Below are positions 1-38,381 of a stretch of DNA of 38,381 nt, in pieces (within the stretch, counting starts at the first letter, position 1; each line of letters starts with the position of its first letter). Source of the DNA: Acidobacteriaceae bacterium (GTDB lineage Bacteria > Acidobacteriota > Terriglobia > Terriglobales > Acidobacteriaceae). The stretch is taken from NCBI GenBank assembly GCA_003152695.1, contig PMAT01000115.1, forward strand, positions 1 through 38,381. Direction: 5' to 3'. The notes under the pieces were generated by a model that saw only the letters and a list, made by a program, of their open reading frames with translations, had not been told where the DNA came from and searched no databases. Made by a program: the position numbers and the translations under genes.

Positions 1-159
1 AGTTTCCCCGGACAGCAGTGACTGTTGAATATCGCCATATCACACGCAATCCACGCCGACGTGGACGTGCCGTAGCCGACCCCAGCTTGGCGGATATGTC
101 CTGCAGACTGGTAACTTTTCGGGCAGGGTGAACAATGACCCGTGCGAGACTTGACCCCG

Positions 160-702
160 TCAGCTCTTCCCGGCAACTGCAGCCATGCGGGCTTGCAATT
201 CGCGGGTTAGATGCGGCACCACACCCACCATCCGCTCTATCAACATCAACTGGCCTCGGTGGTGCATTTCATGTTCTTTGACTGAAAGGATCATTTCGAA
301 ACGGCTCTTGGCGGCTGGGGTCATACCAGCACGCATCTGTACTTGCTCGCCCAGGAAACTCTCCGAGAGTCCCTCGAGCCAACCAGCCCATTGCTCGCCA
401 GAGCTGCGAAGCATCTCAAGGGTCTGCTCCTTGCTCCGCGGTTTCTTTTCTTCCGCCACCAAGCGCTGCATCAGCGATGGAAAGTCGAACCCCTCAAGCG
501 AAGTCCGGTGCTCCTGGCCATGAATTTGGTATTGAAACGTGTACGCCATCGAAATATGCGCCAATAATTCACCGACACTGCGCGTGTTTGGGGCTGGCCG
601 GAAACTGTATCGTTCTTCAGGAAGTTCTTGCGCAATCGTAATCGTATTTTTCCGAACGGTGCGAAAACTCTCGGCTAATTCCTTACCTCCGTAGTAGTTC
701 AA
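160..702 (-). CDS. DinB-like metal-binding four-helix protein
   Basis: This 180-residue protein has the pattern of the DinB / DUF664 superfamily, small four-helix proteins that hold one divalent metal by three histidines. Likely ligands are H49 (in LAHIS) and H144 with H148 (in KEHEMHHRGQ), the usual spacing. Family members include thiol-dependent S-transferases and many proteins of unknown role, so no substrate is claimed. The start is TTG at 702, chosen because an AAGGAGG Shine-Dalgarno lies about six bases upstream and the next codons match the normal family N-terminus. It sits on the island side of the tRNA-Ser/integrase junction, so it may be cargo of the old integrated element. Confidence 0.85.
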   Translation of the reverse strand: MNYYGGKELAESFRTVRKNTITIAQELPEERYSFRPAPNTRSVGELLAHISMAYTFQYQIHGQEHRTSLEGFDFPSLMQRLVAEEKKPRSKEQTLEMLRSSGEQWAGWLEGLSESFLGEQVQMRAGMTPAAKSRFEMILSVKEHEMHHRGQLMLIERMVGVVPHLTRELQARMAAVAGKS

Positions 703-1125
703 GCAATTCCTCCTTCAGCCAAAGCCGGATGTCCTCTTCAGAGGGCAACTCGACCCAGAGTCTAACACGCTGCCGTTGCACGGTAGGCCGGTGCCAGGAA
801 GGTGGCCGGGTTGCCTCGTAGCGTGCTGCGGTACGGCGTGCTCGGAAGTTATTCCGCCAGTAAGGTGTCTCGCTCGGCGTCGAGTCGCAGTTCTGTAGAG
901 TTGTCCCGAAGTCCCCTTCCGGAAAGTTTGATGGGCTCGCCTGGTCAATGCAACGAAGGGCACTGCGCTGCAGTATTCTGAGGCTTGCCCAATTACCCTT
1001 GCGAATCCGCCGCACTAAGTGCTTGATATTGGAGCGCGTCAGGTCGCGCGGTTCGGCTGCCCACAAACACAAGATTTTGGAACGGTGACGCAGATGGAAT
1101 CAACGACGCAAGAAGCGGGCCACGA
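703..1125. other. Gene-poor stretch in the degraded island
   Basis: No convincing gene is seen. The minus-strand open frame running from 1072 into the DinB start has Arg/Pro-rich, non-family-like composition and no ribosome binding site. On the plus strand the integrase frame stays open upstream to about 1027 but the residues there do not resemble an integrase core-binding domain. The stretch is most simply decayed mobile-element DNA. Confidence 0.5.
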
Positions 1126-1701
1126 ATGCCCGCTGCCGCTTTCACAGGCGCTCGAAAGGGCGAGCTGCGCGGTTTTCTCTGGGAGGACTATGACGGCGAA
1201 CAAATTCGAATCTCGCAGTCGTACTGGAGAGGCCATATGCAGGAACCCAAAACAAAGAAGAGCAAGGCTCCCGTGCCGGTCATCGCACAGCTTTCAGAGC
1301 GGCTGAACTTGCACCGAGTCCTGAAGGGAAATCCTCTCAAAGGCTTGATGTTTCCAAGCCCAGAAGGTAAGCCCCTCAACCTGGACGCGCTAACCGCCGA
1401 TGTGATCCGCCCCGCCCTCAAACGTCAAGGATTGCAATGGCACGGATGGCACGCCTTTCGCCGAGGCTTGGCGACGAACCTGCACCGGCTGGGTGTGCAA
1501 GACGAAATCATTCAGCGAATCCTGCGCCACTCAAACGTAGGTGTGACGCAGAAGTGCTACATCAAAACTGTAGACGCAGATGTGGTTGCGGCCATGCGTT
1601 CTCTCGAAAATGCACCTAATATGCACCTAGAGAGTAGCGCGACGGCCGCACAGGATGTAAAACCCGTAACCGACCGAGCAGTAAGGGCTTATGCTAATTG
1701 A
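1126..1701 (+). pseudogene. Tyrosine recombinase (phage-type integrase), catalytic half only
   Basis: The 191-residue frame matches the catalytic domain of tyrosine recombinases: box I Arg R10 in TGARKGELR, a beta-hairpin Lys (K44 to K47), the HxxR pair H109/R112 in WHAFRRG, H135 in LRHSN, and nucleophile Y145 in KCYIKT. Family members of this type are about 350-420 residues; the N-terminal SAM-like and core-binding domains are absent. The frame is open upstream only to about 1027 and nothing integrase-like is read there. It ends 12 bp from the CCA end of tRNA-Ser, as expected for an element integrated into the tRNA 3' end. I infer a relic of an island extending leftwards out of the window; the fragment is unlikely to recombine DNA on its own. 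Confidence 0.85.
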
Positions 1702-1713
1702 GCTTAAAATGAC

Positions 1714-1806
1714 TGGCGGAGAGGGGGGGATTCGAACCCCCGATACAGCTTTTGACCGTATAACGGTTTAGCAAACCGCCGCCTTCAGCCACTCGGCCAC
1801 CTCTCC
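1714..1806 (-). tRNA. tRNA-Ser (anticodon GCT)
   Basis: The reverse strand folds as a class II tRNA: acceptor GGAGAGG pairs with CCTCTCC, followed by discriminator G and an encoded CCA. The anticodon loop reads TTGCTAA on a GGTTT/AAACC stem, giving anticodon GCT, and a long variable arm precedes the TTCGAAT T-loop. It decodes AGC/AGU serine codons. Its 3' end faces the integrase relic, so it is the probable attachment site. Confidence 0.96.
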
Positions 1807-1929
1807 GGCGGGTGCGGACGCCTGCCATGGCAGGCGCTGCTGTTTCGAGCTTTTTGATTATAGCAGCCGACTGCGCTGGGGAAGCAACCTCAGCGCAATT
1901 GGCATCGCACCTTCATGTCCCGCCGCTGC

Positions 1930-4425
1930 TCACTGCGGCGCGGTCAAAATGGTCTGGTAGGGATCGAGCACTAACTGCTTTACCTCGGGGGGAACGGTAA
2001 CGCTGAATCGCGTTTCTTCACCTTCGGCGAAGACGCGGCCCAGATAGATTTGTTGCTCCCCCGCCACACCATAGACTGGAACGCTGGTCACCAGGTCCGG
2101 GGGCGCCAATTTCTGCCGGATCACGCCGCTCACCTTCACCGTCCCGGCGCTGCGCGCCACCTTGCCTTCGGCAACTTCCAGTTGCGGAAATGCAGTGCCG
2201 TTCACCCATCCATCGAAGAACCAGTCGAGCGACTTGCGTTCTTCGAACCACAACGACGGCGGCAGCACCGCCTCGATGGCCTGCTGGAAATCTGTATTGG
2301 TGATTTCTTTGCCCTGATAGCGGTCCACAATGCCGCGCAACAAGGCAAGAAACGCGGTGTCGTCGCCCTCCGGCTTTTCCGGGGTCCGCGAGGCGTCGCG
2401 CAACATGCAGCGCAACATGTGGATGAGCCAGGTGCCGCGGCCATAGGTAATGATTTCGTACCCATTGGGAAAGTGCGACGAAGACAGGCGTATGCCCAGC
2501 GTTACCGGCCCGGCCTCCGCGTTGGGCCGTCCCTCCTTCGATTTGAACGCCAGCCAATTGCGATAGTTTTGCAGCGTCAGCTTTACGTCTGCGGGGCGAG
2601 TGCGTTCCAGCAGCATCAGCGAACAGTAATTGGCCAGTCCTTCCATCAACCATTGCTCGTGATAGCTGGCCCACGACACTTTGTCCCCGAACCACTGGTG
2701 GGCGAGTTCATGCGGCATCATGACATCGCCATAAATGACCTGGTCAGCCGGCGGAAGCTTTAAGGCGGCGCGCTGCTCCGGGCTGAGGTAAACATAGCTG
2801 GAAAGAAAAACCAGTCCCGGCCATCCCTGGCTGTCGGTACTGGGATTTTCCGCCAGCGAGAGCGTGCTGAAGGGATAGGCTCCCAGCATCTGCGAGAGTG
2901 CGGTCAGGGTTTGGGCGGCGCTGTCGGCCAGCGATTGTCCCCGGCTGGCGGTGCTGGGCAATGGCTCCGGCTTCATCCCCGGGGTCCGCGAAGCGAGCAA
3001 CGATTCCGGCCCGGGCGAGGTGGCGATCACGCCGGGCGGAGGTATGACTTTGATGATTCCGCCGCGCGCCGAGTAGGCGTCCACCTCGACATCGCCGGAC
3101 TTGGCTTCACTGCGGACGTACACTCCCATGTTAAATCCGGCGATGGGAATGGGTTTCTCGGTGATCCAGTGGGCCAGGAAGTCGCGACCCTGTCGCTGCA
3201 GCGAAACCAGTTTCCCGGTGGCCACCACCGTCCAGGGCTCAGGAAAGCGGAAGGTGACATCGTAATTGGTCATGGCGATGCCGCGGTTGGGATACCAGGT
3301 CCCCCGCGCACCGGCGTAGAGCAGTCCCCCGCCCGCATCCGACAGTACCGAGCCGGCGTAGCTGAAGCGCAGGGCAAAATGCGCTCCCGCCTGCAAGGGC
3401 TGAGGAAAGACGACCGCGACAATGTCGTTGCCACGCCGCGCCATCTCGCTGCCTTCCACCGCTTCGTTCTGGATGTACTCGAGAGGCTGGCCATCGGCGT
3501 CAACCTGTTTCAGTTGCAGATAGCGGGACAGTTCGAAGAGCACCATGCGCGCGCCGCTCTGTTTCACCTCCACGTCGAGGGTGGCCTCCGCCGCCAGGTC
3601 TCGAGGCGGGTCGAGCTTTCCGCTAATGGTGTATTTGCTGACGGTCAGAATGTCCCGCGTCCACGCCGGTCCGGTGGGTCCTTCGAAGCGGAGGTTGGAA
3701 AGCGGGGTCTTGCGCTGCGAGCGCATGGGGAAGGTCATCCACAGGTCGTAATAGATTTGCTGGTTCTGTGACGAAGTATTGCCGACTACGATCTGCTCTG
3801 GACTCAGGGTATCGAAATAGACGTCGAACACTCCGTAGTGCTCTCCCGCTATGCGAGCATGCAGAAAACGGTCGGCCGCGGCAACGGCTTCGCCAGCCCC
3901 GGGCGCGGGCGGTGCGCTGGTAAACGAAAGGCAGAGCCGCATGGCGTCGACCTGCGCGAGCGAGCGCGCCGGCCCAGCAGCCCGCGTGAGGAAGGCGGCG
4001 GCATCTATGGGCGGGCGCAGATACGGCCCCAGGTCCTTCGCCGTGTTGTCGTTGAAGCGCAGATACGCGGTCGTAAACCGCTCTTCCAATACGCCGGCGC
4101 CGATGAAGCGGCCCAGCGACGCGCGCTCCATGCGGTCGGGAGGACGCACGAGCACCTCGCCTTCTCCTTCAAAGAAGGCGCCTGTCACCTTGCCATCGAC
4201 GGACTGGGTAAACGCGATGGTGCCGTCGTTCAGCCAGATATGAATATCTTCGCGATTGATCTCCGCCTCGCGGATCTGGAACACCCGTTGGGGATCGAGT
4301 TCGACACTGCGCAGCGCCCGATACAACGGCAACACCGGCCCCGAGGTCAAGGGAATCGATTGCGCCTGCAGCGCCGCGCTCACTGCGCAAAGCAACATCC
4401 CCACGAGAAAAGCAACGCGGGCCAT
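1930..4425 (-). CDS. Secreted M1-family zinc metallopeptidase
   Basis: This is an 831-residue gluzincin of the M1 (aminopeptidase N / leukotriene A4 hydrolase) type. The zinc site is HELAH, with H572, E573 and H576, followed 18 residues later by E595 in MEGLANY. An ATG at 4458 is in frame, but the ATG at 4425 has a GGAGG four bases upstream and gives a clean signal peptide (MARVAFLVGMLL, cleavage near LQAQ), so it is preferred. The exopeptidase motif GxMEN of classical M1 aminopeptidases is not seen; the matching position reads GWPGLVFLSS. The enzyme is therefore an atypical M1 member whose substrate cannot be assigned. It probably acts in the periplasm or at the outer membrane. A CPBP protease gene lies upstream on the same strand, but the 109 bp gap makes co-transcription uncertain. 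Confidence 0.88.
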   Translation of the reverse strand: MARVAFLVGMLLCAVSAALQAQSIPLTSGPVLPLYRALRSVELDPQRVFQIREAEINREDIHIWLNDGTIAFTQSVDGKVTGAFFEGEGEVLVRPPDRMERASLGRFIGAGVLEERFTTAYLRFNDNTAKDLGPYLRPPIDAAAFLTRAAGPARSLAQVDAMRLCLSFTSAPPAPGAGEAVAAADRFLHARIAGEHYGVFDVYFDTLSPEQIVVGNTSSQNQQIYYDLWMTFPMRSQRKTPLSNLRFEGPTGPAWTRDILTVSKYTISGKLDPPRDLAAEATLDVEVKQSGARMVLFELSRYLQLKQVDADGQPLEYIQNEAVEGSEMARRGNDIVAVVFPQPLQAGAHFALRFSYAGSVLSDAGGGLLYAGARGTWYPNRGIAMTNYDVTFRFPEPWTVVATGKLVSLQRQGRDFLAHWITEKPIPIAGFNMGVYVRSEAKSGDVEVDAYSARGGIIKVIPPPGVIATSPGPESLLASRTPGMKPEPLPSTASRGQSLADSAAQTLTALSQMLGAYPFSTLSLAENPSTDSQGWPGLVFLSSYVYLSPEQRAALKLPPADQVIYGDVMMPHELAHQWFGDKVSWASYHEQWLMEGLANYCSLMLLERTRPADVKLTLQNYRNWLAFKSKEGRPNAEAGPVTLGIRLSSSHFPNGYEIITYGRGTWLIHMLRCMLRDASRTPEKPEGDDTAFLALLRGIVDRYQGKEITNTDFQQAIEAVLPPSLWFEERKSLDWFFDGWVNGTAFPQLEVAEGKVARSAGTVKVSGVIRQKLAPPDLVTSVPVYGVAGEQQIYLGRVFAEGEETRFSVTVPPEVKQLVLDPYQTILTAPQ

Positions 4426-4534
4426 CGGACCTCCGACCAGTTTGTACGGCAGCGTCATGGGTGCTTAATCAAGGATGCTACGGGAGGCAGGGGCTTGTCA
4501 TCTCGGGGGAGGACAAGATCAGCGGGGCAGGCTG

Positions 4535-5356
4535 TCAATCTTTCACGCCGACGATCGTCACCCTATGCTTAGTCCACATCGCGGGCTCGGCGCGATGCAG
4601 CTTGACGATTCTCCAGAGAAAGAAAATCGCCGCCATCAGGCAGACCAGGACCGCCACAATCGAGGCTTCCGGGCCGAACGCGCCACCCGTCAGCATTCCC
4701 GGTCCACTCAGCGATCCACGCAGCACGCCCTCGGTCATCTTGTTGCCAGACAGCGTCATCCCGAACAGCGGGCCTTCGGTGAAGTTCCAGCCAATGTGCA
4801 GCCCGATGGGCAGCCACAGCCGTTGCGTCGCGGCGTAGGCCGCACCCAGCAGAACGCCGGCTTCCAGCGCAATCGCCACGGAACTGGCGAGGGTGGCGCC
4901 GGGATTGGCCTTGTGCGCCAGGCCGAATAGTAGGGATGTGAAGATCAACGCGCCCCAGGTTCCGACGATCTTCGAACTTAACCGGAACAGCAGTCCGCGA
5001 AACAAGATCTCTTCCGTTATGCCCGCCATCACCGCGAAGAAGAATCCGTTGGCCAGCCCGCTGGTCGTGCCCCAACCCGCCGGATGATAGACGCCCACGG
5101 CCAGCAGGATCGCCATCACGGCGGCGAACAGCAGAAAGCCGATGCCGACTCCGGCCGCGCCTTCCGGCAAGACGCGATTGGCGGCCAGCTCCGTGGGAGT
5201 GCGCCGCTCGATCAGTCGCGCAGCCAGAATGTAAGTGGCCAGACAGAGCACCGCCAGCACGGCCGCTCCCGCCGAGGGGATGTACTTACGCAGCATCGGC
5301 TGGGCCAGCGCTATGACCAGACCAACGGCCACCAGGTTCAGCAGGCCAAGGCCCAC
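4535..5356 (-). CDS. CPBP-family intramembrane glutamic protease
   Basis: A multi-pass membrane protein with the CPBP (CAAX protease / bacteriocin-processing) signature: EEILFR with E115, E116 and R120, H148 in LAHKANP, and H187/N191 in HIGWNF. Family members cleave within the membrane and include the Rce1 CAAX prenyl protease; the substrate here is unknown. The given start is GTG at 5356, which has no good Shine-Dalgarno. The frame continues upstream to a GGAGG at 5383-5387 placed properly for a CTG at 5375-5377, which would add seven residues beginning RKKWKE, so the true start may be non-canonical. A second CPBP gene at 21955-22860 shares the C-terminal pattern (SG, GP, TGG, G-EAS). Confidence 0.87.
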   Translation of the reverse strand: MGLGLLNLVAVGLVIALAQPMLRKYIPSAGAAVLAVLCLATYILAARLIERRTPTELAANRVLPEGAAGVGIGFLLFAAVMAILLAVGVYHPAGWGTTSGLANGFFFAVMAGITEEILFRGLLFRLSSKIVGTWGALIFTSLLFGLAHKANPGATLASSVAIALEAGVLLGAAYAATQRLWLPIGLHIGWNFTEGPLFGMTLSGNKMTEGVLRGSLSGPGMLTGGAFGPEASIVAVLVCLMAAIFFLWRIVKLHRAEPAMWTKHRVTIVGVKD

Positions 5357-5507
5357 TTCTTTCCATTTCTTGCGCAGAATGTCCTCCAGGAATCACTAGG
5401 TGGTACGTTCGCGTATCGAATGAGGTTCCGGAATTGTACTGTGGGGTCGCGGTGCCGCTGGCTGAAACAGGCTTCTGAAAAGGATGATTCTTAGCCGCAC
5501 ATGAAGG

Positions 5508-5569
5508 GGCGCACCTTTAGGTGCGCCGTTGAACGCTGTCTTTTTGTCATCCCAAGGGGCTTCAGCCCC
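5508..5569. repeat. Paired REP-like hairpins downstream of dusB
   Basis: Two perfect hairpins lie in the gap after dusB: GGCGCACCT / AGGTGCGCC (5508-5527, 9 bp stem) and GGGGC-TTCA-GCCCC (5556-5569). The GGCTGAAGCC core recurs after the malate synthase gene at 11196-11248. They resemble dispersed palindromic repeats of intergenic DNA. A role in protecting or ending transcripts is possible but no U-tract follows. Confidence 0.6.
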
Positions 5570-5585
5570 GAGGAATCCCCGAATC

Positions 5586-6683
5586 TTACGCGGGAAGCGC
5601 GGCGGAGTTTATCTCGTCCTCAACGCTCTGCGCAGCGCTCGGGACTTTCCCGCCGAGGAGCGTTTCGAAGAATCGGTCCACCGCGTCAAGAATTTCCATC
5701 TCGCGCTTCGACTCATACACCGCCTTGCGCAACTGCGCGCCATGCGGCACGCCGTGGGTGAACCACGCCGCGAACTGCTTCATCTTGCCTTCGGCGCCGC
5801 CAACCTTCTCTTCCACCAGCATGCTGAAGTAGGTGCGGATCATCTGGTAGCGGTCGGCGTCGCTGGGCAGATCGTACGATCCGGTGCGAGTAAATTGCTC
5901 GATCTGGCGGAAGATCCAGGGATTCGAAGCCGCGCTGCGCCCGATCATCACCGCGTCGCAACCAGTCTGCGCCACCATGGCGGCGGCATCCTCGGGCGAG
6001 CGCACGTCGCCGTTGCCGATCACCGGAATCTTGACTGCGTCCTTCACCGCTGCTATCCACTCCCACTGCGCCTGCCCGCTATAACCCTGCTCGCGCGTGC
6101 GGGCGTGCAGTGCGACCGCGGCCAGCCCGCAGTCCTCAGCCATCTTTGCCAGGTTGATGTGCACGATTTCCTTGTCGCTCCAACCCGCGCGGAACTTCAC
6201 GGTGAAGGGAATCTTCACCGCCGCGCGCACCGACTCGAAGATGTTTTTGATGAGCGGCAGATCGCGCAGCAGCCCCGAGCCGCCATTGCACTTCACCACC
6301 TTCTTGGCCGGGCAGCCGAGGTTGAGGTCCACCAAGTCGAAGCCTAGCGCTTCGACGACGCGCGCCGCCTCGGCCAGCGTCACCGGGTCGCTGCCGAACA
6401 GTTGCGCCGAAATGGGGTGCTCGTTTCCGTAGAACGTCAGGTATTGCTTGGCCTTTTTGTCCTTGCGGCGGATGATGCCGTCGGCCGAAGTGAACTCAGT
6501 CATCATCAGGCCGCAACCGCCCAGGTTGCGGATGAAGCGGCGGAAGACCGTGTCGGTGATACCCGCCATGGGCGCCAGCACGGTCGCAGGCCGAATTTCG
6601 ACGCTCCCCAGCGACACCCACGCGGGCACGCGGGCGTCAGCCGGCGCGCTGCGCTCAGCCGGAATGTCGAAATACTTGTGCAT
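5586..6683 (-). CDS. dusB: tRNA-dihydrouridine synthase B
   Basis: FMN-dependent reductase that converts uridines in the tRNA D-loop to dihydrouridine. The 365-residue protein has the TIM-barrel opening VLAPMAGITDTVFRR, the catalytic cysteine C124 in LNLGCPAKK, the K/H-containing strands KFRAGW and VALHART, and the FMN phosphate site IGNGDVRSPEDA. Length is close to other DusB proteins (about 320-350) with a short N-terminal extension. It acts in the cytoplasm on tRNA. The HEPN/nuclease-like pair starts upstream only 16 bp away on the same strand, so some read-through from that cassette into dusB is possible. Confidence 0.95.
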   Translation of the reverse strand: MHKYFDIPAERSAPADARVPAWVSLGSVEIRPATVLAPMAGITDTVFRRFIRNLGGCGLMMTEFTSADGIIRRKDKKAKQYLTFYGNEHPISAQLFGSDPVTLAEAARVVEALGFDLVDLNLGCPAKKVVKCNGGSGLLRDLPLIKNIFESVRAAVKIPFTVKFRAGWSDKEIVHINLAKMAEDCGLAAVALHARTREQGYSGQAQWEWIAAVKDAVKIPVIGNGDVRSPEDAAAMVAQTGCDAVMIGRSAASNPWIFRQIEQFTRTGSYDLPSDADRYQMIRTYFSMLVEEKVGGAEGKMKQFAAWFTHGVPHGAQLRKAVYESKREMEILDAVDRFFETLLGGKVPSAAQSVEDEINSAALPA

Positions 6684-6699
6684 TACCGATTCCCTAGAT

Positions 6700-7278
6700 T
6701 CAAATCCGCACTTCTATGTCGGGACGCACTCTTTTGTTGTTGATCAAGTTCTTCTCGACCTTAGTGAGCTTGGCTGCGTCAACGCGAAAACGCTCGGGAG
6801 TAATCACGATCTCAGCGCTAGGAGGTCCTTCTCCTTGATCTGTAATCGAGATAATTCCAATTCGTCCGATTCCGTCGGAGGAATAGGAAGAAACTTCGGG
6901 TTCCTCCTTAAGCGCGTCCCAAATGTCTCCGGGTATCGCCAGATATCTGTAATGGGCCGCCATTCGCATGAGCTGCTGGTTCATCGTCTTCATCATCATC
7001 TTTGCATCTAGACGCATCCATCGCCTTGAATCCAATGCCGCCGAAGCGTGCTTCCTTACAATCTCGGCTTCCAGTTTGATCCTGACGGCATGCAAATCGC
7101 CTGCCCCTGCTCGATCTACAGCCAGAACATCCACAGCAAGGGAAGGGGAACGCGGCTCAAGATAGATATTGGGAACCAAAAGCTTCTTCCGCAGAACTTC
7201 GGCCACGACGTTCACGGCACGCCCCCTCTGCTGCCGAAACGTCAACCTTCGAGGTTCGCCCTTGACTATCGTTGCCAT
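6700..7278 (-). CDS. Uncharacterised PD-(D/E)XK-like protein, partner of HEPN gene
   Basis: I do not recognise this 192-residue protein as a named family. Its middle reads like a restriction-endonuclease-like fold: E41 in YLEPR, then a strand VDVLAVD (D50, D55), a turn, and a strand HAVRIK ending in K68, followed by a helix and RYLAIPGDIWDAL, a helix-strand arrangement seen in PD-(D/E)XK proteins. In the canonical motif the residue two before the Lys is Glu/Asp; here it is Arg (VRIK), so the site may be altered or inactive. The C-terminus is GIGRIGIISITD then a basic tail. It overlaps the upstream HEPN gene by 13 bp, so the two are probably translated together. The assignment is an inference from pattern, not a proven homology. 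Confidence 0.6.
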   Translation of the reverse strand: MATIVKGEPRRLTFRQQRGRAVNVVAEVLRKKLLVPNIYLEPRSPSLAVDVLAVDRAGAGDLHAVRIKLEAEIVRKHASAALDSRRWMRLDAKMMMKTMNQQLMRMAAHYRYLAIPGDIWDALKEEPEVSSYSSDGIGRIGIISITDQGEGPPSAEIVITPERFRVDAAKLTKVEKNLINNKRVRPDIEVRI

Positions 7279-7679
7279 GCGCCTCCCCTTTCATTCTCAA
7301 GAACGTGTTCAGCCCATGCCTGGAATCGTCCTGCGGCAAGGTAGAGAACATTGACGGTCTGTTTATCTACTTCTCTGTCACCATACGAAATGTCGGTCTT
7401 CGCGCTCACCAGTTTGTCTAGATGTTTGACGCCGTCAGTCTGGATTTTGGCTCTCTTGCATGCGTCAGTAATAGCGTCAATCGTTTTCCGATGGTCCTTG
7501 CTGCGTGACCGCTGACCGGTCAATCTGATTAGGACGGCATCGCTAAATGAGATGGCACTGTGTACAGCTAGTAGAGCTACCGCCGAGGCATAGCTTTCCA
7601 TCCCGTCGTGGCAGAGGTTCATCGCGTCTGCCAGTTGCAATGCGCGATCGTGATGAACCCTTATGCGAATCTCGTCCAT
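7266..7679 (-). CDS. Small HEPN-like helical protein
   Basis: A 137-residue, all-helical-looking protein. Helix two (SYASAVALLAVHSAISFSDA) followed by RSRSKDH (R57 to H63) fits the HEPN core, in which an RX4-6H motif forms a ribonuclease active site across a dimer. HEPN proteins occur as toxins and in defence systems, and some only bind nucleotides. The partner is not the usual MNT nucleotidyltransferase but a nuclease-like protein, read 13 bp before this gene ends. The ATG at 7679 lacks a clear Shine-Dalgarno; a -10-like TACAAT lies at 7711-7716. An 11-codon frame (ATG at 7696, stop at 7661) overlaps the start. Base composition looks less GC-rich than the flanking dusB and rpmE, suggesting acquisition. 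Confidence 0.62.
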   Translation of the reverse strand: MDEIRIRVHHDRALQLADAMNLCHDGMESYASAVALLAVHSAISFSDAVLIRLTGQRSRSKDHRKTIDAITDACKRAKIQTDGVKHLDKLVSAKTDISYGDREVDKQTVNVLYLAAGRFQAWAEHVLENERGGAWQR

Positions 7680-7710
7680 GCAACTGAAGGCAACATATGC
7701 CTATTCCTCA

Positions 7711-7716
7711 ATTGTA
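7711..7716 (-). promoter_or_regulatory. Probable -10 box for the HEPN cassette
   Basis: TACAAT on the minus strand lies 31 bp upstream of the HEPN start codon and just beyond the rpmE terminator, so the cassette probably has its own promoter. No convincing -35 box is seen. Confidence 0.4.
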
Positions 7717-7760
7717 GCGAACCCCACCTAACGGCGAACCGCGCGGTTGAACACTGCCGG

Positions 7761-7792
7761 AAAAAGCAGAGCCTCCGCCGCAGCGGAGGCTC
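7761..7792 (-). terminator. Rho-independent terminator of rpmE
   Basis: On the minus strand a perfect 10 bp stem GAGCCTCCGC / GCGGAGGCTC with a 4-base loop is followed by TGC and five T residues. It lies 22 bp past the rpmE stop and separates rpmE from the HEPN cassette. Confidence 0.88.
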
Positions 7793-7813
7793 TGGCTCAA
7801 ACCCTTGCAGACG

Positions 7814-8092
7814 TTAGTTCTTCGCGGCCTCGACTTTCGCCGCCTCCACTTTCGCGGCCTCGGCCTTGGCTGCTTCGGCCTTGCCCGCATCGCTCTTGGC
7901 GTACTTGCGGCGGAAGCGCTCGACCCGGCCCGCGGTGTCCACCAGTTTCTGTTTGCCGGTGAAGAAGGGGTGGCACGCAGAACAGATTTCCACGTTGATG
8001 TCGCCCTTGTGGGTCGAACGGGTCATAAAAGTGTTGCCGCATGCGCAGTGCACACGTACTTCGTCATAAGCCGGATGGATGGCTGCTTTCAT
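7814..8092 (-). CDS. rpmE: 50S ribosomal protein L31 (bL31), zinc-binding form
   Basis: Large-subunit ribosomal protein at the subunit interface. The start is ATG at 8092, with AAGGGAG five bases upstream, giving [12 protein letters not shown]; an upstream in-frame extension has no support. The four cysteines C16, C18, C37 and C40 show the zinc-containing (C+) form. The protein is 92 residues, longer than the usual 66-75 because of a C-terminal tail built of four K-x-E-A-A units, probably a flexible or helical charged extension. It stands alone with its own terminator. Confidence 0.95.
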
Positions 8093-8245
8093 CAGAACTC
8101 CCTTACTCGCTGGTGGCAAACCTTTATTTTAGCGGAAATTGGCCAATAGCGGCAATTGCCTTGGTTCCAGCGGTGACTAACCTTCAAGCAATTTGATTCG
8201 GACCGGTAGGAAACGATTCGGCGAGGCGACGTCTGGCCCTGACTT

Positions 8246-8266
8246 CGCCGGGCGTACATCCCGGCG
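8246..8266. repeat. Perfect hairpin between HU gene and rpmE
   Basis: CGCCGGG and CCCGGCG flank a 7-base loop. It lies in the 258 bp gap downstream of rpmE's promoter region and past the HU stop on the minus strand. No T-tract follows, so it is not a convincing terminator. Apart from this hairpin nothing else is recognised in 8093-8350. Confidence 0.4.
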
Positions 8267-8350
8267 TTCCTGCGCGACCTCGCGGCAAAAATGACGCGGC
8301 GAAGCTTTCCCTCCGCCGCAGCATTGCAAACCCGATTGGCCCCAATTCAG

Positions 8351-8629
8351 CTACTTCTTGTTGACCGCCTTCTTCAGATCGACGCCGGGAGTAAACTTGG
8401 CAACTTTCCGGGCCGCAATTTTAATGACGCCGCCGGTTTGCGGGTTGCGTCCATTGCGCGCTTTACGCTGCGAGACGGAGAAGGTGCCGAATCCCACCAG
8501 AGTCACCCGATCGCCTTTTTTCAGGGCGGCCGTGACTGCATCAATTATTGTGTCGATCGCGCCCCCCGAGGCGGTCTTGCTGATCCCGTGGGCGGCTGCG
8601 ATTTTCTCAACCAGATCCCCTTTGTTCAT
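8351..8629 (-). CDS. HU-family nucleoid DNA-binding protein
   Basis: A 92-residue HU/IHF-type protein that bends and compacts DNA as a dimer. It has the usual start [11 protein letters not shown], the hydrophobic core [11 protein letters not shown], and the DNA-contacting arm [13 protein letters not shown] with the intercalating proline. A GAGGAG lies about six bases before the ATG. Length and sequence favour HU over IHF. Confidence 0.95.
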
Positions 8630-8807
8630 GCTCGCTCCTCGCCAGGTCAGAACCTGTGGCGCCAGTATTTACGTGCGAAACGGGTCGAATGTCAAGAAAA
8701 ACCGTGAAATATGCGCTTTTTTCCCAGGGCAACCCGCCAGTCGCGGCTCCAGGTTGAAGGAGTCCCGATCGTCACCTCCGCCATCTTGCACGCGACCCTT
8801 CAACACT

Positions 8808-8836
8808 TTGACCGACTGAATCGCGCGCACTACACT
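8808..8836 (+). promoter_or_regulatory. Sigma70-type promoter of the malate synthase family gene
   Basis: TTGACC (8808-8813), a 17 bp spacer, then TACACT (8831-8836). The start codon at 8865 follows a leader of about 20 bases that contains GGGAGG. This is the best-formed promoter in the window. Confidence 0.8.
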
Positions 8837-8864
8837 GGCTGTAAAACCACGCGGGAGGCGGGCC

Positions 8865-11192
8865 ATGATCCGTGAAGACATTCTGCAACAATTCCCCGAG
8901 TTGTTCGGAAGCAAGAGCGTCAACGGTCGAGAGGTCAGCGTCGAAGAGACAATTGCGACGCTCACCCGCGAACTGCGTCCTGCCATTGCCGAGGCCCTGA
9001 GCGCCCGGCGAGCGCTACTCCAGAGTGCCGAGCCGGTGCGAAGCAAATACGGCTGGCCGGCGTGGGAGGAGACGTTCGACGACCCGGTCACGGGACGTAC
9101 CTGGGCGTTTCACCAGATTGTGCAAGGCATGGTCGACAACTTTGTGGGCCGCGAGAGCCAATGGCGCTGGCGGCTCAACGACGAGGTGCCCATCCCCGCC
9201 GACGTGCATCCGTTGAACAACCCCGGATTGGAGCTTACCGGTCCCTGGCACCCGCTGGACATGGCGTTCAACGCTTTGAATAGCGCCGCGCCCATGAACA
9301 TGCCCGATTTCGAAGACGCCTCACCGTCGCACTTCCAGCCTCAGGGCGCACCCAAGGGCCAGCCGGTGGGAATGTTCGCTGCCTTGCAGAACGCCAAAGA
9401 CATTTTCCAGGGCCGCTGGGCCGGTAAGCCATACGAAGTGCTGAAGAAGGACAACAAGCGCTCTTACAGAATCAACCCGCCGCCCGAGAAGTGGCCCACG
9501 CGCCTGGTTCGTCCGCCCAGCATTCACGTGCTCTACGATCATGTCACGGTCGATGGCCAACCCGCCCCCGGCCTGATTGCGGTTGTCATTCTCTGGGTGT
9601 TGAACAACTACGAGGCCTTGAAGAACGCCGGCACCGGAGTGTATTTCTACATCCCGAAGATGCAGACGCCGCGCGAAGCGCTCATCGTGGAGAAGTTGCT
9701 GGCGCGGGTGGAAGGAATCATCGGGGTCCCGGCCGGCACGTTCAAGATCAAGATTCTCTACGAGGAGGGCAATGGCGGCCGTTATCTGCCGGCGATCGCG
9801 TGGGTCTTCCGGCGGCGGCTGCTGGGGACCAATGTCGGCCGCTGGGACTATCTCGGTAGCCTCATCGAGATGTGGAAAGACGACCCCAACGGCGTGTTTC
9901 CCGATCCGCAAACCATCGGCATGGCTTCGCCAAACATGATCGCCTACCAGCGCTACAACGCGCTCATGATGCTCATGGCAGGCATGAAACATGGTGAACT
10001 CACGCAGGGTGCGCCCATCGGCGGAATGGCGGCGGTGATGATCTATCACCCCAGCGATGTCTATGGCCGCTCGCGCTATAACCCGGTGGCGCTGCGCGCG
10101 GTCGCCATCGACAAGCTGCGCGAGCGACTGCTGGGACTGATGTTCGTGCCCGACGAGCCCGCCGGAGCCCAGCAGGTTACGCTCGACGATATCCTTGCGG
10201 GACGCGTCAAGGGCCGGCTCTACGACGCGTATCGCCAAAGTTGGGTGGCCAGTCCGGAGCCCGCTTACGTGGAGGCAGGGAATGTGCCCTTGCGCGCTCC
10301 CCTTGAGAAGCTGCAAGCAATGATCGACGCCCCACAAGAGATGGTGCAGGTAAAAGATAAGCCGGTGCCAACTGTCGCCAGCGGCCTCATCGACTCGGAG
10401 CGCAGCTTATTCCACAGCCGCGGCTTGCTGAATGCGCAGGGCAAAATTACGCCTTCAATCGTCGCAAAGAAATTGGTGGATACGCCGGAGAAACTGTTAA
10501 ATCCGGAGCGGTGGAACGCCATTTACAGCGTGCCGACGGGCGACATCACCATCGAGCACATCCAGCACGCCTTCTACATGGCCGCCAACTACGGTTTCCA
10601 GATCCTGAACGGCAACTTCGCCGCCGCCATCGACGACTACGAACTGAAGCAGCGCTTCATGAACGATTTGGCCACCTACCGCATCGACGTTTCCTGGCTG
10701 TGGACGCTGGTGGCCCATCAGGCGGTCATCGGCAAGGATGGATATTTTCAGCGGTGGGCGCTCACCGAAGACGGTGTGGTGCTGGCGCCCAGCACCGAGC
10801 AGGTCAAGGCCGGGACCCGCTTCACCCAGGAGCTGTTCCAGAAAGTGTGGGATTATCACAACGAATGGACCGCGGAGTTCTTCGCCGAACTGGACCGGCG
10901 TGGCGATCCGGGACGCTTTGACCGGTCGAAAGCGCCGGTCATCATGGAACTGCTGAAGCGGCAACTGCTTTCGCCGCAATACATACAGCACAGCGCGCGC
11001 GTGCTGTTCTTGCTGGCACAAGCCAGCGCTGAGGAGCGAGCGCAAATCCTGGCAGCCATCTTCGATGTCTCCCGGGAGGAAATCGTGAAGCGGCTGGAAG
11101 GCGGCGCCATGAAGCCCGCTGCTTTGTCCGTGCATGATTATGTGTACGACATTTTCCCGGCGGGGAAAGAGCAGCCCGCGGCTATGCCATGA
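8865..11192 (+). CDS. Malate synthase family protein
   Basis: The central part matches malate synthase: YFYIPKM, then ILYEEG with candidate Mg-ligand/catalytic Glu near E300/E301, GTNVGRWDY with the Mg-ligand Asp D328, and MASPNMIAYQRYNALMM followed by GAPIGGMAA, the equivalent of the HAMGGMAA segment. Malate synthase condenses glyoxylate with acetyl-CoA in the glyoxylate bypass. At 775 residues it is longer than form A (about 530) and near form G (about 725), but it lacks an obvious MEDAATAEIS-type catalytic base segment; the C-terminal 270 residues, including TGDITIEHIQHAFYMAANYG, are divergent. It may be a distinct subfamily or act on a related alpha-keto acid. Start ATG has a GGGAGG Shine-Dalgarno and a strong promoter. 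No isocitrate lyase gene is in the window. Confidence 0.78.
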   Translation: MIREDILQQFPELFGSKSVNGREVSVEETIATLTRELRPAIAEALSARRALLQSAEPVRSKYGWPAWEETFDDPVTGRTWAFHQIVQGMVDNFVGRESQWRWRLNDEVPIPADVHPLNNPGLELTGPWHPLDMAFNALNSAAPMNMPDFEDASPSHFQPQGAPKGQPVGMFAALQNAKDIFQGRWAGKPYEVLKKDNKRSYRINPPPEKWPTRLVRPPSIHVLYDHVTVDGQPAPGLIAVVILWVLNNYEALKNAGTGVYFYIPKMQTPREALIVEKLLARVEGIIGVPAGTFKIKILYEEGNGGRYLPAIAWVFRRRLLGTNVGRWDYLGSLIEMWKDDPNGVFPDPQTIGMASPNMIAYQRYNALMMLMAGMKHGELTQGAPIGGMAAVMIYHPSDVYGRSRYNPVALRAVAIDKLRERLLGLMFVPDEPAGAQQVTLDDILAGRVKGRLYDAYRQSWVASPEPAYVEAGNVPLRAPLEKLQAMIDAPQEMVQVKDKPVPTVASGLIDSERSLFHSRGLLNAQGKITPSIVAKKLVDTPEKLLNPERWNAIYSVPTGDITIEHIQHAFYMAANYGFQILNGNFAAAIDDYELKQRFMNDLATYRIDVSWLWTLVAHQAVIGKDGYFQRWALTEDGVVLAPSTEQVKAGTRFTQELFQKVWDYHNEWTAEFFAELDRRGDPGRFDRSKAPVIMELLKRQLLSPQYIQHSARVLFLLAQASAEERAQILAAIFDVSREEIVKRLEGGAMKPAALSVHDYVYDIFPAGKEQPAAMP

Positions 11193-11195
11193 CAG

Positions 11196-11248
11196 GGGCT
11201 GAAGCCCAGTGCAGAAGCGAGCTTCTTCGGCACGGCTGAAGCCGTGCC
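11196..11248. repeat. Paired REP-like hairpins downstream of the malate synthase family gene
   Basis: GGGCT-GA-AGCCC (11196-11207) and GGCACGGCT-GA-AGCCGTGCC (11229-11248, 9 bp stem). The core is the same as in the hairpins after dusB, so these belong to one dispersed family. Confidence 0.6.
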
Positions 11249-11295
11249 CTGATGCAAGCTATGAGATGGCTTGGTAGTGGGCTAGTTTGAATCGA

Positions 11296-11319
11296 GGCCG
11301 GAGCGCTTAGGTTCCGGCC
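11296..11319 (-). terminator. Hairpin after the PEP-CTERM gene
   Basis: A perfect 7 bp stem GGCCGGA / TCCGGCC with a 10-base loop lies 15 bp past the stop of the minus-strand PEP-CTERM gene. The T-tract is poor, so termination is only likely by position. Confidence 0.4.
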
Positions 11320-11333
11320 CGCTCATCGAAAAA

Positions 11334-12020
11334 TTAGGCCTTGAGCTTGCGGCGCAATATACCGGCGAGTCCGAGGATGCCAGAGCCGAACAGCAAAATG
11401 CTGCTGGGCTCAGGGGTAATTGGTTGAGGAGTACTGAGCGTGAAGGATTCCCCGCCCAACCCACAATCGCCAAAGTTGGTGCCGCTCTGCCGGAAGTTGC
11501 AAGTCGCAGGACCGCCAAGACCGCCGTTGGGTATGTCCCACGCTTCCGTCCCCGAGTTCTCGGCGTCGCTGGCATTGCTCAGGGAGAGCCAGTACTCGTT
11601 GCCGGCTGTCATGGGTGTTGGAAGGAAAAATCGAGTAGTAACGTCGTAAACGTCGTAACCGTCAGCATTCGTGAAGAGGAAGTGGCTGTTACGACTATCT
11701 AGCGCAACGGTTCCGACGCTCACATCGGTGCCGAACGCCGCGGTGCCGAGCTCATAGCCGATACTCGACGGCGTGAACCCGTTGGCTATCCACTCACCGA
11801 ACTCGAGGTCGATGGCCGTGCCGCGGCTGCTGGAAGCTTGCGCAACAAACCCGTTCGAAATGTCCTGGACATAGCCCACGAAATTCGGGTTGTTGGGGCC
11901 GGTGATAAAGAACGCATTGTCGTTGCCATCAATCGGGCCCTCGCTAAAGGTTGTTGTTTGTGCGAAGCCGGTCAAGGCAAGACATAGAATTGTGAGCAGT
12001 GAAAGGGATATAGTGCGCAT
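11334..12020 (-). CDS. PEP-CTERM sorting-domain secreted protein
   Basis: A 228-residue exported protein. It begins with a signal peptide (MRTISLSLLTILCLALTGFAQ) and ends with the PEP-CTERM tail: PEPSSILLFGSGILGLAGI, then the basic RRKLK. Such tails are recognised by an exosortase/archaeosortase that cleaves and anchors or releases the protein, commonly with exopolysaccharide. The mature part is rich in Asn, Gly, Ser and Thr and resembles other short PEP-CTERM proteins of unknown function. An AGGAGG lies nine bases before the ATG. No exosortase gene is in the window. Confidence 0.9.
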   Translation of the reverse strand: MRTISLSLLTILCLALTGFAQTTTFSEGPIDGNDNAFFITGPNNPNFVGYVQDISNGFVAQASSSRGTAIDLEFGEWIANGFTPSSIGYELGTAAFGTDVSVGTVALDSRNSHFLFTNADGYDVYDVTTRFFLPTPMTAGNEYWLSLSNASDAENSGTEAWDIPNGGLGGPATCNFRQSGTNFGDCGLGGESFTLSTPQPITPEPSSILLFGSGILGLAGILRRKLKA

Positions 12021-12473
12021 GGAAGGCGTACCTCCTGGGTCGGCTAGAGGCCATCCCCATTCTCATCCGCTCTCCAGTGCTTGCAACACAGAATTTGTAC
12101 GAAAGTGCATCGGGTTCCCGTATTGGGACTCACCCACAGAGACCCCCATGTCAACGTTATTTCTCACGCCGCTCTTTCGGCCCTGCGCTCGTGTGCTCCC
12201 AGAGAGCAACCAAGGTCCGCAACGTTCCGATCTGTGACGCCAGCGGCCATTGCCGGAGTCATGCAAAGTTACGATGACTCTTGATGAAGTTCCGATGGCT
12301 TGGCACAGAGCCTATTTATGAGTTGGCTTGTGGCACCTCCTCTGCTGCTGAGGAGCGTTTACTCGATGATTTCCACCGTCAACCACAGATTCCTGCTGCT
12401 TTGCGGAGAATCGGTGCAAATCTGCGTCTCAATTGATTTGCGCATCGCTGCGCCCGGCAGTAGATTCAAACTC
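12021..12473. other. Intergenic region between divergent genes
   Basis: It contains the Shine-Dalgarno and upstream region of the PEP-CTERM gene and the region before the DnaC-like gene. The DnaC frame remains open back to an ATG at 12300, but the residues there look non-coding (no family similarity, no ribosome binding site). No RNA gene or repeat is recognised. Confidence 0.45.
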
Positions 12474-13376
12474 GTGACCACCCCGACCGAGACATGCCCC
12501 ATCTGCGGCGGCACCGGATGGCAGACCATTGAACGCGGCAAAGAGCGCGAAGCGGTGCGCTGCGAGTGCCGCGTGCGCGACCGCGGCGGACGCCTGCTGG
12601 CCGCCGCACACATCCCGGCGCGCTACCAGCACTGCGAGCTCTCCAACTTCCAGTGCGATCCGCCAGGGCCGCCACAGGGTCGGACAATAATGGCGATGCC
12701 CGAGAAGGCTTTGGTGCATGGCCAGCCCGCCGACACATACCAGAAAAGCATCCGGGACGCACGCTTCTTCGCCGGGCGTTTCGTCGAAGAGTATCCCACC
12801 GACAAGACCGGCCTGCTGTTTGTGGGATCGGTCGGCGTCGGCAAGACACACTTGGCGGTCGGCATCATCAAGGACTTGATCCGCGAGAAGGGCATCCACT
12901 GCCTGTTCTGCGATTACCGCGAGCTGCTGAAGTCGATCCAGAATTCCTACAATCCATCGGTGCAGGCAACCGAGATGGAAATCCTGCGGCCGGTCTTCGA
13001 CGCCGAGGTGCTGGTGCTCGACGAACTGGGCGCGGTGCGCAGCACAGAGTGGGTCTTCGACACCGTCAACTACGTTCTCAACAGCCGCTACAACGACAAC
13101 AAGACCACCATCATCACCACCAACTTTCCCGACAAGCCGGAGCAGGACAAGGCGGAGGTTGACAACCTAAGCAGCCGCTCGGCCGCCGATCGCGCCGCCC
13201 GCCGCGAGACCCTGGGCGATCGTATCGGAGAGCGCATGCGTTCACGCCTGCACGAAATGTGCAAGAAGGTGGAGATCGAAGGGCTCGACTTTCGCGAGCA
13301 TTCCAAACAAGCGCAATTTCGCCGGCACGACGCGCCCTCGCGGGTGACGCTGCGCAGCACTAAGAGGAACGGCTAG
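12474..13376 (+). CDS. DnaC/IstB-like AAA+ ATPase with zinc finger (putative helicase loader)
   Basis: A 300-residue ATPase of the DnaC/DnaI/IstB group, which load replicative helicase or assist transposases. An N-terminal zinc finger (C8, C11, C30, C32; CPICGGTGW) precedes the AAA+ core: Walker A GSVGVGKT (118-125), Walker B VLVLDELGA (about 179-187), and sensor-1 TTIITTNF. A basic C-terminal end follows GERMRSRL, the usual box VII arginine region. No transposase is adjacent, so a chromosomal DnaC-like role is more likely than IstB. The start is uncertain: GTG at 12474 gives the family-like N-terminus; an ATG at 12300 would add 58 unlikely residues. Confidence 0.85.
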   Translation: MTTPTETCPICGGTGWQTIERGKEREAVRCECRVRDRGGRLLAAAHIPARYQHCELSNFQCDPPGPPQGRTIMAMPEKALVHGQPADTYQKSIRDARFFAGRFVEEYPTDKTGLLFVGSVGVGKTHLAVGIIKDLIREKGIHCLFCDYRELLKSIQNSYNPSVQATEMEILRPVFDAEVLVLDELGAVRSTEWVFDTVNYVLNSRYNDNKTTIITTNFPDKPEQDKAEVDNLSSRSAADRAARRETLGDRIGERMRSRLHEMCKKVEIEGLDFREHSKQAQFRRHDAPSRVTLRSTKRNG

Positions 13377-13460
13377 GCTGCTTGGACGGGCATTGCTTGC
13401 GTAAAACGCCTGATTTCGCCAGTTGGGAAAAGCAGCTCCGGAGAATTGCTGAAAGCTTCC

Positions 13461-14117
13461 TCAATAACGGCCCGGTCCCATTGGGACCGCTGCTTCGTTG
13501 GGGACAATGGTCACTTTAACCTCGTTCGAGTAGACCCACTCATGAGGCGGTTCGTCGTTCAGCCGCTTAGCCACAATGGAATAGACTCCGGGACGGCTCA
13601 TGTCGTAATAGCGATTGGGCGTCGCTCCGAAACTCACGGATTTGCCCGGTTCCAGTGTCTGTTGGTCATCAAACGGGGGGCCGTCCCACGCGCTATCGCC
13701 AGTTATCGTACGGGGGTCATCAAGCTCCGGATGTCCCCACACATGCCCGCGCCACTGGCCGTCCTTGTAGAAGTCCCGTTTTCGTTGCAGAAATTCCTCA
13801 GTTTCGGGCGCGAGATTGCCTTCTGCATCTCGGATTTCAAACTCAGTTGCTGGTCCCCACCTGAGGTTATAGTACGTAACTGCATGACCGGAAACATTCG
13901 TAATTAACAGGCTAACGTGCACATCCGTACCTGCGGGGATAATGTCACATCGAGGGTGCGTACCACAGGAAGGCACATCCGTACGCCCTGCAGTGATGTA
14001 CAGCGCATGTTCATAGAGCGCAGGTTCAAAAACCGCCCCTAGATACGACAAGTCCTGCGCAGAGGCGAGGTGGAAAACTCCAAGCATCACGAGAGGACCT
14101 AACACGCGCCTGAACAT
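13461..14117 (-). CDS. Uncharacterised secreted protein
   Basis: I do not recognise a family. The start is ATG at 14117, preceded by GAGGCGA at a good distance, giving a signal peptide MFRRVLGPLVMLGVFHLASA with cleavage before QDL. The mature part has short beta-strand-like segments (VHVSLLITNVSGHAVTYYNL, then GVYSIVAKRLN and SNEVKVTIV) as in immunoglobulin-like or beta-sandwich folds, and a pair of cysteines in PSCGTHPRC. It is probably periplasmic or surface exposed. It lies between the DnaC-like gene and the first UvrC-like 5' fragment, opposite in strand to both. Confidence 0.7.
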   Translation of the reverse strand: MFRRVLGPLVMLGVFHLASAQDLSYLGAVFEPALYEHALYITAGRTDVPSCGTHPRCDIIPAGTDVHVSLLITNVSGHAVTYYNLRWGPATEFEIRDAEGNLAPETEEFLQRKRDFYKDGQWRGHVWGHPELDDPRTITGDSAWDGPPFDDQQTLEPGKSVSFGATPNRYYDMSRPGVYSIVAKRLNDEPPHEWVYSNEVKVTIVPNEAAVPMGPGRY

Positions 14118-14249
14118 ATATGTCGCCTCGCCGCGTAAATTATGGCACAAGATGATTGGCGTAAAATCGCCATTACATAAGCGTCCAATCCTATTAGCTT
14201 AGCGAGAGGACACTGAAATCGCTATCCCTGATCCTTGGTTCGTTCTACC

Positions 14250-14344
14250 TGCAATACAATCTCCTCGTGCTATCGTATCGCATCGAGTTCATTCCCGACC
14301 GTGACGCTGAGCTGTTCGCCGCCGTGCCGGCGAGTGCAGCGGTG
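14250..14344 (+). pseudogene. UvrC-like gene 5' fragment, copy 1 (promoter plus 26 codons)
   Basis: This stretch repeats the promoter and first codons of the full-length gene at 16813. It has TGCAATACAAT, six bases, then GTG at 14267, and encodes RIEFIPDRDAELFAAVPASAAV, nearly identical to the full gene. Homology stops abruptly after the GCGGTG at 14344. The frame runs on into unrelated DNA and ends at 14503, giving a possible 78-residue chimeric peptide. It is a truncated duplication, not a functional UvrC-like gene. Confidence 0.85.
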
Positions 14345-14614
14345 AAACGTAGCCTCATGCGCCTCGATTGTCCTTATCCGTTCGATTGCGTCGCCTTTAG
14401 GCAAATCGCGCGTCCGCAAGTGGGAGATCTTCGCGTCTCGGTGTGGTTCGATGTCAATGTGAAGCGCCAGATTCTCCCATGGGCAGCCCCTTCGTACCAT
14501 TGACTTGCGCCCAATTCAGGAATATCCATGCTTCAGTAAGTCTGCGCCATGGGTGCAGGCTTTCAAACTCAAGGGGGTCGTCCGTGCTTGGGGCCAAGCA
14601 GCCGACCTTGATGT
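14345..14614. other. No complete gene; possible decayed coding remnant on the minus strand
   Basis: Two minus-strand frames (ending near 14454 and continuing below it in another frame) read as plausible protein when joined, for example EPHRDAKISHLRTRDLPKG, but they are in different frames and match no family I know. It may be a frameshifted remnant. Confidence 0.3.
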
Positions 14615-14617
14615 GTG

Positions 14618-15415
14618 ATGCACCTCCATACTCTTGACTATGTGTTGTGGCTGACATCTCCGTGCTTGCAAGTGGGCGTGGTGATTGTCATGCGCCGGCG
14701 CGGACTTGATCGGAACTTCCCCTTCTTCTTCACCTACACCATCCTGCAGGTGGTATCGGATGCATGGCTGGTCAGCGTGGAAAGGCTTTCTTATAGTGTT
14801 TACTTTTACTCCTACTGGATCGTGTCGGCGTTAAGCGTTCTGATTTCGTTGGCGCTAATCCACGAGTTGTTCAGAGCTGCCTTTCGGCAATTTGCGGCCC
14901 TGTGTGAGCTTGGCGAGATCGTTTTCCGCTGGGCCGTGATCGTGGGCTTACTCATGGCGGCCGGCGCCGTTCTGTTCTACCGTCATCTCCGGCTCCCGAG
15001 ACTTAGCGAGGGAATCCTGGTAGCGGATCGCAGTGCCCGCGCCATGCTTTGCGCACTAGTCATCCTGCTGTTGCTGGGCAGCCGTTACCTGCTCATCTCG
15101 CGGCGTGACCTGCTGTTCGGCATATCCTCGGGCTTCGCCCTCTTCAACCTGGCCAAGGTGGTCCTGGATAGCGTTGCTTTGCGGTGGCCGCCGCCCTACC
15201 TCGTGCTCGGACGGATCAATGGCGTGACCTACATTTCCGCCTGTGTCATTTGGCTGGCGTATGTAATTTTGGCCCAGCGCCCGGCTTTTGAGGCGGGAGC
15301 CTCCGACAAGTTACACCCGGCTTTGCGGGCTGATGACGCGCCACCGGGAGCCCTATTGGACGCGATCAATAATCGGGTGGAGCGGACGTTGCGACGCGCC
15401 TCCACTAACCCCTAG
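14618..15415 (+). CDS. Uncharacterised polytopic membrane protein
   Basis: About 265 residues with roughly seven hydrophobic segments, including VLWLTSPCLQVGVVIVM, FPFFFTYTILQVVSDAWLV, WIVSALSVLISLALIHEL, WAVIVGLLMAAGAVLFY, LCALVILLLLGSRYLL, and two near the C-terminus, then a hydrophilic tail. No catalytic motif or named family is recognised. Similar short membrane proteins of unknown function seem common in acidobacteria, by recollection only. GTG at 14615 and ATG at 14618 are both possible starts; no clear Shine-Dalgarno precedes them. It sits between UvrC-like fragments 1 and 2. Confidence 0.7.
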   Translation: MHLHTLDYVLWLTSPCLQVGVVIVMRRRGLDRNFPFFFTYTILQVVSDAWLVSVERLSYSVYFYSYWIVSALSVLISLALIHELFRAAFRQFAALCELGEIVFRWAVIVGLLMAAGAVLFYRHLRLPRLSEGILVADRSARAMLCALVILLLLGSRYLLISRRDLLFGISSGFALFNLAKVVLDSVALRWPPPYLVLGRINGVTYISACVIWLAYVILAQRPAFEAGASDKLHPALRADDAPPGALLDAINNRVERTLRRASTNP

Positions 15416-15442
15416 CCCTAACCGCTGTGTCTCTGCGGTAGA

Positions 15443-15572
15443 TAGAATGTCTTGGTGCAGCGCATCGAGTTCGTTCCCGACCGCGATTCCGAGCTGTTCG
15501 CCGCTGTGCCGGCGAGTGCGGCGGTGTTTCTGCTGCGTGGAGAGGACGAGGCCGGCGAGCCGTATGTCAGCC
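15443..15572 (+). pseudogene. UvrC-like gene 5' fragment, copy 2 (-10 box plus about 39 codons)
   Basis: TAGAAT (15443-15448), six bases, then GTG at 15455. The encoded QRIEFVPDRDSELFAAVPAS continues through FLLRGEDEAGEPYVS, collinear with the full-length gene up to the YVS of its GIY-YIG-like motif. At 15572/15573 homology ends exactly where the double-hairpin repeat begins; the frame stops at 15604. This copy is longer than copy 1 and truncated at a different point. Confidence 0.87.
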
Positions 15573-15693
15573 GGGTGTCTCACTCATTCCTGACGTTGGA
15601 ATGAGTGGGAATGAATTGTCGTACCAGCCGGGTCGCCTCCAATTGATCGATGGTCTCCCACACATTCGAAACCCGCGAATGTGTGGGGCACCC
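15573..15693. repeat. REPIN-like double hairpin
   Basis: Two hairpins in inverted arrangement. The first has a 12 bp stem CTCACTCATTCC / GGAATGAGTGGG with a 7-base loop (15579-15609). The second has a perfect 12 bp stem CCCACACATTCG / CGAATGTGTGGG with a 7-base loop (15657-15687). The outer ends GGGTGTCTCAC and GTGGGGCACCC are inverted relatives of each other. This is the layout of REP doublets (REPINs). It starts at the breakpoint of the truncated UvrC-like copy 2. Confidence 0.75.
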
Positions 15694-15915
15694 GGCTCGT
15701 GGGAGCGTAGCCGGTAGGTGCTCGGAATTGCCATGAGGAGCGAAGCGAGGCATCTGCTTTTCTTTCCGGTCGAAAAGAGAGTTTGATTCAATGGGTGTTA
15801 TTTTCTAGTGATCGCTCTTGCCAGACCGGTGGTGAAATAAGGTGTTACCGACAAGAATCGCTGCGACGATGCGGCCTGTTACCATCGAGCCTGCGGAAGT
15901 GCTGGGGACAAATAG
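15694..15915. other. Intergenic region, nothing recognised
   Basis: No gene, RNA or further repeat is seen between the REPIN-like unit and the secreted-protein gene. Confidence 0.4.
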
Positions 15916-16617
15916 ATGTCGATTCGTCTGGCAATTCCATTCACGGTTCTGTTGTTGTTTGCAACATCTGCTGCCGCTCAGTTGCAACAGGGACTGATCC
16001 GTGGCACGGTTCTTGCCCCTAATGGTAACGCGGTTGAAGATGCCCACGTATCAGCGGGGGTAATGAAAGGATCAAACATTTTGACAGAACAAAGTGCAGA
16101 CACCGATAGCCACGGGCAATTTGTCTTCTCGGGACTTGCCTTGGGGGAATACAGGCTGTCTGCTGAAAAGACTGAAGCGGGCTATCTCTCTACCGGAATC
16201 GACATACTCAACGGCCGCAAGCCAGCCCTCACGATTACTCTGACGGAAGAGATACCATCGTCAACTGCGCTCATTCACCTCGGGCCCAAAGCGGGCATAA
16301 TCACTGGGTGGGTGCTAGATTCATTGACCGGCAGCACGATTTCCGCAAAACTGAGCCTGAGTCCGGTGAACGGGAGCAGTTGGTCAATGACTGGTACCAA
16401 TCAGAAATTCAAGTTTCGAGTTCTGGTACCAGCCGACACCGCCTTTAGACTCGGCGCATGCGCAGACGGCTACAAGCCTTGGTTCTATGCCGATCCGTCC
16501 AGGCCCGGCAGCCCCGTTCCTGTGCAACTCGCGTCGGGTGCCGAGTTGAATGTTGTAATCAAGTTGGAGCCTGTGCCTGACAGAGCGAAGATGTCGTGTG
16601 CGGCTAGCACCTTCTAG
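15916..16617 (+). CDS. Secreted carboxypeptidase-regulatory-like domain protein
   Basis: A 233-residue exported protein. Residues 1-22 are a signal peptide (MSIRLAIPFTVLLLF, cleavage at AAAQ). Residues about 27-85 fit a carboxypeptidase D regulatory-like beta-sandwich: RGTVLAPNGNAVEDAHVSA, then DSHGQFVFSGLALGEYRLSA. A second beta-rich half begins IITGWVLDSLTGSTISAKLS and looks like a diverged repeat of the same fold. Such domains are frequent in acidobacterial surface and TonB-dependent proteins, and no enzyme activity is expected. It lies between UvrC-like copy 2 and the full-length gene, on the same strand. Confidence 0.75.
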   Translation: MSIRLAIPFTVLLLFATSAAAQLQQGLIRGTVLAPNGNAVEDAHVSAGVMKGSNILTEQSADTDSHGQFVFSGLALGEYRLSAEKTEAGYLSTGIDILNGRKPALTITLTEEIPSSTALIHLGPKAGIITGWVLDSLTGSTISAKLSLSPVNGSSWSMTGTNQKFKFRVLVPADTAFRLGACADGYKPWFYADPSRPGSPVPVQLASGAELNVVIKLEPVPDRAKMSCAASTF

Positions 16618-16800
16618 TAAAGCGACATCACATGGCGATAAATCGTGATTACAAAAGGGAAGACTCATACCAGCTAAGGATGCTACTTTCCGGCCGGCGG
16701 ACATAGAAATTGCTAAATCCCTAGTCGCTGGCCTCCCCCCTTATGAATAACTCCGGTCGTAATTCCCGGCTCCTAGTCTCCAGCCCCTTTCTCCGTGCAA

Positions 16801-16806
16801 TACAAT
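16801..16806 (+). promoter_or_regulatory. -10 box of the full-length UvrC-like gene; predicted leaderless start
   Basis: TACAAT ends six bases before the GTG start at 16813. Transcription from such a box would begin at or next to the start codon. The TGCAATACAAT context is conserved in copy 1 (14250-14260), which supports selection for or recent duplication of the promoter. No good -35 box is visible. Confidence 0.55.
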
Positions 16807-16812
16807 TCTTTC

Positions 16813-18048
16813 GTGCCCACGCAGCGCATCGAGTTCGTTCCTGATCACGACGCCGAATTATTCGCCGCTGCTCCGGCGAGCGCGGCGGTGTTTCTGCTGC
16901 GCGGGGAGGACGAGGCCGGCGAGCCGTACGTCAGCAAGACCTCGAACCTGCGCCGCCGCTTGCAACGCCTGCTGGGCCCCGTCGATGGACAAACCCGCAA
17001 GCTGAACCTGCGCGAGCGCGTGCGCTGGGTCGAGTGGACGGCCACCGGCTCCGACTTCGAAGCTTCGTTCCTGCTCTACCAAACCCTGCGCCGCGAATTT
17101 CCCAAGGCCTACGACAGGCGCCTGCGCCTGCGTTTCGCGCCGCTGGTCAAGCTGATCCTCGACAATCCTTACCCGCGGGCGACAGTCACCACGCGCATCT
17201 CTGGAATGAAAAGCGGCGGGGGCGTCAAGGGCAACGCGCAATATTTTGGGCCGTTCGCCACCCGCGTCGCCGCCGAGAAGTTTGCCAACGATGCGCTCGA
17301 CCTGTTCAAGATGCGCCGCTGCGTTGACGATCTCCATCCCGACCCGCAATTTCCCGGCTGCATTTATTCCGAGATGAAGATGTGCCTGGCGCCCTGCTTC
17401 AAGGGATGCACGGACGAGGAATACGCAGTCGAAGTGGGGCGCGTGCAGCAGTTTTTCGAAAGCGGCGGGCACTCGCTGGTGCGCGAGATCGAGCGGCAGC
17501 GCGACGACGCCTCCACCAATCTCGATTTCGAGGCCGCCGCCGCTTTGCACACCCGGCTGGAGAAGGTGAAGGCCGCGGCCGCGCAACTGCCCGACATTGT
17601 GCGCCGTCTCGACGAACTGAACGGCGTGATGGTGCAGCCGTCGGCGGACCGCGAATCGGTGGCGCTGTTCAAGATTGCCGGCGGGCGCATCTGCGCTCCC
17701 GTCGCCCTCAACGTCGGTCAGCCAACGGGCACCGCGCAACTCGTCTCGAAGCCGCAGTCCCAATCCATGGAGTCGCGTATCACCGAGGCGCTGGCCGAGG
17801 TGGAAGCCCCCAAGCTGCGCGGGGCGCTGGAGTGGATGGAGCACCTCGCGCTGCTGAAGCGCTGGTACTACCGCACCATCAAGGCCGGCGAATTGTTTCT
17901 GGCCGATGACGGCGAGCTGCCGATGCGGCGCGTGGTGCGTGGCGTGTCGCGCGTCTTTCGCGGCGAGAAGCCCGCCGGCGACCTCAGCGAGACCGCCGGA
18001 GACTACTGGAAGTTCCGCGCTCGCGAAGCCGGGCTGCGGGAAAGCTAG
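16813..18048 (+). CDS. UvrC-like protein lacking the C-terminal nuclease domain
   Basis: 411 residues from GTG at 16813 (an in-frame GTG at 16795 overlaps the -10 box). Domain order is that of UvrC: a GIY-YIG-like N-terminus (VFLLRG, then YVSKTSNLRRRL), a linker with GPFATRVAAEKF, a cysteine cluster (MRRCVDD, PGCIY, KMCLAPCFKGC), and a UVR coiled-coil (STNLDFEAAAALHTRLEKV). UvrC makes the 3' cut with GIY-YIG and the 5' cut with a C-terminal RNase H-like domain; the latter is missing here. In the GIY-YIG motif the usual GVY is AVF and YVGK is YVSK, so 3' nuclease activity is doubtful. It may be a Cho/UvrC relative with a regulatory or UvrB-binding role. Two truncated copies of its 5' end lie upstream. 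Confidence 0.83.
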   Translation: MPTQRIEFVPDHDAELFAAAPASAAVFLLRGEDEAGEPYVSKTSNLRRRLQRLLGPVDGQTRKLNLRERVRWVEWTATGSDFEASFLLYQTLRREFPKAYDRRLRLRFAPLVKLILDNPYPRATVTTRISGMKSGGGVKGNAQYFGPFATRVAAEKFANDALDLFKMRRCVDDLHPDPQFPGCIYSEMKMCLAPCFKGCTDEEYAVEVGRVQQFFESGGHSLVREIERQRDDASTNLDFEAAAALHTRLEKVKAAAAQLPDIVRRLDELNGVMVQPSADRESVALFKIAGGRICAPVALNVGQPTGTAQLVSKPQSQSMESRITEALAEVEAPKLRGALEWMEHLALLKRWYYRTIKAGELFLADDGELPMRRVVRGVSRVFRGEKPAGDLSETAGDYWKFRAREAGLRES

Positions 18049-18157
18049 GCACATTACCCATACACATCTGAATTGTCCTGCTGAGCGAGCCCGCCGCGGC
18101 GGGCGACCTCGTCGCTCAGGATGACACTTCAAGAAATTATGTCCGCTTATGAATAAT
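18049..18157. repeat. Partial foldback repeat between convergent genes
   Basis: GTCCTGCTGAGCGAG, the perfect palindrome CCCGCCGCGGCGGG, then CTCGTCGCTCAGGATGAC (18074-18125 overall), followed by ATGAATAAT at 18149-18157. The 18-base right arm and the ATGAATAAT end are identical to those of the complete element at 25019-25213, so this is a shorter or truncated member of the same family. Confidence 0.6.
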
Positions 18158-18170
18158 CTTCCCCTAGGCG

Positions 18171-19103
18171 CTACTTTCCCGCGTTGGCTATTTCGAAGTC
18201 GGCCATCGACTTCACCGCGTCGTAGGGAATATTGGAACTGAGGCCCAGGATCCTGCGTCCGTTGAGGAAGAACGTTGGCGTGCTGGTGATGTTGAGTTTT
18301 TCGCCGAAGGCGACGGAATCCGCCACCCGCTTCGCCGTCTCCGGCTTGGCGACGCAAGCCGCAATCGCATCCGGATCGCCGCCCGCATCCTTCACATACC
18401 CCTTCAGCATCTGGTCAACGTTCTGCTCATTCACTTCGGCTTGGTGCTCGTAAACCGCAGCGATGAACTTCCACACGGCGTCGTTATTCGTCTGCCCCAG
18501 GCATTCTACATACTTGGCGCCAGGCAGCGCCCATTTGTGAATCCCCTCCAGCGGGAAGTTCTGAAACACCAGCCGGGCCTTGGGCTCTTCTTGCATCAGC
18601 CTGGTAATGTTCGGCTGCGCGGCCTTGCACGCCGGGCACTGCAGATCGCCGAACTCCACGATGGTGATGACTGCATCCCTCGGCCCCTGCGAGGGACCGT
18701 TGGCGCCCTTCAGCAGCTCGCGGTCCACGGCAAACGGATCGGCGCCGAACGGCACCAGGTCGCCAGTGAAGGCGTGCTTCTGATCGGCGGTCACGTAGAT
18801 GCGCGTCACCTGCTGACCCTGCGGCGTGTTGAAGACGACCGCGGCTTCGGAAAGACCGGCCGCCTCCGACGGTTTAATGTCCACCACTTTCCAGGTGAGG
18901 TCCTGGTTCCAGCCGAACATGTGCTTGAGGAACGCGTTGAATGTGGCCTCGCTGGGAAGCGACCCCTGCGAGTTGGCGGAGGACACGCCAGGAGCGGTCT
19001 TGGCGGGAGGCTTCAACGTGGTCGCGGGCGGTTGCTGCGCGTTGGCGCAGAGGCTGGCCAAGGCCAGAGCGGCGGTCATCAATACGACAGTGCAACGGTT
19101 CAT
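18171..19103 (-). CDS. DsbA-like thioredoxin-fold protein (exported)
   Basis: A 310-residue protein with a signal peptide (MNRCTVVLMTAALALAS, cleavage near CANAQ) and a C-terminal thioredoxin-fold domain. The active site is CPAC (C156, C159) in VEFGDLQCPACKAAQP, and the cis-proline is in the TSTPTFFLNGRRILG segment, as in DsbA/BdbD-type disulfide oxidoreductases. Residues 50-120 form an extra N-terminal region found in DsbA-family proteins of this type. It is probably periplasmic and may oxidise or isomerise disulfides. An AAGGAAGGA sits just before the ATG. nadE lies upstream, 64 bp away, with no functional link evident. Confidence 0.88.
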   Translation of the reverse strand: MNRCTVVLMTAALALASLCANAQQPPATTLKPPAKTAPGVSSANSQGSLPSEATFNAFLKHMFGWNQDLTWKVVDIKPSEAAGLSEAAVVFNTPQGQQVTRIYVTADQKHAFTGDLVPFGADPFAVDRELLKGANGPSQGPRDAVITIVEFGDLQCPACKAAQPNITRLMQEEPKARLVFQNFPLEGIHKWALPGAKYVECLGQTNNDAVWKFIAAVYEHQAEVNEQNVDQMLKGYVKDAGGDPDAIAACVAKPETAKRVADSVAFGEKLNITSTPTFFLNGRRILGLSSNIPYDAVKSMADFEIANAGK

Positions 19104-19167
19104 GGTTCCTTCCTTGTCTAAAACAAATGTCTAAAGCAAATGTGCAAATCCAATGTGCAAGGGTAGG

Positions 19168-20808
19168 TTACATCTCCGCCTTGGCGGCGATGGGATAGCG
19201 GCGCCCAAAGCCGAATGCTTTTTCGGAAATCTTCAGGCCGGGAGCGGCTTGCTGGCGCTTGTATTCGCTCTTGTCCACCATGCGAGCCACCTTGCGCACC
19301 AGCTCTGGAGCGTAGCCGCGCTGCGCTGCAATTGCCTCTGGAGACAGGTTGTCTTCCACGTAGTCTTCCAGGATGGCATCGAGAACTTCGTAGGGCGGCA
19401 GCGAGTCGCTGTCCTTCTGGTCAGGCCGCAATTCCGCGGATGGAGGCTTTTCTATGGTGGACGCGGGAATCACCGGCGAACGCGAATTCACGTAGCGTGC
19501 CAGGCGGTAGACCAGCGTTTTGGGCACGTCGGAGATGACCGCCAGTCCGCCGCACATGTCTCCATAGAGAGTGCAGTAGCCCACTCCAATCTCCGACTTA
19601 TTTCCGGTGGTCAGCAGCAGCGCGCCGAACTTGTTGGACACCGCCATCAGCAACGAGCCGCGAATACGCGCCTGAATATTTTCTTCGGTCACATCCTCCT
19701 GACGGCCAGCGAAGGTGGGCTTCAGCGCTTTCTGGTAGCACTCGAAGATGTCAACAATCGGCACCAGGTCAAACGAGATACCGAGGTTGCGGGCCAAGGC
19801 CGCAGAATCATCAATGCTGCCGCGCGAAGAATACGGCCCGGGCATGCCTACCGCGATAACGTTCTCGGGCCCCAGCGCGTCCACCGCGATGCAGGCGGTG
19901 ATCGCCGAATCGATACCGCCGCTCAGTCCCAGCACGACCTGGTGGAAGCCGCACTTGTGCACGTAATCGCGAGTGCCCAACACCAGCGCCGAATAAACGC
20001 TCGCCTCCAGTCCTTCCTCAGCCGGGTGCAGGTCGCCGGTAAGCGACTCGCTGTCAAAGCAGACGAAGTCCTCCTCGAACGACTTGGCTCGCGCGATTAC
20101 CCGCCCATCGGGACCCAGGGCGAAACTCGATCCATCAAACACCAGGCTGTCGTTTCCGCCCACCTGGTTCACCAGCACAACCGGAATGCGGTAGTGCCGG
20201 GCAATCGTAGCCAGCATGTCAAGCCGCAGTTCGCGTTTGTGAAGATAAAACGGAGAGGCCGAAATGTTCAGCAGGATCTGTCCACCGGCGCCGATCAAGT
20301 CTTGCACGGGATCGACTCCGTACAGTTGGCGGTCCCAGAAGTTTTTGTCGTTCCAGGCGTCCTCGCAAACCGTGAGCGCCAACTGCTTCCCGTCAAGGGC
20401 CAGCAGTTGCTGGCGATCGGCGGGCGCGAAGTTGCGCATCTCGTCAAACACGTCGTAGCTGGGCAGCAGGCGTTTCGATTGGATGGCGGCGATCTTTCCG
20501 TCGCGCAGCAGCGCCGCCGAATTCATCACCGACTTGCCGGTAGTGGAATTGGCCGGAGTCACCAGACCGCAAATCACGGCAATGCCCTGAGTCGCTACGG
20601 CGATCGCTTCCGCGGCTTGCCGGTTGCGCTCCACAAACCACGGGCGCTCCACCAGATCGCGCGGGGGATAGCCGCAAACACTCAGCTCGGGAAAGAGAAT
20701 GAGATCGGCGCCGGCGCTTTTCGCCCGTCGCGCGTACTCGATGATTTTTGCCGAATTGCCCGCGAAATCGCCGACGGTGGTGTTGATCTGGCCAAGTACA
20801 ATCCTCAC
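19168..20808 (-). CDS. nadE: Glutamine-dependent NAD+ synthetase
   Basis: Catalyses the last step of NAD synthesis, amidating nicotinic acid adenine dinucleotide with ammonia made from glutamine. An N-terminal nitrilase-type amidase carries the Glu-Lys-Cys triad (E41 in FPELSVCGYPP, K112 in SKRLLP, C148 in TVCEDAW). A C-terminal ATP-pyrophosphatase domain has the P-loop SGGIDS at about 296-301. The length of 546 residues is right for the two-domain form. The GTG at 20808 gives the family start (M)RIVLGQINTTVGDF; a TTG at 20844 is in frame but lies inside the promoter. TACACT ends six bases before this GTG, so a leaderless mRNA is predicted. Confidence 0.95.
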   Translation of the reverse strand: MRIVLGQINTTVGDFAGNSAKIIEYARRAKSAGADLILFPELSVCGYPPRDLVERPWFVERNRQAAEAIAVATQGIAVICGLVTPANSTTGKSVMNSAALLRDGKIAAIQSKRLLPSYDVFDEMRNFAPADRQQLLALDGKQLALTVCEDAWNDKNFWDRQLYGVDPVQDLIGAGGQILLNISASPFYLHKRELRLDMLATIARHYRIPVVLVNQVGGNDSLVFDGSSFALGPDGRVIARAKSFEEDFVCFDSESLTGDLHPAEEGLEASVYSALVLGTRDYVHKCGFHQVVLGLSGGIDSAITACIAVDALGPENVIAVGMPGPYSSRGSIDDSAALARNLGISFDLVPIVDIFECYQKALKPTFAGRQEDVTEENIQARIRGSLLMAVSNKFGALLLTTGNKSEIGVGYCTLYGDMCGGLAVISDVPKTLVYRLARYVNSRSPVIPASTIEKPPSAELRPDQKDSDSLPPYEVLDAILEDYVEDNLSPEAIAAQRGYAPELVRKVARMVDKSEYKRQQAAPGLKISEKAFGFGRRYPIAAKAEM

Positions 20809-20814
20809 CTTAAC

Positions 20815-20844
20815 AGTGTAAAGGGGCGCGCGTGGGGCTGCCAA
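20815..20844 (-). promoter_or_regulatory. nadE promoter with leaderless geometry
   Basis: On the minus strand: TTGGCA (20844-20839), 18 bp spacer, TACACT (20820-20815), six bases, then GTG at 20808. Both hexamers are near consensus. Confidence 0.65.
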
Positions 20845-20856
20845 ATGGACTGCACA

Positions 20857-21903
20857 TCAGAGACTCGCGACCCAATGCGGCGGGGTCCCCGGATCCGTTC
20901 CCGGGGTGGAGGCGGGACCAGGAGAGCCTGGAGGATACGGCGGGTTGGGCTGAGTCTGGGTCCCGCTGTCTTGCGGATACACCTCTTGCTCCCCCGGACG
21001 GAGCAAGGTGGGAGCGTTCGCCGGTTTTCCGGCCGGCTTCTTCTGGGCAACTTCCGTATCGGCGGTCTTGAGGTCCACTTCCTTTTCCGTGCGGACAATC
21101 TTCTCTCCGCCCACGGTCATGATCTCCAATCGCGCCACCACGGCGCCTTGGAAGCGCACAAACTCCACTTCCTCAGGGGGATTGCCGTAGATCCATTCTT
21201 CGTAGTCCTGGCCCTTGTCGTCCTTGTCGCGAATCTTTTTGGCCGGCCGTCCTTTAGCGTAGATCACCATATCGCGGTCCATGCCTACCAGGACCTTGTG
21301 GTTCTTGATGGCCTCTTGGACCTTGGGCGGCAAGGTCTTCTGGTAAGCCTCAGCCTGATTGAGCGCCTTGAAATCGAAGACTGGCGACAGCAAATCGCGG
21401 ACTTGATCGCCGGTCAGCTCGGGCACATATTTATCGAACGCCAGCGTTACCTGGGAGCCTTTGGCCGCGAGGCTCTTGGGTGCTCCGCCCACCGGGCCCA
21501 TAACATTTCCGTTGCCCGCCTGAATGTGCTGATACCACTTCTCGTGTTTCTTGAGGCCGCCGTTGATCTCGAGGACGATTGAGTTGTCTTTGATTACCAC
21601 GTTGGAAATGACGACCCGGTCGCCCGGCCGGGCCGCCAGTCCGTGTTCGCTGATCAATTCCGTAACCTGCTTGTCGTTGGGAGTGACGACTCCATTCTTG
21701 ATTTGCAATCCCTTTTCACCCATGGGGAACAAGCGGCGCGCAAAAACGCGCTCGGCCGTCAGATCGCGCATCACCAACATGCGAGTTTGCGACGTCATTT
21801 TTTCCGTCGGTAGTTTGGCCGGCGCCTTGGCGTCATCGGCAAATGCGAACATCGCCGGCAGCAGAAGCGCCGTAGCGAATAGCGGGAAACAATTGCGGCT
21901 CAT
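20857..21903 (-). CDS. Uncharacterised exported protein with proline-rich tail
   Basis: No named family is recognised. The start is ATG at 21903, because a TATAAT at 21925-21930 would start transcription upstream of it, and it opens a signal peptide MSRNCFPLFATALLLPAMFAFA. The mature part has ordered segments (PGDRVVISNVVIKDNSIVLEI, VTLAFDKYVPELT, KNHKVLVGMDRDMVIYAKG, YEEWIYGNPPEEVEFVRFQG), the last resembling the SmpA/OmlA-like pattern of a short outer-membrane-assembly domain, which is only a suggestion. The last 60 residues are low-complexity Pro/Thr/Gly. Probably periplasmic or lipoprotein-like without a clear lipobox. Confidence 0.7.
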   Translation of the reverse strand: MSRNCFPLFATALLLPAMFAFADDAKAPAKLPTEKMTSQTRMLVMRDLTAERVFARRLFPMGEKGLQIKNGVVTPNDKQVTELISEHGLAARPGDRVVISNVVIKDNSIVLEINGGLKKHEKWYQHIQAGNGNVMGPVGGAPKSLAAKGSQVTLAFDKYVPELTGDQVRDLLSPVFDFKALNQAEAYQKTLPPKVQEAIKNHKVLVGMDRDMVIYAKGRPAKKIRDKDDKGQDYEEWIYGNPPEEVEFVRFQGAVVARLEIMTVGGEKIVRTEKEVDLKTADTEVAQKKPAGKPANAPTLLRPGEQEVYPQDSGTQTQPNPPYPPGSPGPASTPGTDPGTPPHWVASL

Positions 21904-21924
21904 GGAAATCCCCACTTGCCTCAA

Positions 21925-21930
21925 ATTATA
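21925..21930 (-). promoter_or_regulatory. -10 box (TATAAT) of the exported-protein gene
   Basis: A consensus TATAAT 21 bases before the ATG at 21903. It decides the start by ruling out an in-frame codon at 21924. No clear -35 box. Confidence 0.6.
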
Positions 21931-21954
21931 GGCCCATCCCAGCCGGGATACACC

Positions 21955-22860
21955 CTAGGGTTGGATGCCCGAAAAGCTGTCGCGGTGTTCTGTCTCCGGC
22001 AGAGGCATTGCCGGTCGAGCGAAATGCGCCAACGGTAGCTTCCAAACCATCACGATCCCCGCCAGGATGATGACAACCGTCGTCGCGCTGGCCTCTACGC
22101 CGTAGCTCCCGCCTGTGACCCAAGTCGGCCCGCCCACGGTGGTCCGCACCACAACGTTGAAAAGCCGAAAGCCGCTTACCGGCAGGCCGAAGAGGGCCCC
22201 GAGAGCGAAATTCCAGCCGAAATGAATGCCCCATGGCAACCACAAAGCTCGGGTCCGCAGGTAGGAAATGGAGAGAAGCACGCCGATCAGGATGGTATTC
22301 ACCAGTCCCCAAAGGCTGGCGCCGGGATTGGCCAGGTGCACCGCCCCGAACATCACCGAGAAGACCGCGATCGCGCCGCTTGCGCCGATGCCCTGTTCCA
22401 GGTGTTGAAAGGGATAGCCACGAAACACCAACTCCTCGGCGAGCGCGCCCAGGAGAAGAATCAACAGTACGGCGCCGAACCTCGGTAAGGTGTGCACGCT
22501 GAGGCGAAAGCGGGTGCTGGTGTGGCCCCAAATCTCGATCGGAACAGCCGCCAAGACCGCCAGTCCGAATGCTACGAGGCAGCCGAATGTGAATTGCTTG
22601 AGCCAGCCTTTTGCCCGCGGCAATCCCAAGGCGGCGAAATAATGACCTTCAACGTGGTCGGCGGCGGTCAGCATCCAGACGAACAGCGCGATTAGCAGCA
22701 AAGCCAACAGAGGACGGAAGACCGCCTCCAGGAGCAGGACGCGATCGCCCGCTACCGCCCCGGCAGCGTAACCCGCGACCAGAAATGCCAGCACCGAAAA
22801 CAAAGTTGACACCACGAACGCCCACATCGGATGAAGGCGTCCCGTGCTGGTGGTGAACAT
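21955..22860 (-). CDS. CPBP-family intramembrane protease (second copy)
   Basis: A 301-residue polytopic membrane protein with the CPBP motifs AEELVFRGYP (E142, E143, R147), H175 in VHLANPG, and H213/N217 in HFGWNF. It shares a C-terminal pattern (SG, GGP, TGGSYGVEAS) with the CPBP protein at 4535-5356, marking a common subfamily. The start codon lies two bases after the stop of the upstream GHMP kinase gene, so the two are almost certainly co-transcribed. The substrate is unknown. A PxxPL(P)-type hydrophilic tail follows the last membrane segment. Confidence 0.88.
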   Translation of the reverse strand: MFTTSTGRLHPMWAFVVSTLFSVLAFLVAGYAAGAVAGDRVLLLEAVFRPLLALLLIALFVWMLTAADHVEGHYFAALGLPRAKGWLKQFTFGCLVAFGLAVLAAVPIEIWGHTSTRFRLSVHTLPRFGAVLLILLLGALAEELVFRGYPFQHLEQGIGASGAIAVFSVMFGAVHLANPGASLWGLVNTILIGVLLSISYLRTRALWLPWGIHFGWNFALGALFGLPVSGFRLFNVVVRTTVGGPTWVTGGSYGVEASATTVVIILAGIVMVWKLPLAHFARPAMPLPETEHRDSFSGIQP

Positions 22861-22862
22861 AG

Positions 22863-23942
22863 CTAGACCTTGGCCGTCTTCCGCCGCGGCGCTGAGTGAA
22901 ACGCCAGTCCCTGGCGTGCGACAGAAAAATTCAGCAGTTCGCCGCCCTGGTTGCGAATAACGTTGCGAACCGCGTCCTCGACTCGCTGGCGTGAGCCCGG
23001 TTCAATGAAAACAATCACGCAGCCGCCGCCTCCGGCGCCGCAAACTTTGGCGGCCCGCGCACCGTTCCGCCGGGCCACGCCGATCAGCTTGTCAATCAAC
23101 GGGGTAGCGATGCCGGGAGCGTTGGTCCGTCGCAGCTTCCACTCCTCCCGCAGCAGGCGCTCCACGTCGTCCCATCGTGTTTCAGCCAGGGCGCGGTGCA
23201 TGGCCTGGGCAATGCGCGAGATTTCCGCGAAGTTGTGTATGACGCGCTTGTTGCCGTCAATGTGCTGCTTGAACACCTCCCAGTTGTTGATGCCCGACCG
23301 CCTCGGCACGCCGGTGTAGAGGAGAACGAACCGCTGATCGATCTCGTCGAGCGAAACCGGGACCGCCTCCCAGCGGACGCCGTCAGGCTCCAGATGGATC
23401 GCGCTCACCCCGCCATACATCGCCGGATAATAATCCTGGCAGCCGGTAGGCACGCGGATCAGTTGCGCTTCGACATTCTGGGCAAGGACGCGAATCTGTT
23501 CGATATCAATCTTGCGCCCAACAAAGTGCGCCAGTGCCGCGGCGGTGGCGATCATCAGCGCCGAAGAACCGGAGATGCCTGCGCCCGCGGGGGATTCCGA
23601 GTGCGTCTCCAGGGTGAAGCCTGCGTCCGGCTTGAAGAAGCGCACCAGATGGGCCGCCAATGGGTGCTGATAGGTCTTCGCCGCCAACAATTCGTCAAGC
23701 CCGGCAAAGCGTTCGTGTCGCCCGGTGTCCTGCGATCGCAGAATGATTTCCCGTCCGCGGCGCGGAGTGATTTTGCAACGGGTCAGGATGTTGAGAGCAA
23801 CGTTTACGCTCACCGCGCCGGGATGGAAAAGGTACAGCGGCCAGATGTCGAGTGTCCCTCCGGCCAGATCGGCGCGGCACGGCGCTGTGGTAACAATCTC
23901 GTCGCGGTTCACCGGGGACATCGGTTGAGACATGGTTTTCAT
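22863..23942 (-). CDS. GHMP-family sugar/small-molecule kinase
   Basis: A kinase of the galactokinase / homoserine / mevalonate / phosphomevalonate family. The N-terminal motif is APCRADLAGGTLDIWP, the ATP-binding motif 2 is SPAGAGISGSSALM, and motif 3 is AKVCGAGGGGCVIVF. The first motif resembles heptose-7-phosphate kinase (HddA) and L-fucose kinase types, so a sugar or sugar-phosphate substrate is likely, but this is inference. The start is ATG at 23942 (MKTMSQPMSP); the frame is open to 24068 but would overlap the upstream gene. It sits between hpnK-like and CPBP genes in an apparent operon and may serve envelope sugar synthesis. Confidence 0.85.
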   Translation of the reverse strand: MKTMSQPMSPVNRDEIVTTAPCRADLAGGTLDIWPLYLFHPGAVSVNVALNILTRCKITPRRGREIILRSQDTGRHERFAGLDELLAAKTYQHPLAAHLVRFFKPDAGFTLETHSESPAGAGISGSSALMIATAAALAHFVGRKIDIEQIRVLAQNVEAQLIRVPTGCQDYYPAMYGGVSAIHLEPDGVRWEAVPVSLDEIDQRFVLLYTGVPRRSGINNWEVFKQHIDGNKRVIHNFAEISRIAQAMHRALAETRWDDVERLLREEWKLRRTNAPGIATPLIDKLIGVARRNGARAAKVCGAGGGGCVIVFIEPGSRQRVEDAVRNVIRNQGGELLNFSVARQGLAFHSAPRRKTAKV

Positions 23943-24055
23943 AAGAGCGCCTGCGGAGAAAACCGCTTTGAAGGGACCCGGCCTCAGCCGCGTCGTCTCA
24001 CAACAGTTGCGATTAGACGGGACAGCTATTGTAGCGCGGCGAGCGATTGACGCAG

Positions 24056-24946
24056 TCACAGATCCCAATACGTGATCAACTCAATCCCCCGGCGCTGCAG
24101 GACCTCTTTCGCTTCCGGCGAGGTCAGCAGCGCGAGTTCCTGCACTCGCGATTCCCGCAATCGGGTGTCAACCTTGTCGAGATCAGCGTCGTTGTAGCCG
24201 GGGTGGCAGACAAACTCCCATGTGCCGTCTGGAATGCTGTCGGCGATCGCGGTGAAGAGTTTCAAGTCGAGACATCCGGTGACCAGCACGGCAAGCGATC
24301 CGTCGGTCGTGCGCATGCCGTGGGCCTCAACCTCGCGGCGGAACCTGGCGGCAAAGTTGCGCAGCACGTTCAATTCGGCGAAACGCAACCACAGCGTGCG
24401 CTTGCGCAGCAGATCTACGATCGGCAATGGCCACACCCGGCCAAATGGATTGCGCACCGCTGGAACGCCGCGCTCCCGCGCCGCTCGCAGCAATGGCTTC
24501 AGCGCGGCGGGAAACATGTGGGCATGCTTGTGGGTGTCGAAATGAGACAGCCGCACCCCCGCAGCTTGCAGGCGCTCGAACTGCGCGCTGGCTTCCGCTT
24601 CGATCTCGCTAGGGTTGAGCTTGTTGCGGAAAGAAGCTATGACAAAGTCATTGAGCTTGACGCGAAATTGGCGGCTACCGTTTTGTGCACCTGGTTGCAG
24701 CAGGCTGCCTACGCGGTCCGCCGGCAAGAGCGGCTCGCCATCAAGCAGCACAACGTGGCAGCCCACGCTGAAGTGCGCGTGGCTTGCCGCCAGCGCGCGC
24801 GCCATACCGGCCGCTTCGCCGAACGCTCCCGCATTCGCCATCAGCGTGGACGAGGTCACAATCCCGCCCTCTTGCGCCTCGACGATGGCGCGATTCACTC
24901 CCGCGGTCAAACCGAAGTCGTCGGCATTGACGATGAGCCTGCGCAC
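24056..24946 (-). CDS. hpnK: YdjC/ChbG-type deacetylase, HpnK-like
   Basis: A 296-residue metal-dependent deacetylase of the YdjC family. The metal-binding Asp pair D9/D10 is in LIVNADDFGLT, H64 in VGCHVVLLDGEPLLP, and the DTHKHAHMFP box (D137, H139) follows. The wording matches HpnK, the hopanoid-biosynthesis-associated member, which is proposed to remove the acetyl group from the glucosamine-containing hopanoid side chain. No other hopanoid gene is in the window, so the symbol rests on sequence pattern. The start is GTG at 24946, with TACACT ending six bases upstream. The GHMP kinase gene lies 113 bp downstream. Confidence 0.85.
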   Translation of the reverse strand: MRRLIVNADDFGLTAGVNRAIVEAQEGGIVTSSTLMANAGAFGEAAGMARALAASHAHFSVGCHVVLLDGEPLLPADRVGSLLQPGAQNGSRQFRVKLNDFVIASFRNKLNPSEIEAEASAQFERLQAAGVRLSHFDTHKHAHMFPAALKPLLRAARERGVPAVRNPFGRVWPLPIVDLLRKRTLWLRFAELNVLRNFAARFRREVEAHGMRTTDGSLAVLVTGCLDLKLFTAIADSIPDGTWEFVCHPGYNDADLDKVDTRLRESRVQELALLTSPEAKEVLQRRGIELITYWDL

Positions 24947-24952
24947 GGCATC

Positions 24953-24958
24953 AGTGTA
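24953..24958 (-). promoter_or_regulatory. -10 box of the hpnK-like gene; predicted leaderless start
   Basis: TACACT, then six bases, then GTG at 24946, the same spacing as at nadE, the UvrC-like gene and the dehydrogenase gene. No clear -35 box. Confidence 0.55.
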
Positions 24959-25018
24959 GCAGCGGAAATCGGATGGGCGGCGCTCAGAGCGGGCGGCCCG
25001 CAGAGCCTTCTAGCCTGG

Positions 25019-25213
25019 ATTATTCATAAGTGTCATCCTGAGCGACGAGGTCGCCGTGGCGACCGAGGAATCGAAGGAACCCTTTGGTTGCCAGCAATCC
25101 CCGACTCGGTGCTCAGCACACGCGGCTACGCTGTGATTTCTCGCAGCTATAGGGGTCCTTCGACTCCTCGCTGCGCTCGTCGCTCAGGATGACAATTCAA
25201 AATCATGAATAAT
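25019..25213. repeat. MITE-like foldback element
   Basis: A 195 bp imperfect palindrome bounded by ATTATTCAT and ATGAATAAT. Inside are perfect 18 bp inverted repeats GTCATCCTGAGCGACGAG (25032-25049) and its complement (25176-25193), with further inverted matches around TCGAAGGA / TCCTTCGA. No open frame is present. It fills the gap between the hpnK-like and PagL-like genes and shares its ends with 18049-18157. Confidence 0.7.
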
Positions 25214-25218
25214 GCAGG

Positions 25219-25812
25219 CTAATGCCACGTGTACCCCAGCATGAATTGCAGGGACGCATTGATGCCGGGATTGTGCTTGCCCAGCGAAGCGTTGGAAAGG
25301 TGATAGGCCTTGACGGCCAGGTCCCAGGAGTTGCGCTCGTTGCGGAATATCTGCGCGCCCACTTCGGCGCCGCTGGTGAAGTTCACGTTGAAGGTGTCGC
25401 CCGGCGGCAGATTGTGGGGACTGAAGAGCACGCCTCCCACCGCCGCGAAATAGGGTGCAACTTTGCCGGGGCTGGTGAAGTTCCACTTGGCGATGAACGG
25501 ATTGATTCCTGCAGCGTACTGGCCGCCGTGGATCCAGTATTCGTCCACCGGAATGATGTCCCCCGCCATCTCGAAGGTGCCGCGGAGAAAACCGCCGCCA
25601 TGTTCGTTGGTCAGCACGCGACCGAGGCGGAAGCCGACTAGGAATGACCCCCCGCTAGGTGAACTGGCGACGGAGGTGCCGCCCCCGACGAACACTCCCT
25701 TGTTCCAGCCGGGATGACGAAGTACATCAACCGGGCTATCGGTCGGAAGTTGCGCCAGCAAGGGCGCACCGGCAAGGCAGCAGAACAGGACAAGACGAAT
25801 GGCTTTGTTCAT
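25219..25812 (-). CDS. PagL-like acyloxyacyl hydrolase (lipid A 3-O-deacylase type)
   Basis: A predicted outer-membrane beta-barrel of 197 residues with a signal peptide (MNKAIRLVLFCCLAGAPLLAQ) and alternating barrel strands ending in an aromatic C-terminus (MLGYTWH). The segment KAYHLSNASLGKHNPGIN (H171, S173 from the ATG at 25812) matches the catalytic His-x-Ser-Asn region of PagL, which removes the 3-O acyl chain from lipid A. The start at 25812 is chosen for the signal peptide; the frame is open to 25857. Function in this organism, and the lipid substrate, are inferred. Confidence 0.8.
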   Translation of the reverse strand: MNKAIRLVLFCCLAGAPLLAQLPTDSPVDVLRHPGWNKGVFVGGGTSVASSPSGGSFLVGFRLGRVLTNEHGGGFLRGTFEMAGDIIPVDEYWIHGGQYAAGINPFIAKWNFTSPGKVAPYFAAVGGVLFSPHNLPPGDTFNVNFTSGAEVGAQIFRNERNSWDLAVKAYHLSNASLGKHNPGINASLQFMLGYTWH

Positions 25813-25911
25813 TGTGTTTTTAAGGGTAATGGCAAAAGCTATCAGGTTTCGGTGCAAGCACGCAAACCACCCACGAAGAAGGCCAGGAAACCAGGCAGCG
25901 GTAAAGTCAAT

Positions 25912-26859
25912 TTACGGAGCGATCGCCTTCAGCAGCCGAAAATAGCGTCGCGCCTTGTGCACGTCCTTGGCGATCTGCTCGCGCAGCGCTTCCACCGACG
26001 GAAACTTGATCTCGGGCCGCAGCCGCTGCAGGAAAATCAGTTCCAGCTCCGTCTCCGGCAGCAACTCGATGGGATGGAAATTCAGCAGGTGGCTCTCGAT
26101 GGCGAAAGATTCCGCCCCAAAAGTTGGGCGGTTTCCCACGTTGGTCACCGCCTCGAAACATTCGCTGCCGATGCGCAGCCACGTGATATACACCCCGAGG
26201 GCGGGAACCAATTCGTCGTAGCGCGCCAGGTTCACCGTCGGCACCGTGTATTTGTGCCCATAGCCGCGTCCGCGCCCCGGATTCGAGAAGATGCTGAAGG
26301 GGCGGCCGAGCAGCGCGCGCGCCTTCGCCATTTTTCCTTCGGCGATCAGTTTACGAATCTCGGTGCTGGAGACGTGATGACCCCGCAATACCTGCTCGGG
26401 ATAGATGATGGCGGCGAAACCAAACTCTTTGCCCAGATCGGCCAGCGTGTTTACGTTGCCTTGCGCTTTGTGGCCGAAATGGAAGTTGTAACCCTCATGT
26501 ACTTCGCGCGCATGGAGCGCATCCACCAGCACGGTCTTGGCGAAGTCGTGCGCCGTCATCAGCGAGAGGTCGCGGGTGAAGGGCAACACCAGCACGGCAT
26601 CCACGCGGGTCTGTTGCAGCAGTCGCAGCTTGATGGGCAAAGGCGTCAGCAGCTTGGGCGCGACATCTGGACGCAAAATGCGGTAGGGATGCGGCTCGAA
26701 GGTCACCACCACCGCTTGGCCGCCAAGCGCGTGGGTGCGGTCCGCCATCAGCCGCACCACTTCCTGATGAGCGCGGTGGACGCCATCAAAGTTCCCCACG
26801 CTAACCACCGTGGGACCAAGCTCGGCCGGCACTTCTTCGAGACTGCGGAATACTTGCAT
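25912..26859 (-). CDS. ribF: Bifunctional riboflavin kinase / FAD synthetase
   Basis: Makes FMN from riboflavin and FAD from FMN. The N-terminal FMN adenylyltransferase domain shows VGNFDGVHRAHQEVV and the later ISSTEIR-like SSTEIRKLI. The C-terminal riboflavin kinase domain shows GRGRGYGHKYTVPTVNL, TNVGNRPTF and ESHLLNF, with the final LRPEIKFPSVEAL. At 315 residues it is full length. It is the last gene of a compact minus-strand set (ygfZ, DUF1844, metallo-hydrolase, ribF) with small or no gaps. Confidence 0.95.
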   Translation of the reverse strand: MQVFRSLEEVPAELGPTVVSVGNFDGVHRAHQEVVRLMADRTHALGGQAVVVTFEPHPYRILRPDVAPKLLTPLPIKLRLLQQTRVDAVLVLPFTRDLSLMTAHDFAKTVLVDALHAREVHEGYNFHFGHKAQGNVNTLADLGKEFGFAAIIYPEQVLRGHHVSSTEIRKLIAEGKMAKARALLGRPFSIFSNPGRGRGYGHKYTVPTVNLARYDELVPALGVYITWLRIGSECFEAVTNVGNRPTFGAESFAIESHLLNFHPIELLPETELELIFLQRLRPEIKFPSVEALREQIAKDVHKARRYFRLLKAIAP

Positions 26860-26873
26860 GGGGAACTGGTGTC

Positions 26874-27653
26874 CTACAGGTCGAACTCGAGTTTCAGGCC
26901 GTCGTGCGCCAGGCGCACGTTATCGGGGAGCGCCGCATTAGTTTCTTCATGCGGCAGGTCGTGCGAGATGTGCGTGAAGTACGCCCGCTTGGGCCTCAGC
27001 CGCTCCACCAGCTTCAGAGAGTTCTCCACCGTCGAGTGCGTGGGATGAGGATGGTGCCGCAGGGCATCGAGAAACAAGATGTCGAGCCCGTGCAACTGTT
27101 CCAGCGACTGCTCCGGGATGCTGCTGAAGTCCGTGAGATACGCGGCCGAGCCGAAGCGATAGGCTTCGATCGGAGCGTCTCCGTGGAGCACCTCCAGTGG
27201 CGTGAAGATTGCTCCAAACAGGTCCACCGGCCCATTGATCGCGCGCAACTCGACTTGCGCCAGACTGCCGTACTTGTAATCTGCCTCGAAGATGTAGCGG
27301 AAAACGCTGCGCAGCGTCTGCGCGGTGGCGTCGCTGGCATAAAGCGGAATTTTGCCGCCGCCGGTCACGCGAGGGAAGCTGAGCGGCCTCACGTCGTCGA
27401 GCCCAAGAATGTGATCGGCATGGCCGTGGGTGTAAAGCACGGCGTCAATTTTGCGAATGCCTTCGCGGAGGGCCTGCTCGCGGAAGTCGGGCGTGGTGTC
27501 GATGAGAACGGTGTGGCCATTCCACTGCACCATGACCGATGGGCGAGTGCGCCGGTCGTGCGGGTCGGAGGAGGTGCACACGCGGCAGTCGCAGCCGATG
27601 GTGGGCACGCCCATCGAGGTCCCGCTGCCCAAAACCGTGAGCACGGCTTTCAT
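26874..27653 (-). CDS. Metallo-beta-lactamase fold hydrolase, PhnP-like
   Basis: A 259-residue cytoplasmic metallo-hydrolase. The metal motif is HGHADH (H76, H78, D80, H81), with further ligands in VLHGD and TDFS and a late H in THISHDL. An N-terminal C21, C23, C26 (GCDCRVC) is the structural zinc site of the PhnP phosphodiesterase group. PhnP opens cyclic ribosyl phosphates; in a genome without nearby phn genes the substrate may be another cyclic phosphodiester. Its ATG shares one base with the stop codon of the upstream DUF1844 gene (TGATG), so translation is coupled. Confidence 0.88.
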   Translation of the reverse strand: MKAVLTVLGSGTSMGVPTIGCDCRVCTSSDPHDRRTRPSVMVQWNGHTVLIDTTPDFREQALREGIRKIDAVLYTHGHADHILGLDDVRPLSFPRVTGGGKIPLYASDATAQTLRSVFRYIFEADYKYGSLAQVELRAINGPVDLFGAIFTPLEVLHGDAPIEAYRFGSAAYLTDFSSIPEQSLEQLHGLDILFLDALRHHPHPTHSTVENSLKLVERLRPKRAYFTHISHDLPHEETNAALPDNVRLAHDGLKLEFDL

Positions 27654-28297
27654 CAGGGCTTGCCGTCGCCCGCCGGTCCACCCTGCGGCGGATGCGCGAG
27701 CAAGTTGGTGACCTCAAGGTAGGCCATGCGCAATTCGTAAAGGCAGTTCTGCAGCATATTCTGCTCGGCCGGCGTCAAGTTGCCCTTGGTCTTGTCTTGC
27801 AGGATGGCCAGCGTGTCGATGGTTTGCCGGGCGCCCAACAGGTCCACCTGCGGCTTCGCGCCTTGCGGCGCCGCCAAACCAAGCTGCATCAGCGAACTCA
27901 TATAAAGCGAGGCGACAAACTTCTCGAAAGTCATCTCGAAGTCTTGCGCGCGGTGCGGCTGTCCCTGCTTGCGCATCTCCTTCTCGATGCTTTCGTCGAT
28001 CTCGCGTGTGGACTCCCGGTAAGCCGCGGCAGAGTCGTGCTGCTCCTGGGCGCTCGGCCCTTCGGGAGCGGCTTCATCGGTCACGATGGGCGTGGACTGC
28101 GCCGCGCTTTCTGGCGCAGGTTGTTGTTGTGCCGCGCGCCGCTCTTCGTTGACCACTCGCTGCGCTTCACTCTTCTCGCGTTCGCGTTCGGCGCGGCGCT
28201 CTTCGTCTTCCACCACGTCCTGGCGCAACTCGCCATCGGTGCTGAATAAGCGGCGGTCGGTTACTACGAATTCAGGTTTCTTCTCTTTGTCGGCCAT
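27653..28297 (-). CDS. DUF1844-domain protein
   Basis: A 214-residue protein starting at ATG 28297 (MADKEKKPEFVVTDRR). The middle is a long charged, Glu/Arg/Ala-rich stretch, probably coiled coil or disordered. The C-terminal half has the DUF1844 pattern: MTFEKFVASLYMSSLMQLGL, then a helical region with ARQTIDTLAILQDKTKGNLT and LQNCLYELRMAYLEV. DUF1844 has no known function but is conserved in acidobacteria and deltaproteobacteria. It overlaps the downstream metallo-hydrolase start by one base and follows ygfZ by seven bases. Confidence 0.87.
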   Translation of the reverse strand: MADKEKKPEFVVTDRRLFSTDGELRQDVVEDEERRAEREREKSEAQRVVNEERRAAQQQPAPESAAQSTPIVTDEAAPEGPSAQEQHDSAAAYRESTREIDESIEKEMRKQGQPHRAQDFEMTFEKFVASLYMSSLMQLGLAAPQGAKPQVDLLGARQTIDTLAILQDKTKGNLTPAEQNMLQNCLYELRMAYLEVTNLLAHPPQGGPAGDGKP

Positions 28298-28304
28298 AGG
28301 TTGT

Positions 28305-29378
28305 TTACTCGCTGAAGGGGAGGGTCCGGACGGTGGCGCTCTGCTCCCCAATCTGCACCGTAGCGCCGGGAGGTGCGGCTTCGCGCCGCGCGTAGCCGAG
28401 CGCCAGCGTCCGCTCGCCACTCGGAAATGGAATCCGCGCCGCGCTGGTTATCTCTCCCACATCCTTGTCGTTGGCGCGAACTTTGGTTCCCGGCGCAGGA
28501 AGCTGGCCAGCCGGATGTCCCTGCACTTCGAAGCCGGTAAACATGCGATGCACGCTGCCGCGCGAGCGAATTCGCTCTACGATCTCCTGCCCGATGTAGC
28601 AGCCCTTTGTGAAATTCAACGCATGCTGCTGTCCCGTCTCCTGCGGCAAATCGCGTTCCCGAAGATCAACTCCGAAGCGCGGTACTCCTCTGACGATGCG
28701 ATAGAGTTCGATTGCATCGCTGCCCACGGGCGTGAGGCCGGCCGCGACCAGCGCGTCCCAGATTACGTCCATGTTCTCGGAAGCGAACCAGATCTCGAAT
28801 CCATCCATCTGCGGCTGCGCGCTGCGCGCGATGGAAATCCCAACCTTGCGCCACACTGCGTCGATCACCTGCCCGGGATCGAGTTGTGCGACGTCCAGAC
28901 CGGCCGCCGCCAAAATCTCGCGCGACTTCGATATTGGGCCAGCCACGCCAATCGCGGCCAGTTTGTCGCTGATGTCGGCGACCTCGACATCGTCCATGAT
29001 GATGTAGCGATCGAAGATATCGGCTATCGTCGGCGCTTGCTCGCGGTCGGTGGTGACCAGCAGGTAATCGCCGCGGTTGTAGGCAACCAGGTCTCCCTGG
29101 ATGCGCCCCTGCGCGCTAAGCACGAAGCTGTACACCCCATGCCCCGGCGCCAGGTCGCGGACATTGTTGGTGACCATGCCATTTAGCCAGCGCACGCGGT
29201 CCTCTCCGGCCAGCACCAGCTTGGCCTGCCAGCTCATGTCGAGGAGTGCGCAGCCCTGCATCAGAGCTTGAAATTCAGCCGCGGAATTGCCAAAATCCGC
29301 CGGGGTTTCCGCGCCGCGATACATGCCCAGGTGCGCGCCGCTGGCCGCAAGCTTCTCTTGAAAGGTGGTAACACTCAT
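28305..29378 (-). CDS. ygfZ: YgfZ/GcvT-family folate-binding protein
   Basis: A 357-residue folate-binding protein related to the glycine-cleavage T protein. The signature KGCYIGQE, with the conserved C260, is present. YgfZ helps assembly or repair of iron-sulfur clusters. The start is ATG at 29378 (MSVTTFQEKL), 12 bases after a TATAAT, so the leader is about five bases. Downstream genes follow within seven bases. Confidence 0.9.
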   Translation of the reverse strand: MSVTTFQEKLAASGAHLGMYRGAETPADFGNSAAEFQALMQGCALLDMSWQAKLVLAGEDRVRWLNGMVTNNVRDLAPGHGVYSFVLSAQGRIQGDLVAYNRGDYLLVTTDREQAPTIADIFDRYIIMDDVEVADISDKLAAIGVAGPISKSREILAAAGLDVAQLDPGQVIDAVWRKVGISIARSAQPQMDGFEIWFASENMDVIWDALVAAGLTPVGSDAIELYRIVRGVPRFGVDLRERDLPQETGQQHALNFTKGCYIGQEIVERIRSRGSVHRMFTGFEVQGHPAGQLPAPGTKVRANDKDVGEITSAARIPFPSGERTLALGYARREAAPPGATVQIGEQSATVRTLPFSE

Positions 29379-29390
29379 ACCGAATCTTTG

Positions 29391-29396
29391 ATTATA
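29391..29396 (-). promoter_or_regulatory. -10 box (TATAAT) of the ygfZ operon
   Basis: A consensus TATAAT on the minus strand, 12 bases before the ATG at 29378. It predicts a very short leader. No clear -35 box is seen. Confidence 0.6.
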
Positions 29397-29410
29397 GCGA
29401 AGGAAGGGAG

Positions 29411-29505
29411 GCAGCATTCGGCGCTCAGCAGTCAGCCATCAGCCAACGAAGTTTAGCTGCTGGCTGATAGCTGATAGCTGACGGCCGCCGTGCTGAGTGC
29501 TGAGT
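29411..29505. repeat. Short-period and inverted repeats between divergent promoters
   Basis: The stretch contains repeated CTGATAG and GCTGAGT units and inverted matches of GTCAGCCATCAGCC with GGCTGATAGCTGA. The plus-strand -10 box of the dehydrogenase gene sits just beyond its right end. Confidence 0.45.
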
Positions 29506-29507
29506 GC

Positions 29508-29513
29508 TACTAT
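29508..29513 (+). promoter_or_regulatory. -10 box of the dehydrogenase gene; predicted leaderless start
   Basis: TACTAT, six bases, then GTG at 29520. Same geometry as at the UvrC-like, nadE and hpnK-like genes. No clear -35 box. Confidence 0.5.
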
Positions 29514-29519
29514 TTTCCC

Positions 29520-30569
29520 GTGCCTACTAAGAAGCGCATCGCAGTGGTTCCCGGAGACGGCATCGGCAAAGAAGTCGTTCCCAACGCTCTCGAAGTGGTT
29601 CGCGCCAGCGGAGCGGCGGTCGAGTTCACTACGTTCGACTGGGGCGCCGACCGCTACCTGGCCGACGGCACCACGGTTCCAGCAGACGGCTTTCCCATGC
29701 TGGCGCGTGACTTCGACGCGATCTTTGTCGGAGCGCTGGGCGATCCGCGCGTGCCCAGCAATATCCACGCCAAGGAAATTCTGCTCGGCATGCGCTTCAA
29801 GATGGACCTTTACGCCAATGTGCGCCCGGTGCGCCTGCTCGATGCCTCGCTGTGCCCGCTCAAGAACGCCTCGCCTGACGACATCAACTTCACGGTGGTC
29901 CGCGAAAACACCGAAGGTGTTTACATGGACATGGGCGGCAACTTCAAATTCGGCACGCCCGATGAAGTTGCCACGCAAGAGGACATCAACACGCGCAAGG
30001 GTGTGGAGCGCATCATTCGTTTCGCCTTCGAATACGCGCGGGCCAATGGCCGCGAGAAGGTCATGATGTCCGGCAAGTCAAACGTGATGACCTACGCCGG
30101 CGGCCTGTGGCAGCGCGTCTTCAAGGAAGTGGCAAAGGAGTTCTCCGAGATCCAGACGCAGCACATGTACGTGGATGCGCTCTGCCTGCAGATGGTGCGC
30201 GAGCCGCGCTCACTCGACGTGATCGTCACCAACAACATGTTCGGCGACATCATTACCGACCTGGCTGCCGCGTTGCAAGGCGGGCTTGGCATGGCCGCCA
30301 GCGGAAATATTCATCCCGGCCGCACTTCGATGTTCGAGCCGGTGCATGGCTCGGCGCCTTTGATCGCGGGAAAGAACATCGCCAACCCCATGGGCTCAAT
30401 TCTCACCGCGGCCATGATGCTGGCGCACCTGGGCCTGAAAGCCGAGGCGCAGAAGATCGAGAGCGCGGTGCTGGATGCGGTCCGCGAGCTGAAGATGACC
30501 GTCGATGTGGGAGGCTCGCTGGGCACACGCGAGTGCGCGCAGTGGATCGCGGAGCGCGTAGCGAAGTAG
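29520..30569 (+). CDS. Isocitrate/isopropylmalate dehydrogenase family enzyme
   Basis: NAD(P)-dependent decarboxylating beta-hydroxyacid dehydrogenase of 349 residues. Motifs: VVPGDGIGKEVV (start), VRPVRLLDASLCPLK, VVRENTEGVYMDMGG, MSGKSNVMTYAGGLW, and the metal-binding NNMFGDIITDLAAAL, followed by EPVHGSAP and GKNIANPMGSI for the cofactor. The substrate loop lacks the phosphorylatable Ser of classical isocitrate dehydrogenase and is closer to isopropylmalate or tartrate/D-malate types. The exact substrate cannot be fixed from sequence alone. The GTG at 29520 gives MPTKKRIAVVPG; an upstream ATG at 29490 is in frame but precedes the -10 box. The ispA-type gene follows 24 bp downstream. Confidence 0.88.
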   Translation: MPTKKRIAVVPGDGIGKEVVPNALEVVRASGAAVEFTTFDWGADRYLADGTTVPADGFPMLARDFDAIFVGALGDPRVPSNIHAKEILLGMRFKMDLYANVRPVRLLDASLCPLKNASPDDINFTVVRENTEGVYMDMGGNFKFGTPDEVATQEDINTRKGVERIIRFAFEYARANGREKVMMSGKSNVMTYAGGLWQRVFKEVAKEFSEIQTQHMYVDALCLQMVREPRSLDVIVTNNMFGDIITDLAAALQGGLGMAASGNIHPGRTSMFEPVHGSAPLIAGKNIANPMGSILTAAMMLAHLGLKAEAQKIESAVLDAVRELKMTVDVGGSLGTRECAQWIAERVAK

Positions 30570-30579
30570 TTGCGATTGT

Positions 30580-30585
30580 TATACT
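30580..30585 (+). promoter_or_regulatory. -10-like box before the polyprenyl synthase gene
   Basis: TATACT, then eight bases, then ATG at 30594. A start of transcription here would leave almost no leader. It may be an internal promoter, since the upstream gene ends at 30569. Confidence 0.4.
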
Positions 30586-30593
30586 GCCCTTTC

Positions 30594-31475
30594 ATGCTCA
30601 AGGACACGCTGCAACAAGGCCGAACCGTTACCGACAAGACGCTGGAGCGCCTGCTCCCGCCGGGTTCACAGTATCCCGCTTCCATTCATCAGGCGATGCG
30701 GCACAGCATCTTTGCCGGAGGCAAGCGCCTGCGGCCGATCCTGTGCATGGAAGCCGCGCAGATGATTGAGGGCTGCATTCCGCCTGGCATCGAGGAGTTG
30801 GGCGCGGCATTGGAGATGCTGCACACCTACTCGCTCATCCACGACGACCTTCCCGCGCTCGACAATGACGATCTGCGCCGTGGGCGCCCCACGTGTCACA
30901 AAGCATTTGGCGAGGCGACGGCCATCCTCGCGGGCGACGCGCTGCAGACCTATGCCTACGAAGTGCTGGCTAAGTTGCAGTGCCCGGCGGAGGCCCGGGT
31001 CGCCATCATCGCCGAGATCGCGCGCGACACTGGTACCATCGGCGGCATGATTGGCGGCCAAGTCATGGACCTCGAGGCCGAACATGTGCATCCCGACGCG
31101 AAGACGCTGGAGTACATTCATCGCTCTAAGACGGGCGCGCTGCTGACGGCGAGCGTCGTCACCGGCGGCATGTATGCGGGAGCGAACGCGTCGCAGCTCC
31201 AGAGTCTGCGCGACTTCGGCCAGAACATTGGGCTGGCGTTTCAGATTGTGGATGATGTTCTCGACGTGACCCAGACCTCGGAGCAGTTAGGCAAGACCGC
31301 AGGCAAAGACACCGCGCACGACAAGGCGACCTATCCCGCGCTGTTCGGCATCGAGGCCTCGCTGAAGAAAGCCGACGAGCTGGTCGCAGCAGCCGAAGCT
31401 GCGCTCGACCAGTTCGGCGAACGCGCCACCACCCTGCGCGAGATCGCGAAGTTTCTGGTGGAGAGGAAGAAGTGA
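30594..31475 (+). CDS. ispA: Short-chain polyprenyl diphosphate synthase (farnesyl-PP synthase type)
   Basis: Condenses isopentenyl diphosphate with allylic diphosphates. The first Asp-rich motif is DDLPALD (84-90), the bacterial two-residue-insert form, and the second is DDVLD (D220, D221, D224). The N-terminal AGGKRLRP Arg patch and GGQVMDLEAE are present. At 293 residues it is the length of bacterial farnesyl/geranylgeranyl diphosphate synthases. The chain length of the product is inferred. The ATG at 30594 gives MLKDTLQQG; the frame is open to 30570 but the extra residues have no support. It follows the dehydrogenase gene. Confidence 0.9.
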   Translation: MLKDTLQQGRTVTDKTLERLLPPGSQYPASIHQAMRHSIFAGGKRLRPILCMEAAQMIEGCIPPGIEELGAALEMLHTYSLIHDDLPALDNDDLRRGRPTCHKAFGEATAILAGDALQTYAYEVLAKLQCPAEARVAIIAEIARDTGTIGGMIGGQVMDLEAEHVHPDAKTLEYIHRSKTGALLTASVVTGGMYAGANASQLQSLRDFGQNIGLAFQIVDDVLDVTQTSEQLGKTAGKDTAHDKATYPALFGIEASLKKADELVAAAEAALDQFGERATTLREIAKFLVERKK

Positions 31476-31559
31476 TTCAGCAGCGTTCGGCCCGCCCGCG
31501 CGATACCGGCAGTCCCCGTGTCGCTCAGTTCACATCGGTGATCAGCCTGTTCTGAAGAC

Positions 31560-31976
31560 TCACGCACTCCAGGGATTAATTACGGAAACCACAATATCGT
31601 CAAAGTGCACCGTGTTGCGCGTAGCCAACGTCGCCCGGTGGGCGAGGGCAATACCGGCGATCATAGTGTCACGCAGGTCACCTGGACGCCCCTCCTTGTG
31701 GCGTGAAGCCATCAGGTCAGCCGCGTGCTGCGCGGCAGCAGCATCAAAAACGGCAACCCGTTGGCCGATCCTGTCCAGAAGCGCCTCGAACGCCTGAATC
31801 AGCGAGGACCGGCGCTTCCCGGCAGGCATGATCTGCAGCCCGAAGCGGACTTCGAGAACAGTGATGGAAGTGGTCCAGACGGATATCCGAGGTTGCTTAT
31901 CAAGCCACGCGACGACTTGCTCGTCGGGCGCCTGGCGCATCAGTGCCGAAAGCACGTTCGTGTCCAGAATGATCAT
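31560..31976 (-). CDS. PIN-domain toxin, FitB/VapC type
   Basis: A 138-residue PIN-domain ribonuclease, toxin of a type II toxin-antitoxin pair. Candidate metal-binding acids are D5 (ILDTNVLS), E42 (VLEVRFG) and D103 (LRDTMIAGIA), with the conserved TRN and F near 120-125. FitB/VapC toxins cleave RNA, often tRNA or rRNA. The start shares one base with the antitoxin stop (TAATG), giving coupled translation. The length and motif set favour FitB. Confidence 0.93.
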   Translation of the reverse strand: MIILDTNVLSALMRQAPDEQVVAWLDKQPRISVWTTSITVLEVRFGLQIMPAGKRRSSLIQAFEALLDRIGQRVAVFDAAAAQHAADLMASRHKEGRPGDLRDTMIAGIALAHRATLATRNTVHFDDIVVSVINPWSA

Positions 31977-32221
31977 TACTTAAATGTGGGGGGCCTGATA
32001 GCGTGGCCTCGCAGCTCAGGAATGTCTGAAACCAGGCCGTCCTTGGCAAACAAGGCGGCGATCTCCGTCCCCAGTCCGCCAGCCGGGTTTTCGTCCTGGT
32101 TGACGGCGCTGCGCAGAATCTCTCGCACCTCTTCTTCCATGCTGCGGCCATGTCGCGCGGCGCGGCGTTGCAAGCGCTGCTTTACCGTATTCTCGATGCT
32201 GCGAACAACAAACTGGGCCAT
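31976..32221 (-). CDS. FitA-like ribbon-helix-helix antitoxin
   Basis: An 81-residue antitoxin. The N-terminal MAQFVVRSIENTVKQRLQRR, then GRSMEEEVREILRSAV, is the ribbon-helix-helix DNA-binding domain that autoregulates the operon. The C-terminal half (GLVSDIPELRGHAIRPP) is the toxin-binding tail of FitA-like proteins. It precedes the toxin with a one-base stop/start overlap. A perfect palindrome at 32244-32259 lies just upstream as probable operator. Confidence 0.92.
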   Translation of the reverse strand: MAQFVVRSIENTVKQRLQRRAARHGRSMEEEVREILRSAVNQDENPAGGLGTEIAALFAKDGLVSDIPELRGHAIRPPTFK

Positions 32222-32243
32222 GCCGGTCTCCTACTTCTCATGA

Positions 32244-32259
32244 TGATATCATGATATCA
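32244..32259. promoter_or_regulatory. Perfect 16 bp palindrome, probable FitA operator
   Basis: TGATATCATGATATCA, two abutting TGATATCA palindromes. It starts 23 bp upstream of the antitoxin start and overlaps the stop codon of the AbrB-like gene. The half-site resembles the TGATAGCA-type half-sites known for FitA. Binding is inferred. Confidence 0.6.
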
Positions 32260-32469
32260 CAGCTTCGAGCGCCCCGCGCTGCCAGCCAATCCTCGAATGG
32301 CCGCATGATAGGACTTGGGCTTCTTCAGGAGAAGGACCCGTTTGCCACGAACCACCACAAGTAGCTTGTCTCCGGGCTTCAGACGCAGAGCTGCGCGCGC
32401 CTCACGTGGGATCACGATCTGGTTCTTCGCCGTAAGAGTTACTTCCGCCATCGCTCCATATTTTGCCAC
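32257..32469 (-). CDS. AbrB/MazE/SpoVT-like DNA-binding protein
   Basis: A 64- or 70-residue swapped-hairpin beta-barrel DNA-binding protein: VTLTAKNQIVIPREARAAL, then LKPGDKLLVVVRGKRVLLLKK. Such proteins are antitoxins or transition-state regulators. GTG at 32469 and ATG at 32451 are both possible starts; MAEVTLTAKN from the ATG matches the family better. It lies 35 bp upstream of the FitA/FitB pair on the same strand, with no toxin of its own between. Confidence 0.85.
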   Translation of the reverse strand: MAKYGAMAEVTLTAKNQIVIPREARAALRLKPGDKLLVVVRGKRVLLLKKPKSYHAAIRGLAGSAGRSKL

Positions 32470-32499
32470 AACGTAAAGTGGCAGGAAGAACTCGTCCGC

Positions 32500-33270
32500 C
32501 TAGACCGACTGGACCGGTATGGCCAGTAGGTCCTCCACCAGCCCGACTTCTTTCTGCACGAAAGGCTCGGCGTATTGGACACCCGCAAGCAGGCCATAGA
32601 AAGCGGCCATGGCGGCGAGTCGCTCGCGGATTTCCACCTGGCGGGGGAAGAGTCCGCTGCCCGCCGACTGGTCCTGGTACTGCGACTGGTAGGCCATCAG
32701 GGCGGCGAAGCGGGTCTCAAATTGTTCGGAGATGTCCACGACGAACGACGGGCGAACATCGGCATAGAGGCTGGCATAGACGATCTTGTAGGGGCGGTGT
32801 GGCGGAAGAGAGCACAGCGCACTCAACTCCTCGGGAGGAACATCCGCGGTCGCGTCGGTGTGGCCGAGTTTCGCCAGTCCCGCGAGGAACGCGGCTTCAT
32901 AACAAAGCACTGACGCGGTGGCGTGGTCAGGATGCCGCGCCTGCCAATAGGGAAGAATGAGCATGCGCGGGTGCAGTTCACGAATGACGCTCGCGACCTT
33001 GATCCGATTGCCGAGGGTGTTCTCCACGCGACCGTCGGGAATATCGAGCGCTCGGCGCCAACTGACTTTCAGGATGCGCGCCGCCTCGCCAGCCTCACGT
33101 GCCCGGTCTTCAATGCTGCCGCGCGTGCCCATCTCGCCCCGCGTGAGGTCGAGGATGGCAGTGCGGTGTCCGCGCTCCGCCATCTTGAGCAGCGTGCCGC
33201 CGCAGGTCTGCTCGACGTCGTCGCGATGCGCGGCAATGGCCAGGATGTCGCAGTGTGGCGTGTCAGGCAT
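32500..33270 (-). CDS. bshB1: Bacillithiol biosynthesis deacetylase BshB1
   Basis: Zinc-dependent LmbE-type hydrolase that removes the acetyl group from GlcNAc-malate to give GlcN-malate in bacillithiol synthesis. Zinc site residues are AAHRDD (H15, D17, D18) and H113/H116 in ARHPDH. The TRGEMGTRG segment and NRI...ELHPRM region are characteristic of BshB1. At 256 residues it is full length. It follows the O-methyltransferase gene by six bases. The other bacillithiol genes are not in the window. Confidence 0.93.
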   Translation of the reverse strand: MPDTPHCDILAIAAHRDDVEQTCGGTLLKMAERGHRTAILDLTRGEMGTRGSIEDRAREAGEAARILKVSWRRALDIPDGRVENTLGNRIKVASVIRELHPRMLILPYWQARHPDHATASVLCYEAAFLAGLAKLGHTDATADVPPEELSALCSLPPHRPYKIVYASLYADVRPSFVVDISEQFETRFAALMAYQSQYQDQSAGSGLFPRQVEIRERLAAMAAFYGLLAGVQYAEPFVQKEVGLVEDLLAIPVQSV

Positions 33271-33276
33271 AAAAAG

Positions 33277-33936
33277 CTACACCCGCAGCGCCACCGCTAC
33301 GCCGTCGCGCAGCGGAACGATCGTCGTAAACCAATCCTTCGACGAGTACAGCAAGCGATTGAACTCCACGACACCCTTGGCGTATTTGTCGGGCTCGGCG
33401 CTGTTCGCCAAGTCTGGATTGCCGGCTGCGTACGCTACGCTGCCGCTCCACAAAGCATTGTCACTGATGAAGAGTCCGCCCTTGCGCACGCGCGCCGCCG
33501 CCATATTGAAGACGCGGGGATAGTCGTGCTTGTCCACATCGTTGAATACGATGTCGAACTCCTCTTTGCGCTCTGACAGAACCTCCAGCGCATCGCCAAC
33601 ATGGATCTGGATGCGATCGGCGACGCCCGCCTGCTCGAAGTAGCCACGCGCTTCGTCGGCATTCTTGCGGCTGCCATCGGTGTAATGGACCGTGCCGCCT
33701 TCACCCACCGCCTTGGCCCACCAGATGGTGGAGTAGCCGATCGCTGAACCCAACTCGAAGACCGTCTTGGCGTTGATCAGCCGTGCATATTGATAGAACA
33801 GGCGGCCGACTGCGGGCCCGACGATAGGGATGTCGCGCGCCTTGGCCTGGCGTTCCATCTCCTGCAAGACGGGCTCGCGCTGGGGAAGCATAGCGTAGAG
33901 ATAGTTTTCGACGCGTTCATCGGTAAAGCTCTTCAT
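33277..33936 (-). CDS. SAM-dependent O-methyltransferase
   Basis: A 219-residue class I methyltransferase of the O-methyltransferase family 3 (caffeoyl-CoA O-methyltransferase / catechol-type). The SAM motif I is VFELGSAIGYSTIWWA, acidic metal-binding residues are in NDVDKHDYP and SDNALWSG, and the C-terminal segment is the usual hydrophobic strand. The substrate is unknown, possibly a catechol or small phenolic. It sits between UPF0173 hydrolase and bshB1 in a tight minus-strand set. Confidence 0.9.
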   Translation of the reverse strand: MKSFTDERVENYLYAMLPQREPVLQEMERQAKARDIPIVGPAVGRLFYQYARLINAKTVFELGSAIGYSTIWWAKAVGEGGTVHYTDGSRKNADEARGYFEQAGVADRIQIHVGDALEVLSERKEEFDIVFNDVDKHDYPRVFNMAAARVRKGGLFISDNALWSGSVAYAAGNPDLANSAEPDKYAKGVVEFNRLLYSSKDWFTTIVPLRDGVAVALRV

Positions 33937-33952
33937 CTAGGGTATTCACTCC

Positions 33953-34663
33953 TCAGCTCAACGTTTGCCCGGGTTTCATTTCGACCACCTCCGGACCGCC
34001 CGTCCCCAGCAATTTCTTCAGATCAGCAGGCCGTCCGGTCAACATCGGAAACGTCGCGAAGTGCATAGGGATTACGGTCTTGGGCTGGAGCAGATTGCAC
34101 GCGTATGCCGCCTCGCGCGGGCTCATGGTGAAGTGATCGCCGATGGGCAGCATGGCGATCTCAGGCGAGTAGAGATCGTGGATGATCTGCATATCGCCGA
34201 ACACGGCGGTGTCGCCGGCGTGATAGAGCTTCACTCCGCCGGGCAACTCGAGAACATAGCCGCACGCCTCGCCACCGTACACGATGCTGCCATCGTCGTC
34301 CTGAATGCCGCAGGAGTGAACCGCGTGCGTCATCGTAATCTTGATGCCGGCAACCGTCTGCGTCCCGCCCTTGTTCATGGGGGCGATCTGCTGGGTGCCC
34401 TTCTTCTCCATCCAGGTGCAGAGTTCAAAAATGCCGACCACGATGGGATTGTGCTGCCTGGCAATCTGCACCGCGTCGCCGATGTGGTCCATGTGGCCGT
34501 GAGTGCAGATCAGCACGTCGGCCTTTTTCACCTGCTTCTCACTCTCCGGACACGCCGGATTACCCATCACCCAGGGATCCACGTACACGGTGACGCCGTC
34601 TTTGGTTGCAATGCGGAACGTGGCATGGCCCAGCCACGTAATGCGGTTTCCTTGCAGGTCCAT
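33953..34663 (-). CDS. UPF0173-type metal-dependent hydrolase (YtkL-like)
   Basis: A 236-residue metallo-beta-lactamase fold protein with HGHMDH (H55, H57, D59, H60) and the compact UPF0173 length. Further ligands are in MTHAVHS, YHAGDTAV and IPMHFAT. It has no known substrate. The ATG at 34663 has GAGGTGA at a good distance. The O-methyltransferase gene follows 16 bp downstream. Confidence 0.9.
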   Translation of the reverse strand: MDLQGNRITWLGHATFRIATKDGVTVYVDPWVMGNPACPESEKQVKKADVLICTHGHMDHIGDAVQIARQHNPIVVGIFELCTWMEKKGTQQIAPMNKGGTQTVAGIKITMTHAVHSCGIQDDDGSIVYGGEACGYVLELPGGVKLYHAGDTAVFGDMQIIHDLYSPEIAMLPIGDHFTMSPREAAYACNLLQPKTVIPMHFATFPMLTGRPADLKKLLGTGGPEVVEMKPGQTLS

Positions 34664-34705
34664 GGTTCACCTCGATTGCGGAGCGAAAAACCGTATGAGG
34701 AAGGT

Positions 34706-35062
34706 TTAGTATGTATCCCCTTGGCGCCAGTCGCGATAGCCGCCGGCAAGCGAGAACACATTGCGAAAGCCCATCTTCTTGAGATTGAGCGCGGCGAGCG
34801 CCGAACGGCTGCCTCCGCCGCAATACAAAACCAGCTTGCGGTCCTTGTCGGTAGTGATCTTGTCGATGTTCACTTCCAGAATGCCGCGCGGCAGGCTGAC
34901 CGCCCCAGGGATGACTCCCTTGGCCTGTTCGTCGCGCTCTCGTACGTCGACGAGGGTGAAGTCTTCGCTCGATTGCTGCATGCGTCTGAGATCATTGGGA
35001 CCGATTTCGCTGATCTGCGACCTGGCTTCGTCGACCAGTTGCTTGAATTCCGGTAATGGCAT
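34706..35062 (-). CDS. Rhodanese-like sulfurtransferase domain protein
   Basis: A 118-residue single-domain rhodanese. The active-site Cys is C81 in YCGGGSRS, with the family CH2A motif LVDVRE near 38 and GGYRDW near the end. It may transfer sulfur or handle thiols, which would fit the bacillithiol gene in the same set. The start is ATG at 35062, preceded by GAGGAGA at about eight bases; an upstream codon at 35104 lacks support. Confidence 0.9.
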   Translation of the reverse strand: MPLPEFKQLVDEARSQISEIGPNDLRRMQQSSEDFTLVDVRERDEQAKGVIPGAVSLPRGILEVNIDKITTDKDRKLVLYCGGGSRSALAALNLKKMGFRNVFSLAGGYRDWRQGDTY

Positions 35063-35324
35063 GGCTCGTCTCTCCTCTGCAAGCCGCGTGAACGATTCGA
35101 ACACGGCACGAACGGCAACAAACTTACAGGCTACTGCAAAGACAGTGAAAAGGTAAATGCGTTACCCGGCGGTCAGGGAGTCGGCTGAAAGAACGGACTT
35201 CCACGTGTCTCGGCGGAACGAAGCCATTGAGTATTTTAGACAGCTTAGACGTCAGTCAGGCCGAGTTCCAGCAGCGAACCTGCATTGGCCGTTCTGGATA
35301 GTACAACGAGCAGGAGTGCTTAGG
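35063..35324. other. Gap between the rhodanese gene and the Fis-type HTH gene
   Basis: 262 bp with the rhodanese ribosome binding site at its left end. No gene, RNA or terminator is recognised. Confidence 0.4.
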
Positions 35325-35603
35325 TTAACGGGCGACTTTCCTGTCCACTGCGACCGGGTGGGCGCTGCGCGGCGGCCGGCGCGTACCGTGACGCAGGCCT
35401 TTGGCGTCCAGCTTAAGTTCGGCGATGGCGCGGCTCAGGGTGTTGCGGTGCATACCCAGTTGGCGCGCAGCCTTGCACTGGTTGCCCTTGCATTCCTGCA
35501 GCACCGTGAGAATGAATCGCTTCTTGAATTCACACACGCCTTCGGAATAGGTTATGCCGTTTTTGTACATCTGCAGGATCAAAGCTTCCAATTGATCTTT
35601 CAC
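35325..35603 (-). CDS. Fis-type helix-turn-helix protein
   Basis: A 92-residue protein with a C-terminal Fis-family helix-turn-helix: FILTVLQECKGNQCKAA, then RQLGMHRNTLSRAIAELKLD (about 30-64). The N-terminus QLEALILQMYKNGITYSE, then EFKKRF, is typical of small acidobacterial HTH proteins of this type, from memory. The start is GTG at 35603, because AGAGG lies four bases upstream; the frame is open to 35654. The basic tail may bind DNA. It lies 60 bp downstream of cvpA. Confidence 0.85.
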   Translation of the reverse strand: MKDQLEALILQMYKNGITYSEGVCEFKKRFILTVLQECKGNQCKAARQLGMHRNTLSRAIAELKLDAKGLRHGTRRPPRSAHPVAVDRKVAR

Positions 35604-35663
35604 AAAGCCTCTCTCTTTTGCTTCGGTAAGGCCACAAATGAACCCCATCTTCACAGGTAACGA

Positions 35664-36215
35664 TCACTGCCGTTCGCCTGGAATGGAAACGTGCTGGGGA
35701 ACGGTCCGTAACAGCTCCCAGCCCGTGCGAAAGCGCTGCCGCAATTCCGCCGGCGCCGCCCAGATCAAAGCGCGGCCGCTGACCAGCAGGAAAGGCGCGA
35801 TCCGAGACTGCTGCAACCGTCCCCACTGCGGCGCGAAAGCGGCGAGCGCCAGCACCACGACGGTGGCGATCACGGCGCCGCGCAGAAACCCAAAGGCCGC
35901 GCCCAGCAAGCGGTCGAACCAGCGAAGTCCAACGCCGTGCACCGCCCAGCGCGCAATCCGTCCCAGCACTCCCGCCAGCACCACGACGACCACGAATATG
36001 GTAAAGAACCCAGCGATATCCGCCGCCCACTGGGAGTTCACGTGAGGCGCAAACCACGCGGCCACCCGCGGGTACTCCCATGCAGCCAACAAATATCCGA
36101 CGATCACGCCCGCCAGCGAAAAGAATTCGTAAAAGAACCCCTGCGCGCTGGCCTGTAACACCGACAACACAATGATGAGCAGAATGACCCAGTCGAGAAT
36201 AGAGACGCCCATCAT
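35664..36215 (-). CDS. cvpA: CvpA-family membrane protein
   Basis: A 183-residue protein with four predicted membrane segments (LDWVILLIIVLSVLQA, AGVIVGYLLAAW, DIAGFFTIFVVVVVLAG, AFGFLRGAVIATVVVLAL) in the CvpA pattern. CvpA is named for colicin V production and is linked to envelope function; in many bacteria it neighbours purine genes, as here with purC 10 bp upstream. The start is ATG at 36215 or the next ATG at 36212. Confidence 0.9.
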   Translation of the reverse strand: MMGVSILDWVILLIIVLSVLQASAQGFFYEFFSLAGVIVGYLLAAWEYPRVAAWFAPHVNSQWAADIAGFFTIFVVVVVLAGVLGRIARWAVHGVGLRWFDRLLGAAFGFLRGAVIATVVVLALAAFAPQWGRLQQSRIAPFLLVSGRALIWAAPAELRQRFRTGWELLRTVPQHVSIPGERQ

Positions 36216-36225
36216 TCGGCTTTTC

Positions 36226-37140
36226 CTAGGCCGGCAGCGGATGCCCGGTCAATTGGGTGTAAGCCTCCACATACTTCTCACTGGTTCGGGCCGCCACCTC
36301 CGGAGGTAACGCCGGGGCTGGCGGCTGTTTGTTCCACTTGATTGCTTCCAGGTAGTCGCGCACGTATTGCTTGTCGTACGAGTCCTGCGGCCCACCCGGC
36401 TGATACTTGTCCTTGGGCCAGAAGCGCGACGAATCCGGCGTTAGCACCTCATCAGCCAGCACCAGTCCGGCAGCGGTATGGCCGAATTCAAACTTGGTAT
36501 CGGCGATGATGATGCCGCGCGTCTCCGCGTAATCGGCAGCCGTCTGGTACACCTTCACGCTCAACTCGCGCAACTGTTGGCTGAGTTCGCGGCCCGCCAG
36601 CGTCACCATGCGATCGAACGAGATGTTTTCGTCGTGACCGCTGCTGGCCTTGACGGCGGGGGTGAAGATCGGCTCCGGCAACTTGTCCGATTCGCGCAAC
36701 CCCGCGGGCAGTTTGATGCCGCAGACCGAGCCGCCGGCCTTGTACTCTTTCCATCCCGAGCCGGAAAGATAGCCGCGCACCACGCACTCGATGCCGATCA
36801 TGTCGGCCCGCACCACCAGCATGGAGCGGCCATGCAACTGCGCGGCGTATTTTTGCAGCTCCGGCGGATATTTGCGCACATCCGCGGTCACCAGGTGATT
36901 GGGGACGATGCGCTTCAGGAACTCGAACCAGAAAAGCGAGAGCTGGGTCAGCACTCGTCCCTTTTGCGGTATGCCGGTCGCCAGCACGTAGTCGAAGGCC
37001 GAGAGGCGATCGGTCGCTATGAAGAGCAGATGTTCGCTGCCTACCTGGTACAGGTCGCGGACTTTTCCACTGGCGTAGAGCTCGAGCCCGGAAAAGTCGG
37101 TGCGCAACAGAACGTCGGAAATTTGAGCTGAATCTTTCAC
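36226..37140 (-). CDS. purC: SAICAR synthetase
   Basis: Joins CAIR and aspartate in purine synthesis. Motifs: SGKVRDLYQV, ATDRLSAFDYVL, VVRGYLSGSGWKEY, IIADTKFEFG, and ADEVLTPDSSRFWP. At 304 residues it is the longer (about 300) form. The start is placed at GTG 37140 (MKDSAQISDVL); a TTG at 37155 is in frame. TAGAAT at about 37177-37182 on the minus strand is a possible -10 box. cvpA follows 10 bp downstream. Confidence 0.94.
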   Translation of the reverse strand: MKDSAQISDVLLRTDFSGLELYASGKVRDLYQVGSEHLLFIATDRLSAFDYVLATGIPQKGRVLTQLSLFWFEFLKRIVPNHLVTADVRKYPPELQKYAAQLHGRSMLVVRADMIGIECVVRGYLSGSGWKEYKAGGSVCGIKLPAGLRESDKLPEPIFTPAVKASSGHDENISFDRMVTLAGRELSQQLRELSVKVYQTAADYAETRGIIIADTKFEFGHTAAGLVLADEVLTPDSSRFWPKDKYQPGGPQDSYDKQYVRDYLEAIKWNKQPPAPALPPEVAARTSEKYVEAYTQLTGHPLPA

Positions 37141-37155
37141 GGTGGCGCAAATCAA

Positions 37156-37436
37156 ATTGGAGAAGTCGTCGGGTATTCTAAATTTCCCGTCTGGTTTGTC
37201 AACGTCTGATGAAAATTAGTTGCAGCCTATGGGAAAAAATCTGTGAAAAATTTCTTGACAGAGTGCCGAACCTCGCGGAACCCTTGCGCCTCGCGGCTTT
37301 CGCAGCACTCGGATGCCAGCCCCGTAAAATCTTTGGCGGTTGTCCTGGGCTGCAACCAGGCGACAATTTGGAAACCAAACTTCGCCTGGTGTCAAGACCG
37401 CGCGAAAAAATTTTCTAGACCCGGACCGCCGGCGCG
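37156..37436. other. AT-rich intergenic region with a bulged hairpin
   Basis: The purC promoter region lies at its left. A-rich tracts occur at 37230-37250, and an imperfect hairpin TTGTC-CTGG / CCAG-gc-GACAA lies at 37340-37366. No gene or known RNA is recognised. Confidence 0.4.
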
Positions 37437-37733
37437 CTAGTCGGCCGCGCTGCGATGGACCGTACGCACGTCCTCGATGTACTGCACATCAGGAGGGCCT
37501 TCGACCCCGGCCTGTTGCATCGCCTTACGCAGGTCATCGGAGTTCATAAACTTGCGCGCCTGCTCGACGCTCTCCCAATCGAAGAACAGGACCACTTCGC
37601 GGGGATCGTCAACGCTATGAAAAATGCGGAACGCGGTTTCGCCGGCATGCTTGCGGGTATTGAGGTGAGAATCGAACGCTTGCTTCCAGCGGTTGTAGTC
37701 CGCGACCTTGTGGCGGACCAGCACATGCACCAT
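37437..37733 (-). CDS. Small dimeric alpha/beta-barrel protein (ABM-like)
   Basis: A 98-residue protein of the antibiotic-biosynthesis-monooxygenase / ferredoxin-like dimeric barrel type: MVHVLVRHKVADYNRWKQAF, then AFRIFHSVDDPREVVLFFDW and EQARKFMNSDDLRKAMQQAG. Such proteins may oxidise small molecules or only bind them; no substrate is claimed. The start is ATG at 37733, with GGGAGG upstream; the frame is open to 37748. Confidence 0.8.
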   Translation of the reverse strand: MVHVLVRHKVADYNRWKQAFDSHLNTRKHAGETAFRIFHSVDDPREVVLFFDWESVEQARKFMNSDDLRKAMQQAGVEGPPDVQYIEDVRTVHRSAAD

Positions 37734-37910
37734 GAGAGCGCCTCCCAAATGAAATCGTCTCTACGTCGTCTCTACTAAGATACGTAATCTCCAGCCGAAT
37801 GTGAAACGGCAATGTCCCAGACCTCTGTGACGACGAGTATTGACAGCGAAGCCATTGGGGTGCTGAAGGGGTGCGCGCCATGAATCGCTCCTGCGCAACC
37901 TCCACTGGGT

Positions 37911-37916
37911 TATACT
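37911..37916 (+). promoter_or_regulatory. -10 box of the SET-domain gene
   Basis: TATACT, 30 bases before the TTG start, with GGGAG in the leader. No clear -35 box. Confidence 0.45.
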
Positions 37917-37946
37917 GCAAACCGAATTCATCGGGAGCACTTCTTC

Positions 37947-38381
37947 TTGCCGCGCCTCATCATTCGTTCCTCAGACATTCACGCCGCCGGATGTTTCGCC
38001 CTGGAAAATATCCCCACGCGCACGCGCATCCTGGAATATACCGGAGAGCGCATCACCAAAGCGGAAGGCGACATCCGCTACGAAGGCCGGCCGTTCACTT
38101 ATCTGTTCGGCCTTGGCGACGGCGAGGTGGTGATCGACGGCCATGGGATGGCGATGTTTGTGAACCATTCTTGCGATCCCAACTGCGAGACCGACGAAGA
38201 AGAGGGACGGGTTTACATCGCCGCCATTCGCGACATTGCCGCCGGCGAAGAATTGACCTACGACTATTGCCTCTACGATGGCGACGACGAGGCGCCCTGT
38301 TCCTGCGGCAGCAAGAGTTGCCGGGGCAGCATGTACTCTCCCGAAGAATTGAAGAAGATGGCACGTGCCGCAGCCCGCCTA
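37947..38381 (+). CDS. SET-domain protein-lysine methyltransferase (partial, runs off the right edge)
   Basis: 145 codons, open at the window end. The start is TTG at 37947 with GGGAG nine bases upstream, giving MPRLIIRSSDIHAAGCFALE. SET motifs: the N-terminal GCFA region, NHSCDPNCE (73-81), and GEELTYDY (100-107). A post-SET zinc cluster follows with C118, C120 and C125 (CSCGSKSC). These bind SAM and the target lysine channel. Bacterial SET proteins are uncommon; targets may be ribosomal or DNA-binding proteins. The far C-terminus is missing from the window. Confidence 0.88.
   Translation, partial: MPRLIIRSSDIHAAGCFALENIPTRTRILEYTGERITKAEGDIRYEGRPFTYLFGLGDGEVVIDGHGMAMFVNHSCDPNCETDEEEGRVYIAAIRDIAAGEELTYDYCLYDGDDEAPCSCGSKSCRGSMYSPEELKKMARAAARL

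Follow-up and report, generated by a model that had tools for sequence, protein, structure and literature searches.

Stacked gene starts and exchangeable cargo genes beside a uvrC-like gene of an Acidobacteriaceae bacterium

Organization of the locus

The window, a stretch of 38,381 nucleotides from an Acidobacteriaceae draft genome (contig PMAT01000115.1 of GCA_003152695.1), contains a full uvrC-like gene (16813..18048, forward strand) with two displaced gene ends stacked beside it. The left border of this cargo hot spot is an IstB/DnaC-like ATPase gene (12300..13376, forward; Pfam IstB_IS21, E 2.1e-11), whose 3' half shares 93% DNA identity with congeners G002, G006 and G008. There follow cargo 1 (13461..14150, reverse), coding for a 229-aa protein; copy 1 of the uvrC-like start (14243..14344, forward), consisting of a displaced promoter and the first 26 codons; a 52-codon tail (14345..14503, forward); cargo 2 (14615..15415, forward), coding for a 266-aa protein; copy 2 (15457..15571, forward), a displaced start with 39 codons whose GTG lies at 15455 with a promoter immediately upstream; a dispersed palindromic repeat of about 127 bp (15570..15696); and cargo 3 (15916..16617, forward), coding for a 233-aa protein with a carboxypeptidase-regulatory-like domain (Pfam CarboxypepD_reg, E 2.6e-15). 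Copy 3 (16795..16908, forward) provides the gene's current promoter and first codons; an automatic list of open reading frames starts the gene at 16795, and 16813 agrees with the orthologues.

The uvrC-like protein matches TIGR00194 with E 4.8e-27, yet lies under the model cut-off, and the Cho model with E 5.2e-6; Pfam finds no GIY-YIG nuclease domain, and the UVR motif alone passes (E 0.001). By these matches the gene resembles the N-terminal half of UvrC or Cho. It has an orthologue in seven of eight congeners; matches occur in 60 of 61 genomes, many of them to true UvrC and not to an orthologue.

A reading of the sequence alone had reported that the promoter, GTG and first codons recur at two upstream places, and a search of the full gene's start region against its own genome (4.5 Mb) confirms this, with 88% identity at 15457-15571 (115 nt, E 1.7e-35) and 75% at 14243-14344 (102 nt, E 1.1e-13), the third-ranked place reaching just E 0.008. 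All three copies keep both promoter and start codon, as that reading had it, with a TANAAT element and a six-base spacer preceding the GTGs at 14267, 15455 and 16813. The element also stands 4–9 nt ahead of the start codon in 62 of 77 testable orthologous loci (46 of them with a spacer of exactly 6 nt); shuffled controls show it in 13 of 1540. The truncations, placed earlier after about 26 and 39 codons, are fixed by alignment as breaks at 14344 (position 16890 and codon 26 of the full gene) and at 15571, 39 of its own codons into copy 2 (position 16935 and codon 41 of the full gene; copy 2 is without the six bases found after the GTG there). Homology stops sharply at both of these junctions; measured along the gene they are separated by 45 bp, and they have no common core. 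Translation reproduces the 78-codon chimeric frame seen earlier at copy 1, with 26 uvrC-like codons followed in frame by 52 others; this tail probably derives from the 3' end of a gene of foreign origin, and a search of 60 other genomes gave nothing convincing for it (best E 0.05). Copies of the gene start, which the earlier reading proposed to seek in related genomes, are found at none of the 77 other testable orthologous loci (71 with at least 1 kb upstream).

The products of cargo 1 and cargo 2 match no Pfam or NCBIfam family. The area of cargo 1 (13408-14181) is 98% identical to a different locus in G006 (G006:C107:303-1076). The closest relatives of the cargo 2 protein in 60 other genomes are at most 45% identical, and viral contigs give no match; the best match of the cargo 3 protein elsewhere is 27% identical (61 genomes searched). 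No donor with the same block order was found with the 266-aa, 52-aa and 233-aa products (61 genomes each) or with the hot-spot DNA (nine genomes of the genus). The dispersed repeat, an inverted repeat whose beginning coincides with the copy 2 break, is matched in G000:C51 (95%), in G002:C366 (94%) and at other places in the genus. An Rfam scan of 12000-19500 gives no match, and the three short tandem repeat arrays all lie elsewhere than at the copies.

Cargo 1 resembles an integron cassette in being flanked by half-sites of an attC-like palindrome, which forms same-strand rows elsewhere in the genus (seven sites on the forward strand of G008:C1 and five on that of G001:C168). The canonical attC core is GTTRRRY, and inspection by eye does not clearly reveal it at the cargo 1 palindromes. 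Judged by eye, cargo 2 is without transposon-like or cassette ends, and cargo 3 has one degenerate end at about 16632-16660. Transposon-like or cassette ends were rejected as the origin of the gene-start copies, the ends found bounding cargo 1. Integron insertion was likewise rejected: none of nine draft genomes of the genus has an integron integrase above the TIGR02249 cut-off (six have weaker matches), and cassettes leave the repeated gene starts unexplained. An attC model for Acidobacteria is described in the literature (PMC8352920).

Gene starts of different lineages

The three copies are of three kinds. Copy 1 and its upstream flank are 96.8% identical to G002 (14156-14344) and 95.6% to G008 (14163-14344), where this sequence heads the intact gene; over the first 78 coding nucleotides copy 1 agrees at 75/78 with G002 and at 74/78 with G008. 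Copy 2 with its upstream part is 85% identical to G006 (15402-15571) and also to G003 (15422-15571), and its upstream region is a third kind, apart from those of copies 1 and 3. Over its first 78 coding nucleotides copy 3 is closest to G001 (69/78), and agrees at 58/78 with G002, 61/78 with G008, 59/78 with G006, 60/78 with G003 and 59/78 with copy 1. By sequence, then, the displaced pieces look like other strains' alleles, copy 1 like those of G002 and G008 and the upstream part of copy 2 like those of G006 and G003, and all fragments look like allelic variants of a single orthologous gene that share its promoter element, not pieces of separate paralogues. Since each start takes after a different lineage and the active one stands apart, these are no plain duplicates made in place; simple tandem duplication is rejected, as copy 3 differs from copy 1 and from G002 and G008. 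The serial partial duplication with insertion suggested earlier thus survives as serial insertion, and its in-place duplication does not.

The full gene is a mosaic. Its start in use is 75–78% identical to G002, G008 and G006, and its body 93% (Fisher p ~1e-6); the left/right contrast has p values of 1.6e-6 (G002), 3.2e-6 (G008), 7.2e-6 (G006) and 2.4e-3 (G003), in a test based on about 96 bases. The stretch just past the second break matches G002 at 54/55 and G001 at 40/55. Among seven congeners, 21 control pairs gave a minimum p of 0.02 and a maximum drop of 8 points, against 15–18 points for the window versus G002, G008 and G006, a drop that is in part ordinary, the left part being slightly less identical than the right in most congener pairs. 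The change from presumably foreign to native type falls at 16873-16908, within the gene and near the copy 1 break; since native-like sequence resumes there and copy 1 ends at the equivalent of 16890, almost nothing seems to have been deleted.

The cargo at this site is exchangeable, with none in G006 and G003 and different cargo in G002, G007 and G008, which bears out the proposed hot spot of insertion at the gene's 5' end.

Similar arrangements at other loci

A DinB-like gene shows the same anatomy, filled in G006 and G008 and cargo-free in G000 and G002; in G006 its two starts agree with each other at bases where G000 and G002 differ from them. The anatomy probably recurs at three further genes (HTH, DUF488 and DAHP synthase). 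Repeat length is similar across all cases (70–115 nt), and the break positions in these other target genes differ, some being at the 3' end. A filter for low-copy repeat pairs returned six pairs in G000 (three of them the window's) and five in G006. Leftover gene ends in these two sampled genomes amount to roughly two loci per 400 kb. A control of 400 kb from G025, of the same family, returned two pairs (one of them next to Rhs-like or repeat sequence), neither being a clear displaced gene end.

Origin of the stacked gene starts

We consider it fairly probable that two foreign blocks were stacked here by serial insertion, through one-sided homologous recombination with the DNA of related strains and illegitimate joining of the other end. 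Each donor block would consist of a cargo gene and, behind it, the promoter and opening codons that a related strain has for this gene. Homologous recombination would take place early in the resident gene, within its first few dozen codons, and the block's other end would be joined to that gene without evident homology at nearly the same point; what had been the gene's promoter and opening codons would stay behind as dead remnants (copies 1 and 2). The resident gene would have stayed intact because the incoming promoter and first codons became its new start (copy 3, of foreign type by lineage), and each event would add one cargo gene and one substitute gene start. The most economical route would begin with a break near the gene start, followed by invasion of a relative's DNA from the gene-side end and by end joining on the promoter side, on the lines of homology-facilitated illegitimate recombination (HFIR). 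The order of events and the enzymes, like the break and the donors themselves, are what we infer here; copy 1, not copy 3, is probably the native start, and the reverse polarity, with copy 1 imported from a G002- or G008-like strain, would also be compatible. One-sided insertion is hard to tell apart cleanly from a single crossover with a circular molecule that bears the gene start.

Unlikely, though the best placed of the alternatives, is a within-genome insertion with a long target-site duplication, in which breaks staggered by about 100 nt are filled in around a captured cargo fragment and the start is duplicated on both sides. The uniform repeat length of 70–115 nt and the shared bases of the two DinB-like starts in G006 favor it, but copy 3 matches neither copy 1 nor G002 and G008, to which copy 1 is so close, and a duplicate of the native start that still served the gene would be expected to be no more distant. 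An assembly artefact, with contigs of several strains misjoined at a common gene start or dispersed repeat, is less probable again: the draft has 141 contigs and the copy 2 break sits at a repeat where misjoins are likely, but no known repeat lies at the copy 1 junction, two independent genomes have the DinB-like arrangement, and completeness is 99.38% with 0.93% contamination. SXT-type elements bring a substitute 5' end of their target gene at prfC, and a site-specific module of this kind, inserted twice, would account for a precise-looking start replacement that twice preserved the same gene; we regard it as improbable, given breaks 45 bp apart without a common core, cargo proteins none of which Pfam or NCBIfam identifies as an integrase, and the differing break positions, some 3', at other target genes. 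Least probable is adaptive promoter capture, which the earlier reading had also listed and in which the displaced candidate promoters were retained for driving cargo genes: in every copy TANAAT stands six bases ahead of GTG, and cargo 2 and 3 lie downstream on the same strand, but these begin 270 and 344 nt past the breaks, behind stop codons, and copy 1 would keep its start and promoter merely as a recent remnant.

Serial one-sided insertion has close parallels. HFIR, a RecA-dependent process fed by linear DNA that enters through transformation and known in Streptococcus pneumoniae, Acinetobacter baylyi and Pseudomonas stutzeri, brings in foreign DNA through one homologous junction and another without long homology, usually with 3–10 bp of microhomology (PMC3240628). 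A junction in homologous sequence is present here as the foreign-to-native switch inside the gene, set against the pairwise control. HFIR is there described as usually deleting about as much as is inserted (PMC3240628), whereas almost nothing seems deleted at the uvrC-like locus, which counts against an HFIR-type reading. A further difference is the substitute start that appears to have been delivered here, twice in succession. NHEJ is reported to be enriched in Acidobacteria (PMC7719229). The effector-immunity arrays of the Vibrio cholerae T6SS likewise arise by serial insertion through proposed HFIR and stack remnants (orphan immunity genes and shifted effector 3' ends) beside an active gene (PMC5361080). 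The uvrC-like locus fits such an array in its stacked ends and in their likeness to other strains' alleles; in contrast, its remnants come from the promoter side and 5' end of a gene of repair type, and the cargo is unrelated single genes. Rhs C-terminal displacement, as cited in the same work (PMC5361080), also keeps a constant part and gathers displaced ends beside the gene, but at this locus the exchange affects the 5' end and leaves the encoded protein essentially as it was. A literature search on the displaced-start pattern found nothing and carries little weight.

Displaced gene ends already serve to read the history of toxin arrays, and here the same logic would apply to the promoter end of an ordinary gene, apparently twice in succession, and to other genes of the genus. 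It is possible, if rather doubtful, that bacteria of the Terriglobales type recurrently acquire single genes across the genome, with cargo arriving in the opening few dozen or the last codons of a gene, sparing that target gene and supplying it with a substitute end through break repair in which homologous invasion of a relative's DNA is coupled to end joining; leftover gene ends would then be oriented traces of one acquisition each. If general, such remnants would allow single-gene acquisitions in soil bacteria to be counted and ordered without the donor, and coupled homologous and end-joining repair would be a natural source of gene gain that keeps the target gene working.

A uvrC-like gene start present three times

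The draft genome G000 (4.5 Mb in 141 contigs), from which the window comes, has as its nearest named relatives Acidobacteriaceae metagenome assemblies, mostly of palsa and bog series. The product of the uvrC-like gene (16813–18048, + strand) resembles UvrC over that protein's N-terminal half (TIGR00194, E 4.8e-27, below the model cut-off), with a weak Cho match. Orthologues with 80–97% identity are present in seven of eight congeners (G001–G008); G004, the eighth (71% complete), has just a weak UvrC-level match. As the sequence-only reading had described, a search of G000 finds the 5′ end of this gene three times within 2.7 kb (copy 1, 14243–14344; copy 2, 15457–15571; copy 3, the start now in use, 16795–16908), with no comparably strong match elsewhere in the genome. 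Promoter and start codon are indeed kept by all three, each having TANAAT, six bases, and GTG.

We fetched 80 orthologous loci, a number of them from the same congeners; 77 could be examined for further copies of the locus's own start, and 71 of these include 1 kb or more of upstream sequence. In 62 of the 77, TANAAT lies 4–9 nt before the start codon (shuffles, 13/1540), and in 46 it lies exactly 6 nt before GTG, as in the window element at 16801–16815. This spacing hints at a conserved leaderless promoter, and because of it we infer a leaderless message, with transcription from the GTG or close by. The relatives had also been proposed as a check for repetition of the 5′ end; translated search found an own gene-start copy at none of the 77 loci, ten of which have DNA matches of 16–37 nt to their own start and nothing longer, so that a repeated start is seen in G000 alone among those tested.

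Variable cargo between the IstB/DnaC-like and uvrC-like genes

The interval upstream of the uvrC-like gene varies among the congeners, in keeping with the earlier suggestion of an insertion hot spot: cargo genes differ in G008 (388 aa), G002 (367 aa, other strand) and G007 (432 aa), and there is no cargo gene in G006 (interval ~60 bp) or G003 (~280 bp). In G005, where the locus opens a contig, ~55 bp separate the two matches, and in G001 the DnaC-like gene is unmatched within the fetched stretch. In the window, cargo 1 (13461–14150, − strand) lies in a segment (13408–14181) that is 98% identical to another locus, G006:C107:303–1076, and at each of these two loci other genes adjoin the same right-hand half-site in congeners (G002:C120, G008:C24). 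Among 60 other genomes, no donor was found for cargo 2 (14615–15415, + strand; nearest relatives at most 45% identical) or cargo 3 (15916–16617, + strand; nearest relative 27%), and no convincing relative for the 52-codon tail (14345–14503) in frame with copy 1.

Many single accessory genes are flanked by a dispersed palindrome of ~90 nt, with two unlike halves and a 10–21-nt spacer, or by its half-sites (window 1–55, 13385–13424 and 14150–14190; G000:C51, C67 and C110; G002:C41; G008:C1; G001:C168). A 20-base pattern from its end is found 71 times across eight of nine genus genomes (reversed control, 0), and a model built from ten sites matches 19 of 61 relatives, including all nine within the genus. 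Because the palindromes form same-strand rows, the sequences suggest integron attC sites; an integron integrase above the TIGR02249 cut-off was found in 0 of the nine genus genomes. A tRNA-Ser gene lies at 1714–1806, and the DNA immediately before it resembles, by eye, the terminal part of a tyrosine recombinase gene; the region (1100–1806) is possibly an old integration site.

Origins of the three starts

Together with its flank, copy 1 reaches 96.8% identity to G002 (14156–14344) and 95.6% to G008 (14163–14344); in both genomes the matching sequence stands at the start of the intact gene. Over the 78 coding bases ahead of the first break (~16890 in gene coordinates), copy 1 matches G002 at 75 and G008 at 74, and copy 3 matches G001 at 69, G008 at 61, G003 at 60, G006 at 59 and G002 at 58. 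In the 55 bases past the second break (~16935), the uvrC-like gene matches G002 at 54, G008 at 53, G006 and G007 at 50, and G001 at 40. Identity differs between left and right of 16908 against G002 (p 1.6e-6), G008 (3.2e-6), G006 (7.2e-6) and G003 (2.4e-3), with no such difference against G001, G007 or G005; the change points that fit best are 16908, 16873 and 16882. Most congener pairs are also slightly less identical on the left, but among all 21 pairs of the seven congeners, handled identically, p is never below 0.02 and identity drops by at most 8 points, compared with 15–18 points for the window against G002, G008 and G006.

Copy 1 stops at the base equivalent to 16890, adjoining the identity switch. 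On the simplest reading, the native gene was split at this point and the intervening DNA, including the start now in use, was imported. The polarity may instead be the reverse, a G002/G008-like strain having supplied copy 1, but even then copy 3 would be misplaced.

Copy 2 is closest to G008 in its coding part (67/72), and is without the six bases after GTG, like G005 and G007. With its upstream region it is 85% identical to G006 (15402–15571) and to G003 (15422–15571), giving three kinds of upstream region at this locus. It breaks at the beginning of a dispersed repeat (15570–15696), ~127 bp, palindromic and REPIN-like; this and a ~45-bp repeat (15725–15769) have many copies across the genus. 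We infer the order of the two insertion events from position only.

Displaced gene ends in the genus and a proposed mechanism

Direct repeats from G000 (437 kb, made up of the window and 20 further stretches) and from G006 (400 kb) were listed and sorted by eye. The best further case is a DinB-like gene (L326:2708–4171, G006:C91), of which the promoter and 18 codons are left, followed by a bestrophin-like cargo and a substitute start. The insertion is common to G006 and G008; G000 and G002 have one start and no cargo, and a relative of the cargo (84%) lies at another place in G000. An HTH gene (L275:10212–12629, G000:C100) is a probable case, its 3′ end recurring beyond a cargo gene of 220 aa that is missing from the G008 arrangement. 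Two other candidates were read in one genome each: a DUF488 gene (L269:4849–5730, G000:C89), with its upstream region and 5 codons left and a DUF4440 cargo, and a DAHP-synthase gene (L319:16940–18564, G006:C103), with its 3′ part repeated around cargo. An ambiguous case lies near a porin gene (L330:4082–7758, G006:C91), where pieces of upstream sequence recur. A 400-kb sample of G025, from the same family, gave no clear case and one repeat pair of ambiguous nature.

In homology-facilitated illegitimate recombination, as described in PMC3240628, each event typically leaves a homologous junction at one end and a non-homologous one at the other, and the uvrC-like locus may have arisen in this way; a logic of this kind has also been put forward for T6SS arrays (PMC5361080). 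The uvrC-like locus differs in that deletion is nearly absent here, and in this genus the 5′ cases have breaks within 5–41 codons of the start. If a break arose near the gene start, the gene-side end invaded a relative's DNA and the promoter-side end was closed by end joining, near-zero deletion and start-proximal breaks would follow without coincidence. Conventional NHEJ is reported to be enriched in Acidobacteria (PMC7719229). Alternatively, staggered breaks filled in within one genome would double the gene start around the cargo; this matches the similar repeat lengths, and is a better account of the DinB-like gene than of the uvrC-like one. The process is not unique to the uvrC-like locus; displaced ends occur at roughly two further loci per 400 kb, a rough figure given the small samples and the choice of the window for its repeats.
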